From Eubacterium sp. (GTDB taxonomy: Bacteria; Bacillota; Clostridia; Oscillospirales; Ruminococcaceae), in assembly GCA_031271685.1 (NCBI GenBank), contig JAISVH010000062.1, forward strand, positions 1-47,226: 47,226 bases of DNA. Reading direction: 5' to 3'. Under the pieces are notes generated by a model. The model was not told the DNA's origin. It saw only the letters and a list, made by a program, of their open reading frames with translations, and did not search any database. The stretch's first letter is position 1. Every line of letters begins with the position of its first letter. Below are positions 1-47,226 of this stretch, piece after piece. Both the position numbers and the translations under genes were made by a program.

Positions 1-19
1 AGGCTTATTCAACTGTCTT

Positions 20-66
20 ATGATCGTTTAACTTTAAATTTACTAAATTTAAAGTTAAACGATCAT
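20..66. repeat. 23-bp-arm perfect palindrome upstream of fliG
   Basis: A perfect inverted repeat: 23-nt arms (20-42 and 44-66) around a single C. The AT-rich core (TTAACTTTAAATTTA and its complement) recurs at 1162-1185 and 39475-39535, and in degenerate form near 15520-15560. It abuts a family A module at 67-107. No T-run follows, so it is not a canonical terminator. Confidence 0.9.
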
Positions 67-107
67 AACCCGCCGCCTAGTAGGCGGGGGACATAAACGC
101 GGGTATA
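67..107 (-). repeat. Repeat family A, partial copy
   Basis: Contains the signature CCGCCTAGTAGGCGGGGG followed by ACATAAACGCGGGTATA, which is the reverse complement of the left half of the family A element seen at 45905-46008. The CCGCCTnnnAGGCGG core is itself a small hairpin. It lies between the palindrome at 20-66 and fliG. Confidence 0.75.
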
Positions 108-144
108 ATTAGTGTCAGAAAACAAAGGAAAGCGGTGATATACA

Positions 145-1149
145 ATGCCTGAAGAAATCAACAGTATTCAAAAAGCTGCGGTGGTAATATCTTCCATTGG
201 AGCGGAAAATGCGTCTTTGGTGTTCAAACACTTTTCAGATGAAGAGATCGAGAGACTGACCCTTGAAGTCGCCAAGATGGAATATTGGCCGATGAATGTG
301 GTTGAGGAAGTGCTTAACGACTTTTATGAGATGTGTCTCACCCAAAAAGTTATTTCAGAGGGTGGCGTAGAATATGCCCGTGAAGTGCTTGAAAAAGCTT
401 TCGGAGCACAACAAGCGGCCGCTATGTTTGAAAAAATTACAAAACAGCTTAAAACCAAAGCGTTTGCCTTTGTGCGAAAGGCAGACTATAAAAACCTTCT
501 CGCTATTGTGCAAAACGAACACCCGCAAACCATCGCGCTAATATTATCATATGCGCGCAGCGACCAGGCTAGCGCGATACTTGGCGAACTGCCGAAGGAT
601 ATTCGCATCGAGGTGGTCGAGCGTATAGCAAAAATGGACGCGGCTTCGCCGGAGGTCGTAAAGTCGATAGAGCTTACCCTCGAGCGAAAATTTGCAAACC
701 TTATCACTATGGATAGCATGGAGGTCGGCGGCATAAATTACATAGCCGATGTTTTGAATTCAGTTGATCGAGCCACCGAAAAATCTATTTTTGACGAGCT
801 AGCGCTCAGAGACCCAAAGTTGGCTGACGAAATCCGGCAAAAGATGTTTGTGTTTGAAGATATCACGTCGCTTGATTCTATGTCTATCCAATCGTTTCTT
901 AAAGAAGTTGATCCAAAGGATTTGGCAGTTGCCATCAAAGGCAGCACCAGCGAGGTCGCCGAATCTATTTATGCCAATATGTCGTCGCGCCAGAGAGAAA
1001 GCACGCAGACGGACGTTGAATATCTGCATAATGTTCGCATGCGCGACGTTGAGGAAGCACAGCAGAGGATAGTGAGCATAATCCGCAAGCTTGAAGAAGA
1101 AGGTACGTTAACTATTTCAAAGGGCGGCGCTGACGAGATAATCGCATGA
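145..1149 (+). CDS. fliG: Flagellar motor switch protein FliG
   Basis: FliG is the cytoplasmic rotor protein that contacts MotA and links the MS ring (FliF) to FliM. The 334-residue length matches the family. The EHPQ motif is at residues 125-128, in the middle domain that binds FliM, and the C-terminal third carries the charged torque helix region (LRDPKLADEIRQKMFVFEDI). The start ATG follows an AAAGGAAAGCGG purine stretch. It is the first complete gene in the window; fliF would be expected upstream but the first 144 bases do not show it. A palindrome and a family A module occupy the upstream region. Identification is firm. Confidence 0.97.
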   Translation: MPEEINSIQKAAVVISSIGAENASLVFKHFSDEEIERLTLEVAKMEYWPMNVVEEVLNDFYEMCLTQKVISEGGVEYAREVLEKAFGAQQAAAMFEKITKQLKTKAFAFVRKADYKNLLAIVQNEHPQTIALILSYARSDQASAILGELPKDIRIEVVERIAKMDAASPEVVKSIELTLERKFANLITMDSMEVGGINYIADVLNSVDRATEKSIFDELALRDPKLADEIRQKMFVFEDITSLDSMSIQSFLKEVDPKDLAVAIKGSTSEVAESIYANMSSRQRESTQTDVEYLHNVRMRDVEEAQQRIVSIIRKLEEEGTLTISKGGADEIIA

Positions 1150-1161
1150 TGATTATAATTT

Positions 1162-1185
1162 TTTAACTTTAAATTTAAAGTTAAA
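1162..1185. repeat. 24-bp perfect palindrome between fliG and fliH
   Basis: TTTAACTTTAAATTTAAAGTTAAA reads the same on both strands (two 12-nt halves). It is a minimal version of the palindromes at 20-66 and 39475-39535 and sits in the 115-bp fliG-fliH gap. Confidence 0.85.
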
Positions 1186-1264
1186 TGACTATACTCATGC
1201 GTTATGGTTTGCGCGTAAAATATATAGATTTGCGTCTGCTTATTTTAAAAAAGAGGTTTTATCG

Positions 1265-2305
1265 ATGGATCAAGCTTTAAAAGGTGGGTTCACTCCGCTA
1301 GACATTGAAGATTTGCGAAAGAACGGCGGCTTAAAGACCGGTCCGCATGACGCGTCTTTTTCACAGCGTCATAAGCCTACCGGAACGGTGGGCGGTTTTC
1401 CCGTGCAGCATCTCGAATCTTCAAGCAAATACGAAGGCTTTGTGTCCGGTCCGAAGGTGAAAAAACAACTGCTCGGTCCGGCTCTGCGCTCGGGTTTAAG
1501 CGCTTCTGGTCCAGTTAAGTTTGTGGGTGAGCTTGAAGAAAACTTGCCGGAAATTGAAATAATAAACGAAGTTGCCCCAAAAACCCGAGAGGAGCTTGAC
1601 CTTGAGGGGGAAATGATAAAACAGACCTATATCAACGAGGGGATACAAGCAAGAAACGAAGCTAAGGCGTGGGCTGACAAAATGGTGGCTATGGCGAAGA
1701 AGGATATCGCCAAAATGTATGAAGACCATAACAAAGAATGTGAACGAATAAAGATAAAAACTTACGAGGAGGCCAATGAGAGGGCTTATGCCGAGGGCTT
1801 TTCCGAAGGCAAAGATAAAGGCTATGAAGAGGGCTATACCCTCGGACTTCGCAAATGTAAAGAAACAATGCAGGAGCTGCTTTCGGCGCTGGAAGGCGTC
1901 GTGAACGGAAAAGATGAGATTTTTCAAAAATATGAGGCTCAGCTTTTTGACTCGATATTTACGATAGCAAATAAGGTGACGTCAGACAGCTTAAAGCAGA
2001 GAGATAAGGCGGTAATACTAAAAATGCTTAAGTCCGCCGCTAAAGGGTTCAGAAATTCAGAGTACGTTAAAATCACGCTTTCAAAGCTTGACGTCGAAGG
2101 GATGACTACGGCAGAAATGGATAGTTTGCGTGATGTGTTCAGAGACACTCAGCACATAGAGATAGAGGTGCTTAAGGACGCGCCCGCCGGAACGCTTATT
2201 TTGGACAGCGGCAGCGAAATAACCGACGCGGGTATCCCGACCCAGCTTAAAATGATAGAAAATCTCGGAAAAGGTAAATTCCGTGATTCCGGAGATGATA
2301 AATAA
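1265..2305 (+). CDS. fliH: Flagellar assembly protein FliH (export ATPase regulator)
   Basis: FliH binds and restrains the FliI ATPase and helps dock it at the export gate. The protein is 346 residues. A variable N-terminal ~100 residues is followed by a long charged helix (about 110-200) containing the GxxxG-type pattern typical of FliH (roughly residues 178-194, AEGFSEGKDKGYEEGYTLG), and then the C-terminal FliH/HrpE-like domain. An AAAAGAGG purine stretch precedes the ATG. Its end overlaps the fliI start (ATAATGAA), indicating translational coupling. Sequence conservation in FliH is low, so position between fliG and fliI supports the call. Confidence 0.93.
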   Translation: MDQALKGGFTPLDIEDLRKNGGLKTGPHDASFSQRHKPTGTVGGFPVQHLESSSKYEGFVSGPKVKKQLLGPALRSGLSASGPVKFVGELEENLPEIEIINEVAPKTREELDLEGEMIKQTYINEGIQARNEAKAWADKMVAMAKKDIAKMYEDHNKECERIKIKTYEEANERAYAEGFSEGKDKGYEEGYTLGLRKCKETMQELLSALEGVVNGKDEIFQKYEAQLFDSIFTIANKVTSDSLKQRDKAVILKMLKSAAKGFRNSEYVKITLSKLDVEGMTTAEMDSLRDVFRDTQHIEIEVLKDAPAGTLILDSGSEITDAGIPTQLKMIENLGKGKFRDSGDDK

Positions 2306-3609
2306 TGAATTTAAGCGGTTTTCTTGAAAGCTTGAAAACATTTGACAGTTATCGCAATATGGGAAAGATCGAAAAGATAATAGGCATGACCATAGAGGCC
2401 TCAGGACCCGATTGTAATATAGGCGACGTTTGCCGTATCTACGGCAAAGACATGAAAAGCTATACCCTGGCGGAGGTAGTAGGGTTTAACTCCGACAACG
2501 TTCTGCTTATGCCGTATACGGATATAGAGGGAATAGGACCGGGAAGCATTGTGGATAATACCGGCGGCAAGCTTATGGTAAAAACAGGCCAGGCCCTTAT
2601 AGGTAGGATTATAGACGCTGTCGGGTGCCCCTTGGACGGAGGAGATGAGCTTGATTACACCGGAGAAACTTCTATTTCGGGTATTTCTATAAATCCGCTG
2701 ACCCGCCCGAAGATCGCCGAACCTATAGAACTCGGAGTAAAAGCGATAGACGGGCTTATGACCATAGGAAAAGGCCAAAGGATCGGGATATTTGCCGGTT
2801 CAGGCGTGGGAAAATCCACCCTTATGGGCATGATAGCGCGAAAGGTTAAGGCAGATTTGAACGTTATCGCTTTGGTGGGTGAGCGTGGACGTGAGGTTCG
2901 TGAATTTATCGAAAACGATTTGGGCGAAGAAGGAATGGCGCGCTCGGTGGTAGTGGTGGCTACATCGGATCAGCCGGCAATGATGAGAAATAAGTGTCCC
3001 CAGACCGCGACCGCTATTGCCGAATATTTTATGTCTCAGGGCCTTGACGTGCTTTTGATGATGGACAATCTTACACGTTTCGCGATGGCTCAGCGAGAGG
3101 TGGGTCTTTCGATAGGCGAGCCGCCTATCGCGAGGGGATATACTCCTTCTATATATTCGGCCATGCCGAAACTACTGGAACGCGCCGGATGTTTTGAAAG
3201 GGGCAGCATCACCGGAATTTATGCCGTGCTTGTTGAGGGAGACGACACAAACGAGCCTATAGCCGACACAGTGCGCGGGATTATTGACGGCCATATAATA
3301 TTATCGCGAAAAATAGCCGCGCGCAACCACTATCCGGCAATTGATGTTTTAGGCAGCGTTTCGCGCCTTATGACGCTTATCTGCGATGAAGGGCATATAG
3401 ATTCCGCAAATCGAATGAGAAACCTTATGGCGCTGTATGAAAGCAATGCGGATCTTATAAACATCGGGGCATATAAAAAAGGAACCAATGCCGCATTAGA
3501 CGAGGCTATCGGGAAAATTGACGGCATAAACTCATTCTTAAAGCAGGGTATAAAAGACTCGTTTGACCTTAGCGACACGGTTATAATGCTGAAAGAAGCG
3601 ATATCATGA
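2305..3609 (+). CDS. fliI: Flagellum-specific export ATPase FliI
   Basis: FliI is the F1-beta-like hexameric ATPase of flagellar type III export. The 434-residue protein has a Walker A motif GSGVGKST at residues 165-172, a Walker B region (VLLMMDNLTRFAMAQREVGL) and the family signature PPIARGYTPSIYSAMPKLLE. It overlaps fliH by one base and fliJ by 4 bases (ATGA at 3606-3609), so H-I-J are probably translated as a coupled unit. Confidence 0.98.
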   Translation: MNLSGFLESLKTFDSYRNMGKIEKIIGMTIEASGPDCNIGDVCRIYGKDMKSYTLAEVVGFNSDNVLLMPYTDIEGIGPGSIVDNTGGKLMVKTGQALIGRIIDAVGCPLDGGDELDYTGETSISGISINPLTRPKIAEPIELGVKAIDGLMTIGKGQRIGIFAGSGVGKSTLMGMIARKVKADLNVIALVGERGREVREFIENDLGEEGMARSVVVVATSDQPAMMRNKCPQTATAIAEYFMSQGLDVLLMMDNLTRFAMAQREVGLSIGEPPIARGYTPSIYSAMPKLLERAGCFERGSITGIYAVLVEGDDTNEPIADTVRGIIDGHIILSRKIAARNHYPAIDVLGSVSRLMTLICDEGHIDSANRMRNLMALYESNADLINIGAYKKGTNAALDEAIGKIDGINSFLKQGIKDSFDLSDTVIMLKEAIS

Positions 3610-4052
3610 AGAAATTCCGATTTTCCCTTGAAAAGCTGAAAGAATACCGTGAGCAGACGCTTGATACCGAAAAAAATACTTTGGGTATAATGCGCAGAGA
3701 GCTAGCTATCATGTACGAAGAACTTGAAACGCTTTATCAGCTTATCGAAATCAAAAACGGCGAGCTGTTGAGATCTATGCAAGAGGGTACAACGCCGGTA
3801 GAAATAACCACTAAAAGGCGGTTTATCTCATTAAAACAGCAGGACGTAGCGTTGCAAAAGGCAAAAATCGATCAGCAGCAGAAGATAATAGAGAATCAGC
3901 TTGAGTTGGTTGTGGAAAAGACAAAAGAGGTTAAAACACTGGAGAAACTCAAGGAAAATCAGTTGGAAGAGTATAAGGCGGCAGAGCAAAAGGAGCATGA
4001 ACTGTTTATCGATGAATTTATTACTAATTCAAGCCATCACAAAGGCGTTTAA
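3606..4052 (+). CDS. fliJ: Flagellar export protein FliJ
   Basis: FliJ is a small, almost entirely coiled-coil protein that acts as the central stalk of the FliI ring and recycles export chaperones. The 148 residues are highly charged and helical, start with the family-typical MKKFRFSLEKLKEYRE, and end in an acidic/basic helix. The start overlaps the fliI stop. In Bacillus and many Clostridia a motE/ylxF gene follows; here a 243-bp non-coding gap with a promoter follows instead. Confidence 0.93.
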   Translation: MKKFRFSLEKLKEYREQTLDTEKNTLGIMRRELAIMYEELETLYQLIEIKNGELLRSMQEGTTPVEITTKRRFISLKQQDVALQKAKIDQQQKIIENQLELVVEKTKEVKTLEKLKENQLEEYKAAEQKEHELFIDEFITNSSHHKGV

Positions 4053-4157
4053 AAAACAATGGAAGCTGCTCGGTCGCAGATGTTTGAAAATATAGAATCA
4101 GCTTATTAATGTTTTGTTAACCATTGTTAAATTTTTTGTTGATTTTAACATTAATTA

Positions 4158-4186
4158 TTGACTTTATCTATTATATTGTGTATAAT
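4158..4186 (+). promoter_or_regulatory. Sigma-A-type promoter upstream of fliK
   Basis: TTGACT at 4158-4163 and TATAAT at 4181-4186 with a 17-bp spacer, inside the 243-bp AT-rich gap between fliJ and fliK. Transcription would start near 4193, leaving about 100 nt of leader before the fliK ATG. This suggests fliK and downstream genes can be transcribed independently of fliG-J. Confidence 0.8.
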
Positions 4187-4295
4187 GTTAGTAAATATTG
4201 AGATAAAGTTATTTATTTTGTGGTTTTTTTATATTTCAATGATATTGAACCGCTTTAAGGTTTGATATATATTTTTTTGGGAAAGGAGGGAGGAA

Positions 4296-6308
4296 ATGTT
4301 ACAAAGCGTATCACAGATAGCTTTTGTTCCGACGGCACAAGCAGGGATGATCGTTCCGTCTGAAAGCGTGACGGCAAACACCTTTGCCGACGCCCTTTTA
4401 GGTAATTTTAATTTGGAAACAGCAGTTCAGGCCGGACAGGAATATTTAGAGAATGAAACGATTATGAGCGCCGAATTCACACAGTATCTTGAAGTAGCAA
4501 TGAGAGAGATAGTGTTTAGTGGCAGTGAGGGAGAAGAAGATGCCAATGCGGTTTTAGGCCGACTTCTTGAGCTTGTTAAAGAACTTATAAACAATACGGA
4601 AGACTCCGGTTACCGCTCGGCGTTAGCTTATATCGCTGAAATGCTCATGAAAGCTCCTAATATGGAGAGAGACAGCTCGATAAGTTTTCTGAGCGCTTCG
4701 GTTAAATCTGGATATTCGGTTGAGCATGATTTTAGATCGGCCATGCACGATAAAGTTTCTATAGCGTCTTTAAATAGTGAGTTTGGAGAATATGAAGAGC
4801 AAGCGGTAAAAATCACGGCGGATGCGGTAAATACCATCCCTGAAGACGGCATGGAAGCTGCAATCCATCATAAATCTGATTATTCCGTCGAATTATCGAT
4901 CAAAGAACCGAAAGAAGCATGGACGGAGCATGAAATCGTTGGTTTTATGCCAGATGAAAGCTTGTTGCAAAAGCCGGTTAAAACTGCGAAGACGAATGAA
5001 AAATCAGAAACACTTGTATTAAACCAAGCCGTTCAGGATTTAATTAAAAACGAACATGCGGTAAACGCAGCCCCTGTATTCTCAGAACCGGTAAGCGTTG
5101 CCAAGATTTCTGAAATTATGGAAAAATCCCCAAAAGCTGAAGTTTATTATGAAAATTCGCAGATATATGGGCATGAAACAATTGAAAAAAACAGAAAGGT
5201 TTCTGATGTAAACATAACGCAGGAACCAATGCAGCCAAATTTGCGAAGTATAAGGAATGAAGCGGCAAACGTACAGAGTGTTACGGATGAAATAGCGGGT
5301 CATGTTTTAAAGACATCGGAATTTGCGGAACAAACAGTACAGTCAGCACAAACAGCAAACTCTAATGAGACAGTCCAAACAGAGCAACCTAATCCAATCA
5401 ACGCACAATTTGCAGGAATAATGCAAGCGGCTAAGACCATAGGCGAAGATCAGGTTTATATTGACACAAAACAAGCGGTGAGAACTTCGGAGTTAAAACA
5501 AACGGAGCTAGTTAGATTGTCGGCGAGGACAGAGGACGTTGAAGCGAAAGCGCGGATGGTTTTAAAAAGACTTACTGAGGCTGTAACCGAAGGGATTGCT
5601 TTGTCAAAAGCGGACTCAATAGATTTTTCGGGAATTTTTAAATTTTCAAAATTATCAGGTGTTCCGATATATGAAAAGCTTTCGGGAACAGATGTTTCGG
5701 CGGAATATAACCCTGCGGACGGTGTTATCAGAGGATTTGGGCTAGGGCTGGCCAAAGTTCAAAAACCAGGAGACCTTCAGGAAGTTTTGAGCAATCTACG
5801 CGGAAAAGAGTTTGATGAACCGCCAATTGTTAATCCGGTTTTACGTGAGCTGTCTTTAGGCAAAGTGATTTCTTTAGATCAAGCCGATAGCAGGGTCTCT
5901 GTTGCAAGACAGATAAGCGATCAAATCACTGCAAGACTGGCAAAAGCGCCTAACAACAGCTTTGAGTTTGAAATGACGCTTAACCCTGAAGAGCTTGGTA
6001 AAATTATCGTTAAGCTGGTTTCTGATTCAAGCGGGATGAGCCTTAGCATAAAAGCTGAACGTCCGGAAACCGCGGCAATTTTGCATAATCGTGCGGAAAA
6101 TATGACGACGGCTCTTATGGCGGACGGGATAAAGCTTGAGAACTACATTATTGAAACCGAACCTAGGCATGATCTTTATTATGGCCAAGATGGCAAAGAA
6201 AGTGGAAACCGAGACCGTCAAGATGACGGACAGCCCGCAGAAGAACGTGACGGCGGTGAGACTGAAGATGAATTAAACTTCAGCGAATTTCTGAGAATGG
6301 CTATTTAG
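4296..6308 (+). CDS. fliK: Flagellar hook-length control protein FliK
   Basis: FliK is a secreted molecular ruler that measures the hook and then signals FlhB to switch export from hook to filament substrates. The 670-residue protein has a long, poorly conserved, Gln/Glu/Thr-rich N-terminal part and a C-terminal hook-length domain (about residues 553-625) with the recognisable FEMTLNPEELGKIIVKL core, which corresponds to the 'LxPxxLGxVxVxL' family pattern. A strong AAAGGAGGGAGG site precedes the ATG. A second, more divergent FliK-like protein is encoded at 39924-42215. Confidence 0.93.
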   Translation: MLQSVSQIAFVPTAQAGMIVPSESVTANTFADALLGNFNLETAVQAGQEYLENETIMSAEFTQYLEVAMREIVFSGSEGEEDANAVLGRLLELVKELINNTEDSGYRSALAYIAEMLMKAPNMERDSSISFLSASVKSGYSVEHDFRSAMHDKVSIASLNSEFGEYEEQAVKITADAVNTIPEDGMEAAIHHKSDYSVELSIKEPKEAWTEHEIVGFMPDESLLQKPVKTAKTNEKSETLVLNQAVQDLIKNEHAVNAAPVFSEPVSVAKISEIMEKSPKAEVYYENSQIYGHETIEKNRKVSDVNITQEPMQPNLRSIRNEAANVQSVTDEIAGHVLKTSEFAEQTVQSAQTANSNETVQTEQPNPINAQFAGIMQAAKTIGEDQVYIDTKQAVRTSELKQTELVRLSARTEDVEAKARMVLKRLTEAVTEGIALSKADSIDFSGIFKFSKLSGVPIYEKLSGTDVSAEYNPADGVIRGFGLGLAKVQKPGDLQEVLSNLRGKEFDEPPIVNPVLRELSLGKVISLDQADSRVSVARQISDQITARLAKAPNNSFEFEMTLNPEELGKIIVKLVSDSSGMSLSIKAERPETAAILHNRAENMTTALMADGIKLENYIIETEPRHDLYYGQDGKESGNRDRQDDGQPAEERDGGETEDELNFSEFLRMAI

Positions 6309-6366
6309 CGTTTAACATCTTAGATTTTTGATTAAAATTAAGATAAAACGCAGAAAGGAGAGTGTT

Positions 6367-7596
6367 ATGCCAGTTGACAGTTTAGGGAGCATTAAGGATA
6401 ATTATGTAAAATTTGCTGACAGGTTTGAATCAGACAGCTCTAAGGATACTGTTACGATGGATACTTTTTATAAGCTGCTAACGGCTGAAATGACCAATCA
6501 AGACCCTTTGGAGCCGATGTCTAACACTGAGTTTATCTCGCAGATGGCAAGCTTTACCTCACTTAAGACACAGACGGATTCACTTTATTACAGTAACGCG
6601 AATTATGCGCAATCGTTGGTGGGAAAAACTGTAACGATCGCGTTTGCTTCCGGAGAAGATGTTAAAAGCGAGAGCGGAGTTGTAACGTCAATGAACGTTC
6701 AAGACGGAAAATTTCAGGTAAAGGTTAACGGCAATTATTATGACATGTCAAACGTTATGGAAATTTTGCCAAGCGTCAATCCGTTCACTGTTAGCGGGAC
6801 TGACGGGGCATTCGGCACATCGCTTATCGGCAAGCAGGTAACGGTCGAAACGGTAAATGAAAGCGGTTTGAAGGTCGCTGATATGGGAGTGGTAAGCCAC
6901 ATTGAAATATTAAACAATGAGATCAAGGTAATTGTTAACAATCTTGCGTATCCTATATCAAGTGTGGTAAAGGTTGACAACGCGCAAGGTTCGGCAGAGG
7001 AAGATGACGTGACACGTGCGAGTGCGGCTGACATATCTTATGCTTCGGCTCTTATCGGCAAAAAGGTTACTGTCGCTGACGGCGAAATAAATGATTTAAA
7101 GTACAGCGGAACGGTTGACGGCGTTGATGTGGATGCAGGAAAGGTTTATATTCTGGTTAACGGAGACAGACATTTGATTTCATCAATCCTGAAAGTCGAA
7201 GAATCAGACAAAGGGGATGATGAAGCTATAGAAACTCCGGTTACAGACGAATCTGAAGCGCCATATGAAAGCGCGGATCCTTCTGATATCGAAACCAAAC
7301 CGGCGGAAAATACGACGAACTCAAATGATGTTGAAACCAAGCCGTCAGAAAATACGACAAACCCAAATGACGTTGAAACCAAGCCGGCAGAAAATATGAC
7401 AAACCCAAATGACTTTGAAACCAAGCCGGGTGAAGGGACAGATATTTCTATTGTCGAGACAAAGCCTATAGAAGGCGGACCGGAAACGATTGAAACAAGT
7501 GACCAAGTGCCAGTTGAGACACAACCTGCGGATATAAAAACATCCGATTATGACGACACTGAAGAACTGAACCGCTTATTTGGACTGACCGGTTAA
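6367..7596 (+). CDS. flgD: Flagellar hook-cap assembly protein FlgD, extended
   Basis: FlgD caps the growing hook and places FlgE subunits. I choose the ATG at 6367 because AGAAAGGAGAG lies just upstream; an in-frame start at 6328 would add 13 unlike residues. The first ~75 residues match FlgD_N (KLLTAEMTNQDPLEPMSNTE, about 36-55). Three tandem ~50-residue modules follow (about 80-134, 150-203 and 226-277), each beginning S-L-(I/V)-G-K-x-V-T. An acidic/Thr/Pro tail ends the protein, with a 14-residue repeat (VETKPAENTTNPND type) present 3.4 times. Its 409 residues exceed the usual 140-250. Confidence 0.92.
   Translation: MPVDSLGSIKDNYVKFADRFESDSSKDTVTMDTFYKLLTAEMTNQDPLEPMSNTEFISQMASFTSLKTQTDSLYYSNANYAQSLVGKTVTIAFASGEDVKSESGVVTSMNVQDGKFQVKVNGNYYDMSNVMEILPSVNPFTVSGTDGAFGTSLIGKQVTVETVNESGLKVADMGVVSHIEILNNEIKVIVNNLAYPISSVVKVDNAQGSAEEDDVTRASAADISYASALIGKKVTVADGEINDLKYSGTVDGVDVDAGKVYILVNGDRHLISSILKVEESDKGDDEAIETPVTDESEAPYESADPSDIETKPAENTTNSNDVETKPSENTTNPNDVETKPAENMTNPNDFETKPGEGTDISIVETKPIEGGPETIETSDQVPVETQPADIKTSDYDDTEELNRLFGLTG
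7285..7430 (+). repeat. 42-bp in-frame tandem repeat in flgD
   Basis: Units begin at 7285, 7327, 7369 and 7411 (last one partial), period 42 bp, encoding a 14-residue V/I-E-T-K-P-x-E-N-x-T-N-x-N-D unit. Units differ by a few bases each, so it is an older but clear tandem array. Confidence 0.95.
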
Positions 7597-7627
7597 AGAA
7601 TAATTATTCATGTAAGGAGGTGTTATT

Positions 7628-8038
7628 ATGTTGGTCAGCGACTATTTGTTAATGCGAAACAGGCAGATAACCATTGATACTAAAACGATGCCGCCCGCTA
7701 CTGAAAATAGGCCGGCCAATGACGCGAAAGAAAAGACCCAATCCTTTGCCGATGTGCTTGGTGAAAAGTTAGGCAAAAAAAACGAGCTGCAGTTTTCGGA
7801 ACACGCGCTTAGGCGAATATCAAGCAGAAGTATAGATGTTATGGAAAATGATAAGCTCGAAAGGCTTAACAAGGCCGTTGAAATAGCAGCAGGGAAAGGA
7901 AGCGAAGACGCGCTTGTGTTGGTTGACGAGGCTGCTTTTATCGTTAGCGTGAAAAATAATAAGGTGATAACTACGCTTTCTAAGGAAGATATGCTCGGAA
8001 ATATTTTTACAAATATTGATTCCACAGTAATAATTTAA
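7628..8038 (+). CDS. TIGR02530-type flagellar operon protein
   Basis: A 136-residue protein in the flgD-flgE gap. It matches the small family (TIGR02530, 'flagellar operon protein') commonly found between flgD and flgE in Firmicutes: a disordered N-terminal ~45 residues, then a compact domain with FSEHALRRISSRSIDVMEND and a strand-rich end (VDEAAFIVSVKNNKVITTLS). The role is not known to me; the position suggests hook assembly. AAGGAGGTG gives a strong ribosome site upstream of the ATG. Confidence 0.85.
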   Translation: MLVSDYLLMRNRQITIDTKTMPPATENRPANDAKEKTQSFADVLGEKLGKKNELQFSEHALRRISSRSIDVMENDKLERLNKAVEIAAGKGSEDALVLVDEAAFIVSVKNNKVITTLSKEDMLGNIFTNIDSTVII

Positions 8039-8174
8039 ACTTAAAAAATGGGTGAGAAACCGGAAAAAACAGTTGGACTGCGAAAGGAAATTCCTTTTAA
8101 AGAGACTATTGCCCCCCCGACCGATTGACGGGAGGCATCCGGCGCACCCGAATGGAGAAAGGATATTTTGCATT

Positions 8175-9881
8175 ATGATGAAATCACTTTACTCCGGTGT
8201 TACCGGACTTAAAAATCACAATACAAGAATGGATGTTATAGGCAATAACATCTCCAATGTAAATACTACCGCATACAAGGCAAGCGCGGTAACTTTTAAA
8301 GACGTTTATTATCAGACAAAGCAGCAGTCATCTGCGGGAGACAATACAACGGGCGGCGTTAACCCCAATCAGGTGGGATATGGCGTGTCAATGGGGACGA
8401 TCAATCAAATAATGGGTCAGTCGGGTTTTACTTATTCGGACAGCGGCACTGACTGCGCTCTTGAGGGTGAGGGTTTTTTTCAGGTAATGGATCCCGCCGG
8501 TAATATTTTTTACACCAGAAACGGTAATTTTACGGTCGATAATGTTGGAAATCTTGTTGATCCGAAGGGCAACATAGTGCTTGGCGTTATGGGCGACCCG
8601 ACCGGAGTTGATGCGTCTACTCAAAGAATAACGCTTTTGATACCGGATGTTCAAGACAGCCAGGCAAGCGCCACTAAAACTGTGGCGGGAGGTTATGATG
8701 TTACTGTCCAGGCATCGGAAATAGGCGAAAACGGTAATATTTCACTGACTATCTCTCAAGGCGATTCTTTTGCTACGCTCAGCGGTTCTAATCTTAAAAT
8801 TACTATGGATTTAACCAGAGATTACGCAAATCAGCAGGAATTTCAGGAAGCGGTAAACGATGCCATCATAGCCGGCGGTGTTAATATGCCCGAAGGCGTT
8901 TTGCCGCTGTCCATCCAGTTTGACTCGATGCCAGCGGAGACAGCGCCGTCAATCGCGTCCAATATTATGAACTTTAAGATAAAGCCGCTTGATCCAGAGG
9001 AGGAAGACATTGACCTTTATCTGAAATTTGACGCAACGGTGCCGGGCGAATACGCCAACGTATTTACAGTTAGCGTTAAGACATCGTCTACCGCTACGGC
9101 CGTAAGCGCCAAGTGGCAGGACGATGCGTTGACGATAACGGTGCCCGGAAAAAAAGAATATGCCGAGGATGAGGAAATGCCGGAAATATCAATTGAGGCT
9201 ATTCAAAACGCAATATATAGAGCCGCAGGCGTTCCGAATCTTAATGCTGACGACCCGGAATCCGAATACGATCCGGATCTTGACAATATAGCGCTTGGAA
9301 ATCCGCAGAAGGTATTGATGGTAACAGAAGTGGAAAGAATGGAAGACGGAACCTATGAAGAAGGCGGAATCGGCGTTGAAGGCTTTGAATTTTATCAGGC
9401 GATCGGAACCAATACTAAAAAAGTAGGTCTTGCAAATGGCGAAGACAGTTTTTACGCTAAGGCAGTGCAGGATATGGCAACGTTAAGACTTGAAAACGGA
9501 CGTGTTCAGGCGACCCAAACCGTGGACGACCTTGATACTCTTTATATAGACAATGACGGGGTTATCTACGGCGAGCATCCTGTGCACGGCACACTGCTTC
9601 TCGGGCGAATTGATTTGGCCACCTTTGAAAACCCGATCGGTCTTAATCAGGCTGGCAACTCTTATTGGAAAGAATCGTTGGCTTCAGGGCCTCCGGAGGT
9701 CAAAGAGCCAGGCAGTTACGGAGCGGCGCTTGTGGTTTCCGGCGCGCTCGAAATGTCTAACGTTGACCTTTCTCAGGAGTTTTCGGATATGATAATAACT
9801 CAGAGGGGATTTCAGGCGAACTCAAGGATTATAACGGTTTCAGATACCATGCTTGAAGAACTTATCAATCTGAAACGTTAA
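8175..9881 (+). CDS. flgE: Flagellar hook protein FlgE
   Basis: FlgE polymerises into the hook. The start at 8175 (or the adjacent ATG at 8178) follows GGAGAAAGGAT and gives the canonical rod/hook N-terminus, MMKSLYSGVTGLKNHNTRMD then IGNNISNVNTTAYK; an earlier in-frame start at 8052 would add 41 residues of non-flagellar sequence. The C-terminus is the matching rod-type helix (GALEMSNVDLSQEFSDMIIT then QRGFQANSRIITVSDTMLEE). At 568 residues it is longer than enterobacterial FlgE (~400); the extra length lies in the central surface domains (about residues 160-400). A 136-bp gap precedes it. Confidence 0.95.
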   Translation: MMKSLYSGVTGLKNHNTRMDVIGNNISNVNTTAYKASAVTFKDVYYQTKQQSSAGDNTTGGVNPNQVGYGVSMGTINQIMGQSGFTYSDSGTDCALEGEGFFQVMDPAGNIFYTRNGNFTVDNVGNLVDPKGNIVLGVMGDPTGVDASTQRITLLIPDVQDSQASATKTVAGGYDVTVQASEIGENGNISLTISQGDSFATLSGSNLKITMDLTRDYANQQEFQEAVNDAIIAGGVNMPEGVLPLSIQFDSMPAETAPSIASNIMNFKIKPLDPEEEDIDLYLKFDATVPGEYANVFTVSVKTSSTATAVSAKWQDDALTITVPGKKEYAEDEEMPEISIEAIQNAIYRAAGVPNLNADDPESEYDPDLDNIALGNPQKVLMVTEVERMEDGTYEEGGIGVEGFEFYQAIGTNTKKVGLANGEDSFYAKAVQDMATLRLENGRVQATQTVDDLDTLYIDNDGVIYGEHPVHGTLLLGRIDLATFENPIGLNQAGNSYWKESLASGPPEVKEPGSYGAALVVSGALEMSNVDLSQEFSDMIITQRGFQANSRIITVSDTMLEELINLKR

Positions 9882-9902
9882 TATGTAATATTTAGACCGC
9901 TG

Positions 9903-9929
9903 CGGCAGGCGGGAATCCCCCGCCTGCCG
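9903..9929 (+). terminator. GC-rich hairpin between flgE and swrD/flbD
   Basis: 11-bp perfect stem CGGCAGGCGGG / CCCGCCTGCCG around AATCC. There is no T-run after it (GTGAGTAATGC follows), so it is more likely an RNA-stabilising or attenuating hairpin than a full Rho-independent terminator. Confidence 0.5.
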
Positions 9930-9961
9930 TGAGTAATGCAACATTTAAGAGGGGGGCAAAT

Positions 9962-10174
9962 ATGATTATTTTGACTAAATTGGGAGGCAAAGAGGTTTTG
10001 ATAAATGAACAACTTATAGAGACCGCGTATGAAACCCCTGACACCGTAATTGTGATGAATAACGGTCATACATATTTAGTTACCGAAACCCTGTCCGAAA
10101 TAATGAAGAAAATTACTGACTTTGGGAGAATGAACCGACGAAGGCTTATAATAAACGAAAAAAACGATGGTTAA
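9962..10174 (+). CDS. swrD: FlbD/SwrD family small flagellar protein
   Basis: A 70-residue protein immediately downstream of flgE and upstream of motA. It begins MIILTKLGGKEVLINEQLIE, the hallmark of the FlbD family (PF06289), which includes Bacillus subtilis SwrD (YlzI), reported to raise flagellar motor power. The ATG at 9962 is chosen because GAGGGGGG lies 7-8 nt upstream; the longer in-frame start at 9929 overlaps the hairpin. Placement next to motAB fits a stator-related role (inference). Confidence 0.9.
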   Translation: MIILTKLGGKEVLINEQLIETAYETPDTVIVMNNGHTYLVTETLSEIMKKITDFGRMNRRRLIINEKNDG

Positions 10175-10244
10175 CTCGCTTAGTTTTTTATAGAACTGTT
10201 AAAAACGCCGCAAGGAAGTGGCTTTGTTATAGGAGGGAAGGCTT

Positions 10245-11048
10245 TTGAAGGTAAATATTACCTGGATTATCGGGTTTGTTATGATGGCAGTGTTGGTATT
10301 TTTAGGAATGTTAGACGGCGGTGAAATGAGATATTATTGGGACTGGCCATCAGTGCAGATTACGGTTGGAGGAACACTTGGCGCGATGATAGCTAGCACC
10401 CCATTTGAAATAATGAAAAATGTGGGCAAGCTTTTTAAATTTGCTATTTTACCGCCTAAATTTGACGCGTATAAAACCATAGATGATATGGTGGCTTATG
10501 CGACCACCGCAAGAAGCAAGGGGTTGCTCGCGTTGGAAGAAAGCGCCAACAAAGCCGCCGACCCATTTATGCGGCAGGCGCTGATGCTTATTATTGACGC
10601 TAATGATCCCGATAAGGTAAGAGAAATGTTAGAAAATGCCATGGATAGTTCCGCCGAGCGGCATTCAGCCGCCACTAGCTTCTTTTCAGTGGGTGTGGCT
10701 ATGGGACCGGCGTTTGGTATGATAGGAACGCTCGTAGGACTTATCATAATGCTTAACGAAATGGCGGAAAACCCTGATAATATTGGAACCGCTATGGCAA
10801 TAGCCATTATTACGACATTTTATGGTTCGCTGCTAGCAAACGTTGTGCTTGCTCCCCTTGAAAAATCTCTTAAAGATACTCACGCGAGCGAAGAGTTATG
10901 TAAGAACATGGTTTTAGAAGGCGTTATGGCGATAGCCGCCGGGGCAAACCCCAGATTTATCCGTGAAAAGCTTGAATTTATGCTTCCTCGCTCTGAGGTT
11001 GAGAAGCGCGCAGCCAAAGCCGGAGCGGCCGCGCCCGCAAATCAATAG
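10245..11048 (+). CDS. motA: Flagellar stator protein MotA
   Basis: MotA forms the pentameric shell of the ion-driven stator and contacts FliG through its cytoplasmic loop. The 267-residue protein starts with TTG after ATAGGAGGGAAGG. Four hydrophobic segments are visible: about residues 5-22, 33-52, and two near 145-200 that include the conserved GPAFGMIGTLVGLIIMLNEM stretch. The C-terminus is Ala/Pro rich. An intergenic gap of 86 bp with its own promoter separates it from motB. Confidence 0.95.
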   Translation: MKVNITWIIGFVMMAVLVFLGMLDGGEMRYYWDWPSVQITVGGTLGAMIASTPFEIMKNVGKLFKFAILPPKFDAYKTIDDMVAYATTARSKGLLALEESANKAADPFMRQALMLIIDANDPDKVREMLENAMDSSAERHSAATSFFSVGVAMGPAFGMIGTLVGLIIMLNEMAENPDNIGTAMAIAIITTFYGSLLANVVLAPLEKSLKDTHASEELCKNMVLEGVMAIAAGANPRFIREKLEFMLPRSEVEKRAAKAGAAAPANQ

Positions 11049-11065
11049 AAATTTTTAATTTTTGT

Positions 11066-11094
11066 TTGCATTATTTTATGTTTTATGTTATAAT
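11066..11094 (+). promoter_or_regulatory. Extended -10 promoter upstream of motB
   Basis: TTGCAT at 11066-11071, 17-bp spacer, TATAAT at 11089-11094, with TGT directly before it (extended -10). It lies in the motA-motB gap and would initiate about 30 nt upstream of the motB GTG. Confidence 0.8.
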
Positions 11095-11134
11095 ATGTTT
11101 TGGTATATGTTAGAGCCAAGGAAAGGGGTATCCA

Positions 11135-12202
11135 GTGGCTAAAAAAAGAGAAAAGGAAGAAATGAAAACCGATGGTTGGATGGCGACATATTCTGACTTG
11201 GTTACCCTTTTGTTTTGCTTTTTCGTATTGCTTTATGCGCAGTCGTCACCTGATAAGGTAAAGATACAGTATATTTTTCAGGCTTTTGCCTCCGGCGGCG
11301 AATACATTAATACCATAGTAAAAGATCAGGATCCAACGGTTAAGACTGACGGAGAGGCCAGCCCAACTCCGGGGGATTCGGCTGAAACTGAGCCTCAAGC
11401 CGGCGGCGGACAACAAGCTGATTTTGAGGATCTTTTTCAGGCTATGGCGGCGGCGATTTCGGAGTCTGAGTTTTCTGACGCAATCGAGGTTAGCGGTTCT
11501 CCAACGCAGATAAGAATAAAATTTGACAACGATGTTCTTTTTGACAGCGATTCTTTTACGCTAAAGCAGTCGGGCAGAGATGCGCTTAATGTTATTATTC
11601 CAGGCATGAGAACGCTGCAAAGTTGCATAGCTTCGATTCAAGTTCAGGGGCACACGGCAGACTTGGGGGATTTAAGCAGTATATCTCCGGTGAATGATTG
11701 GGATCTGTCGTCGCTTCGCGCATCCGCAGTTATAAAGCATATGGACTTTCAGAGAACCGTGGCGGGGGAGAAATATTTAGCCGAGGGATTTGCGCAGTAT
11801 AAGCCTCTTGCGGAGAATAATACGCCTGAAGGACGGGCGGAAAACCGACGTGTTGAAGTAGTGGTAAATCGAGATAACACCGCCGAAGATTCTGAGCTGT
11901 TCGGTGATATAATGCAGTATGACTATAATCAGTATTTATTAGTGATTGATGATGACGGGAATCCGCTTGAAGCGCTTGGACCTACTCAATCTGATGTAAT
12001 ACAGCAAATAATTAACACAATCAGAGAAAACCATAGGACTGATATTGAAGGCGAAGGTCCGGTCGCTGAACAAGTAGGTCCGGTGCTTGGCGAGGATATG
12101 ATAAATATTCCGGATAGTGAATATACAGTAATTGAAGACGAAAGCGCCGAAGAGGGGCAGGAATCCGGTGCCGCAGATGGTGAATCAGTTTCTTCGGGAT
12201 AG
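11135..12202 (+). CDS. motB: Flagellar stator protein MotB (OmpA-type peptidoglycan anchor)
   Basis: MotB supplies the ion-binding aspartate and anchors the stator to peptidoglycan. It starts with GTG after AAGGAAAGGGG. The single membrane helix (about 19-36, YSDLVTLLFCFFVLLYA) carries the essential Asp at residue 21. A plug/linker region rich in Gly/Glu/Gln follows (about 55-105), then an OmpA-like domain ending in the PEGRAENRRVEVVV signature near residue 250. A further ~95-residue acidic C-terminal extension is unusual; typical MotB is ~260-310 residues against 355 here. I do not assign H+ or Na+ use. fliL, which often follows, is absent. Confidence 0.94.
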   Translation: MAKKREKEEMKTDGWMATYSDLVTLLFCFFVLLYAQSSPDKVKIQYIFQAFASGGEYINTIVKDQDPTVKTDGEASPTPGDSAETEPQAGGGQQADFEDLFQAMAAAISESEFSDAIEVSGSPTQIRIKFDNDVLFDSDSFTLKQSGRDALNVIIPGMRTLQSCIASIQVQGHTADLGDLSSISPVNDWDLSSLRASAVIKHMDFQRTVAGEKYLAEGFAQYKPLAENNTPEGRAENRRVEVVVNRDNTAEDSELFGDIMQYDYNQYLLVIDDDGNPLEALGPTQSDVIQQIINTIRENHRTDIEGEGPVAEQVGPVLGEDMINIPDSEYTVIEDESAEEGQESGAADGESVSSG

Positions 12203-12206
12203 CATG

Positions 12207-12278
12207 TATAACCGCGTTAATGTCTCCCCCGTCTCTTAGGCGGAGGGATCCATGCTGACTATTAGTTAATTAACTATA
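12207..12278 (+). repeat. Repeat family A, left half, plus small palindrome
   Basis: TATAACCGCGTTAATG and CTCTTAGGCGG match the left half of family A. It is followed by TAGTTAATTAACTA (12263-12276), a 14-nt perfect palindrome also present near 15600 inside the fliO-fliP copy. It occupies most of the motB-fliM gap. Confidence 0.75.
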
Positions 12279-12300
12279 TTTGGTTTAGGGAGGTGATTTT

Positions 12301-13293
12301 TTGGCGGATGCATTGTCGCAAGAGCAAATTGACGCAATGTTAAACAGCGCTTTTTCGGGAGGAACTTTAACTGTCATTGAGGAACCGTCGGCTGGAATAA
12401 AGGAATATGACTTTAGATCGCCGAAAAAATTCACTAAAGAACGAATTAAAATCCTTGACAGTATATTTGATAGCTATGCGCGGCTTTTATCCTCTTATTT
12501 TACGGGCCTTTTAAGACTTTACTGCAAGGTGACACTGGCATCAATAGAAGAACAGCGATATTATGAATGGAACAACGCGCTGCCGGATTATGTAATGATG
12601 GGTATGCTTGATCTTCAGCTTGATAGTGACGAATTAGAAGATTTAACCACGATACTTCAGCTTTCAAATTCCATCACTTTTATTATGATAGATCGTCTTC
12701 TCGGGGGACGGGGAGAATATAAGGATTCTGACCGGGACTTTACGGAAATAGAAGTAAGTATTATGGAAAGTATACTTAAGAGTATGGTCGCAATGATGAG
12801 AGAGCCGTGGGAAGGTTATATGGACGTAAGACCGGTGCTTCAGGGGATAGAAACCAATTCGCGCGTGATATCGTCGATAGGTTATGACGATACAATGATT
12901 ATCGTAGTTTTAGAAATAGTGATAAGTGAGACTAAAACTTTGGTCACGGTGAGTATGCCTGCACTTGCTTTGGATGAAATAATGCAAAAATTTACGGACA
13001 AATCTGTAAGAAGCTCAAAAAAGCCGGACGCAAACAGGGAAAAAGAAAGAAAAGATAATATTCTTAATAATATCACATATACCGATTTAGATGTAACCGC
13101 AATATTGGGAGAGGTTGACATAGATATGCAAGATGTTATTAATTTGCAGATAAATGATATCATTCCGTTGGGTAAAAACATTGCTAGTAATATTGTTATT
13201 AATGTTGGCGGTGAAAAGTGGTTTGACGGTAAGCTTGGAACTGTTAATAACAAAAAAGCTGTTAAAATTGAAACTATTTATCGCGGCGCTTAA
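12301..13293 (+). CDS. fliM: Flagellar motor switch protein FliM
   Basis: FliM is the CheY-P receiving part of the switch. The TTG start follows GGGAGGTGATTT, and the protein is 330 residues. The extreme N-terminus has the CheY-binding peptide (LSQEQIDAMLN). The middle domain is CheC-like with the usual GG motif region (DRLLGGRGEY), and the C-terminal ~75 residues form the SpoA/FliN-like domain (LDVTAILGEVDIDMQDVINL). It forms the C-ring with FliG upstream and FliY downstream. Confidence 0.96.
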   Translation: MADALSQEQIDAMLNSAFSGGTLTVIEEPSAGIKEYDFRSPKKFTKERIKILDSIFDSYARLLSSYFTGLLRLYCKVTLASIEEQRYYEWNNALPDYVMMGMLDLQLDSDELEDLTTILQLSNSITFIMIDRLLGGRGEYKDSDRDFTEIEVSIMESILKSMVAMMREPWEGYMDVRPVLQGIETNSRVISSIGYDDTMIIVVLEIVISETKTLVTVSMPALALDEIMQKFTDKSVRSSKKPDANREKERKDNILNNITYTDLDVTAILGEVDIDMQDVINLQINDIIPLGKNIASNIVINVGGEKWFDGKLGTVNNKKAVKIETIYRGA

Positions 13294-13339
13294 TTGTTAA
13301 GTTAAACGCTAGCGGTAGGGAAAAGGAAAATAACAATTT

Positions 13340-14506
13340 ATGGCTTCAATTGAGTTTAACGATATGGAGAAGGATGCCATATCCGAGGTTATGAATATCA
13401 GCATGGGCAACGCGGCGACAGCCGCGTCTGAGTTGCTTAACGCCAAGGTATGGATAACCACACCCAGAGTAGACGTTATTAGGGCTAATGAGCTTAAAAA
13501 AGAATCTCTTGAGCCGGCCGTTTGCGTTAAAATCGTTTATGTCAAGGGTATTTCGGGGACCAACTTAATGGTTCTAAAACAAGATGATGTTCAGCTGATT
13601 TTAAATCAATTAATGGGTCAGCCATTGGAGATATCTCCTGATTTTGAGTTTGATGAGCTGAACATTAGTGCGGTGTCTGAGGTTATGAACCAAATGATGG
13701 GATCTTCGGCAACGGCTCTTTCAAGCTTTCTTGGCATGCACATAGATATTTCTACGCCTACTCCATATATCATGGACAAGATAAACCTTGCGGACGTGCA
13801 GGATCATGAACCTGACGATACCATAGTAACTATAACTTTTGATCTTACTATCGAAGGTGTAATAAAATCTGAATTTGTATCAATACTTAATATTGACCTA
13901 GCCCGGATTATAGCGGATAAAATTGTTTCTGACGCTACAGCTGTCGCGGAAGAAACCGTGGCTTCCGCTCCCGTTCCGGTTTCGTCTGCTCCGCCTACCG
14001 CCGCTTCAAGACCGGCGGCATCTCCTCCTCCGGTACAGCAGGGATATCAGCCTTCTCCTCCGCCTTTGGATTATGGAGCGCCTCCTATGTATGGGCCGCC
14101 TCCTCCCATGATGAATCCATATGGATATCCTCCTCAGAACCCCTACGGCTATGGGTATGTCCCGAATATGCAGCCGATAAATATACAAAGCGCGCAGCTT
14201 CATCAATTTGACGACTCATATCAGGAGCTGTCTGGAGAGCAAAAGGATAACCTGAAGCTTTTGATGGGAGTGCCGCTACAAATTTCAGTCGAGATAGGCA
14301 CAGCCAGGCGAAAGGTGAAAGATATTTTGGAATTTACCCAAGGTACTATCATTGAACTTGAAAGGCAAGCGGGAGCTCCCGTCGACGTAGTGGTGAACGG
14401 CAACTTGGTTGCAAAAGGTGACGTTGTTGTTATTGATGACAATTTTGCCGTCAGGATAACTGAAATGATCAAATCAAAATTTATGGATTCTTTAGGTAAG
14501 GAGTAA
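13340..14506 (+). CDS. fliY: Switch protein and CheY-P phosphatase FliY (FliN-type)
   Basis: FliY is the Firmicute fusion of a CheC-like CheY-P phosphatase with a FliN-like switch domain. The 388-residue protein holds two intact catalytic signatures of the D/S-x3-E-x2-N-x22-P type: the first at D12-E16-N19-P42, the second in SAVSEVMN with its proline 23 residues after the Asn. A Pro/Tyr/Gly-rich linker follows (about 210-285: PPP, YGAPPMYGPPPPMMNPYGYP). The C-terminal SpoA domain (about 310-385) ends the protein. Unlike Bacillus FliY, I see no LSQDEIDALL-like CheY-binding peptide at the N-terminus; the protein starts directly with the CheC domain. Confidence 0.94.
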   Translation: MASIEFNDMEKDAISEVMNISMGNAATAASELLNAKVWITTPRVDVIRANELKKESLEPAVCVKIVYVKGISGTNLMVLKQDDVQLILNQLMGQPLEISPDFEFDELNISAVSEVMNQMMGSSATALSSFLGMHIDISTPTPYIMDKINLADVQDHEPDDTIVTITFDLTIEGVIKSEFVSILNIDLARIIADKIVSDATAVAEETVASAPVPVSSAPPTAASRPAASPPPVQQGYQPSPPPLDYGAPPMYGPPPPMMNPYGYPPQNPYGYGYVPNMQPINIQSAQLHQFDDSYQELSGEQKDNLKLLMGVPLQISVEIGTARRKVKDILEFTQGTIIELERQAGAPVDVVVNGNLVAKGDVVVIDDNFAVRITEMIKSKFMDSLGKE

Positions 14507-14511
14507 CACTG

Positions 14512-14874
14512 ATGGATAAGAAAATTCTGCTGGTTGATGACGCGGCATTTATGCGAATGCTAATTAAGGATACTTTGACTAAGAATGGCTATAGTGCGAT
14601 TTTAGAAGCCGCTGATGGTGAGATAGCATGCCAGGTTTATGAAGCGGAGAAACCGGATCTTGTAATAATGGATATAACAATGCCTAATAAAACCGGTATA
14701 GAGGCTTTGGGTGAGATAAAAGCTAAACATCCTGAGGCAAAGGTTATTATGTGTTCTGCTATGGGGCAGGAGGCCATGGTTGTTGAGGCTATTAAGCTTG
14801 GTGCGTTGGATTTTATAGTCAAGCCTTTTAAGCCTGATAGGATTTTACAGACAGTTACTAAGATAATTGGTTGA
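14512..14874 (+). CDS. cheY: Chemotaxis response regulator CheY
   Basis: Single receiver domain, 120 residues, that binds the switch when phosphorylated by CheA. Acidic pocket D9-D10, phospho-acceptor D54 (VIMDITMPNKTG), a conserved Ser/Thr in MCSAMGQ and the invariant Lys in IVKPFKPDR. There is no DNA-binding domain. It begins 5 bp after fliY with GGTAAGGAG just upstream, so it is co-translated with the phosphatase that acts on it. Confidence 0.97.
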   Translation: MDKKILLVDDAAFMRMLIKDTLTKNGYSAILEAADGEIACQVYEAEKPDLVIMDITMPNKTGIEALGEIKAKHPEAKVIMCSAMGQEAMVVEAIKLGALDFIVKPFKPDRILQTVTKIIG

Positions 14875-14968
14875 TTTTTCTTTAGTTGAGCGTGAGCGGA
14901 GGGTATTCTTTATGACCCCTTGTATTGTTGTGCCGTGAACAAATTACATAGATACGGGGGAAAAAGAT

Positions 14969-15334
14969 ATGCAATGGATTGAGTTGTTAATATCGCTTTG
15001 CGGGATAATCGGGCTTATAATTTTTGTGTTTTGGTTTTTAAGAAGACTTCAAAAAGGGTTAAGACTTAATGCCGGTAGCAAGCTTAAAGTGATAGACAGG
15101 ATGGTTTTTGGGCGTGATTCAATGCTTGCAGTAGTTTCGATTTGCGGAAAGCTTTCGCTTTTTGTTGTGAATCCGGGGCGAATTGAAAAAATATGCGATT
15201 TGCCAATAAGCGAGGAAGAGTATTTATTGACAGCGCAGGAAGAAGCAAATAAAGCAATTCCGAAAGCGCTTTCTTTTTCGGAGATATTGTCTAATATTTC
15301 TGAAAAGTTTAACAAGCAAGGCAAGGATAAATAA
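14969..15334 (+). CDS. fliO: Flagellar biosynthesis protein FliO (FliZ-type)
   Basis: A 121-residue protein with one N-terminal membrane helix (about residues 6-24, LLISLCGIIGLIIFVFWFL) followed by a cytosolic SH3-like FliO domain (SKLKVIDRMVFGRDSMLAVVS). FliO helps assemble the FliP ring of the export gate. Position between cheY and fliP is standard. A 453-bp repeat-filled gap follows, which is not standard. Confidence 0.88.
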   Translation: MQWIELLISLCGIIGLIIFVFWFLRRLQKGLRLNAGSKLKVIDRMVFGRDSMLAVVSICGKLSLFVVNPGRIEKICDLPISEEEYLLTAQEEANKAIPKALSFSEILSNISEKFNKQGKDK

Positions 15335-15396
15335 AGGCAAATAAATTTATACTTATATCTTTTTTTAAGAGACTGAAAATCAAGTTTTAAAGTATG

Positions 15397-15706
15397 TTCA
15401 AACATCTTAGGAGGAGCCGCTTCCGCGTTTCATAGTAAATTAACTTGAGAATAAGCAAAAACGATTTACGCAAAACCCCATGGTATGTTGCAGTAAATCC
15501 GCTTGTGCAGATTATAATCGCTTGACTTAAAATTTTCTAAATTAAAAGTTAAACGGCTGCAACTGCAGCTTTCGCGCTATTATTCTTTATGTTTTCTAAG
15601 TTAATTAACTATAACAAGCGTCAGCGGGGATTGAAAATCATCCGTTGTTGACGTAGTCAGTATGGAACCCGCCGCCTAAGAGGAGGGGGACATGAACTCG
15701 GTTATA
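15397..15706 (-). repeat. Composite repeat family A element filling the fliO-fliP gap
   Basis: Reading on the plus strand, the reverse complement of the family A right end (TTCAAACATCTTAGGAGGAG, CGCTTCCGCGTTT) is interrupted at about 15432 by the sequence ATAGTAAATTAACTTGAGAA, also seen at 39404. A degenerate palindrome follows (15520-15560), then the middle of family A (GCGTCAGCGGGGATTGAAAA) and its left end (CCGCCTAAGAGGAGGGGGA and GGTTATA). No ORF of note is present. The 453-bp gap 15335-15787 contains nothing else I can assign. Confidence 0.75.
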
Positions 15707-15787
15707 AGGCTTATTAAGCAAATTTTTAACAAGATTTTCAAAAAAGGAAATTAGTATTTAGTTCATGCCGAAGAAAGGGAGACTTGT

Positions 15788-16714
15788 TTGAACAAAGGTA
15801 ATGTAAATTTTTTTTATAGGGCGTTTGCGGCAACATTTCTCTCTACGGTTTTGATTTTTAGTTTTTTTACGGTAAAATCATTTGCCGAAACGTTGATAAT
15901 TCCAGGAAACGAAGTTTCGAATATCAGCGAAGACGCGGTGCTTGGAGAAAATCCTGGAACTACGATAGCGCCTGATGAGACATCGGCTCTTTATGAGTTG
16001 ATTGGGGTGGATGGGTCGCAACCGCTAGAAGTGATTTTGCTAATCACTGTTTTATCTGTGGCGCCGTCGATACTATTGATGATGACCTCGTATACGAGGA
16101 TGATCATAGTGTTCAGTTTTCTTCGCAATGCTATGCAAACACAGATGACTCCTCCAAACCAGATTTTAACCTCACTTGCCTTATTTCTTACTATATTTAC
16201 GATGTGGCCTGTGTTCCAACAGATAAACACAGTCGCTTATCAGCCCTATGAAAACGGTGAAATCACTATGCAGCAAGCGGTCGCTGAGGCGGGCGGACCT
16301 TTAAAAACTTTCATGCTTAAACAAACGACTAACAAACACATGGGATTTTTTTTAGATCTGTCGGAATCAACGATTTACCGCCCTGAAACAATCGGGACCG
16401 AAAATGAGGAGCCTATAGATTTTGAGGCCGATGGTACCGAAATAACGCTTGAGAATTATCAGGACCAATTGGGGTTGGAGGTGGTAATACCGGCGTTTAT
16501 GATAAGTGAGTTAAGCCGGGCATTTCAGATGGGCTTTATGTTATTTATGCCGTTTTTGATCATTGACATTGTGGTTTCGAGCACACTTATGTCGCTTGGG
16601 ATGATGATGCTGCCGCCCGCGATGATTTCTATGCCGTTTAAGATAATGATATTTGTTTTAGTGGATGGGTGGCAGATGTTGGTAGGGAGTTTATATACGT
16701 CGTTTAATTTATGA
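15788..16714 (+). CDS. fliP: Flagellar export gate protein FliP
   Basis: FliP forms the core ring of the export gate with FliQ and FliR. The TTG start follows AAGAAAGGGAG. The 308-residue sequence has an N-terminal hydrophobic signal-like helix (about 9-30) and a ~45-residue linker, then the conserved core: TSYTRMIIVFSFLRNAMQTQ, MTPPNQIL, and the C-terminal FQMGFMLFMPFLIIDIVVSS and MLPPAMISMPFKIMIFV. It is longer than enterobacterial FliP (~245) mainly because of the N-terminal region. Confidence 0.97.
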   Translation: MNKGNVNFFYRAFAATFLSTVLIFSFFTVKSFAETLIIPGNEVSNISEDAVLGENPGTTIAPDETSALYELIGVDGSQPLEVILLITVLSVAPSILLMMTSYTRMIIVFSFLRNAMQTQMTPPNQILTSLALFLTIFTMWPVFQQINTVAYQPYENGEITMQQAVAEAGGPLKTFMLKQTTNKHMGFFLDLSESTIYRPETIGTENEEPIDFEADGTEITLENYQDQLGLEVVIPAFMISELSRAFQMGFMLFMPFLIIDIVVSSTLMSLGMMMLPPAMISMPFKIMIFVLVDGWQMLVGSLYTSFNL

Positions 16715-16747
16715 CGTTTTATAATTTTTTTGGAGTGAAGTGATGTT

Positions 16748-17017
16748 ATGACTGACACAATTGTTATGGAGCTATTTAACAATGCCGTGTACTTGTCTTT
16801 TAAGCTTGCAGCGCCGGCATTGGTAGCTTCGTTGGCAGTAGGTCTTGTTATTGCGATTTTGCAGGCGGCGACTCAGGTTCATGAACAGACGCTCACCTTC
16901 GCTCCGAAGGTGATCATTGTGGGGTTGGTGCTTTTAGCGTTGGGTCCGTGGATGATAAACAGCTGCATTGATTATATAAACGATATTTTTGAATTAATGG
17001 CTACAACCACGCTATAG
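16748..17017 (+). CDS. fliQ: Flagellar export gate protein FliQ
   Basis: Small two-helix membrane protein of the export gate, 89 residues, the usual family length. Hydrophobic segments are at about 16-38 and 55-76, with the conserved Gly-rich/AATQVHEQTLTFAPK loop between them. It lies directly after fliP and 9 bp before fliR. Confidence 0.96.
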   Translation: MTDTIVMELFNNAVYLSFKLAAPALVASLAVGLVIAILQAATQVHEQTLTFAPKVIIVGLVLLALGPWMINSCIDYINDIFELMATTTL

Positions 17018-17026
17018 GGGAAGACC

Positions 17027-17815
17027 GTGGAAGAAATATGGAACCTTATTGTTAATAATTTTATTGGTTATTTGATTGTTTTGATAAGAGTGTCGGGGAT
17101 ATTCACCTTTAATCCCATTTTTGCCAGAACCAACACCCCAATGCAGATAAGGGCGATGATGGCGATAGCCTTGTCGGCCATGATGTTCAGCGTTATGGGA
17201 GGCACTACCGGGTATATACCTGAAAGTGTTATCGGGCTCATAGCGGTAGCGGTTAAAGAGCTTTTTATAGGTTTTGTTTTCGGCCTTATAGCAAATTTAA
17301 TTTTGACTGTTCTTATTTACGCTGGAGAGCTTGTAGACAACCAAATTGGCCTTGCGATGGCTAAAATGATGGATCCGAACACTGGCATACAGATGCCGCT
17401 GTTTGCCAATCTTTTTTATTATATGTTTATAATTTATTTTTTTATTGCGGGCGGACATCTTGATTATATAAGATTGTTTTGGCTTTCGTTTGAGATGATT
17501 CCAATAGGATATGAATTTTCCGAGGCTACACTTAAGATAATATCAGTTATAATTGATTATTTTGGAACAGTGATGGAATTAGGGCTAAAATTGTCTATGC
17601 CTATTGTCGCGGCTGGATTGATAGTTGAGTTTTGCATTGGTATTATGATGAAGGCTGTGCCGTCGATACAGGTGTTAGTGGTGAATATTCAGCTCAAGGT
17701 TTTTGTGGGTCTGTTTATATTAATGGCTATAACCGTGCCTATTTCTGATTTCTTATCAAAGTTGTTTGACATAATGAGAACGGATTTATATAGTATAGCT
17801 GAAGGCTTTATTTAA
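17027..17815 (+). CDS. fliR: Flagellar export gate protein FliR
   Basis: FliR completes the FliPQR gate. It starts with GTG after GGGGAAGACC; 262 residues with about six hydrophobic segments and the family features RVSGIFTFNPIFARTNTPMQ near residue 20 and GELVDNQIGLAMAKMMDP near residue 105. A 224-bp AT-rich gap without a recognisable gene or repeat separates it from flhB; in many relatives these genes abut or are fused. Confidence 0.96.
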   Translation: MEEIWNLIVNNFIGYLIVLIRVSGIFTFNPIFARTNTPMQIRAMMAIALSAMMFSVMGGTTGYIPESVIGLIAVAVKELFIGFVFGLIANLILTVLIYAGELVDNQIGLAMAKMMDPNTGIQMPLFANLFYYMFIIYFFIAGGHLDYIRLFWLSFEMIPIGYEFSEATLKIISVIIDYFGTVMELGLKLSMPIVAAGLIVEFCIGIMMKAVPSIQVLVVNIQLKVFVGLFILMAITVPISDFLSKLFDIMRTDLYSIAEGFI

Positions 17816-18039
17816 ATCTCCGATGTATAATTCGCGCCTATCGGATTTACATTTAAATCAATTGAATATTTCACATCAAATTGCACTTGTTTTTTCTTAG
17901 ACATAAGGGATATTAAAGGCGAATTTATATGGTTTGACTAAAAGACAGGCTCCGGCTTTCTGCGTCAGATTTTTATGGTTTTGCCTACTGTTTACTACAG
18001 AATTAATAATTATTAATTATTTTAAGAGGTGAGTAAAAA

Positions 18040-19143
18040 TTGCCTGATAGTGGCGGAGAAAAGACCGAAAAGGCTACCCCAAAGAAGCGAAAGGATGCGA
18101 GGGAAAAAGAGGGGAATGTTCTTCAGAGCAAAGAGGTTGGAGTTGCGGTCTCGGTTCTTGGAATTTTTTGTGTTATGTCATTGTTGGCAAAATATATGTT
18201 TCAAATGATGATGGACGCAACTAAGAACTGGATTGTAAAAGCGGGACAGCCGGCAATTTTTAACTCGGAGTTTATTACTGAAAATTCATTAGGCATTTTG
18301 AAATATGGTGCGCTTATTTTAGGACCGATTCTTTTAACGGCGGTATTTTTTGGAGTGATTCCCGGAATAGTTCAGACTAAAGGCTTGTTTACTATGAAGC
18401 CCTTAAGACCGAAGTTTTCGAGATTAAGTCCGCTTAGCGGGATAAAACGGCTTTTTTCGGCTCAGTCAGCCATAGGTGTTTTGAAAGGAATTGTCGAAAT
18501 CGCGTTTATTATACTGATTGTATACTTAAAAATACAAGATTTAATGGTCGATTTGAAAAAGTTGCCGGAGATGGAGGTTATGCAGGGGGTCGTTTATACT
18601 GCAAGCAATATTTTTTCGATTATTATGACCATTGTAATTTTGTTAGTTGTAGTTGCCGCAGGGGATTTTGTGTTTCAATGGTGGCAGTATGAGAAAAAAC
18701 TTAAAATGTCTAAGCAGGAACTTAAAGACGAATATAAGCAAATGGAGGGCGACCCGCAAATAAAGGCAAGAATAAAGCAAAAGCAAAGAGAGATAGCACA
18801 GAATCGGATGATGGAGGAAGTTCCTGATTCTGATGTCGTTGTGAGAAATCCGACGCATTATGCCATCGCTTTGAAATATGACCGCGAGGACGCAATGTCA
18901 GCACCTAAGGTGGTGGCTAAGGGACAAGACATAATTGCTCAAAAAATAATTGATATAGCCAAAGAGCATGATATATATATAATTGAGGATCGGCCCACCG
19001 CTCGTCAGCTTTTTGATATGGTGGATGTAGGCAGGGAAATACCCGCTGAACTTTATAATGCGGTTGCGGTTATTTTAACCGAGATGTATGAGGCAAAAGG
19101 GATAAAGCTTAAAGAAGAGAAGAAGAGAAGTTTATATCTTTAA
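18040..19143 (+). CDS. flhB: Flagellar export switch protein FlhB
   Basis: FlhB is the export-gate component whose C-domain sets substrate specificity in response to FliK. It starts with TTG after TTAAGAGGTGAG. The N-terminus is typical (EKTEKATPKKRKDAREKEGN). Four membrane helices lie between residues 33 and 210. The autocleavage motif NPTH is intact at residues 270-273, followed by YAIALKYD and the C-terminal sub-domain. A separate homologue of just that sub-domain, lacking NPTH, is encoded at 39614-39937. Confidence 0.97.
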   Translation: MPDSGGEKTEKATPKKRKDAREKEGNVLQSKEVGVAVSVLGIFCVMSLLAKYMFQMMMDATKNWIVKAGQPAIFNSEFITENSLGILKYGALILGPILLTAVFFGVIPGIVQTKGLFTMKPLRPKFSRLSPLSGIKRLFSAQSAIGVLKGIVEIAFIILIVYLKIQDLMVDLKKLPEMEVMQGVVYTASNIFSIIMTIVILLVVVAAGDFVFQWWQYEKKLKMSKQELKDEYKQMEGDPQIKARIKQKQREIAQNRMMEEVPDSDVVVRNPTHYAIALKYDREDAMSAPKVVAKGQDIIAQKIIDIAKEHDIYIIEDRPTARQLFDMVDVGREIPAELYNAVAVILTEMYEAKGIKLKEEKKRSLYL

Positions 19144-19173
19144 TTTTCAATATTCCGGAAGGGAGGACAGCGT

Positions 19174-21267
19174 ATGTTAAGACGAATGATTAACAATGTG
19201 TTTGCGGTTTTTGTCGTTATAATAGTTCTTGCTATTATCCTCCCGTTAAACGAGTTGTGGGGCGGCTTTTTAATTGACTTTTTGCTAATGTTAAATATAG
19301 CGCTGTCTCTGATCATATTGCTTATAACCATGTACATAAAAGAGGCGTTGGAATTTTCAATTTTTCCTACGATATTGCTTATAACCACGGTATTCAGGCT
19401 TGCGCTTAACGTTTCGACAACAAGGGGAATACTTCAGCACGGATATGCCGGAAAGGTAATTGCCACTTTTGGTGAGTTTGTTATGGGTGGCGACCCGATA
19501 GTTGGATTTATCATCTTTATAATTATAGTTTTAGTTAATTTTTTGGTTATCACGAAGGGTTCTGAGCGCGTTTCAGAAGTTGCCGCACGTTTTACGCTTG
19601 ACGCTATGCCCGGTAAGCAAATGGCTATAGATGCTGATTTGGCGGCGGGTGCGATTACAGATGAAGAAGCTAAATTAAGGCGCTCTAATGTTCAACGTGA
19701 AGCGGATTTTTTTGGGGCTATGGACGGCGCCACAAAATTCGTTAAGGGTGACGCCATAATGTCTATAATTACAACTATTTTTAATCTAGTCGGCGGTATG
19801 GTGTTAGGGTCTATGGATGGACAGGACTTTATGAGCGTGCTTGAGAATTACAGCCTTCAGACTGTGGGCGATGGTCTTGCTTCGCAGATACCGGCGTTGC
19901 TTATTTCGATAGCCACGGGCATGGTGGTGACTAGAACCGCTAGCCTTGGCAGCTTTAATGAAGAGCTTAAATCTCAGTTCACGCAAAACCCTGTCACTTT
20001 CGCAATTTCCGGCGGAGTTGTATTGGCGCTTATGCTTATTCCGGGATTTCCGTGGCCCGCTATGCTTATAATTGGCGGTGCGCTGATTTTTGGTTCGGTG
20101 ATTTTAACTCGTCAGCGCAGGGAATTTGTCGCGGCGCAGGCTTTGGCTTCTGAGCAGGCCCAAATGGATGATCTGGCGGAACGACAACAAATGAGTTCCT
20201 CAGGCGAGGATTATTATCGTGACATTGACAATGTGTTTAAGTTGCTGAATGTTGATACGATAGAAATGGAATTTGGATATAGTCTGTTGCATTTGGTGGA
20301 TGAAAAAAGCGGAGGTAATTTTATTGAGCGACTTGTGTTGTTCAGAAAAGATTTTGCTATGTCCATGGGGATGGTGTTCCCATCCGTGAGAATGAGGAAC
20401 AACCCTGAAATAAACCCTAATCAATATGTTATAAAAATCAAGGGAGAGGAAGTTGCGAGAGGAGAGATTCTCGCCGACCACTATTTGGGATTAGATAACG
20501 GAGATGTTACCAATCCCGTTGAAGGTATTGACACGATTGAACCGGCATTCGGGATTCCGGCGAGATGGATAAGCGAGGACAAAAAGGTAATGGCGGATGT
20601 CGCCGGATATACACTTATTGATCCGGTATCGGTGATGATAACTCATCTGTCGGAGATTATCAGACAGCATGCACACGAAATAATCTCCCGTCAAGACGTT
20701 AAAACTATGGTAGAGAATATAAAGACTACCAATCCGACACTTGTGGAGGATTTGATTCCCGGAGTCATAAGCTTGGGATACCTGCAGAGGGTGTTGGCTA
20801 TGCTCCTTAAGGAAAGTGTGCCCATACGCGACATGGAAACTATTATTGAGGCTCTTTCGGAAAACGTTCAGTCGCTAAAGGATATTGATATTACGGTTGA
20901 GTATGTGAGACAGGCGCTTAAGCGCACTATTACAAGGAGATTTGCCGAGGCCAATTCGCTTAGAGTTATTACTCTTGACCCGCGGATAGAGGATATGATA
21001 ATATCAAATGTGAAAAAAGGAGACAGGGGGAGCATATTTGTCCCTGACCCTGATACGGCGCAGACGATAATTGCGCGCTCTAACGAGGAGGTGGCCAAGG
21101 TCAAGGATGTTTTGCCTAGCGTTATAGTGCTTACCTCTCCGATAGTGCGGGCATATTATAAAAAACTGATTGATCAGTATATACCCAGTCTTTATGTATT
21201 GTCTTACAGTGAGATAGAAAATGATACTCAAATTCAGGCGGTGGGAAACATAACGATGACACAGTAA
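19174..21267 (+). CDS. flhA: Flagellar export protein FlhA
   Basis: FlhA is the largest export-gate component; its cytoplasmic nonamer docks substrates and chaperones. The 697 residues match the family. About eight membrane helices lie in residues 8-315. The FHIPEP signature region is visible (RVSEVAARFTLDAMPGKQMA), followed by a cytoplasmic domain of ~370 residues with the conserved HLSEIIRQHAHEIISRQDVK. Ribosome site GGAAGGGAGG. flhF and flhG, which usually follow, are absent; a 169-bp gap leads directly to the sigma factor. Confidence 0.98.
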   Translation: MLRRMINNVFAVFVVIIVLAIILPLNELWGGFLIDFLLMLNIALSLIILLITMYIKEALEFSIFPTILLITTVFRLALNVSTTRGILQHGYAGKVIATFGEFVMGGDPIVGFIIFIIIVLVNFLVITKGSERVSEVAARFTLDAMPGKQMAIDADLAAGAITDEEAKLRRSNVQREADFFGAMDGATKFVKGDAIMSIITTIFNLVGGMVLGSMDGQDFMSVLENYSLQTVGDGLASQIPALLISIATGMVVTRTASLGSFNEELKSQFTQNPVTFAISGGVVLALMLIPGFPWPAMLIIGGALIFGSVILTRQRREFVAAQALASEQAQMDDLAERQQMSSSGEDYYRDIDNVFKLLNVDTIEMEFGYSLLHLVDEKSGGNFIERLVLFRKDFAMSMGMVFPSVRMRNNPEINPNQYVIKIKGEEVARGEILADHYLGLDNGDVTNPVEGIDTIEPAFGIPARWISEDKKVMADVAGYTLIDPVSVMITHLSEIIRQHAHEIISRQDVKTMVENIKTTNPTLVEDLIPGVISLGYLQRVLAMLLKESVPIRDMETIIEALSENVQSLKDIDITVEYVRQALKRTITRRFAEANSLRVITLDPRIEDMIISNVKKGDRGSIFVPDPDTAQTIIARSNEEVAKVKDVLPSVIVLTSPIVRAYYKKLIDQYIPSLYVLSYSEIENDTQIQAVGNITMTQ

Positions 21268-21436
21268 AACAATGCGCTAATTAAGAATTATAGCGTGTTG
21301 ACACAAGCAGGAACGGGCGGATTTTTTGCCGGACAAGGCAATTTTGACGCGAATAACCGTTGTTATTGTAATTGTTTATTATTAGTCATGAAGCGGACCA
21401 ATAATTATTGATTATTAATTGAAAGGGGGTGGGGTA

Positions 21437-22177
21437 ATGGCAGTTGACGGCCAGGGATTATTGCAAAAATATTCGGTGGAAAAAGATATAGGACTTAGAA
21501 ACGAGATAGTGCTCATGTACATGCATATTGTGAAATATGTCGCGTTGTCGCTTCGCAATACTTATGCAAAATACGGAGATTTTGACGATGTAGTCAACGA
21601 AGGTGTGATCGCGCTTATTAAATCGGTCGAGACTTTTGATATAAACCGGGGCGTAAAATTTGAGACTTATGCCAACGTGAAGGTTAAAGGGGCAATTATT
21701 GATTATGTCCGCAAACAGGACTGGGTTCCTCGCCAGGTTAGGCAGTTCGGCAGAGAATTGGAGTCAGCCTATAATCATCTCTACGCCGAGTTGGGGAGAC
21801 ATCCGAAGAATCAGGAAATTGCCGATTATATGGGAATAACAAAAGAAAAGCTAGCAAAGTCAATGGCAGATGTAGCAGGGGCTATAACCCTGTCGTTTGA
21901 GGAACTTATATATGAGGATAATTTTGTTGACGGTAGTTTAAATGTTGAAACGGATTACGGCATTTATGAGCGGGAGCGAAAAAAAATAATCGCTGAGTCG
22001 ATAGATATGCTTAAACCTAAAGAGAAACAGGTGATTACTCTTTATTATTTTGAAAAGCTTAAATTTTCGGAGATAGCTAAAGTTTTGGGCGTTACCGAAA
22101 GCCGTGTCTGTCAAATACACTCTAAAACGTTGCTGTTGCTGAAAAGGAGCCTTGGAGAATATATAATGACGAGATAA
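21437..22177 (+). CDS. sigD: Motility sigma factor, sigma-28 family (FliA/SigD/WhiG)
   Basis: A 246-residue alternative sigma factor expected to transcribe late flagellar and chemotaxis genes. Region 2 is clear (FDDVVNEGVIALIKSVETFD and FETYANVKVKGAIIDYVRKQ, then DWVPRQVR), as is region 3 (ELGRHPKNQEIADYMGI) and the region 4 helix-turn-helix (LKFSEIAKVLGVTESRVCQI). The start at 21437 follows GAAAGGGGGTGGGG; the in-frame upstream codon at 21419 overlaps that site. I found no FlgM gene in the window and no convincing sigma-28 promoter. Confidence 0.95.
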   Translation: MAVDGQGLLQKYSVEKDIGLRNEIVLMYMHIVKYVALSLRNTYAKYGDFDDVVNEGVIALIKSVETFDINRGVKFETYANVKVKGAIIDYVRKQDWVPRQVRQFGRELESAYNHLYAELGRHPKNQEIADYMGITKEKLAKSMADVAGAITLSFEELIYEDNFVDGSLNVETDYGIYERERKKIIAESIDMLKPKEKQVITLYYFEKLKFSEIAKVLGVTESRVCQIHSKTLLLLKRSLGEYIMTR

Positions 22178-22205
22178 ATAACAACTCATAATTTAAAAAT
22201 TACAC

Positions 22206-22385
22206 TTAAGTCAACGCCGCACAACTCACGCTTAACGGCTTGGAGCACAAATCACTTGCGTATTTCTCGCTAAACTTCGTTAGTTTTGCCTTAACTATCA
22301 ACGGATATTCGCGGCAAAATTGCCTAGTTTTACGAAAAATCCAACGGCGTGCTTTGCGCGCAAGAGCTGTGCGACATGGCATTAA
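22206..22385. repeat. Repeat family B, full copy (180-bp MITE-like hairpin)
   Basis: Exactly the same length as the copy at 36272-36451 and clearly similar throughout (CGGATATTCGCGGCAAAAT is shared). The ends are inverted (TTAAGTCAACGCCGCACA versus TGTGCGACATGGCATTAA) and the interior is also an imperfect inverted repeat (CTCGCTAAACTTCG / TAGTTTTACGAAAAAT), so the transcript would fold on itself. It occupies most of the sigma factor-to-flgF gap. Confidence 0.85.
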
Positions 22386-22420
22386 AAAGCGATCGGAGGC
22401 GCACGGAGAAAGGGGAAGGT

Positions 22421-23161
22421 ATGTTAAGAGGTTTTTATAACTCGGCGCAGGCAATGTTGTTAAGGCAGCGGCAGCTTGACATAATAAGCAATAACGTGGC
22501 AAACGTCAACACCGCCGGTTATCGCAAGGACGAGATGGTGACCAATACATTTATGGAGGAGTTGATATTGGTGGACGGCCGCCGCAGAACTAGCGGAACT
22601 TTTTTGCAGACTTATGCCGACGAGACCAAGGCAAATCTTGAGCAGTCGAATTTTGAATATACCGAAAGTAAATTTGACGTGGGTATTTGGGGTAATGTTT
22701 ATTTCAACGTTGCCGCTCAGGACGGGAATGTCTATCAGACCCGTGATGGCCAGTTTGAATTGGACGACGAGGGCTATCTTATATTAGGCAGAGCGGGTCG
22801 TGTTCAAGGCATGGGAGGTGATATTTTACTTGGGAGTGACGATTTTGTAATTGATGCGGACGGGGTTATTACAAACAATGAGGGAATTGTTGACACTTTA
22901 CTTTTGACATATATCCCCCCTGAATCCGATGTAGGAAAGATCGGAAACAATCTTTTTAACTATGACGGCGGAGAGGTTTTGCCTGCTGGAGAAACTTTTG
23001 ATATAATTCAGGGTTGTTTTGAGAAATCAAATGTAGACGCTAACAAGGAAATGATGGAAGCTATGGAGGCTCAGCGCCATTATGAGACAAATAGCAGAAT
23101 GCTTAGGTATTTTGACACCATGAACTCTAAAATGGCAAGCCTTGCATCGCTGATTAAATAA
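22421..23161 (+). CDS. flgF: Flagellar rod/hook-basal body protein, FlgF/FlgG family (FlhO-like)
   Basis: A 246-residue axial protein. The start at 22421 follows GGAGAAAGGGGAAGG and gives the rod-type N-terminus (MLRGFYNSAQAMLLRQRQLD, then IISNNVANVNTAGYRKDEM); the longer ORF from 22349 would begin inside the family B repeat. The C-terminus carries the partner helix (KSNVDANKEMMEAMEAQRHY). It is paired with a second such gene 35 bp downstream, as with flhO-flhP in Bacillus. I cannot separate FlgF from FlgG by eye, so the symbol is provisional. Confidence 0.85.
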   Translation: MLRGFYNSAQAMLLRQRQLDIISNNVANVNTAGYRKDEMVTNTFMEELILVDGRRRTSGTFLQTYADETKANLEQSNFEYTESKFDVGIWGNVYFNVAAQDGNVYQTRDGQFELDDEGYLILGRAGRVQGMGGDILLGSDDFVIDADGVITNNEGIVDTLLLTYIPPESDVGKIGNNLFNYDGGEVLPAGETFDIIQGCFEKSNVDANKEMMEAMEAQRHYETNSRMLRYFDTMNSKMASLASLIK

Positions 23162-23196
23162 TAATTAAACAATGTGGATTGGAGGAAGATAAGTTT

Positions 23197-23955
23197 ATGA
23201 ACATATCGTTTTATACCGCAGGGAGCGGAATGATAGCGCAACAGGAAGGCTTAAATATTTATTCAAATAATATAGCTAACGTGAATACTATAGGTTTTAA
23301 AGCGGAGCGTCCATCATTCGCGGACTGTATTTATACTCTTCAGCGGGCGACCGAGCCCGAATGGGAAACGGGGCATGGGCAGTATACCATGAAGACAGAT
23401 ATCGTTTGGCAGGAAGGCGGCTTTGTTCAAACTGATCAACCGCTTGATTTCGCGCTTCCAAATTCTAACTTCTTTATGGTTATGGACAGGACAGGAAATA
23501 CCTTTTTGACCCGTGACGGATCATTTGGGATGAGCAATAACGATGCGGAAGGAACTTGGCAGTTGGTCAACGGCAGCGGAGAGTTTGTGCTTGATTATGA
23601 AGGAAATATAATAGATATACCATTTATGACCGAGGAGCAGGAGGACGGAACAGTCCTTACTTCGAGCGAAGTCGATTATGCGGCTCTTGAAGATATGGTC
23701 GGTGTGTTTTCCGTCCCGAATAAATGGGGCCTTGAACAGGCGAACAATAATCATTTGGTGGCGACCGTTCGTTCAGGTCCGGTGCAGGCTGAACCCGATG
23801 CTGACAAGGTAAGGATGGCGTTGGAAATGTCAACAGTCGATTTAGCGTCTGAAATGGTACATATTATTGAAACTCAAAGGTCTTATCAGTTAAGCGCCAA
23901 ACTGGTGCAAACATCCGACGAGCTTATAAATATCGCAAATAATTTGAGAAATTAA
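23197..23955 (+). CDS. flgG: Flagellar distal rod protein FlgG-type (FlhP-like)
   Basis: A 252-residue axial protein with the standard rod N-terminus (MNISFYTAGSGMIAQQEGLN, then IYSNNIANVNTIGFKAERPS) and C-terminus (ALEMSTVDLASEMVHIIETQ then RSYQLSAKLVQTSDELINIA). The start follows TTGGAGGAAGATAAG. Together with the preceding gene it should form the distal rod. Its place after the sigma factor parallels Clostridial operons. Confidence 0.88.
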   Translation: MNISFYTAGSGMIAQQEGLNIYSNNIANVNTIGFKAERPSFADCIYTLQRATEPEWETGHGQYTMKTDIVWQEGGFVQTDQPLDFALPNSNFFMVMDRTGNTFLTRDGSFGMSNNDAEGTWQLVNGSGEFVLDYEGNIIDIPFMTEEQEDGTVLTSSEVDYAALEDMVGVFSVPNKWGLEQANNNHLVATVRSGPVQAEPDADKVRMALEMSTVDLASEMVHIIETQRSYQLSAKLVQTSDELINIANNLRN

Positions 23956-24052
23956 TAGCTCAGGGTTCAGTGGTTGTTTGCGCAAAAATTCACTTGCAAA
24001 CACAGCTAAAAAGCTTATTTAACACTGTCTCTAAAACTGAAAGGAAAAAATC

Positions 24053-24670
24053 ATGCTGGAAAAATATGAAGATCTAAACGAAATGCAGCTCGACGTTTTA
24101 AAAGAAATCGGGAACATTGGTTCGGGCAACGCTTCAACTGCGCTTTCTTCTATGATAGGCAAGGAAATAGAAATTCGTCTGCCGACCGTTAAGATTTTAG
24201 GCTTTCAGGAAGCCATTGATAATAATGGATCGCCGGAAGATTTAATAGCCGCTATTTTAATACGTCTTAAGGGCAGCATTAAAGGAATGATTTTATTGCT
24301 GATAAATAAAGAATTTGCAGAGGTTATCCTTAATATCTTTTTCGGTAAATCGAATATTGATTTGTTAAAGTTAGACGAAAGTGATATATCGGCTTTGTCT
24401 GAAATTGGAAATATTATGGGCAGCTCTTATATGAGTGCGATTGCGACCCTTACGGGCCTTGAAATAGGGGTTGAGGCGCCTTCTTTCACGGCGGATATGT
24501 TGGGTGCGGTTATGAGTGTTCCGGTTATTGAATTCGGCGAGGTTGGGGATAAGCTGCTTTGTATTGATAAAGAAATTATGATAGACGGAGTAAAGCTTGA
24601 ATCTAACATGATGCTGATACCCACCGTTGAATCTTTGTCCGTATTGTTTGGAAAGCTGGGGGTGGCATGA
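24053..24670 (+). CDS. cheC: CheY-P phosphatase CheC
   Basis: CheC removes phosphate from CheY-P and is stimulated by CheD. The 205-residue protein has two complete active-site signatures: D14-E18-N21-P44 and S113-E117-N120-P143 (pattern D/S-x3-E-x2-N-x22-P). Both sites therefore look functional. It overlaps cheD by 4 bases (ATGA), so the pair should be made together. The window thus encodes two CheY-P phosphatases, this soluble one and motor-bound FliY. Confidence 0.97.
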   Translation: MLEKYEDLNEMQLDVLKEIGNIGSGNASTALSSMIGKEIEIRLPTVKILGFQEAIDNNGSPEDLIAAILIRLKGSIKGMILLLINKEFAEVILNIFFGKSNIDLLKLDESDISALSEIGNIMGSSYMSAIATLTGLEIGVEAPSFTADMLGAVMSVPVIEFGEVGDKLLCIDKEIMIDGVKLESNMMLIPTVESLSVLFGKLGVA

Positions 24671-25146
24671 GTAATATAAGTGTCGGTATTTCCGACTGGA
24701 AAGTCAGCAAAGCTCCCGATGTTTTGGTTACATACGCACTTGGCTCATGCGTGGGGATCTGCCTGTTGGATAAGGTTAAAAATATTGGGGGTTTATCACA
24801 TATAATGCTTCCTGACAGCGGAAATATTTTAAAAGGCGGCGAAAACCGCATGAAATTCGCTGACACGGCGATACCGGATATGTATCATAAGTTGCTTACA
24901 ATGGGGGCTATTGCAAAAAATATCACCGCTAAAATCACAGGTGGGGCGCTGATGTTTGCAACCTCATCGGAGCGGTTCAACATAGGAGAGCGAAATGTTG
25001 ACGCCGTGAAAAAAACCTTGCAGCTGCTACACATACCTATTTTGGCTTATGATACCGGAAAAAACTATGGTCGGACAATATTTTTTCATCTGGATAACGG
25101 CTCTGTCGAGGTGAAATCCACTGCCTTCGGGGTGGTGGTAATATGA
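24667..25146 (+). CDS. cheD: Chemoreceptor glutamine deamidase CheD
   Basis: CheD deamidates receptor glutamines and activates CheC. It is 159 residues. The Cys-His-Thr site is visible: T22, C28 (TYALGSCVGICL) and H45 (GLSHIMLP), one residue offset from the published Thermotoga protein (T21, C27, H44). The family's conserved middle (AKITGGALMF and NIGERNVDAV) follows. It is the last gene of the flagellar run before the hairpin at 25158. Confidence 0.96.
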   Translation: MSNISVGISDWKVSKAPDVLVTYALGSCVGICLLDKVKNIGGLSHIMLPDSGNILKGGENRMKFADTAIPDMYHKLLTMGAIAKNITAKITGGALMFATSSERFNIGERNVDAVKKTLQLLHIPILAYDTGKNYGRTIFFHLDNGSVEVKSTAFGVVVI

Positions 25147-25157
25147 ATAGTAATTAA

Positions 25158-25191
25158 GGCGAGATAGTTGGAGAAATCTTTCTATCTCGCC
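25158..25191 (+). terminator. Hairpin after cheD, possible operon end
   Basis: GGCGAGATAG pairs with CTATCTCGCC (10 bp) around a 14-nt loop. The following GATTATGATAATTATTG is AT-rich but has no continuous T-run, so termination is probable but not certain. Confidence 0.5.
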
Positions 25192-25226
25192 GATTATGAT
25201 AATTATTGATTGTTTTGGGTGTAAGT

Positions 25227-26072
25227 ATGCGTATATTAACATTAATTGAAAACACTTCCGCCACCGAAAGGCTCGTGATAGAGCATGGGGTATCTTTTTA
25301 TATAGAGGCGGGAGGCAAAAAAATTCTGTTTGATACAGGGTCGTCTGAAAAATGGGCTGAGAACGCCAGACGTATGAGAGTAGATATAAAGAACATAGAT
25401 TGCGCAGTGCTGTCGTATAATCATGCAGATCATGTAGGAGGGATTGACGCTCTGTTGTCAACTTGTCCTTATATTAAGATTTATATGAGGAAGGACGCGC
25501 AGTCGAACAACTATAAACGGATGGGGATATTTAAGATATCTATAGGCCATTCTACTGAATTCTATGCAAGAAGGAAAGATAATATCGTTGCGTTCAATTC
25601 TTTTCAGGAAATCTGTCCCGGCGTATTTTTAATGTCTGATGAGTGCGGCGAAAAGAGGCATATTTGTAATGATAGGTCGTTGATGGTTGAAAAAGACGGA
25701 AAAATCGTGAAAGACATGTTTGAAGGTGAACTTTTTATGACAATATTTCCGGGTGAGGAAAAAAAAGGCTGCGTTATCGTGTCTAGCTGCTCATATAGGG
25801 GGATAATAAATATCATAAAAACAGTGCAAAACTCATGGATAGGAGTACCGATAATCGCGGTTGTGGGCGGATTTCATTTAATGGGGTCAAGTACAAAAAA
25901 AATTAACTGCTCTGCTTCTTATGTCTCTGAACTGGCGAAAGAGTTGAAAGATTTAAATATCGGGATGCTCTATACCTGTCATTGTACTGGGCAAATGGGC
26001 TATGATATGCTAAAGGCTGAATTGGGAGATCAGGTACAATACTTGCAGACGGGGGAAGAATTGGAGTTTTAA
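25227..26072 (+). CDS. MBL-fold metallohydrolase, MJ0301/DHPS-like family
   Basis: A 281-residue metallo-beta-lactamase-fold protein. The metal motif reads NHADHVGGI (residues about 67-75), the HxxDH-type ligand set in slightly altered form. The later family features CSYRGIINII, GGFHLMGSS and LYTCHCTGQ match proteins annotated as 7,8-dihydropterin-6-yl-methyl-4-(beta-D-ribofuranosyl)aminobenzene 5'-phosphate synthase-like; the true substrate in bacteria is unknown. The start at 25227 was chosen because the mature fold begins MRILTLIENT; a TTG at 25206 is also open and the ribosome site is weak for both. Confidence 0.8.
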   Translation: MRILTLIENTSATERLVIEHGVSFYIEAGGKKILFDTGSSEKWAENARRMRVDIKNIDCAVLSYNHADHVGGIDALLSTCPYIKIYMRKDAQSNNYKRMGIFKISIGHSTEFYARRKDNIVAFNSFQEICPGVFLMSDECGEKRHICNDRSLMVEKDGKIVKDMFEGELFMTIFPGEEKKGCVIVSSCSYRGIINIIKTVQNSWIGVPIIAVVGGFHLMGSSTKKINCSASYVSELAKELKDLNIGMLYTCHCTGQMGYDMLKAELGDQVQYLQTGEELEF

Positions 26073-26118
26073 CAGGAGGATAATAGTAAATCAACAGGTA
26101 TTGCCTCAAATATTATCC

Positions 26119-26147
26119 TTTACATTTTACGTGTTTTTTAGTATAAT
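26119..26147 (+). promoter_or_regulatory. Sigma-A-type promoter upstream of the ACT-domain gene
   Basis: TTTACA at 26119-26124, 17-bp spacer, TATAAT at 26142-26147. Transcription near 26154 would give a ~110-nt leader containing the hairpin at 26191-26222. Confidence 0.8.
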
Positions 26148-26190
26148 ATTAGAAGTATAATAAATTTGCTTAAAAAATGGCATATATATC

Positions 26191-26222
26191 AGTTTGACTT
26201 TTTATTGCCTATTAGTCAAACT
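26191..26222 (+). promoter_or_regulatory. Leader hairpin before the ACT-domain gene
   Basis: AGTTTGACT and AGTCAAACT form a perfect 9-bp stem around a 14-nt loop. No T-run follows. It lies within the predicted leader, 42 nt before the ATG; a regulatory role is only possible, not shown. Confidence 0.45.
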
Positions 26223-26264
26223 GCGATACAAAGGCTAACTCATAAGCAAATAAGGAGAAACTAT

Positions 26265-26534
26265 ATGAAAGCTGTTATAACCGTTACAGGGAAGGATATG
26301 ATAGGAATTTTGGCGAATATAAGCGGAATTTGCGCTGAAATGTCGGTAAATGTTATGGATGTTACGCAAACGATACTTCAAGACCTTTTCGCCATGATCA
26401 TGATGGCCGACATCACTCAATGTACCGTCCCATTCGAGGTGTTTTCGGAAAAGCTGAAAAAACTCGGAAAGGAAATGAACCTTCAAGTGCATGTTATGCA
26501 TGAAGATATTTTTAATTCAATGCATAGGATATGA
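26265..26534 (+). CDS. ACT-domain protein paired with UPF0210
   Basis: An 89-residue single ACT domain: MKAVITVTGKDMIGILANIS is the beta-alpha start of a ligand-binding ACT fold, similar to small GcvR/ACT proteins (UPF0237 type). ATG 26265 is preceded by AATAAGGAGAAA; the longer open frame from 26166 would add 33 residues with no domain character. The next gene follows after 3 bp. ACT domains usually sense amino acids; the ligand here is unknown. Confidence 0.87.
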   Translation: MKAVITVTGKDMIGILANISGICAEMSVNVMDVTQTILQDLFAMIMMADITQCTVPFEVFSEKLKKLGKEMNLQVHVMHEDIFNSMHRI

Positions 26535-26537
26535 TTT

Positions 26538-27893
26538 ATGATAAATACGAATGATATTTTAGAAACCATTAAGATGATTCAAGAGGAAAGTCTTGACATC
26601 CGCACAATAACCATGGGGATATCACTTTTTGACTGCATAGACAGCGACATAGACAAAGCATGTCGGAAAATTTATGACAAAATTACACGCTTGGCGCAAA
26701 ATCATGTTAAGGTTGGCGAGACTATAGAAAAACGTTATGGTATACCTATCATAAATAAACGACTTTCGGTTACTCCAATCTCTTTTTTGGCCGCAGCAGC
26801 CGAAGGCGATCCGATAAAATTTGCTAAAACGCTTGAAAAAGCTGCGAGCAGCACGGGAGTTAACTATATCGGCGGGTATTCGGCGCTGGTGCATAAGGGT
26901 TTTTCGGCCGGCGATCAAAGGCTTATCTCCTCAATACCGGAAGCGTTGTCGATGACCGGTAAAGTGTGTTCTTCTGTAAATATCGGATCGACTCGGGCAG
27001 GCATAAACATGGACGCTGTTGCTATGATGGGGAGAGTAATAGCGGATGCGGCAAAGGCGACCGTGAATAACAGCTGTTTCGGTGCGGCGAAAATTGTGGT
27101 GTTTTGTAATGCGGTGGAGGATAACCCGTTTATGGCCGGTGCATTTCATGGAGCGGGGGAGCCGGACGCTGTTATAAATGTTGGGGTGAGCGGTCCGGGT
27201 GTGGTGCGCGCGGCAGTTGAGAAGATGCAGGACGTAAAACTTGATGAGCTTGCCGAAGTGATAAAGAAAACTGCTTTTAAAATTACTCGCATGGGACAAT
27301 TGGTAGGCAGTGAGGCCAGTAAGGCACTGGAGGTGCCATTTGGGATCGTAGATCTTTCATTAGCGCCTACCCCGGCGGTGGGAGACAGTGTGGCTTATAT
27401 ATTAGAGGAAATGGGGCTCGAAAAGTGTGGGACGCATGGCACCATAGCGGCGCTCGCGCTGTTGAACGATGCGGTAAAAAAAGGCGGTGTGATGGCTTCT
27501 TCAAGCGTAGGAGGACTTTCGGGAGCGTTTATACCGGTATCAGAGGACACGGGAATGATAAAAGCGGTGCAGTGCGGCGCGCTCAGCCTTGAAAAGCTAG
27601 AGGCGATGACCGCTGTTTGTTCCGTCGGGATAGATATGGTGACTGTTGCGGGAGACACTTCGCCTGAAACTATAGCGGCTATTATTGCCGATGAAGCGGC
27701 AATAGGCATGATAAATCAAAAGACCACTGCGGTAAGAATAATACCGGCCATAGGAAAAAAGCCGGGAGATACATTGGAATTCGGAGGATTATTCGGCAGC
27801 GGACCGGTAATGCCGCTGAATAAATTCAGTTCAGAGCGATTTATAAAAAGGGGTGGAAGGATACCGCCGCCGCTGCAAAGCCTTAAAAATTAA
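26538..27893 (+). CDS. UPF0210 (PFL/DUF711) family protein
   Basis: A 451-residue protein that matches the UPF0210 family along its length: the N-terminal [18 protein letters not shown], the middle [20 protein letters not shown], the Gly-rich [20 protein letters not shown], and the C-terminal [20 protein letters not shown]. The family shares a fold with the anaerobic ribonucleotide reductase/pyruvate formate-lyase barrel, but function is not established and I see no glycyl-radical motif. The close link to a small ACT protein is a known conserved pairing. Confidence 0.9.
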
Positions 27894-27911
27894 AAGAAAG
27901 TTAAAATTTAT

Positions 27912-28733
27912 ATGTCTGAAAATATTTTAATGGATTTACACACCCACAGCACGCTCTCTCATGACGGTTCAGATGAAATAAGAAAGAATATAGAGAGGGC
28001 GGTCATGTTGGGGATTAAGGTTTTTGCAACTACAGAACATATTGATCTCAATGTTTATTACGATAAGCGCTATAAAAACAATATACTGATAAAACGCGGA
28101 AATAAAATAATAAATGATCTGAAAAAAGAATATGAAAAAGACATAAAGATAATCTATGGCGTTGAATTCGCGCAAGGGATACATAATAAAGCGCTTGCCG
28201 ATAAAATAACCGATGAGTTCAGGTTTGATTATATATTGGGGTCTGTACATACTATAAGGGGCGAGCAGGATTTTTATTATATTGACTATAAAAGCCGTGA
28301 CGCTAATAATTTATTGAAACGTTACTTTGACGAGATAATTGAAATGATTGATTGGGGAAATATCGATGCGGTCGCGCATCTCACCTATCCGCTTCGTTAT
28401 ATTATCGGCAGAGACGGACTGAATTTTGATATAAAAATGTTTGACGATAAAATCCGTGAGATATTTAGACTGATGACAGATAAAAAAATTGCGTTGGAGT
28501 TAAACGCGTGCGGTCTGCGGATACCGCGATATAACCGCCCCGATCCGGATTTTGATTATATTAAAATCTATAAGATGGCGGGAGGTGAGTTACTTACTAT
28601 AGGCTCTGACTCTCATTCGGCGGCACATGTTGGGAGCGGTGTTCGCGAAGCGCAGATAAAAGCAGTTGAATGCGGTTTCGATAAGCTTGTATATTTTGAA
28701 AACAGGAAACCTTGTTTCTTGTCGCTAACTTAA
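27912..28733 (+). CDS. PHP-domain phosphoesterase, HisJ-like
   Basis: A 273-residue PHP-fold hydrolase. Metal-ligand motifs are visible: DLHTHSTLSHDG near residue 9, TTEHID near 41, an E in YGVEFAQG, the H in LGSVHTIRG, and the late TIGSDSHSAAHVG. The layout resembles histidinol-phosphatase HisJ, but no his genes are nearby, so it may act on another phosphoester. It lies 18 bp after the UPF0210 gene. Confidence 0.82.
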   Translation: MSENILMDLHTHSTLSHDGSDEIRKNIERAVMLGIKVFATTEHIDLNVYYDKRYKNNILIKRGNKIINDLKKEYEKDIKIIYGVEFAQGIHNKALADKITDEFRFDYILGSVHTIRGEQDFYYIDYKSRDANNLLKRYFDEIIEMIDWGNIDAVAHLTYPLRYIIGRDGLNFDIKMFDDKIREIFRLMTDKKIALELNACGLRIPRYNRPDPDFDYIKIYKMAGGELLTIGSDSHSAAHVGSGVREAQIKAVECGFDKLVYFENRKPCFLSLT

Positions 28734-28748
28734 AAGGAGAACGTGCTA

Positions 28749-29231
28749 ATGCGAAAAAATCTTTTGAATCTATTAAGGCAGAATTGTATGCTCAAAAATG
28801 AGGAGTTGGCAGCTATGCTGGCAATAACCGCCGAAGAGGTGGAAAAAGAAAAGACCGCTCTTGAAAATGAGGGGATAATTATCGGCTATTCCGCTATTAT
28901 TAACGAAGAAAAATTTGATAAAAATGCGGTTACCGCCCTTATAGAACTTAAAGTTTCCCCTCAATCAGAAAGGGGTTACGCTGTGGTAGCTAATCAAATC
29001 GCACAGTTTAAAGAAGTGGATTCGGTGCAGTTAATGAGCGGCTCATTTGACCTGGCAGTAACAATAAAGGGAAGCAATCTCAGAGATGTTGCGCTGTTTG
29101 TTTCTGATAGGCTGGCCGCAATGGACGGAGTTTTGTCTACCGCCACGCATTTCATTTTAGAGCGCTTTAAAGAAAAAGGAGTGCAGTTTTCGAGCGATGA
29201 TGACGATGAAAGGAGTCTTACCTCTCCGTGA
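28749..29231 (+). CDS. Lrp/AsnC family transcription regulator
   Basis: A 160-residue regulator with an N-terminal winged helix-turn-helix (about 5-50) and a C-terminal ligand-sensing RAM domain (AVTALIELKVSPQ, VQLMSGSFDLAVTIKGSNLR). The ATG at 28749 is favoured by AAAAGGAGA 9 nt upstream; a GTG at 28743 is also open. It overlaps the aminotransferase start by 4 bases (GTGA). Regulators of this type are typically autoregulated and respond to amino acids, which fits the neighbours. Confidence 0.9.
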   Translation: MRKNLLNLLRQNCMLKNEELAAMLAITAEEVEKEKTALENEGIIIGYSAIINEEKFDKNAVTALIELKVSPQSERGYAVVANQIAQFKEVDSVQLMSGSFDLAVTIKGSNLRDVALFVSDRLAAMDGVLSTATHFILERFKEKGVQFSSDDDDERSLTSP

Positions 29232-30412
29232 TAAATTATGATAATATGCTGTCCGAGACCGCCAAGAATATTAAACCTTCAGGGATTAGAAAGTTTTTTG
29301 ATATCGCCGCGACAATGGACAATATAATTTCTCTTTCGCTAGGTGAGCCGGATTTTAAAACTCCGTGGCTTATTCGGCGAAAAGGAATTTTGGCGTTGGA
29401 AAAAGGCCGGACACAATACACCGGCAACGCCGGAATGATCGAGCTTAGGCAGGCTATAAGTTCTTATATGGAGCGGAAGTTCACTATTGAATACCCTTCG
29501 GACGATGTGATCGTTACTGTTGGCGGGTCGGAGGCTATTGATTTAGCTGTAAGGACGATAGTTAACATCGGAGCCGGTGAGGAGATATTGGTGCCGGAGC
29601 CTAGCTTTGTATGCTATAGCCCTATCGTTGAGTTAGCGGGAGGGGTTCCTGTTCCGCTAGTCACAAAAATGGAGGATAACTTTAAGTTGACGCCTGAAAT
29701 ACTTAAAGCTGCAATAACTCCGAAAACCAAAGCTCTTATACTTCCATTTCCTAACAATCCGACCGGCGCGGTAATGCGCCGTGAGGATTTAGAAAAAATT
29801 GCGCCTATTATAGAAAAATCGGGAATTTTAGTAATATCAGATGAAATTTATGCCGAGCTTACTTATGGAGGGGAGCGGCATGTGTCTATCGCTGAACTTT
29901 CGGGCATGAAAGAGCGAACTATAATTATTAACGGCTTTTCAAAAGCCTTTGCCATGACCGGTTGGCGGTTGGGTTGGGCATGCGGACCTGAGCCTATAAT
30001 TTCACATATGCTGAAAATCCACCAATATGCGGTGATGTGCTCGCCGACCGTAAGTCAATTCGCGGCTATTACGGCCTTGTCTGAGTGCGATGAAGACGTT
30101 AAATATATGGTTGGAGAATATGATATGCGGCGCAGGCTTTGCGTAAAAGTATTTAACGACATGGGTCTTGAAACTTTTACTCCGGAAGGGGCTTTTTATG
30201 TATTTCCGTGTATTAAATCGACAGGCATGTCTTCTCAGGAATTTTGTGAGCGGATACTTAAGGAAAAGCAGATAGCCATAACTCCCGGAGATGCTTTTGG
30301 GCAGAGCGGAGAGGGATTCATAAGAGTTTCTTATGCCTATTCGGTCAACCATTTATTAACGGCAATGAAGCGGATTGAAGAATTTTTAATGAGCATCAGT
30401 GGTTTGGGATGA
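29228..30412 (+). CDS. PLP-dependent class I aminotransferase
   Basis: A 394-residue aminotransferase of the aspartate/aromatic type (fold type I). The PLP lysine is K239 in NGFSKAFAMTGWRLGW. Other family motifs are LGEPDFKTPW near residue 37, FPNNPTGAVM near 175 and ISDEIYAELTYGG near 205. The GTG start overlaps the Lrp stop. Substrate cannot be told from sequence; Lrp-aminotransferase pairs are common in Firmicutes (patA/alaT-like). ispE follows with an ATGA overlap. Confidence 0.93.
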   Translation: MINYDNMLSETAKNIKPSGIRKFFDIAATMDNIISLSLGEPDFKTPWLIRRKGILALEKGRTQYTGNAGMIELRQAISSYMERKFTIEYPSDDVIVTVGGSEAIDLAVRTIVNIGAGEEILVPEPSFVCYSPIVELAGGVPVPLVTKMEDNFKLTPEILKAAITPKTKALILPFPNNPTGAVMRREDLEKIAPIIEKSGILVISDEIYAELTYGGERHVSIAELSGMKERTIIINGFSKAFAMTGWRLGWACGPEPIISHMLKIHQYAVMCSPTVSQFAAITALSECDEDVKYMVGEYDMRRRLCVKVFNDMGLETFTPEGAFYVFPCIKSTGMSSQEFCERILKEKQIAITPGDAFGQSGEGFIRVSYAYSVNHLLTAMKRIEEFLMSISGLG

Positions 30413-31224
30413 TTTTAAAAGCTTACGCAAAAATTAATCTTTATTTAGACATTATCGGTATCCTTCCGAATGGCTTTCATGAGATAGAAACAATAATGCA
30501 GCTTATAAGCCTGCATGACGAGATAAAACTTAAAATAGACGAAGCCGGAATGGGTGTAGAAATTTTGGTTGATAAAATTGATATTCCGGCAGATGAACGA
30601 AATATTGCATATATGGCGGCGGAAGCATTTTTATCCGCCGCAAATAAACGCGCAAAGGTTGTAATAAATATCAAAAAAAATATACCGTCCGGAGCGGGAT
30701 TGGGAGGAGGTAGCGCCGACGGCGCCGCGATTTTAAAAGGATTGAACGTCTATTATAATAATATTTTTGGCAGCGAAAAGCTTTGTGAAATAGGCTCTGC
30801 AATAGGTGCGGATATTCCGTTCTGCATTATAGGTGGCAGGGCGCTATGCAAAGGTAAGGGGGAGATAATAACCCCGCTTTCGAAGGGCGAAAAACAATAT
30901 TATATAATAATAAAGCCGGAATTCAGCTGCAGCACAGCTGAGGCCTATAAGCTTTATGACAAAAATCCAATGCTTATAAAGGGTAATAGCATCGGCTATT
31001 ATAATGTTTTTGAAGAACTTTATAATGATAGCCGCATATATGATATTAAATCAGAGTTAATTAGCGCCGGGGCGGATAACGCTATGATGACCGGCAGCGG
31101 AAGCGCAGTTTTCGGAATATTCTACGATAAGAAAAAAGCTGAAGCGGCTTTTGATAAACTGGAATATAAAGAAAAATATTTGGCGGAGGGCATTTATGAT
31201 AGCGATCAAAAATCATTTGGGTGA
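30409..31224 (+). CDS. ispE: 4-diphosphocytidyl-2-C-methyl-D-erythritol kinase IspE
   Basis: GHMP kinase of the non-mevalonate isoprenoid pathway. It is 271 residues; the N-terminus AYAKINLYLDIIG and the ATP loop IPSGAGLGGGSADGAA (residues 92-107) are diagnostic, and MMTGSGSAVFGIF lies near the C-terminus. It overlaps the preceding aminotransferase by 4 bp and the next gene by 29 bp. Confidence 0.97.
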   Translation: MILKAYAKINLYLDIIGILPNGFHEIETIMQLISLHDEIKLKIDEAGMGVEILVDKIDIPADERNIAYMAAEAFLSAANKRAKVVINIKKNIPSGAGLGGGSADGAAILKGLNVYYNNIFGSEKLCEIGSAIGADIPFCIIGGRALCKGKGEIITPLSKGEKQYYIIIKPEFSCSTAEAYKLYDKNPMLIKGNSIGYYNVFEELYNDSRIYDIKSELISAGADNAMMTGSGSAVFGIFYDKKKAEAAFDKLEYKEKYLAEGIYDSDQKSFG

Positions 31225-31555
31225 GATAAAACTGTCTGACCGTTTTTTTGTCGAACTTATTGGTGGGGCGGTAGTCAGCTGTTTTGGAGTGACCGGAATG
31301 AGCGCCGGCGGAATTAAACAGTCGGTGGTTGAGCTTTTTCCGTTTATAAATAATATAAGGTTTTTCGGGGGCGGAGTTAAAGTTAAAATCTTTCGTGATA
31401 AGCTGTACATTGGGCTTCATATAAAAGTAGCTTATGGGGCGAACCTTTCTTCGATAGTTAAAAGTATACAGAGCAAAGTTAGCTATGTGGTGGAGGAGGA
31501 AACAAGTCTGCCGGTAGAGCGGATTACCGTTTATATTGATGGAATTAAAGGCTAG
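31196..31555 (+). CDS. Asp23/Gls24 family envelope/stress protein (YloU-like)
   Basis: A 119-residue protein of the Asp23 family, the same type as Bacillus YloU, which stands before the fakA homologue yloV. The start 31196 follows GGCGGAGGGC and overlaps the ispE end; the open frame reaches back to 31151. The core FFVELIGGAVVSCFGVTGMS and the alternating strand pattern VKVKIFRDKLYIGLHIKVAY are typical. Its role is unclear; members associate with the membrane or cell-wall stress. Confidence 0.87.
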   Translation: MIAIKNHLGEIKLSDRFFVELIGGAVVSCFGVTGMSAGGIKQSVVELFPFINNIRFFGGGVKVKIFRDKLYIGLHIKVAYGANLSSIVKSIQSKVSYVVEEETSLPVERITVYIDGIKG

Positions 31556-31579
31556 TTTATCGGGAGGTAGGGCAAAGCT

Positions 31580-33223
31580 GTGATAATAAGCGGGAAAATT
31601 TTACGCGACGCGATTATTTCCGGCGCGAACAATATAAGCAATAACAGGCTAATGGTTGACGAGTTGAATGTTTTTCCGGTGCCTGACGGCGACACCGGCA
31701 CAAATATGTCCATGACTATAAAAGGCGCGGCCGCTGAGCTTAGCCGCTTGTCGGACGATGTTTTGGTGTCGTCTGTTGCAGACATAGCGGCGAACGAAAT
31801 GTTGCGCAGCGCGCGTGGCAATTCCGGAGTTATACTTTCGCTGTTATTCAGGGGCCTGTCGAAAGGTCTTGCGGGGAAGAAAACCGCCAATGCTTTAGAC
31901 TATGCCCTTGCTTTAAATCTTGGGGTGGATGCTGCCTATGCTTCAGTAATGAAGCCCACTGAAGGTACTATCTTAACGGTTGCGCAGTTGGCGGCAAAAG
32001 CGGCGGGCGAATATGCCGAAAAAAACGCTGATGATTTTGAAGGAATGTTCAAAATCTTTGAAAAATCCGCTAAAGAAGCATTGGATGATACCCCAAACTT
32101 ATTGCCTGTTCTTAAACAAGCGGGCGTTGTGGACGCGGGCGGCATGGGTTATCTTGTTATAATAAAGGGGATGAGGCAGGCGATCGAGGGCAAAAATTCT
32201 GTTGAAAAAGTCAATGATGAACTTGATGCGGCATTTAGAAGTACGATAAAAGAGTTTGACATTGATATCAAATTCACTTATTGTACTGAATATATTATTA
32301 TGAAAGCCGCCGAAGTAAAAGATTCAAAGTTGCTTCGCGCCTATCTTGAAACGATCGGAGATAGTGTGGTTGTAGTGGACGGCGGCAGTATAATTAAAGT
32401 TCACGTCCATACTGAACATCCGGGAAGCGCGTTGGAGGAAGGACTCAAATTCGGAGCGCTGACCGGACTTAAAATAGAAAATATGAAAGAGCAAAACAAA
32501 AACAGGCAGATAAAAACCGGAGACAGAAAAAGGCCTTTTTTTACGGCTCAAAAGCCGTTGGAAAAATATGGTTTCGTGGCGGTGACGGGTGGAGTTGGCT
32601 TAGAAGCGCTTTTTAAAGATTTAGGAGTAAACTATGTGGTGCAAGGAGGTCAGACCAACAACCCGCCGGCAGACGATATCTTGGAGGCAATATTGGCTAC
32701 TCCCGCCCAAAACGTGTTTGTGCTGCCCAACAAAAAAAATATAATAATGGCGGCTGAACAGGCGGCGAAGATGGTTAAGGACCGTCAGGTCATGGTGTTG
32801 CAGACTATGACCGTTCCACAAGGGATTTCGGCGATGATGAATTTTGACTCTGGCATGGAAGCGGGAGAGAACAGTATTGCCATGACCTCAGCTTTTGGGC
32901 ACGTGGGGACAGGGTTGGTTACATACGCGGCGCGCGATAGTGTTTTTGACGGCAGAAACATAAAAAAAGGCGATATATTAGGAATGGAAAACGGCAGGTT
33001 GGCGGCAGTCGAAAAGGACGTCTTCAGGGCGCTAAACCGTGTGCTGAAACGTCTCGTTAAAAGCCATACTAAATTTATCACACTTATTTATGGATCCGAT
33101 GTGTCGGACGAGGCTGCGGGGAAAGTATATGAACATGCAAGGGAAAAATTGCCGGGACATATTGAAGTTTCGCTGATAAACGGCGGACAGTCGATTTATT
33201 ATTATATAGTTTCGGCGGAGTAA
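31580..33223 (+). CDS. fakA: Fatty acid kinase FakA-like, DhaL + DegV-type (YloV)
   Basis: A 547-residue protein. The N-terminal DhaL ATP-binding domain has PVPDGDTGTNM at residues 34-44 and the ASRGNSGVILS-type loop (SARGNSGVILSLLFRG). A middle dimerisation part (CTEYIIM, DGGSIIKVHVHTEHPG) follows, then a C-terminal DegV-like region. Its partner FakB supplies bound fatty acid; fakB is not in the window. The GTG start follows CGGGAGGTAGGG. The Asp23-FakA-RecG order is the classic Firmicute one. Confidence 0.93.
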   Translation: MIISGKILRDAIISGANNISNNRLMVDELNVFPVPDGDTGTNMSMTIKGAAAELSRLSDDVLVSSVADIAANEMLRSARGNSGVILSLLFRGLSKGLAGKKTANALDYALALNLGVDAAYASVMKPTEGTILTVAQLAAKAAGEYAEKNADDFEGMFKIFEKSAKEALDDTPNLLPVLKQAGVVDAGGMGYLVIIKGMRQAIEGKNSVEKVNDELDAAFRSTIKEFDIDIKFTYCTEYIIMKAAEVKDSKLLRAYLETIGDSVVVVDGGSIIKVHVHTEHPGSALEEGLKFGALTGLKIENMKEQNKNRQIKTGDRKRPFFTAQKPLEKYGFVAVTGGVGLEALFKDLGVNYVVQGGQTNNPPADDILEAILATPAQNVFVLPNKKNIIMAAEQAAKMVKDRQVMVLQTMTVPQGISAMMNFDSGMEAGENSIAMTSAFGHVGTGLVTYAARDSVFDGRNIKKGDILGMENGRLAAVEKDVFRALNRVLKRLVKSHTKFITLIYGSDVSDEAAGKVYEHAREKLPGHIEVSLINGGQSIYYYIVSAE

Positions 33224-33265
33224 TAATTATAGCCTTTTGATAAAATGTTTACGTTTTCAAAATGC

Positions 33266-33368
33266 TATAACCTAGTTCATGTCAACCGCCTCTTAGGCGG
33301 CGAGTGATTTTCAATCATCCGCAACTCTTGTTAAAGCACCGGAAGCGGTTCCGCCGCAGATGTTTGAA
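33266..33368 (+). repeat. Repeat family A, complete copy upstream of recG
   Basis: Runs from TATAACC to GCAGATGTTTGAA and contains the CCGCCTCTTAGGCGG hairpin, GATTTTCAATC and GGAAGCGGTTCCGCCG. Its terminal ATGTTTGAA opens a frame in phase with recG, creating a spurious upstream start at 33360. Confidence 0.85.
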
Positions 33369-33413
33369 TTTCATATTCATGATTTTTATGACGGACAAAC
33401 CGTCGGAGGAAAA

Positions 33414-35435
33414 ATGATAATTACATCATTAATGGGCATATCTGATAAGCGTGCTGCGCTATATAAAAAGTTAGGAGTTTTTACGGTTGAGGATTTACTT
33501 TCATTTTATCCGCGTGATTATATCGATTTTACTGTGCCGATTAAAATATCGGAAACCGAGCCGGGAGAATATGCCGTTATAAAAGCTACAGTCGAAAAAA
33601 AGCTGAAGCCTTATATTAATAATAGGGTCAATCTTTACAAGTTGGTTTTATCAGACGATAGCGGGGAGATACTTTGTAATATTTGGGGGAAGGAATACAG
33701 CTTTAAAAGCCTTATGTTAAGCAGGGAATATCTTTTTTACGGTAAAATAGAAGGCGGACTGTTTTCGCATGAGATGTCAACGCCGTTGTTTATTCCGGCG
33801 GACAGCGAGGAGAAAATAATACCAAAATATCGGCTGACCAAAGGACTTACCGGTATTATGGTTGCGAATAACGTCCGCGCCGCGTTGAAATTATATGATA
33901 TTCCCGAGCCTTTCAGTGAGGTTTTGATGGGAAAATATAACTTAATTTCGAGAAGGGAAGCGATTAATAAGATACATTTTCCTGATAGCCATGAAAACGC
34001 TGAAAAAGCGCGACATAGGCTTATTTTTGAAGAACTTTTAATCCTGCAGCTAGGCCTGTCACTCTTAAAAAGCCGCAACCTAGATCTTACTTCCGTAATT
34101 ATGGATGATATAGATTTTGATTTAGAGGTTTTTTATAACTCTTTGAATTTTATTCCAACCGGCGCGCAAAAGCGCGCCGTAGCTGAATGTGTTGCCGATA
34201 TGAAGAAAGATATCCCCATGAACCGATTGCTTCAGGGTGATGTGGGTTCCGGTAAAACAATGGTCGCGGCAGTTCTTTGCCTTTATTCCGCTAAGAACGG
34301 ATATCAATCGGCAATCATGGCTCCGACCGAAATTTTGGCTAATCAGCACTTTAACACTCTTAGAAAAATGCTCTCCCCATTCGGGCTTGAAACAGTGCTT
34401 TTAACTGCAGCTATGAAATCCGCCGAAAAAAAAGCTGTGCTTGAAAAGATTAAAACCGGCAAGGCGGACTTAGCTATTGGAACTCATGCTCTGATTCAAA
34501 ACGCGGTGGAATTTTATAATTTAGGATTTGCGGTAACCGACGAGCAGCATCGTTTTGGCGTAGGGCAGAGAGCTATGCTTTCTAAAAAAGGAAATTTTCC
34601 GCATATGCTCGTAATGTCTGCCACTCCGATCCCTCGAACGTTGGCGCTGATTATTTACAGTGACCTTGACCTTTCGGTTTTAGATGAGTTGCCGGAGGGA
34701 AGGAAGGCTGTCCGCACTTACGGAGTGAACAGCAGTTATCGGGAACGACTATATAGATTTATTATCAGAAATATAAACGAAGGGAGGCAAGCGTATATTA
34801 TATGTCCGTTGATCGAAGAGGGCGCAAGCGAAAAGATAAGCGCCGTGAAATACTATGAAGAGTTAAGTTCCGGTTGGTTCAGAGAAATATCCGTCGGGCT
34901 ATTACATGGCAGAATGAAGGAAAGTGAAAAAAACGCTGTGATGCGGGAATTCGCGATAGGCAAGATATCCCTTTTGATTTCCACCACAGTAATTGAAGTA
35001 GGAATAGATGTGCCGAATGCTAATATTATTCTTATAGAAAACGCCGAGCAATTCGGACTGTCGCAGCTTCACCAACTGCGCGGCAGAGTGGGGCGCGGAA
35101 CGGACGAGTCGCACTGTGTGCTGCTTAGCGACAGCGCTTCTGTCTATACAAAGGCACGCATTGACACTATGATAAGAACTTCAGACGGGTTTGAAGTCGC
35201 AGGAGAAGATTTAAAGATGCGTGGTCCCGGTGACTTTTTCGGAGCTAAGCAGCATGGTTTGCCAGAGCTTAAAATAGCGGACATGTCAAAGGATATAAGC
35301 CTTATAAACCGGAGTCGGGAGCTGGCGAACGAGATACTTGAGAATGATCCGGGCCTTGAAAAGCCGGAAAATTCTACCATCCAAAGCATGGTGAAGGAGT
35401 TATTTAAAAACAGTGAAAAAATCGGATTTAATTAA
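33414..35435 (+). CDS. recG: ATP-dependent DNA helicase RecG
   Basis: RecG remodels stalled forks and Holliday junctions. The ATG at 33414 sits behind CGGAGGAAAA; the ORF extends to 33360 only because the end of a repeat contributes an ATG, so I reject that start. The protein is 673 residues: a wedge/OB domain (about 1-235), Walker A GDVGSGKT near residue 275, DEQHRFG near 375, SATPIPRTLAL, and the helicase C motifs ISTTVIEVGIDVPNA and QLRGRVGRG. Its 3' end overlaps the rsmE ORF by 23 bp. Confidence 0.97.
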   Translation: MIITSLMGISDKRAALYKKLGVFTVEDLLSFYPRDYIDFTVPIKISETEPGEYAVIKATVEKKLKPYINNRVNLYKLVLSDDSGEILCNIWGKEYSFKSLMLSREYLFYGKIEGGLFSHEMSTPLFIPADSEEKIIPKYRLTKGLTGIMVANNVRAALKLYDIPEPFSEVLMGKYNLISRREAINKIHFPDSHENAEKARHRLIFEELLILQLGLSLLKSRNLDLTSVIMDDIDFDLEVFYNSLNFIPTGAQKRAVAECVADMKKDIPMNRLLQGDVGSGKTMVAAVLCLYSAKNGYQSAIMAPTEILANQHFNTLRKMLSPFGLETVLLTAAMKSAEKKAVLEKIKTGKADLAIGTHALIQNAVEFYNLGFAVTDEQHRFGVGQRAMLSKKGNFPHMLVMSATPIPRTLALIIYSDLDLSVLDELPEGRKAVRTYGVNSSYRERLYRFIIRNINEGRQAYIICPLIEEGASEKISAVKYYEELSSGWFREISVGLLHGRMKESEKNAVMREFAIGKISLLISTTVIEVGIDVPNANIILIENAEQFGLSQLHQLRGRVGRGTDESHCVLLSDSASVYTKARIDTMIRTSDGFEVAGEDLKMRGPGDFFGAKQHGLPELKIADMSKDISLINRSRELANEILENDPGLEKPENSTIQSMVKELFKNSEKIGFN

Positions 35436-36207
35436 TGGGAACAGTCAAAAAAAATCATGGTCATGCGAGAAGGCTTTTGATAAATGGAGATATCCGCGTT
35501 TTTTTGCCGAGGATATTAATGAGGATATTGCCGTGGTTAGCGGTGATGATGCAAGGCATATCCGCGACGTGTTGAGGATGAAAAAAGGAGAAATTGTAAT
35601 TTTAGCTGACGCGGAAGGCTATGACTGTCTTTCGGAGATAGAAAGTTTTGTGGGTAAGGAGTCAGTCAATTTAAAAGTTTTAGACAGGAGAAAGAACGAA
35701 GCCGAACCAAACGTTAAGATAAGACTGTATCAATGTTTGCCCAAATTTGATAAGCTTGATTTTATAGTTCAGAAAGCCACGGAACTTGGTGTTTTTGAGA
35801 TAGTTCCGGTAATTTCAGAGAGGTGCGTTTCACGGCCTGATTCAGATCGAAGGATTAGCCGCATGCAAAAAATAGCCTGCGAGGCGACAAAGCAGTGCGG
35901 CGGGGTAAGAGTGCCGATGATTTTTCCGTTTATGAACTATAAAAATATATTTAAGGAAATTAAGCAGGATTTTTTGGGTATAATATTTTATGAAAACGGC
36001 GGTGAAAAGTTAGACAATATAATCGGATTCCCAAGAGAGCATATAAATATTATTATCGGCAGCGAAGGCGGGTTTTCTGAAAATGAAGTTTTGTTGGCAA
36101 AAGAAAACGGTTATATACCGGCAACGCTCGGGAAACGTATACTGCGTTGTGAAACCGCCCCTATCACCGCAATTTCAATTTTGCTTAACTTAACCGGGAA
36201 CATTTGA
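35413..36207 (+). CDS. rsmE: 16S rRNA m3U1498 methyltransferase RsmE
   Basis: SPOUT methyltransferase of the small ribosomal subunit. Motifs: RFFAEDI then HIRDVLRMKKGE at the N-terminal RNA-binding domain; the knot region has IIIGSEGGFSENEV and LGKRILRCETAPITAI. At 264 residues it carries ~27 extra N-terminal residues relative to the usual M-x-RFF start. The only in-frame initiator seen upstream of the domain is the GTG at 35413, inside the recG end; the exact start is uncertain. Confidence 0.93.
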   Translation: MKKSDLINGNSQKKSWSCEKAFDKWRYPRFFAEDINEDIAVVSGDDARHIRDVLRMKKGEIVILADAEGYDCLSEIESFVGKESVNLKVLDRRKNEAEPNVKIRLYQCLPKFDKLDFIVQKATELGVFEIVPVISERCVSRPDSDRRISRMQKIACEATKQCGGVRVPMIFPFMNYKNIFKEIKQDFLGIIFYENGGEKLDNIIGFPREHINIIIGSEGGFSENEVLLAKENGYIPATLGKRILRCETAPITAISILLNLTGNI

Positions 36208-36241
36208 TTTTTTTAAAATAGTTAAAATTTTTATATATGGG

Positions 36242-36270
36242 TTGAAAAATATGGTAATATAAGTTATAAT
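36242..36270 (+). promoter_or_regulatory. Sigma-A-type promoter reading into repeat B
   Basis: TTGAAA at 36242-36247, 17-bp spacer, TATAAT at 36265-36270. Transcription would start at about 36277, a few bases inside the 180-bp family B element, and continue to the small membrane protein gene. Confidence 0.75.
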
Positions 36271-36271
36271 A

Positions 36272-36451
36272 TTAAAGCAACACCGCACAATTCACGCCTA
36301 AAGGCTTGACGAGCAAATCACTTGTGTATTTTTCGCCAAACTTAGTTGATTTCGCCTTAAATATCAACGGATATTCGCGGCAAAATCGCCTAGTTTGACG
36401 AAAAATCTTACTACGCGCTTTGCATGCCAGAGCTGTGCGGTATTGCTTTAA
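36272..36451. repeat. Repeat family B, full copy (180-bp MITE-like hairpin)
   Basis: Terminal inverted repeats of 18 nt with one mismatch: TTAAAGCAACACCGCACA at 36272-36289 and TGTGCGGTATTGCTTTAA at 36434-36451. The interior is also inverted (ATTTTTCGCCAAACTTAG against CTAGTTTGACGAAAAAT; GCCTTAAATATC against GATATTCGCGGC). There is no coding capacity. Together with the copy at 22206-22385 it defines the family. Confidence 0.9.
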
Positions 36452-36481
36452 AATAACGCATAAATTGGAGGGTCGGCTATA

Positions 36482-36709
36482 ATGAATAGAGGATTGTTTT
36501 TTGGTTTGTTGGGCATTATCGCTCTTATCAGCGGGGCGATTATCTCAATTGTTTTGCTTAAACATAAATTTAACAGGAGAGATGAATATGACTTTGAAGA
36601 ATTCAACGATGTTATCGACGATGAAGAGTTTGAGCACTTCTTTGATGGGGATGGCGCTTTTATGGATAATTTTGAGGAAGAAGAGGATAATTCGGACGAA
36701 CTGACTTAG
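36482..36709 (+). CDS. Small single-pass membrane protein with acidic tail
   Basis: 75 residues: MNRGLFFGLLGIIALISGAI starts one membrane helix (about residues 4-26), followed by a short basic stop-transfer patch (KHKFNRRD) and a ~40-residue tail with about 20 Asp/Glu. ATTGGAGGGTCGG upstream of the ATG is a good ribosome site. I do not recognise the family. It is preceded by a promoter and a family B hairpin element and followed by hairpins; no neighbour suggests a function. Confidence 0.75.
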   Translation: MNRGLFFGLLGIIALISGAIISIVLLKHKFNRRDEYDFEEFNDVIDDEEFEHFFDGDGAFMDNFEEEEDNSDELT

Positions 36710-36732
36710 AGTATAAATGTTTTGTTATTTTT

Positions 36733-36764
36733 TAGCCGGGATGCCATATATGTCATCCCGGCTA
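36733..36764. terminator. Hairpin downstream of the small membrane protein
   Basis: TAGCCGGGATG / CATCCCGGCTA form an 11-bp perfect stem around a 10-nt loop. The T-run (TTATTTTTT) is on the left side, before the stem, so it is not a standard terminator for the plus-strand gene; I keep this as a probable 3' stabilising structure. Confidence 0.45.
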
Positions 36765-36767
36765 GTT

Positions 36768-36820
36768 ATAGCAAATTACGTAAACATGGAAACGAATTCC
36801 ATGTTTACGTAATTTGCTAT
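36768..36820. repeat. 24-bp-arm perfect palindrome
   Basis: Arms 36768-36791 and 36797-36820 are perfectly complementary around ACGAA. The outer ATAGCAAATTA resembles the inverted ends of the composite element at 39401-39593 (TATAGYAAATTAAC), so it may be a minimal or collapsed member of that family. Confidence 0.9.
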
Positions 36821-36847
36821 TAGTCCGGTTTTAAAGCGGATTTACTA

Positions 36848-36901
36848 TAATAACTGCGTTCATGTTCCTCGCCTTTTATTCGGTTCCGCCAAAGATGTTT
36901 T
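36848..36901 (+). repeat. Repeat family A, internally deleted copy
   Basis: ATAATAACTGCGTTCATG resembles the left end of family A; the copy then jumps to CGGTTCCGCC and AAGATGTTTTAA, a degraded right end. The middle module is missing. Confidence 0.55.
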
Positions 36902-36925
36902 AACACGGTTTTGCTCTGTATAAAT

Positions 36926-37003
36926 TTAAGGCAATATAGCACAGCTTCGGCGTGCAAAGCACGTAGCCGAATTTTACGCCAAACTTAGTTAATTTTGCCT
37001 TAA
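36926..37003. repeat. Repeat family B, shortened copy
   Basis: TTAAGGCAATATAGCACAGC, ending GTGCAAAGCACGTAG, is the reverse-complement end of family B; it then passes to CGCCAAACTTAGTTAATTTT and ends GCCTTAA, inverted with the left end. 78 bp, ending 5 bp before the amidase stop codon on the opposite strand. Confidence 0.7.
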
Positions 37004-37008
37004 ATATT

Positions 37009-37761
37009 TCAGGATTTTTCTTCTTTTACATAAGAGTCTGTAAATCCTTTGTCTTCAAGAATTTTTTGCATTTTTTCAGCATTTTCTTTTTCGGTGAAAG
37101 CGCCTAGCTGCACTTTATACATCGAGGTTTGGTTATTGGGTTCTTCTGTTGGCACGACTTTTGCCGGGATATCAATTGATTCTTTAACATCTGTCCTGAA
37201 AGTGTCCATGGATTTGCCGTGCTTTGGAAACCAATGCATAACATCTGCGTGCCCGCTTGCTATTCCCAGTGTATTTCCTTCGCTGTGGCAGATAATATAA
37301 GGACTCTCCGGTTTGATATTATACGTTTTGCAAAGATATGCGCAAAGCTCGACCGCTTCTTTATAAATTTTGCTGAAATATGACTCGTCGGTCAGACCGT
37401 CTTCACAAATTTCTACGCCGATATAACCGTTATTATTTGCATTCGCGGAATATCCTTTTGTGCCACTCCCGCTGTGCCATCCTACTATATCCCACGGAAG
37501 GGTTTGATAGGTAGCTATTGAGCCGTCTTTAAGCTTGCCAATAAATCCGTGGGCGCACATCTGCGTATTTCCTTCAACTGTAGGCCGATTCCAATCATTG
37601 CCGTTGGGGTTCGGGCCAAGCAGTCCGTCGTCGGGCTGAACATATCTGCATAAATTGGGATTGTTCGCGCCTGTTGAATGCAGCATAAAGCCTTTTACCG
37701 CGTGCTTTTGTTTGGATTTATAGCAATCGTTTTGCGTTAGATAACATTGTTTAAGATTCAT
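37009..37761 (-). CDS. N-acetylmuramoyl-L-alanine amidase with SPOR-like tail (phage-type endolysin)
   Basis: A 250-residue Amidase_2-type peptidoglycan hydrolase. Likely metal/catalytic residues are H28 (GFMLHSTGANN), H159 (CHSEG), H171 and H176 (ASGHADVMHWFP). Residues about 212-248 (MYKVQLGAFTEKENAEKMQK) form a SPOR-like peptidoglycan-binding repeat. No signal peptide is visible, as expected for an endolysin that depends on a holin. The start at 37761 is preferred over 37776: the AGGGAAAA site lies just upstream and the ATG falls 1 nt after the holin stop. It is the only complete phage-like cassette in the window. Confidence 0.88.
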   Translation of the reverse strand: MNLKQCYLTQNDCYKSKQKHAVKGFMLHSTGANNPNLCRYVQPDDGLLGPNPNGNDWNRPTVEGNTQMCAHGFIGKLKDGSIATYQTLPWDIVGWHSGSGTKGYSANANNNGYIGVEICEDGLTDESYFSKIYKEAVELCAYLCKTYNIKPESPYIICHSEGNTLGIASGHADVMHWFPKHGKSMDTFRTDVKESIDIPAKVVPTEEPNNQTSMYKVQLGAFTEKENAEKMQKILEDKGFTDSYVKEEKS

Positions 37762-37762
37762 T

Positions 37763-37999
37763 TTATTTTCCCTCACTTTCTATATTAGTCTTTAAAATGC
37801 TTGCCGTTCCTTTATCTCCAAAGCTGTGGCTAGCTATAGAAGTCAGGACCGACATTATAGTTGACATGGCCGTGACGCTAAGAACGACTTTCCAATCTAC
37901 TTCGCCGAGCACGGTGTGTGTGCCTATTACCGCGATTGCTGAGTGCGCCGCTGTTTTGACCGCTCTTTCCAGAACATCAAGCCAAAATTGCTTAGTCAT
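37763..37999 (-). CDS. Holin, r1t-like
   Basis: A 78-residue protein upstream of the amidase with two predicted hydrophobic stretches (about 17-33 and 38-57) and the pattern MTKQFWLDVLERAVKTAAHS ending in SFGDKGTASIL, typical of phage r1t-type holins. It opens the membrane so that the endolysin reaches the wall. Ribosome site AGAAAGGAG lies 8 nt before the ATG. The order holin-amidase with ~1-nt spacing is that of a lysis cassette. Confidence 0.82.
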   Translation of the reverse strand: MTKQFWLDVLERAVKTAAHSAIAVIGTHTVLGEVDWKVVLSVTAMSTIMSVLTSIASHSFGDKGTASILKTNIESEGK

Positions 38000-38051
38000 T
38001 GATTAACTCCTTTCTCATCTTATAAATAATGATAAGACGCGTTATTTATAG

Positions 38052-38156
38052 TATAACCGCGTTTATGGCCTCCGCCTCTTAGACGGCGGGTGATTTTCAA
38101 TCCTCCGTTGGCGCTTGTTAAAACATCGGAAGCGGTTCCGCCGCAGATGTTTGAAA
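38052..38156 (+). repeat. Repeat family A, complete copy between holin and tmRNA
   Basis: TATAACCGCGTTTATGGCC, then CCGCCTCTTAGACGGCGGG, GATTTTCAATC, CGCTTGTTAAAACATCGGAA, GCGGTTCCGCCGCAGATG and TTTGAAA: all modules of family A are present in order. Confidence 0.85.
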
Positions 38157-38240
38157 CGAACTATATTTTAATAGATATGTTTATTTCAAGTAAAATTCTC
38201 ACATACTTATATATGCCGGACATGAGACAATTGACACTGA

Positions 38241-38269
38241 TTGACAATGAAAGGCTAAAGTGATATAAT
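38241..38269 (+). promoter_or_regulatory. tmRNA promoter (consensus sigma-A, extended -10)
   Basis: TTGACA at 38241-38246, 17-bp spacer, TATAAT at 38264-38269, with TGA directly before it (extended -10). A second TTGACA at 38231 has unsuitable spacing. Initiation about 10 nt before the mature 5' end. Confidence 0.9.
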
Positions 38270-38286
38270 AAGAGCATGAGCAATTT

Positions 38287-38636
38287 GGGGCCGCAATGGT
38301 TTCGACGGGGATTTTGAATCACGCTAAGCATGCAGAGCCAGTCCCGACTCTTTAATCCGGGGCATTTTAAATTTAAACGCTAATAATAGAACAGCAGCTG
38401 TAGCTGCCTAAGCGCGCTACCGTCCGTTCTGAGAGAGCTGCGGCTCAGCATGGGCGTCAATAAGCAGCCAACGTTTTGTGTGATAGCCTTGTAGCGCAAA
38501 ACGTATCCAAAGGGCTACCAATCGGTGGTTTTGTCGGATTGTGCCGTCGTGCGGGAAATCTTTCAACCGACTAAGCATGTAGAAAGGTGTGTGGAAGGAT
38601 TTTCGGACAGGAGTTCGATTCTCCTCGGCTCCACCA
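38287..38636 (+). ncRNA. ssrA: Transfer-messenger RNA (tmRNA)
   Basis: tmRNA rescues stalled ribosomes and tags the incomplete protein for degradation. The 5' end GGGGCCGCAATGGTTTCGAC and the 3' end GAGTTCGATTCTCCTCGGCT then CCACCA are diagnostic; GGGGCCG pairs with CGGCTCC as the acceptor stem (one G-U), and CCA is encoded. The tag frame runs from the GCT at 38379 to TAA at 38409-38411 and encodes ANNRTAAVAA; many known tags end in ALAA, so AVAA is a variant. 350 nt in total. It is followed by a terminator at 38704. Confidence 0.97.
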
Positions 38637-38703
38637 AAATCATCGCTGGTCGAACACCCGATGGAGAGATTCATCTCTTTACGTACGGATTCGTACTGGC
38701 TGT

Positions 38704-38742
38704 AAAAATAGCGAGCAGGTCTTAAGACCGCTCGCTATTTTT
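38704..38742 (+). terminator. Rho-independent terminator after tmRNA
   Basis: A 13-bp stem (AAAAATAGCGAGC / GCTCGCTATTTTT) extended by GGTC/GACC with a TTAA loop. The T-rich 3' side and the A-rich 5' side allow termination in both directions. Confidence 0.9.
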
Positions 38743-39110
38743 CTTGAAGAGGTCATTTACAACCGTACGCGCCACAGCTTATAATATTTCCCGTGGATGG
38801 TTATGTTGTGGAGCGCAAACCACAAGCCCTCTGGTGAGACAGAGAGCCCGCAGAGCTGTTTTTGTCAAGCGAAAAATAGTCCAGACGACATAGTTGAAAA
38901 ATGATCCACCGGGAGGCTAAATAGTAACATAATAAACAACCTCTTAATTTCCTGAAAACGCTAAGGGTGGGCGGCACCCTTAACGCCGCCCACCCTTAGC
39001 GTTACGATAAATGATTGTCTTTTTTTGGGACCATTCTTAGTTTAGCATATATAACAGATACACTCCCAATTCTGAATGTTTCTGCGATTTATCCCGTATT
39101 TGCGCGACGT
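38743..39110. other. Gene-free remnant region with strong hairpin
   Basis: No credible ORF. It contains a perfect 19-bp stem at 38957-38975 / 38985-39003 (AACGCTAAGGGTGGGCGGC and its complement, 9-nt loop). The sequence TTGTCAAGCGAAAAATAGTC near 38867 resembles ends of some insertion elements, but this is a weak impression. It leads into the IS3-type remnant. Confidence 0.5.
38957..39003. repeat. 19-bp-arm perfect inverted repeat
   Basis: Arms 38957-38975 and 38985-39003 around ACCCTTAAC. The loop partly repeats the stem theme (ACCCTTA). GC-rich, with no adjacent T-run. Confidence 0.85.
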
Positions 39111-39270
39111 TTATCTTTGGCTTAATTCATTTTGTCGCATATCCTCTATGACTTTATGTTTAAACTCACCTGTATAGGTCTTTCTCGGTTTATCTTTTGG
39201 CATGAAAATGCACCCCTTTTTGTGTTGTATCACATTTTTTCAATGTGCCCAAATTTCAGGGTGCTGTTTA
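39111..39270 (-). mobile_element. Remnant of an IS3-family (IS150-like) insertion sequence
   Basis: On the minus strand an ATG at 39203 opens a 30-residue peptide, MPKDKPRKTYTGEFKHKVIE followed by DMRQNELSQR and a stop at 39111. This is the opening of an IS3-type OrfA transposase (the K-Y-T-x-E-F-K-x-K-V-I-E-x-M motif), cut short before its helix-turn-helix is complete. Upstream, CAGCACCCTGAAATTTGGGC resembles the left end of such elements. The rest of orfA and orfB are absent. Confidence 0.72.
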
Positions 39271-39357
39271 ACCATACACGGCGTCTTTTTAGTGCAATAA
39301 ATTTCGATATATAGTGGACTATAAAAATTTATGATAATACGGTAGAGCATCTAATGT

Positions 39358-39593
39358 TTTCAAACATTTGCGGCGGATCCGCTTCCAGCGTTTTAACAAG
39401 AGTTATAGTAAATTAACTTGAAAACAAAATAATTTCCGCAAAACCGCATGATATTTTGCAGTAAGTCCGCTTGTGCAGATTGTAATCGGTTAACTTTAAA
39501 TTTACTAAATTTAAAGTTAACCGATTACAATCTGCCGCCTAAGAGGAGGGGGGACATGAACGCGGTTATATTCAAGTTGATTTGCTATAAACT
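39358..39593 (-). repeat. Composite family A element with 30-bp palindrome
   Basis: The reverse complement of the family A right end (TTTCAAACATTTGCGGCGGA, CGCTTCCAGCGTTTTAACAA) is followed by an insert bounded by imperfect inverted ends: AGTTATAGTAAATTAACTTG at 39401 and CAAGTTGATTTGCTATAAAC near 39573. Inside is a perfect palindrome, arms 39475-39504 and 39506-39535 around one C (30 bp each), and then the family A left end (GCCGCCTAAGAGG, GAACGCGGTTATA). It lies at the 3' end of the minus-strand FlhB-like gene. Confidence 0.8.
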
Positions 39594-39613
39594 TTAATAT
39601 CATAGCCAATGGT

Positions 39614-39937
39614 TTATTTATTTAATAGTTTTTTGCGCTTGTCTGATTCAACGCTTTTCCTGACTTCATCGGATGAATACACCACCTCTGCATAAATAGT
39701 CGCAACGATCGAATACAACGCCGGGGGAATATGCTCGCCACTATTGAGCATTACCAACAGCGCGGCAGCGCTATCATCACGGTAGATGGGAATGCCGTTT
39801 TCATCGGCTATATTAACTATTTTGCGGGCGACTTCGCCAAGCCCTGAAGCCACTACAACGGGCGCAAAATTAGTATCCGGGTTATATTTTAATGCTATAG
39901 CCGCCTTTTGCCCGTATGGAAGTTTACGCTGTGACAT
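39614..39937 (-). CDS. Stand-alone FlhB C-terminal-domain protein (YlqH/FhlB/FlhX type)
   Basis: A 107-residue homologue of the cytoplasmic switch domain of FlhB. KAAIALKYNPDTNFAPVVVA aligns with YAIALKYDREDAMSAPKVVA of the full FlhB encoded at 18040, and the following AxKIxxIAxExxIxIxxD pattern matches through IPPALYSIVATIYAEVVY. The NPTH autocleavage site is replaced by PYGQ, so this is a pre-separated fragment equivalent to the cleaved C-part. AGAGAGGG before the ATG lies within the end of the upstream gene, and the two genes overlap by 14 bp. Homologues (Bacillus YlqH, Helicobacter FlhX) are linked to export switching. Confidence 0.88.
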   Translation of the reverse strand: MSQRKLPYGQKAAIALKYNPDTNFAPVVVASGLGEVARKIVNIADENGIPIYRDDSAAALLVMLNSGEHIPPALYSIVATIYAEVVYSSDEVRKSVESDKRKKLLNK

Positions 39938-42215
39938 TAAATCCCTCTCTCTTTTCTAAGATGCTAGGAAAAACTTCGGTTAAGTTATGAGGCTTTATCA
40001 GAGGACCGGTGACAAAACTTCTTGTGACATATCCTGAACCGGCTATGATTCTGCCCACTTTATTTACTATGTCTCCGATATTATCGGAAAAGCTTTCCGG
40101 GTGAAGCAGAGAAATGTTTACATCTTCACCGGAGGAGCGCAAATCTATTTCAAAACGTCCGATAGAATCTATATCAAATGTTAAAAACAAATGATATGTC
40201 CTTTTTCCAGGTTCTGAATCGGCGGTGTTTTCCTCATCGTTATTGACCCACAATTCTCCGAAAGCGCGGGTTTCGTTGAATTCTACAGGTATTATATAAT
40301 GGGATAGAGGAGTGAACACTCCCGGAGCGTTTATCAAGCTTTGTAAAAGATTTGAGGCATTATAGTTATTAACAGTTTTAAGTGCGGGGTGATCTATGTT
40401 CTTTTCTATAAATCCTATAAGCTCATTGAGCGATGAGCTTTTTTCAGCTGCTTGAGTTTCGTTTCCTCCCGACCGATGATTTGCGGCTTGTTCGGTTGAG
40501 CGGCCTTCTGCCAGTTCTGGAAAAGGTTTTTCTGACATAGGCAATTCATCGTTTTCCACCATTTTATTTATTATCTCTAAAAAGGACTCATAAATATTTT
40601 GGCGGATGTCGACTTCCGGCATTGCTTTAAGCACATCGTTAAGATAAACTATTAGAGAGTCTATATCTTCTATCTGCGTCATTTCGGAATCAATGCCGAC
40701 CTTTAATTGTTCCGAACCGGATAGGTTTATCATGTTTTTTAGAATATCAGAAATCGCGGTTTTGCCGTCGTTTTTGCCAAGCAGGAATCCTCTTACTGCT
40801 GAATCCAGAACTTCTTGATTAATTATATCGCTATTTCCCGTGAATTCGTTTTGGTCAAATTCGCCCCACAACGCCGCAGCTGAATTTTTTTGTGAGGCAA
40901 CTGCTTGCGTCTCAGGAAAAGTTTGGTTTTGAACCGGCTGACCAAAAGAATCGATGTCTTCTTTAAAAGTATTTATAATGTCGCCGGAATGTCTCGCGGT
41001 AACTCCTTCTTTTTGTGGCGTTTGGGTTGTCGGTGCGGCTTGTGTATTTTCTTGCGTTTGGTTTTCCGTGGTATTATTGTTGATATTATTATTATTATTA
41101 TTTTGGAATTGGTTTGCTTCGTTATTGGCAGAGACATTATTATTTGTTTGCGCGGTTTGAGCATTCCCGGAAATAGGGTTTTGTGAATCTGCCGGTGTGT
41201 TTGTATTCGCAAATCCCGTCAAGCTTTCGGCATTGTTGAAGTTTGGAGTGTTTGCTATTCCTGCCGTGTTTGCTGTGTCTTGACCGGCGGCCTGTCCGCC
41301 CAACGCCTGTCTATTGGCTTGTGGAAACAATTGTTCTAACAACTTATCAAATTCTCCGGCTAATATTGATTTAGTTACACGGTCAGGAATAACGGTTATC
41401 AGGTTGTTAAAATATTCTAAAAGCATGTTTTTATTAGTATTATACCGGGATAAATTATGGATTATAAGGGGGATAAGCACCTGTGTGCGATCGTTATTAA
41501 GAAGGCTTTCAGAAACATTTTTTAAAATAAAAAGGGTTTCGTCTTTAAGGTTGGCAAAATTGTCGCCGGCTTGGGGAGCCCCCCATTGTTTTGCTAGTTC
41601 CCCTAAGTCTGTGGAAAGCCCTTTGTTTGGGGCAAAATATCCTGAAAGAAACTTCATGTTAAAAGATAGGGCGCTTAATATTTCGTCTTTATTTTGGGCA
41701 AAATTTACAGCTTTTAGTATATTACCTATTGCGCTCTCTAGATCTTCGTTGCCGCTCAGCTTTGCTTCGGCCGCGATATTTCTTAATATATCAAAGAAAC
41801 CATTTCCGCTAAACATGGTATTATCTCGCTCTTGTGACGTTATCTCGGTCAATAGTTTATCCGGCGTGATAAACAGCGATTTCATCATGGAGTCAAGTTC
41901 ACCGTACAGCTCGGTGTAGCCATTGACTTTAGCAACGGTTAACAAATCCTCATTAACTATCTGCCTCATGGCCTCAACGGCCAAAGTCGGATCTTTGGCT
42001 ATTTTAACAGTCATTGGCAGAAAACCCTTCTGCCCTGTCATCAAGTCGGCGCGTCCGCCTGCGGGTCGTTCTCCGGACTGCTCCGTCACTAACGGATTTT
42101 CGATTTGAATTATTTCAAAACGCTCGGATTCCCCGCTGCCTTTTTGGGATAGATTTCCGGTCGCGTAACCTTTTCCCCCACCCAACGGATTAGTAATTTG
42201 AGGAATGCCCGCCAT
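39924..42215 (-). CDS. Large FliK-like protein partnered with the FlhB C-domain (YlqG-like)
   Basis: 763 residues. The N-terminal ~270 are helical; about 270-420 is low-complexity and Asn/Gln/Thr-rich (NNNNNINNNTTENQTQ); a second helical part follows; the C-terminal ~150 residues contain a strand-rich segment (LFLTFDIDSIGRFEIDLRSS, then GEDVNISLLHPES) that resembles the hook-length domain of FliK. Overlap with the FlhB-like gene mirrors the Bacillus ylqG-ylqH pair. Its own promoter is at 42260-42288 and the ribosome site is AAAGGGGTGA. I call it FliK-like from layout and the C-terminal segment; firm proof would need a profile search. Confidence 0.72.
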   Translation of the reverse strand: MAGIPQITNPLGGGKGYATGNLSQKGSGESERFEIIQIENPLVTEQSGERPAGGRADLMTGQKGFLPMTVKIAKDPTLAVEAMRQIVNEDLLTVAKVNGYTELYGELDSMMKSLFITPDKLLTEITSQERDNTMFSGNGFFDILRNIAAEAKLSGNEDLESAIGNILKAVNFAQNKDEILSALSFNMKFLSGYFAPNKGLSTDLGELAKQWGAPQAGDNFANLKDETLFILKNVSESLLNNDRTQVLIPLIIHNLSRYNTNKNMLLEYFNNLITVIPDRVTKSILAGEFDKLLEQLFPQANRQALGGQAAGQDTANTAGIANTPNFNNAESLTGFANTNTPADSQNPISGNAQTAQTNNNVSANNEANQFQNNNNNNINNNTTENQTQENTQAAPTTQTPQKEGVTARHSGDIINTFKEDIDSFGQPVQNQTFPETQAVASQKNSAAALWGEFDQNEFTGNSDIINQEVLDSAVRGFLLGKNDGKTAISDILKNMINLSGSEQLKVGIDSEMTQIEDIDSLIVYLNDVLKAMPEVDIRQNIYESFLEIINKMVENDELPMSEKPFPELAEGRSTEQAANHRSGGNETQAAEKSSSLNELIGFIEKNIDHPALKTVNNYNASNLLQSLINAPGVFTPLSHYIIPVEFNETRAFGELWVNNDEENTADSEPGKRTYHLFLTFDIDSIGRFEIDLRSSGEDVNISLLHPESFSDNIGDIVNKVGRIIAGSGYVTRSFVTGPLIKPHNLTEVFPSILEKREGFNVTA

Positions 42216-42259
42216 TCCGTCACCCCTTTTTTATTTGGTTAGCTTAACATTCTTGTATT

Positions 42260-42288
42260 ATTCTACCATACTTTAGAGATATAGTCAA
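42260..42288 (-). promoter_or_regulatory. Sigma-A-type promoter for the FliK-like/FlhB-like pair
   Basis: On the minus strand TTGACT (42283-42288) and TAGAAT (42260-42265) are separated by 17 bp. Initiation near 42253 leaves ~40 nt before the ATG at 42215. It is back-to-back with the cheA promoter. Confidence 0.8.
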
Positions 42289-42340
42289 TAAAATTTAACA
42301 CTAAAAATGTGAATTGTTTATAATTTGTTAACAAAAACAC

Positions 42341-42369
42341 TTGCGTTAAAGGAAAAATTATGTTATAAT
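42341..42369 (+). promoter_or_regulatory. Extended -10 promoter for cheA
   Basis: TTGCGT at 42341-42346, 17-bp spacer, TATAAT at 42364-42369 preceded by TGT. Its start would lie about 40 nt before the cheA ATG. Confidence 0.78.
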
Positions 42370-42414
42370 AAATTTATCTAAAATTATTTAATACGGAAAG
42401 GAAAGGGATATATA

Positions 42415-44550
42415 ATGGCAAAAGTTGAATCTGGAATGGAAGCAATGATTGACATGTACATATTTGAAACCAACACGTTGCTTGAACAGCTTGATGAAAT
42501 ACTTTTAAGAACGGAAACGGCAAACGTTTTCACTGACGAGGATATCAACGAAATTTTCAGAATCATGCACACTGTGAAGGGTTCTTCGGCAATGATGGGA
42601 TTTGAGAACCTTCAGTTGCTTGCTCATAAAGGCGAGGATATGTTTTTCATGATTCGCGAAAATCCCGGAAAAATTAAAGATACCAGATTTATCTATGACC
42701 TTGTTTTCCGTATGTCTGACTTATTTAAAGCGGAAGTAGAACTTATTCAGAGCGGTGGAGAATATAATCCCACCGATTTTTCGTCAGCATTGACGGAGCT
42801 TGAAAAAGGAGCCGAAATGATAAAATCGGCAAATTCGGGCAGTGCGCACATAGTGGCTTCGTCACAGGCGCTTCCGTCTAATAAGCCGGCTTTCGCTCCT
42901 CCTTCAAATTCCGAAAACGTTATTTCAGTGCGCATTTTCTTTCAAGAAGGATGCAAAATGGAACATTTACGGTCTTTTTTGCTTCTAAATAAAATTCGAG
43001 AAGAGGCTCAAGTTATCGATTTTATCCCTCACGACTTAGAGGAGGATCCTGATGCGGCTTCAAAAATTATTGACAACGGTTTTGTCTTGACGTTTAAAGC
43101 GGAAGACAACCAGGCGGTTATGAAGATAATTGAGAACGCGGTAAATGTTGAGTCGTATGAGGTGTTTGAGAATAGCGATGACCTGTCTCCGGAATTTCAG
43201 GAAATAGCGGCGGCATCCGAGGGCGCGGCGGGAGAAGTTCTTGAAGAAACCGTCTCATATGTTCCGGAACCGATTGCCGTGCCCATTAAGACCCAGGAGG
43301 CTTCAAGCGGGTTCACTCCTCAAGCTGAAGCCGCACAGCAAATGCAAGGTCAACAGCTTAACTCTTCGGGCAAGCAAAGCATAATAAGCGTAAATCTTTC
43401 AAAGCTTGATCAGCTTCATGATATAGTCGGCGAAATCATTACTACTGAAACTATGGTTATTGCTAATCCTGAGCTTGAGGGTTTAAAGCTCGAAAGTTTT
43501 CTTAAATCGGCGCGTGAGCTTAAAAAGCTGACCGACGAGCTGCAAGATACGGTCATGTCGATAAGGATGGTTCCGCTTGCCGGTCCGTTTCAAAAAATGA
43601 ACCGTATTGTCAGGGATATGAAAGTTAAATTGGGCAAGGACGTTGAACTTAAAATCGAGGGAGAAACCACCGAAGTTGACAAATCTATCGTGGATAATTT
43701 GAATGACCCCCTTATGCACTTGGTTCGCAATTGCATGGATCACGGCATTGAAAATAACGTTCAGGACAGGATTGAGGCGGGTAAAAATGCAAGGGGAGTG
43801 ATTACCCTTAATGCTTCCAGTTCATCGGGCGAGGTAATTATAACCGTAAGCGATGACGGCGGCGGCATTGACACCGAAAAGGTGCTTAGAAAATGTGAGG
43901 AAAACGGCTTGCTTTATAAGCCGGCAAATGAATATACCGAGCGCGAAATACAAAATATGATTTTACTTCCCGGTTTTTCTACCAACGAGGTGGTTACCGA
44001 ATACAGCGGTCGCGGTGTTGGGATGGATGTTGTTCGTCAAAACATTGAAAAATGCGGCGGCTCGCTTACGGTTGAAAGCAGGCAGGGCGAGGGCACCATG
44101 TTTGTTATCAAAATTCCGCTGACTTTAGCTATTATCGAGGGGATGGAGGTCGAGGTAGACGACACAATATTCACTATCCCGATATCCGCAATAAAAGAAT
44201 CTTTCAAGGTTAAAAGCAGTGATATTATCCATGACACACAGCATGGAGAGATGATAATGATACGCGGGGTATGCTATCCTATTCTTCGTCTTCACGAAAA
44301 ATTTTCTATTGCGACGGAAATAACAGACTTTGAGGATGGAATACTTATACTTGTTGAAACTGACAAAAAAAATGTGTGTATTTTCGCTGACAGGCTAATT
44401 GGAGAGCAGCAGGTGGTGGTCAAACCTTTCCCGGCTTATCTTAATAGATATAATATAAAAGGTGCGGGACTTTCCGGCTGTACTATAATGGGCGACGGAA
44501 GTATAGCGTTGATAATTGATGTCGCTAACTTGATAGAAGGAGGATTTTAA
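42415..44550 (+). CDS. cheA: Chemotaxis histidine kinase CheA
   Basis: CheA phosphorylates CheY and CheB in response to receptors. The 711 residues contain the HPt domain with phospho-acceptor H52 (FRIMHTVKGSSAMMGF), a CheY/CheB-binding P2-like segment (about 165-250), a Gln-rich linker, dimerisation helices (about 320-385), the HATPase domain with HLVRNCMDHGIE, DDGGGIDTEKV and GRGVGMDVVRQN, and a C-terminal CheW-like domain (about 565-705). Ribosome site GGAAAGGAAAGGG. It is the first gene of cheA-W-R-B. Confidence 0.98.
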   Translation: MAKVESGMEAMIDMYIFETNTLLEQLDEILLRTETANVFTDEDINEIFRIMHTVKGSSAMMGFENLQLLAHKGEDMFFMIRENPGKIKDTRFIYDLVFRMSDLFKAEVELIQSGGEYNPTDFSSALTELEKGAEMIKSANSGSAHIVASSQALPSNKPAFAPPSNSENVISVRIFFQEGCKMEHLRSFLLLNKIREEAQVIDFIPHDLEEDPDAASKIIDNGFVLTFKAEDNQAVMKIIENAVNVESYEVFENSDDLSPEFQEIAAASEGAAGEVLEETVSYVPEPIAVPIKTQEASSGFTPQAEAAQQMQGQQLNSSGKQSIISVNLSKLDQLHDIVGEIITTETMVIANPELEGLKLESFLKSARELKKLTDELQDTVMSIRMVPLAGPFQKMNRIVRDMKVKLGKDVELKIEGETTEVDKSIVDNLNDPLMHLVRNCMDHGIENNVQDRIEAGKNARGVITLNASSSSGEVIITVSDDGGGIDTEKVLRKCEENGLLYKPANEYTEREIQNMILLPGFSTNEVVTEYSGRGVGMDVVRQNIEKCGGSLTVESRQGEGTMFVIKIPLTLAIIEGMEVEVDDTIFTIPISAIKESFKVKSSDIIHDTQHGEMIMIRGVCYPILRLHEKFSIATEITDFEDGILILVETDKKNVCIFADRLIGEQQVVVKPFPAYLNRYNIKGAGLSGCTIMGDGSIALIIDVANLIEGGF

Positions 44551-44552
44551 AA

Positions 44553-45089
44553 ATGTCAGCAGTAAATCAAGCGTATGCGAACGGCAATAACGATAAATTA
44601 GCGCTAAAGACCACGTCGGGAGGACATGAGAAAGATGCTGAGATAACCAAGGTGCTGACCTTTCAATTGGAAGATCAGGTTTTTGGAATTGAAATACCTT
44701 ATATCATTGAGATAATCAGCGTGCCGCAAATAACCAGGGTTCCCTGCAACGAAGTTCCATATTTCATCAAGGGCATTATTAACGTGCGTAGCAAGGTGGT
44801 GCCGGTTGTCAATATGCGTTCCTGCTTCGGAAAGGAAGAAATACCTTATAACGAAAAAACATCTATAATTATTGTTTCGATGGATGATATTTCAGTGGGT
44901 CTTATCGTGGACGAGGTATTGGCCGTTCTGTCTGTTCAGCAGAAGTATATCGCGAAAACCCCGGAGCTTAACAATGTCAACAATAACAAATTTATTGATT
45001 ATATACTTGAAATGAACGATGGGATTAAACTGATACTTGATATTAAGAAAATTATATTCGACCATGATTTAATGTTAAGAGGGGATTGA
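44553..45089 (+). CDS. cheW: Chemotaxis coupling protein CheW
   Basis: CheW bridges receptors and CheA. The 178-residue protein has a ~30-residue polar N-terminal extension ahead of the domain. The domain shows VLTFQLEDQVFGIEIPYIIE, then ITRVPCNEVPYFIKGIINVR and SVGLIVDEVLAVLSV. It starts 2 nt after the cheA stop, with AGAAGGAGGA inside the cheA end, so translation is coupled. Confidence 0.97.
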   Translation: MSAVNQAYANGNNDKLALKTTSGGHEKDAEITKVLTFQLEDQVFGIEIPYIIEIISVPQITRVPCNEVPYFIKGIINVRSKVVPVVNMRSCFGKEEIPYNEKTSIIIVSMDDISVGLIVDEVLAVLSVQQKYIAKTPELNNVNNNKFIDYILEMNDGIKLILDIKKIIFDHDLMLRGD

Positions 45090-45090
45090 T

Positions 45091-45909
45091 TTGATACTTA
45101 AAATAGACGACGGTGATTTTAAAAAGCTGACTGAGTATATTCAAAAGAGATATGGTATAAATCTAACCCAAAAACGCACTTTGATCGAGGGAAGGCTTGG
45201 TACCACTATAATTCAGCGGGGCTTTCCGGACTTTAAATCATTTATTAAAATGGTTTTTGAAGATAGAACCGGCACAGAAATGGTTAATCTTTTAAATAAG
45301 CTCACTACAAATCATACTTATTTTTATCGTGAGCCTGAGCATTATGAATATATGGCAAAAACACTTTTACCCTACATCGAAAAAGCCAAAACAGATCATA
45401 AATTCCATATTTGGAGCGCCGGTTGTTCAAGCGGCGAGGAACCTTATACTAATGTCATGCAAACGCTTGATTATTTTGGAATGAAGAAATCTTCGTGGAA
45501 AATAGATCTTTTGGCAACCGATATTTCCATGCGTGTCATGAATATCGCCAAAGAAGCTATTTATACAGCTGAATCTATGAAGCATATGCCGGAGTCGTGG
45601 AAAAAGAAATATTTTTTGGCCCAACCGAACAACTGCTTTAAAGTTTCTCCGGAAGTGACTAAATATGTTGAATTTAAAACTTTTAACCTCATGGATATGA
45701 TACCGTTTAAAACATATAAATTTGATTTGATTTTTTGTCGAAATGTCATGATTTATTTTGACAATAAAACAAAGGTTGAATTGGTTAAAAGATTTTATGA
45801 TGTTTTGCCGCCGGGCGGCTATCTGTTTATAGGTCATGCGGAAAGCATTGCCAGAAATGAAACAGACTATCAATATATTCAACCCGCGATTTATCGCAAG
45901 CCGTTATAA
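45091..45909 (+). CDS. cheR: Chemoreceptor methyltransferase CheR
   Basis: CheR methylates receptor glutamates using S-adenosylmethionine. The 272-residue protein has the helical N-terminal domain, NHTYFYREPEHYEYM, the SAM site IWSAGCSSGEEPYTNVM, and the end motif LIFCRNVMIYFDNKTKVELV. It starts with TTG one base after the cheW stop. Its TAA stop lies inside the first bases of the family A repeat at 45905-46008. Confidence 0.97.
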   Translation: MILKIDDGDFKKLTEYIQKRYGINLTQKRTLIEGRLGTTIIQRGFPDFKSFIKMVFEDRTGTEMVNLLNKLTTNHTYFYREPEHYEYMAKTLLPYIEKAKTDHKFHIWSAGCSSGEEPYTNVMQTLDYFGMKKSSWKIDLLATDISMRVMNIAKEAIYTAESMKHMPESWKKKYFLAQPNNCFKVSPEVTKYVEFKTFNLMDMIPFKTYKFDLIFCRNVMIYFDNKTKVELVKRFYDVLPPGGYLFIGHAESIARNETDYQYIQPAIYRKPL

Positions 45910-46008
45910 CCGCGTTCATATAACCAGCCTCTTAGGCGGCGGATGATTTTCAATCCCCCGCTGACGCTTGTTAAAACACCGGAAGCGGCTTTGCCGCAGA
46001 TGTTTGAA
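45905..46008 (+). repeat. Repeat family A, complete copy between cheR and cheB
   Basis: TATAACCGCGTTCATATAAC, CTCTTAGGCGGCGG, GATTTTCAATCCCCCGCTGA, CGCTTGTTAAAACACCGGAA, GCGGCTTTGCCGCAGATG, TTTGAA. The conserved opening TATAACC supplies the TAA stop of cheR. It fills nearly the whole cheR-cheB gap (115 bp). Confidence 0.88.
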
Positions 46009-46024
46009 TTAGAGAGGTGTTTTT

Positions 46025-47074
46025 TTGGAAATCAAAAACAAAGTAAAGGTATTAATTATTGACGACTCGATAATATTCAGAACCATGTTGTCGAAGGCGC
46101 TTATGGAAAAGGGAGATATTGAAGTTGTTGGAAGCGCCGCCGACCCTTTTGAAGCGAAGGACATGATACTCAGATTAAAACCTGAAGTCATTACGCTCGA
46201 TGTTGAAATGCCTAAAATGAACGGAATTGAGTTTTTGAAAAAACTGCTCCCTCAATATCCCGTACCTGTTATTGTTGTTACGTCTACGGCGGTTAATGCT
46301 TTTGAAGCGATATCCGCCGGCGCAGTTGATTATATAAAAAAGCCGGCAAGCAATGACTTGAACGCTTTTTCTCATGAGCTTAGGCAGATGGTGAGAACGG
46401 CTAAGATAGCAAAAGTAATGAAGCCGCGAGCCGCTGTTGCGCCAGGTCCGGCGGTTTCATCGTTAAAGACAAGCGGACCTCTTGATTTTAGCTCCGTGAG
46501 CAAAAAAATTATCGCGCTTGGGGCCAGCACGGGCGGCACGGAAGCGCTACAGAGGGTGCTTGAAAACCTGCCTCCAAATATGCCGGGTATAGTTATTGTT
46601 CAGCATATGCCTGCAGGATTCACAAAAATGTATGCCGACCGTTTAAATCGTGTCTGTAAAATGGAAGTTCGCGAGGCTGTTGATGGGGATCGTGTTAAGC
46701 AGGGGCTTGTCTTAATCGCGGCTGGAGGAGAATGCCATATGCGTCTGAAAAAGGATACACAGGGGTATTTCGTTTCTTGTCAAAAGGGCGAAAAAGTTTC
46801 AGGGCACTGTCCTTCGGTCGATGTGTTGTTTGACAGCGTTGCCGACACCGCTAAGGCTGATGCTATTGGGGTCATTCTTACCGGAATGGGCAGCGACGGA
46901 GTAAAAGGGCTTTTAAAAATGAAACAGACGGGGGCATATACCATAGGTCAGGATAAGGACACATGTGTTGTATACGGAATGCCTATGGTTGCTTTTAATG
47001 TGGGCGCGGTGGTACGTCAGGCACCACTTGATGCGATATCTGGTATATTGATTGATAGACTGAGAAGAAATTGA
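46025..47074 (+). CDS. cheB: Chemotaxis methylesterase/deamidase CheB
   Basis: CheB removes receptor methyl groups once phosphorylated by CheA. It starts with TTG after AGAGAGGTG; 349 residues. The receiver domain has D13-D14 and phospho-acceptor D59 (ITLDVEMPKMNG), with KKPAS near 110. An Ala/Pro linker leads to the esterase domain with the catalytic Ser in GASTGGTEAL (about 168), His in VQHMPAGFTKMY and Asp in GMGSDGVKG. With cheA-W-R it completes the operon. Confidence 0.97.
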   Translation: MEIKNKVKVLIIDDSIIFRTMLSKALMEKGDIEVVGSAADPFEAKDMILRLKPEVITLDVEMPKMNGIEFLKKLLPQYPVPVIVVTSTAVNAFEAISAGAVDYIKKPASNDLNAFSHELRQMVRTAKIAKVMKPRAAVAPGPAVSSLKTSGPLDFSSVSKKIIALGASTGGTEALQRVLENLPPNMPGIVIVQHMPAGFTKMYADRLNRVCKMEVREAVDGDRVKQGLVLIAAGGECHMRLKKDTQGYFVSCQKGEKVSGHCPSVDVLFDSVADTAKADAIGVILTGMGSDGVKGLLKMKQTGAYTIGQDKDTCVVYGMPMVAFNVGAVVRQAPLDAISGILIDRLRRN

Positions 47075-47093
47075 ACAGCACAAATAAATTATT

Positions 47094-47129
47094 CAACAAA
47101 AGCCACTGAGCTATCAGTGGCTTTTGTTG
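47094..47129. terminator. Rho-independent terminator after cheB
   Basis: A 16-bp perfect stem (CAACAAAAGCCACTGA / TCAGTGGCTTTTGTTG) with a GCTA loop. The A-run/T-run flanks in the stem allow bidirectional action. It closes the cheA-W-R-B operon. Confidence 0.92.
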
Positions 47130-47226
47130 ATTGCAAGCAAACTGATAAAATTTTGCAAGCGAAATGAGAAAAATCGCGCTCTTAAAAAAGCGCGGTCTTC
47201 CTGTCATAAACCTTGATCAAATCCTC

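Follow-up and report, generated by a model that had tools for sequence, protein, structure and literature searches.

A divergent FliK (FliK2) and a free FlhB C-domain (FlhX), whose genes lie side by side next to chemotaxis genes in an uncultured gut bacterium, may constitute a second ruler-and-switch set of one flagellum, to which switching would have largely passed in this genus. We assign this reading a probability of roughly 0.45. It draws on the gene order of the pair, its conservation, the distribution of a C-terminal pentapeptide and a co-variation in length between FliK2 and the canonical FliK (FliK1) of the same window (here, the whole stretch of 47,226 nucleotides that was analysed), together with a predicted fold. 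Genes for free C-domains of FlhB (FlhX, YlqH), and for the FliKs next to them, are already known. New here are the distribution of the tail, the length link between the two FliKs and the higher conservation of FlhX relative to the FlhB C-domain; in our literature search neither the tail distribution nor the length link was recognised in any title or start of an abstract.

The genes named in the original prediction, namely a 763-residue FliK-like protein overlapping a 107-residue FlhB C-domain by 14 bp, a divergent cheA, a full-length FlhB and a canonical FliK, were all found in the window (Table 1). The product of fliK1 matches PF02120 (E 2.4e-12) and flgD is the next gene downstream; the full FlhB was recognised at E 1.1e-116 and FlhA is also encoded in the window. 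When the whole genome was searched with PF02120, a single FliK was above the cut-off, FliK1, with one weak match on another contig.

Table 1. Features of the window, with positions counted from its first nucleotide.
Feature	Position	Strand	Remark
fliK2, 763-aa FliK-like protein	39924..42215	-	ORF list
flhX, free FlhB C-domain, 107 aa, without NPTH	39614..39937	-	ORF list and profile match
fliK2/flhX overlap, 14 bp	39924..39937	-	present in 29 of the 39 loci where the two genes adjoin
cheA, divergent neighbour of the pair	42415..44550	+	
fliK1, canonical FliK, ends FSEFLRMAI, without pentapeptide	4296..6308	+	
flhB, full length, with NPTH	18040..19143	+	
Candidate sigma-A promoter of the pair, TTGACT-N17-TAGAAT	42260..42288	-	as good in 16/100 shuffles
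Candidate extended -10 of cheA, TGTTATAAT	42361..42369	+	by eye
FliK2 N-terminal helical domain, residues 76-306	41298..41990	-	near-constant length in relatives
FliK2 disordered linker 1, residues 301-443	40887..41315	-	ranges over 20-332 aa (33 rows of A1); site of most length variation
Predicted switch-type domain at the C-terminus of FliK2, residues 637-738	40002..40307	-	b-b-b-b-b-a-b
Codons of the pentapeptide FNVTA	39927..39941	-	flhX start codon inside the Asn-Val codons

A scan with FlhX retrieved 49 related loci, the titles of which are largely those of termite-gut and herbivore-gut metagenome-assembled genomes of Oscillospiraceae and Ruminiclostridium. FliK2 is encoded directly upstream of flhX in 39 of these and somewhat farther upstream in L028, L029, L038, L043 and L044; in L014, L031, L034 and L041 little or no upstream DNA was present in which it could be found. 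Both genes are thus conserved in relatives and the pair of open reading frames is not a product of chance. Within the genus of the window, FliK2 was found in 28 of 35 genomes, and all 7 congeners without it are also devoid of FlhA, FlhB and a PF02120 FliK. FlhA accompanies FliK2 in 26 of the 28 (the other two, G016 and G017, are 76 and 88% complete) and FlhX in 27 (the FliK2 of the remaining one, G012, is a piece at a contig end). FlhX, which thus co-occurs with FlhA and FlhB, may play a part in flagellar export.

The likeness to ylqG-ylqH of Bacillus that had been proposed fits the gene order in other Clostridia. In locus L325, with genes named by NCBIfam, this order is ylqF-rnhB-FliK2-flhX-yraN, which agrees with that of Bacillus. 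Among the 17 regions read from other Clostridia, L325 counted, rnhB appeared in 13, ylqF in 12 and yraN in 12, and none of the three in the regions of G036, G118, G162 and G236. Judging from its position adjoining rnhB in these 13 regions, the pair is old. It is located beside cheA instead in the family of the window and in G047, G196, G264, G137 and G214, genomes that the FlhX tree groups with this family (99/96).

Other elements were observed on the flhX side of the pair. Downstream of flhX, two perfectly matching 30-bp arms separated by a loop of 1 nt form an inverted repeat (39475-39535), and related palindromes of about 40-60 bp recur across the genome (78 rows, most sites counted on both strands). 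A tmRNA gene (38287-38636; RF00023, 165.9 bits) lies between the pair and an amidase-SPOR gene (37009-37776, minus strand); an 85-aa reading frame at 38417-38674 falls mostly within the tmRNA gene and is likely spurious. Upstream of the amidase region, a 48-nt direct repeat (36328-36375 and 36971-37018, 643 nt apart) is 83% identical between its copies.

For the comparison of FliK2 sequences we have used a set (A1) of 35 rows, namely the window, L083 and 33 loci out of the 44 fetched that have FliK2; near copies and partial sequences were left out (L007, L011, L016, L022, L023, L024, L027, L036, L037, L039 and L050), and membership of the genus was assumed for the set as a whole, not locus by locus. 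FliK2 itself matched no FliK family of Pfam or NCBIfam (PF02120 none at E<=1), and PF02120 was not among the best 25 of the 64 families listed for the 35 rows of A1. Its kinship has to be established by way of bridging relatives and comparison of folds. The long proteins found at the same position in other Clostridia match PF02120 at E<=0.01 in 30 of 31 cases. A profile of the FliK2 C-domain reaches ten positional counterparts (L083 at 2.4e-26, the next at 2.5e-7), and at E<=1 no other of 1401 open reading frames outside the family of the window and no reversed decoy. The predicted structure of this domain had the switch domain of PscP as its best Foldseek match, with FliK (2rrl) at rank 7 and no match reaching E 0.001. 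Taken together, sequence and model support FliK2 as a divergent FliK; the FliK-like character that had been predicted was recovered through the relatives, but the C-terminus gave no direct match to the FliK domain.

The variation in length of FliK2 is concentrated in its linkers, which range from 20 to 332 and from 14 to 120 aa (L033, with an odd N-terminus, omitted), and the folded parts hold no comparable variation. Tandem repeats of about 12 residues, of the type D-x-x-G-x-P, were seen by eye in the linkers of L019, L033, L043 and L044, and such an expansion is consistent with a ruler growing by repeats.

The C-terminal end is where the two FliKs of the genus part ways. FliK of E. coli ends in VDIFA, and the last five residues of the Salmonella protein, along with residues 301-350, are described as important for export switching in an excerpt of PMC10965912. 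Counting the pattern Phi-[DN]-x-x-[AIV] at the C-end, we found it in FliK2 of the window (FNVTA) and in 35/35 rows of A1, L083 counted, and in none of the 26 FliK1 covered in the genus, where 28 genomes have a PF02120 match (G021 and G024 were left out). Within FliK2 sequences, 0.74% of positions fit the pattern. Clostridia without flhX, defined by one FlhB-type match, carry it on FliK1 in 26 of 29 genomes (17 of the 19 where the single FlhB was seen full length and 9 of the 10 where its frame was unlisted). Outside the genus, FliK1 from genomes with flhX has the tail in 30 of 39, a subset hand-picked for family spread in which two TIGR00789 matches were the sole basis for counting G088; G203 had no PF02120 match. 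Also outside the genus, the FliK beside flhX has it in 34/36, G040 included. In that genome (L243) a 247-aa reading frame intervenes between the FliK2-type gene and flhX, and the canonical FliK has no tail. Several of the misses are near misses, which pass in the looser pattern scored as tail kept on the FlhX tree. Clear losses by FliK1 outside the genus are those of G196, G264, G040 and G047 (G036 keeps the tail); tail loss rests on few events.

The lengths of the two FliKs, taken as stop-to-stop frames, change together within the genus (r 0.942, slope 0.85, 27 congeners, G012 and G017 omitted); r is 0.83 without the four longest and 0.62 without the seven longest. Independent contrasts on the FlhB tree, for the 21 genomes with a fetched FlhB, gave r 0.869 (p 3e-7, leave-one-out 0.825-0.892). 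As controls by contrasts, FlgD gave 0.46 and 0.47 with the two FliKs (p about 0.03), FlhB 0.32 and 0.26, and IF-2 (G025 and G035, where it is split, omitted) -0.58 with FliK1 (p 0.007, leave-one-out -0.24 to -0.68) and -0.35 with FliK2; the raw correlation of CheA with FliK2 was -0.03 (38 loci). Outside the genus the co-variation is weak, with a raw correlation of 0.01 in 36 genomes that rises to 0.52 only without three outliers. On this co-variation, FliK2 may be an exported ruler that sets hook length. The suggestion that the pair gauges a separate substrate is not supported, because FliK1 and FliK2 change length together in the genus.

FlhX matches the C-part of FlhB (PF01312 profile positions 261-335, E 3.6e-17), with 63 bits against a gathering score of 24.4. 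Its match to TIGR00789 (flhB_rel) has an E of 1e-20, but its 73.7 bits are below the curated cut-off of 117.35, which none of 293 genomes of the class reached. It stands alone, lacks NPTH and accompanies a full FlhB, and in these respects corresponds to FlhX/flhB_rel. NPTH is present in 21/21 FlhB and [YFL]-G-[QK]-x at the same site in 21 FlhX; the gapless register puts Y8-G9-Q10-K11 there in the window, and not PYGQ as had been proposed. Mean pairwise identity across these 21 congeners is 83% for FlhX, the most conserved of the parts compared; the C-domain of FlhB reaches 65% and its N-part 53%. The conservation of FlhX fits the suggestion that it mimics the already cleaved C-part.

A free C-domain might simply be a spare. 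In Helicobacter, HP1575 is likewise a free FlhB C-domain beside a full FlhB and, known to us by title alone, is reportedly called a 'spare part' in a 2006 paper by Wand and others. FlhX of the window would then be such a spare, FliK2 the partner clearing it from the gate, and FliK1 would do the main switch. The retention by FlhX of three of the four residues of the early-substrate pocket agrees with this, as do G331 and G339, two Clostridia with flhX without an adjacent FliK and with a tailed FliK1. A spare, however, need not exceed the original in conservation, and this explanation predicts neither the tail loss of FliK1 nor the length co-variation; we consider it unlikely, if the most credible of the alternatives.

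The pocket itself suggests another role. A25, P26 and A79 of FlhX correspond to Salmonella A286, P287 and A341, and Y82 stands at L344 (pocket residues taken from the available portion of PMC13344023). A pocket conserved with one fixed change could make FlhX a soluble docking site for early subunits, with Tyr for Leu selecting substrates, at a second checkpoint of the same machine (e.g. rod to hook, or hook cap to junction proteins). In this genus FliK1 has a different conserved end, FxxxPhi, in 26/26 proteins (at most 11/26 in shuffles; elsewhere 2/29 and 3/39), which could be a docking motif. FxxxPhi is a form of the gate motif; the paper searched for this form did not contain it. Against a second checkpoint, a loose FxxxPhi is likewise seen among the last 20 residues in 19/35 FliK2 rows and 13/36 FliKs by flhX elsewhere, no candidate substrate is named, and the length co-variation indicates that one and the same structure is gauged. 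This role seems to us slightly less probable than a spare.

The pentapeptide of FliK2 could also reflect nothing but the overlapping start of flhX, with the loss in FliK1 as neutral drift and the pair an inherited ylqG-ylqH of minor effect. The flhX ATG is indeed contained in the AAT-GTx of the Asn-Val codons, so that these two residues are not free in the overlapping genes, and the literature found, in the excerpts at hand, reports no function for ylqG or ylqH. Yet the motif is retained in all 14 A1 rows that lack the overlap, often with D for N, and in FliK2 of G347, whose gene is not next to flhX. Conservation of the tail is therefore not only an effect of the 14-bp overlap. Its frequency beside flhX elsewhere, the conservation of FlhX and the joint absence of the pair and the flagellum argue for function and make drift improbable.

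As for transcription, the sigma-A-type promoter predicted for the pair is present as a motif. Single-base shuffles gave an equally good site in 16 of 100 cases and, in 34 relatives scanned, the best sites were at no fixed place, with no conserved shared promoter, so that it is plausible but keeps the status of a candidate. Of the predicted co-regulation with chemotaxis, the divergent arrangement is what was observed; a conserved promoter was looked for and not found. In the locus with the top FlhX identity (L005, G347), flhX follows cheA-cheW-cheR-cheB on the same strand; its fliK2 lies on a separate contig, and the product again ends in FNVTA. That the divergent cheA is the point, the pair acting as a regulatory unit that times export or the output of chemotaxis genes, is very improbable: cheA is divergent in 38/38 loci holding both genes and also in G047, G196, G264, G137 and G214, but 13 of the 17 regions from other Clostridia have rnhB there, no conserved shared promoter was found in the relatives scanned, and L005 has its genes apart.

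Among known systems, YlqG-YlqH of B. subtilis resembles the pair in arrangement, a FliK-like gene followed by a free FlhB C-domain. This likeness is one of gene order; in the window lineage the pair has moved beside cheA, and FliK1 has lost the tail. A ylqG point mutation in evolved B. subtilis figures in one table of the excerpted source. In Campylobacterota (Nitratiruptor), the available part of PMC9321776 names flhX-fliK as a pair away from the main cluster; there, however, it is fliK itself, and the window has a second FliK beside a canonical one. FlhX is also listed among flagellar proteins of Actinobacteria (PMC10746217, in extract). Salmonella and E. coli resemble the window pair in having a FliK with a switch domain (predicted in FliK2) and a C-terminal pentapeptide, which act, or in FliK2 would act, on an FlhB C-domain, but they have one FliK and produce the C-part by self-cleavage, whereas here it comes from a separate gene and a second FliK bears the tail.

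In the Salmonella model, as outlined in PMC13344023, FliK ejects the cleaved FlhB C-domain, the switch flips and early export ends. Applied to the second ruler-and-switch set proposed here, FliK2 would be exported through the growing hook like FliK1, and the two would need the same reach. Once the hook had its full length, the C-domain and pentapeptide of FliK2 would act at the export gate on an FlhB C-domain, which could be FlhX, made separately and never tethered, the part attached to FlhB, or both. This would end hook export and start filament export; FliK1 would retain the ruler and the core, minus the pentapeptide. The tail and length data are most simply read as two FliKs reaching through one hook, with the switching end now on FliK2 and FlhX. 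A stricter version, in which the switch was handed from FliK1 and the FlhB C-domain to FliK2 and a born-cleaved FlhX, leaving FliK1 as a ruler of matching length that ends in a new FxxxPhi motif, is possible, with the odds rather against it.

If this handover were true, each hook would be probed by two rulers of matching reach, of which a single one could flip the gate. The pair bears on the old question of how FliK flips the export switch, as well as on the role of the free FlhB C-domains that many flagellated bacteria carry. A lineage with the tail off one FliK and on the other, both length-matched, may have separated measuring from switching, and direct tests of this would be possible in a model flagellate.
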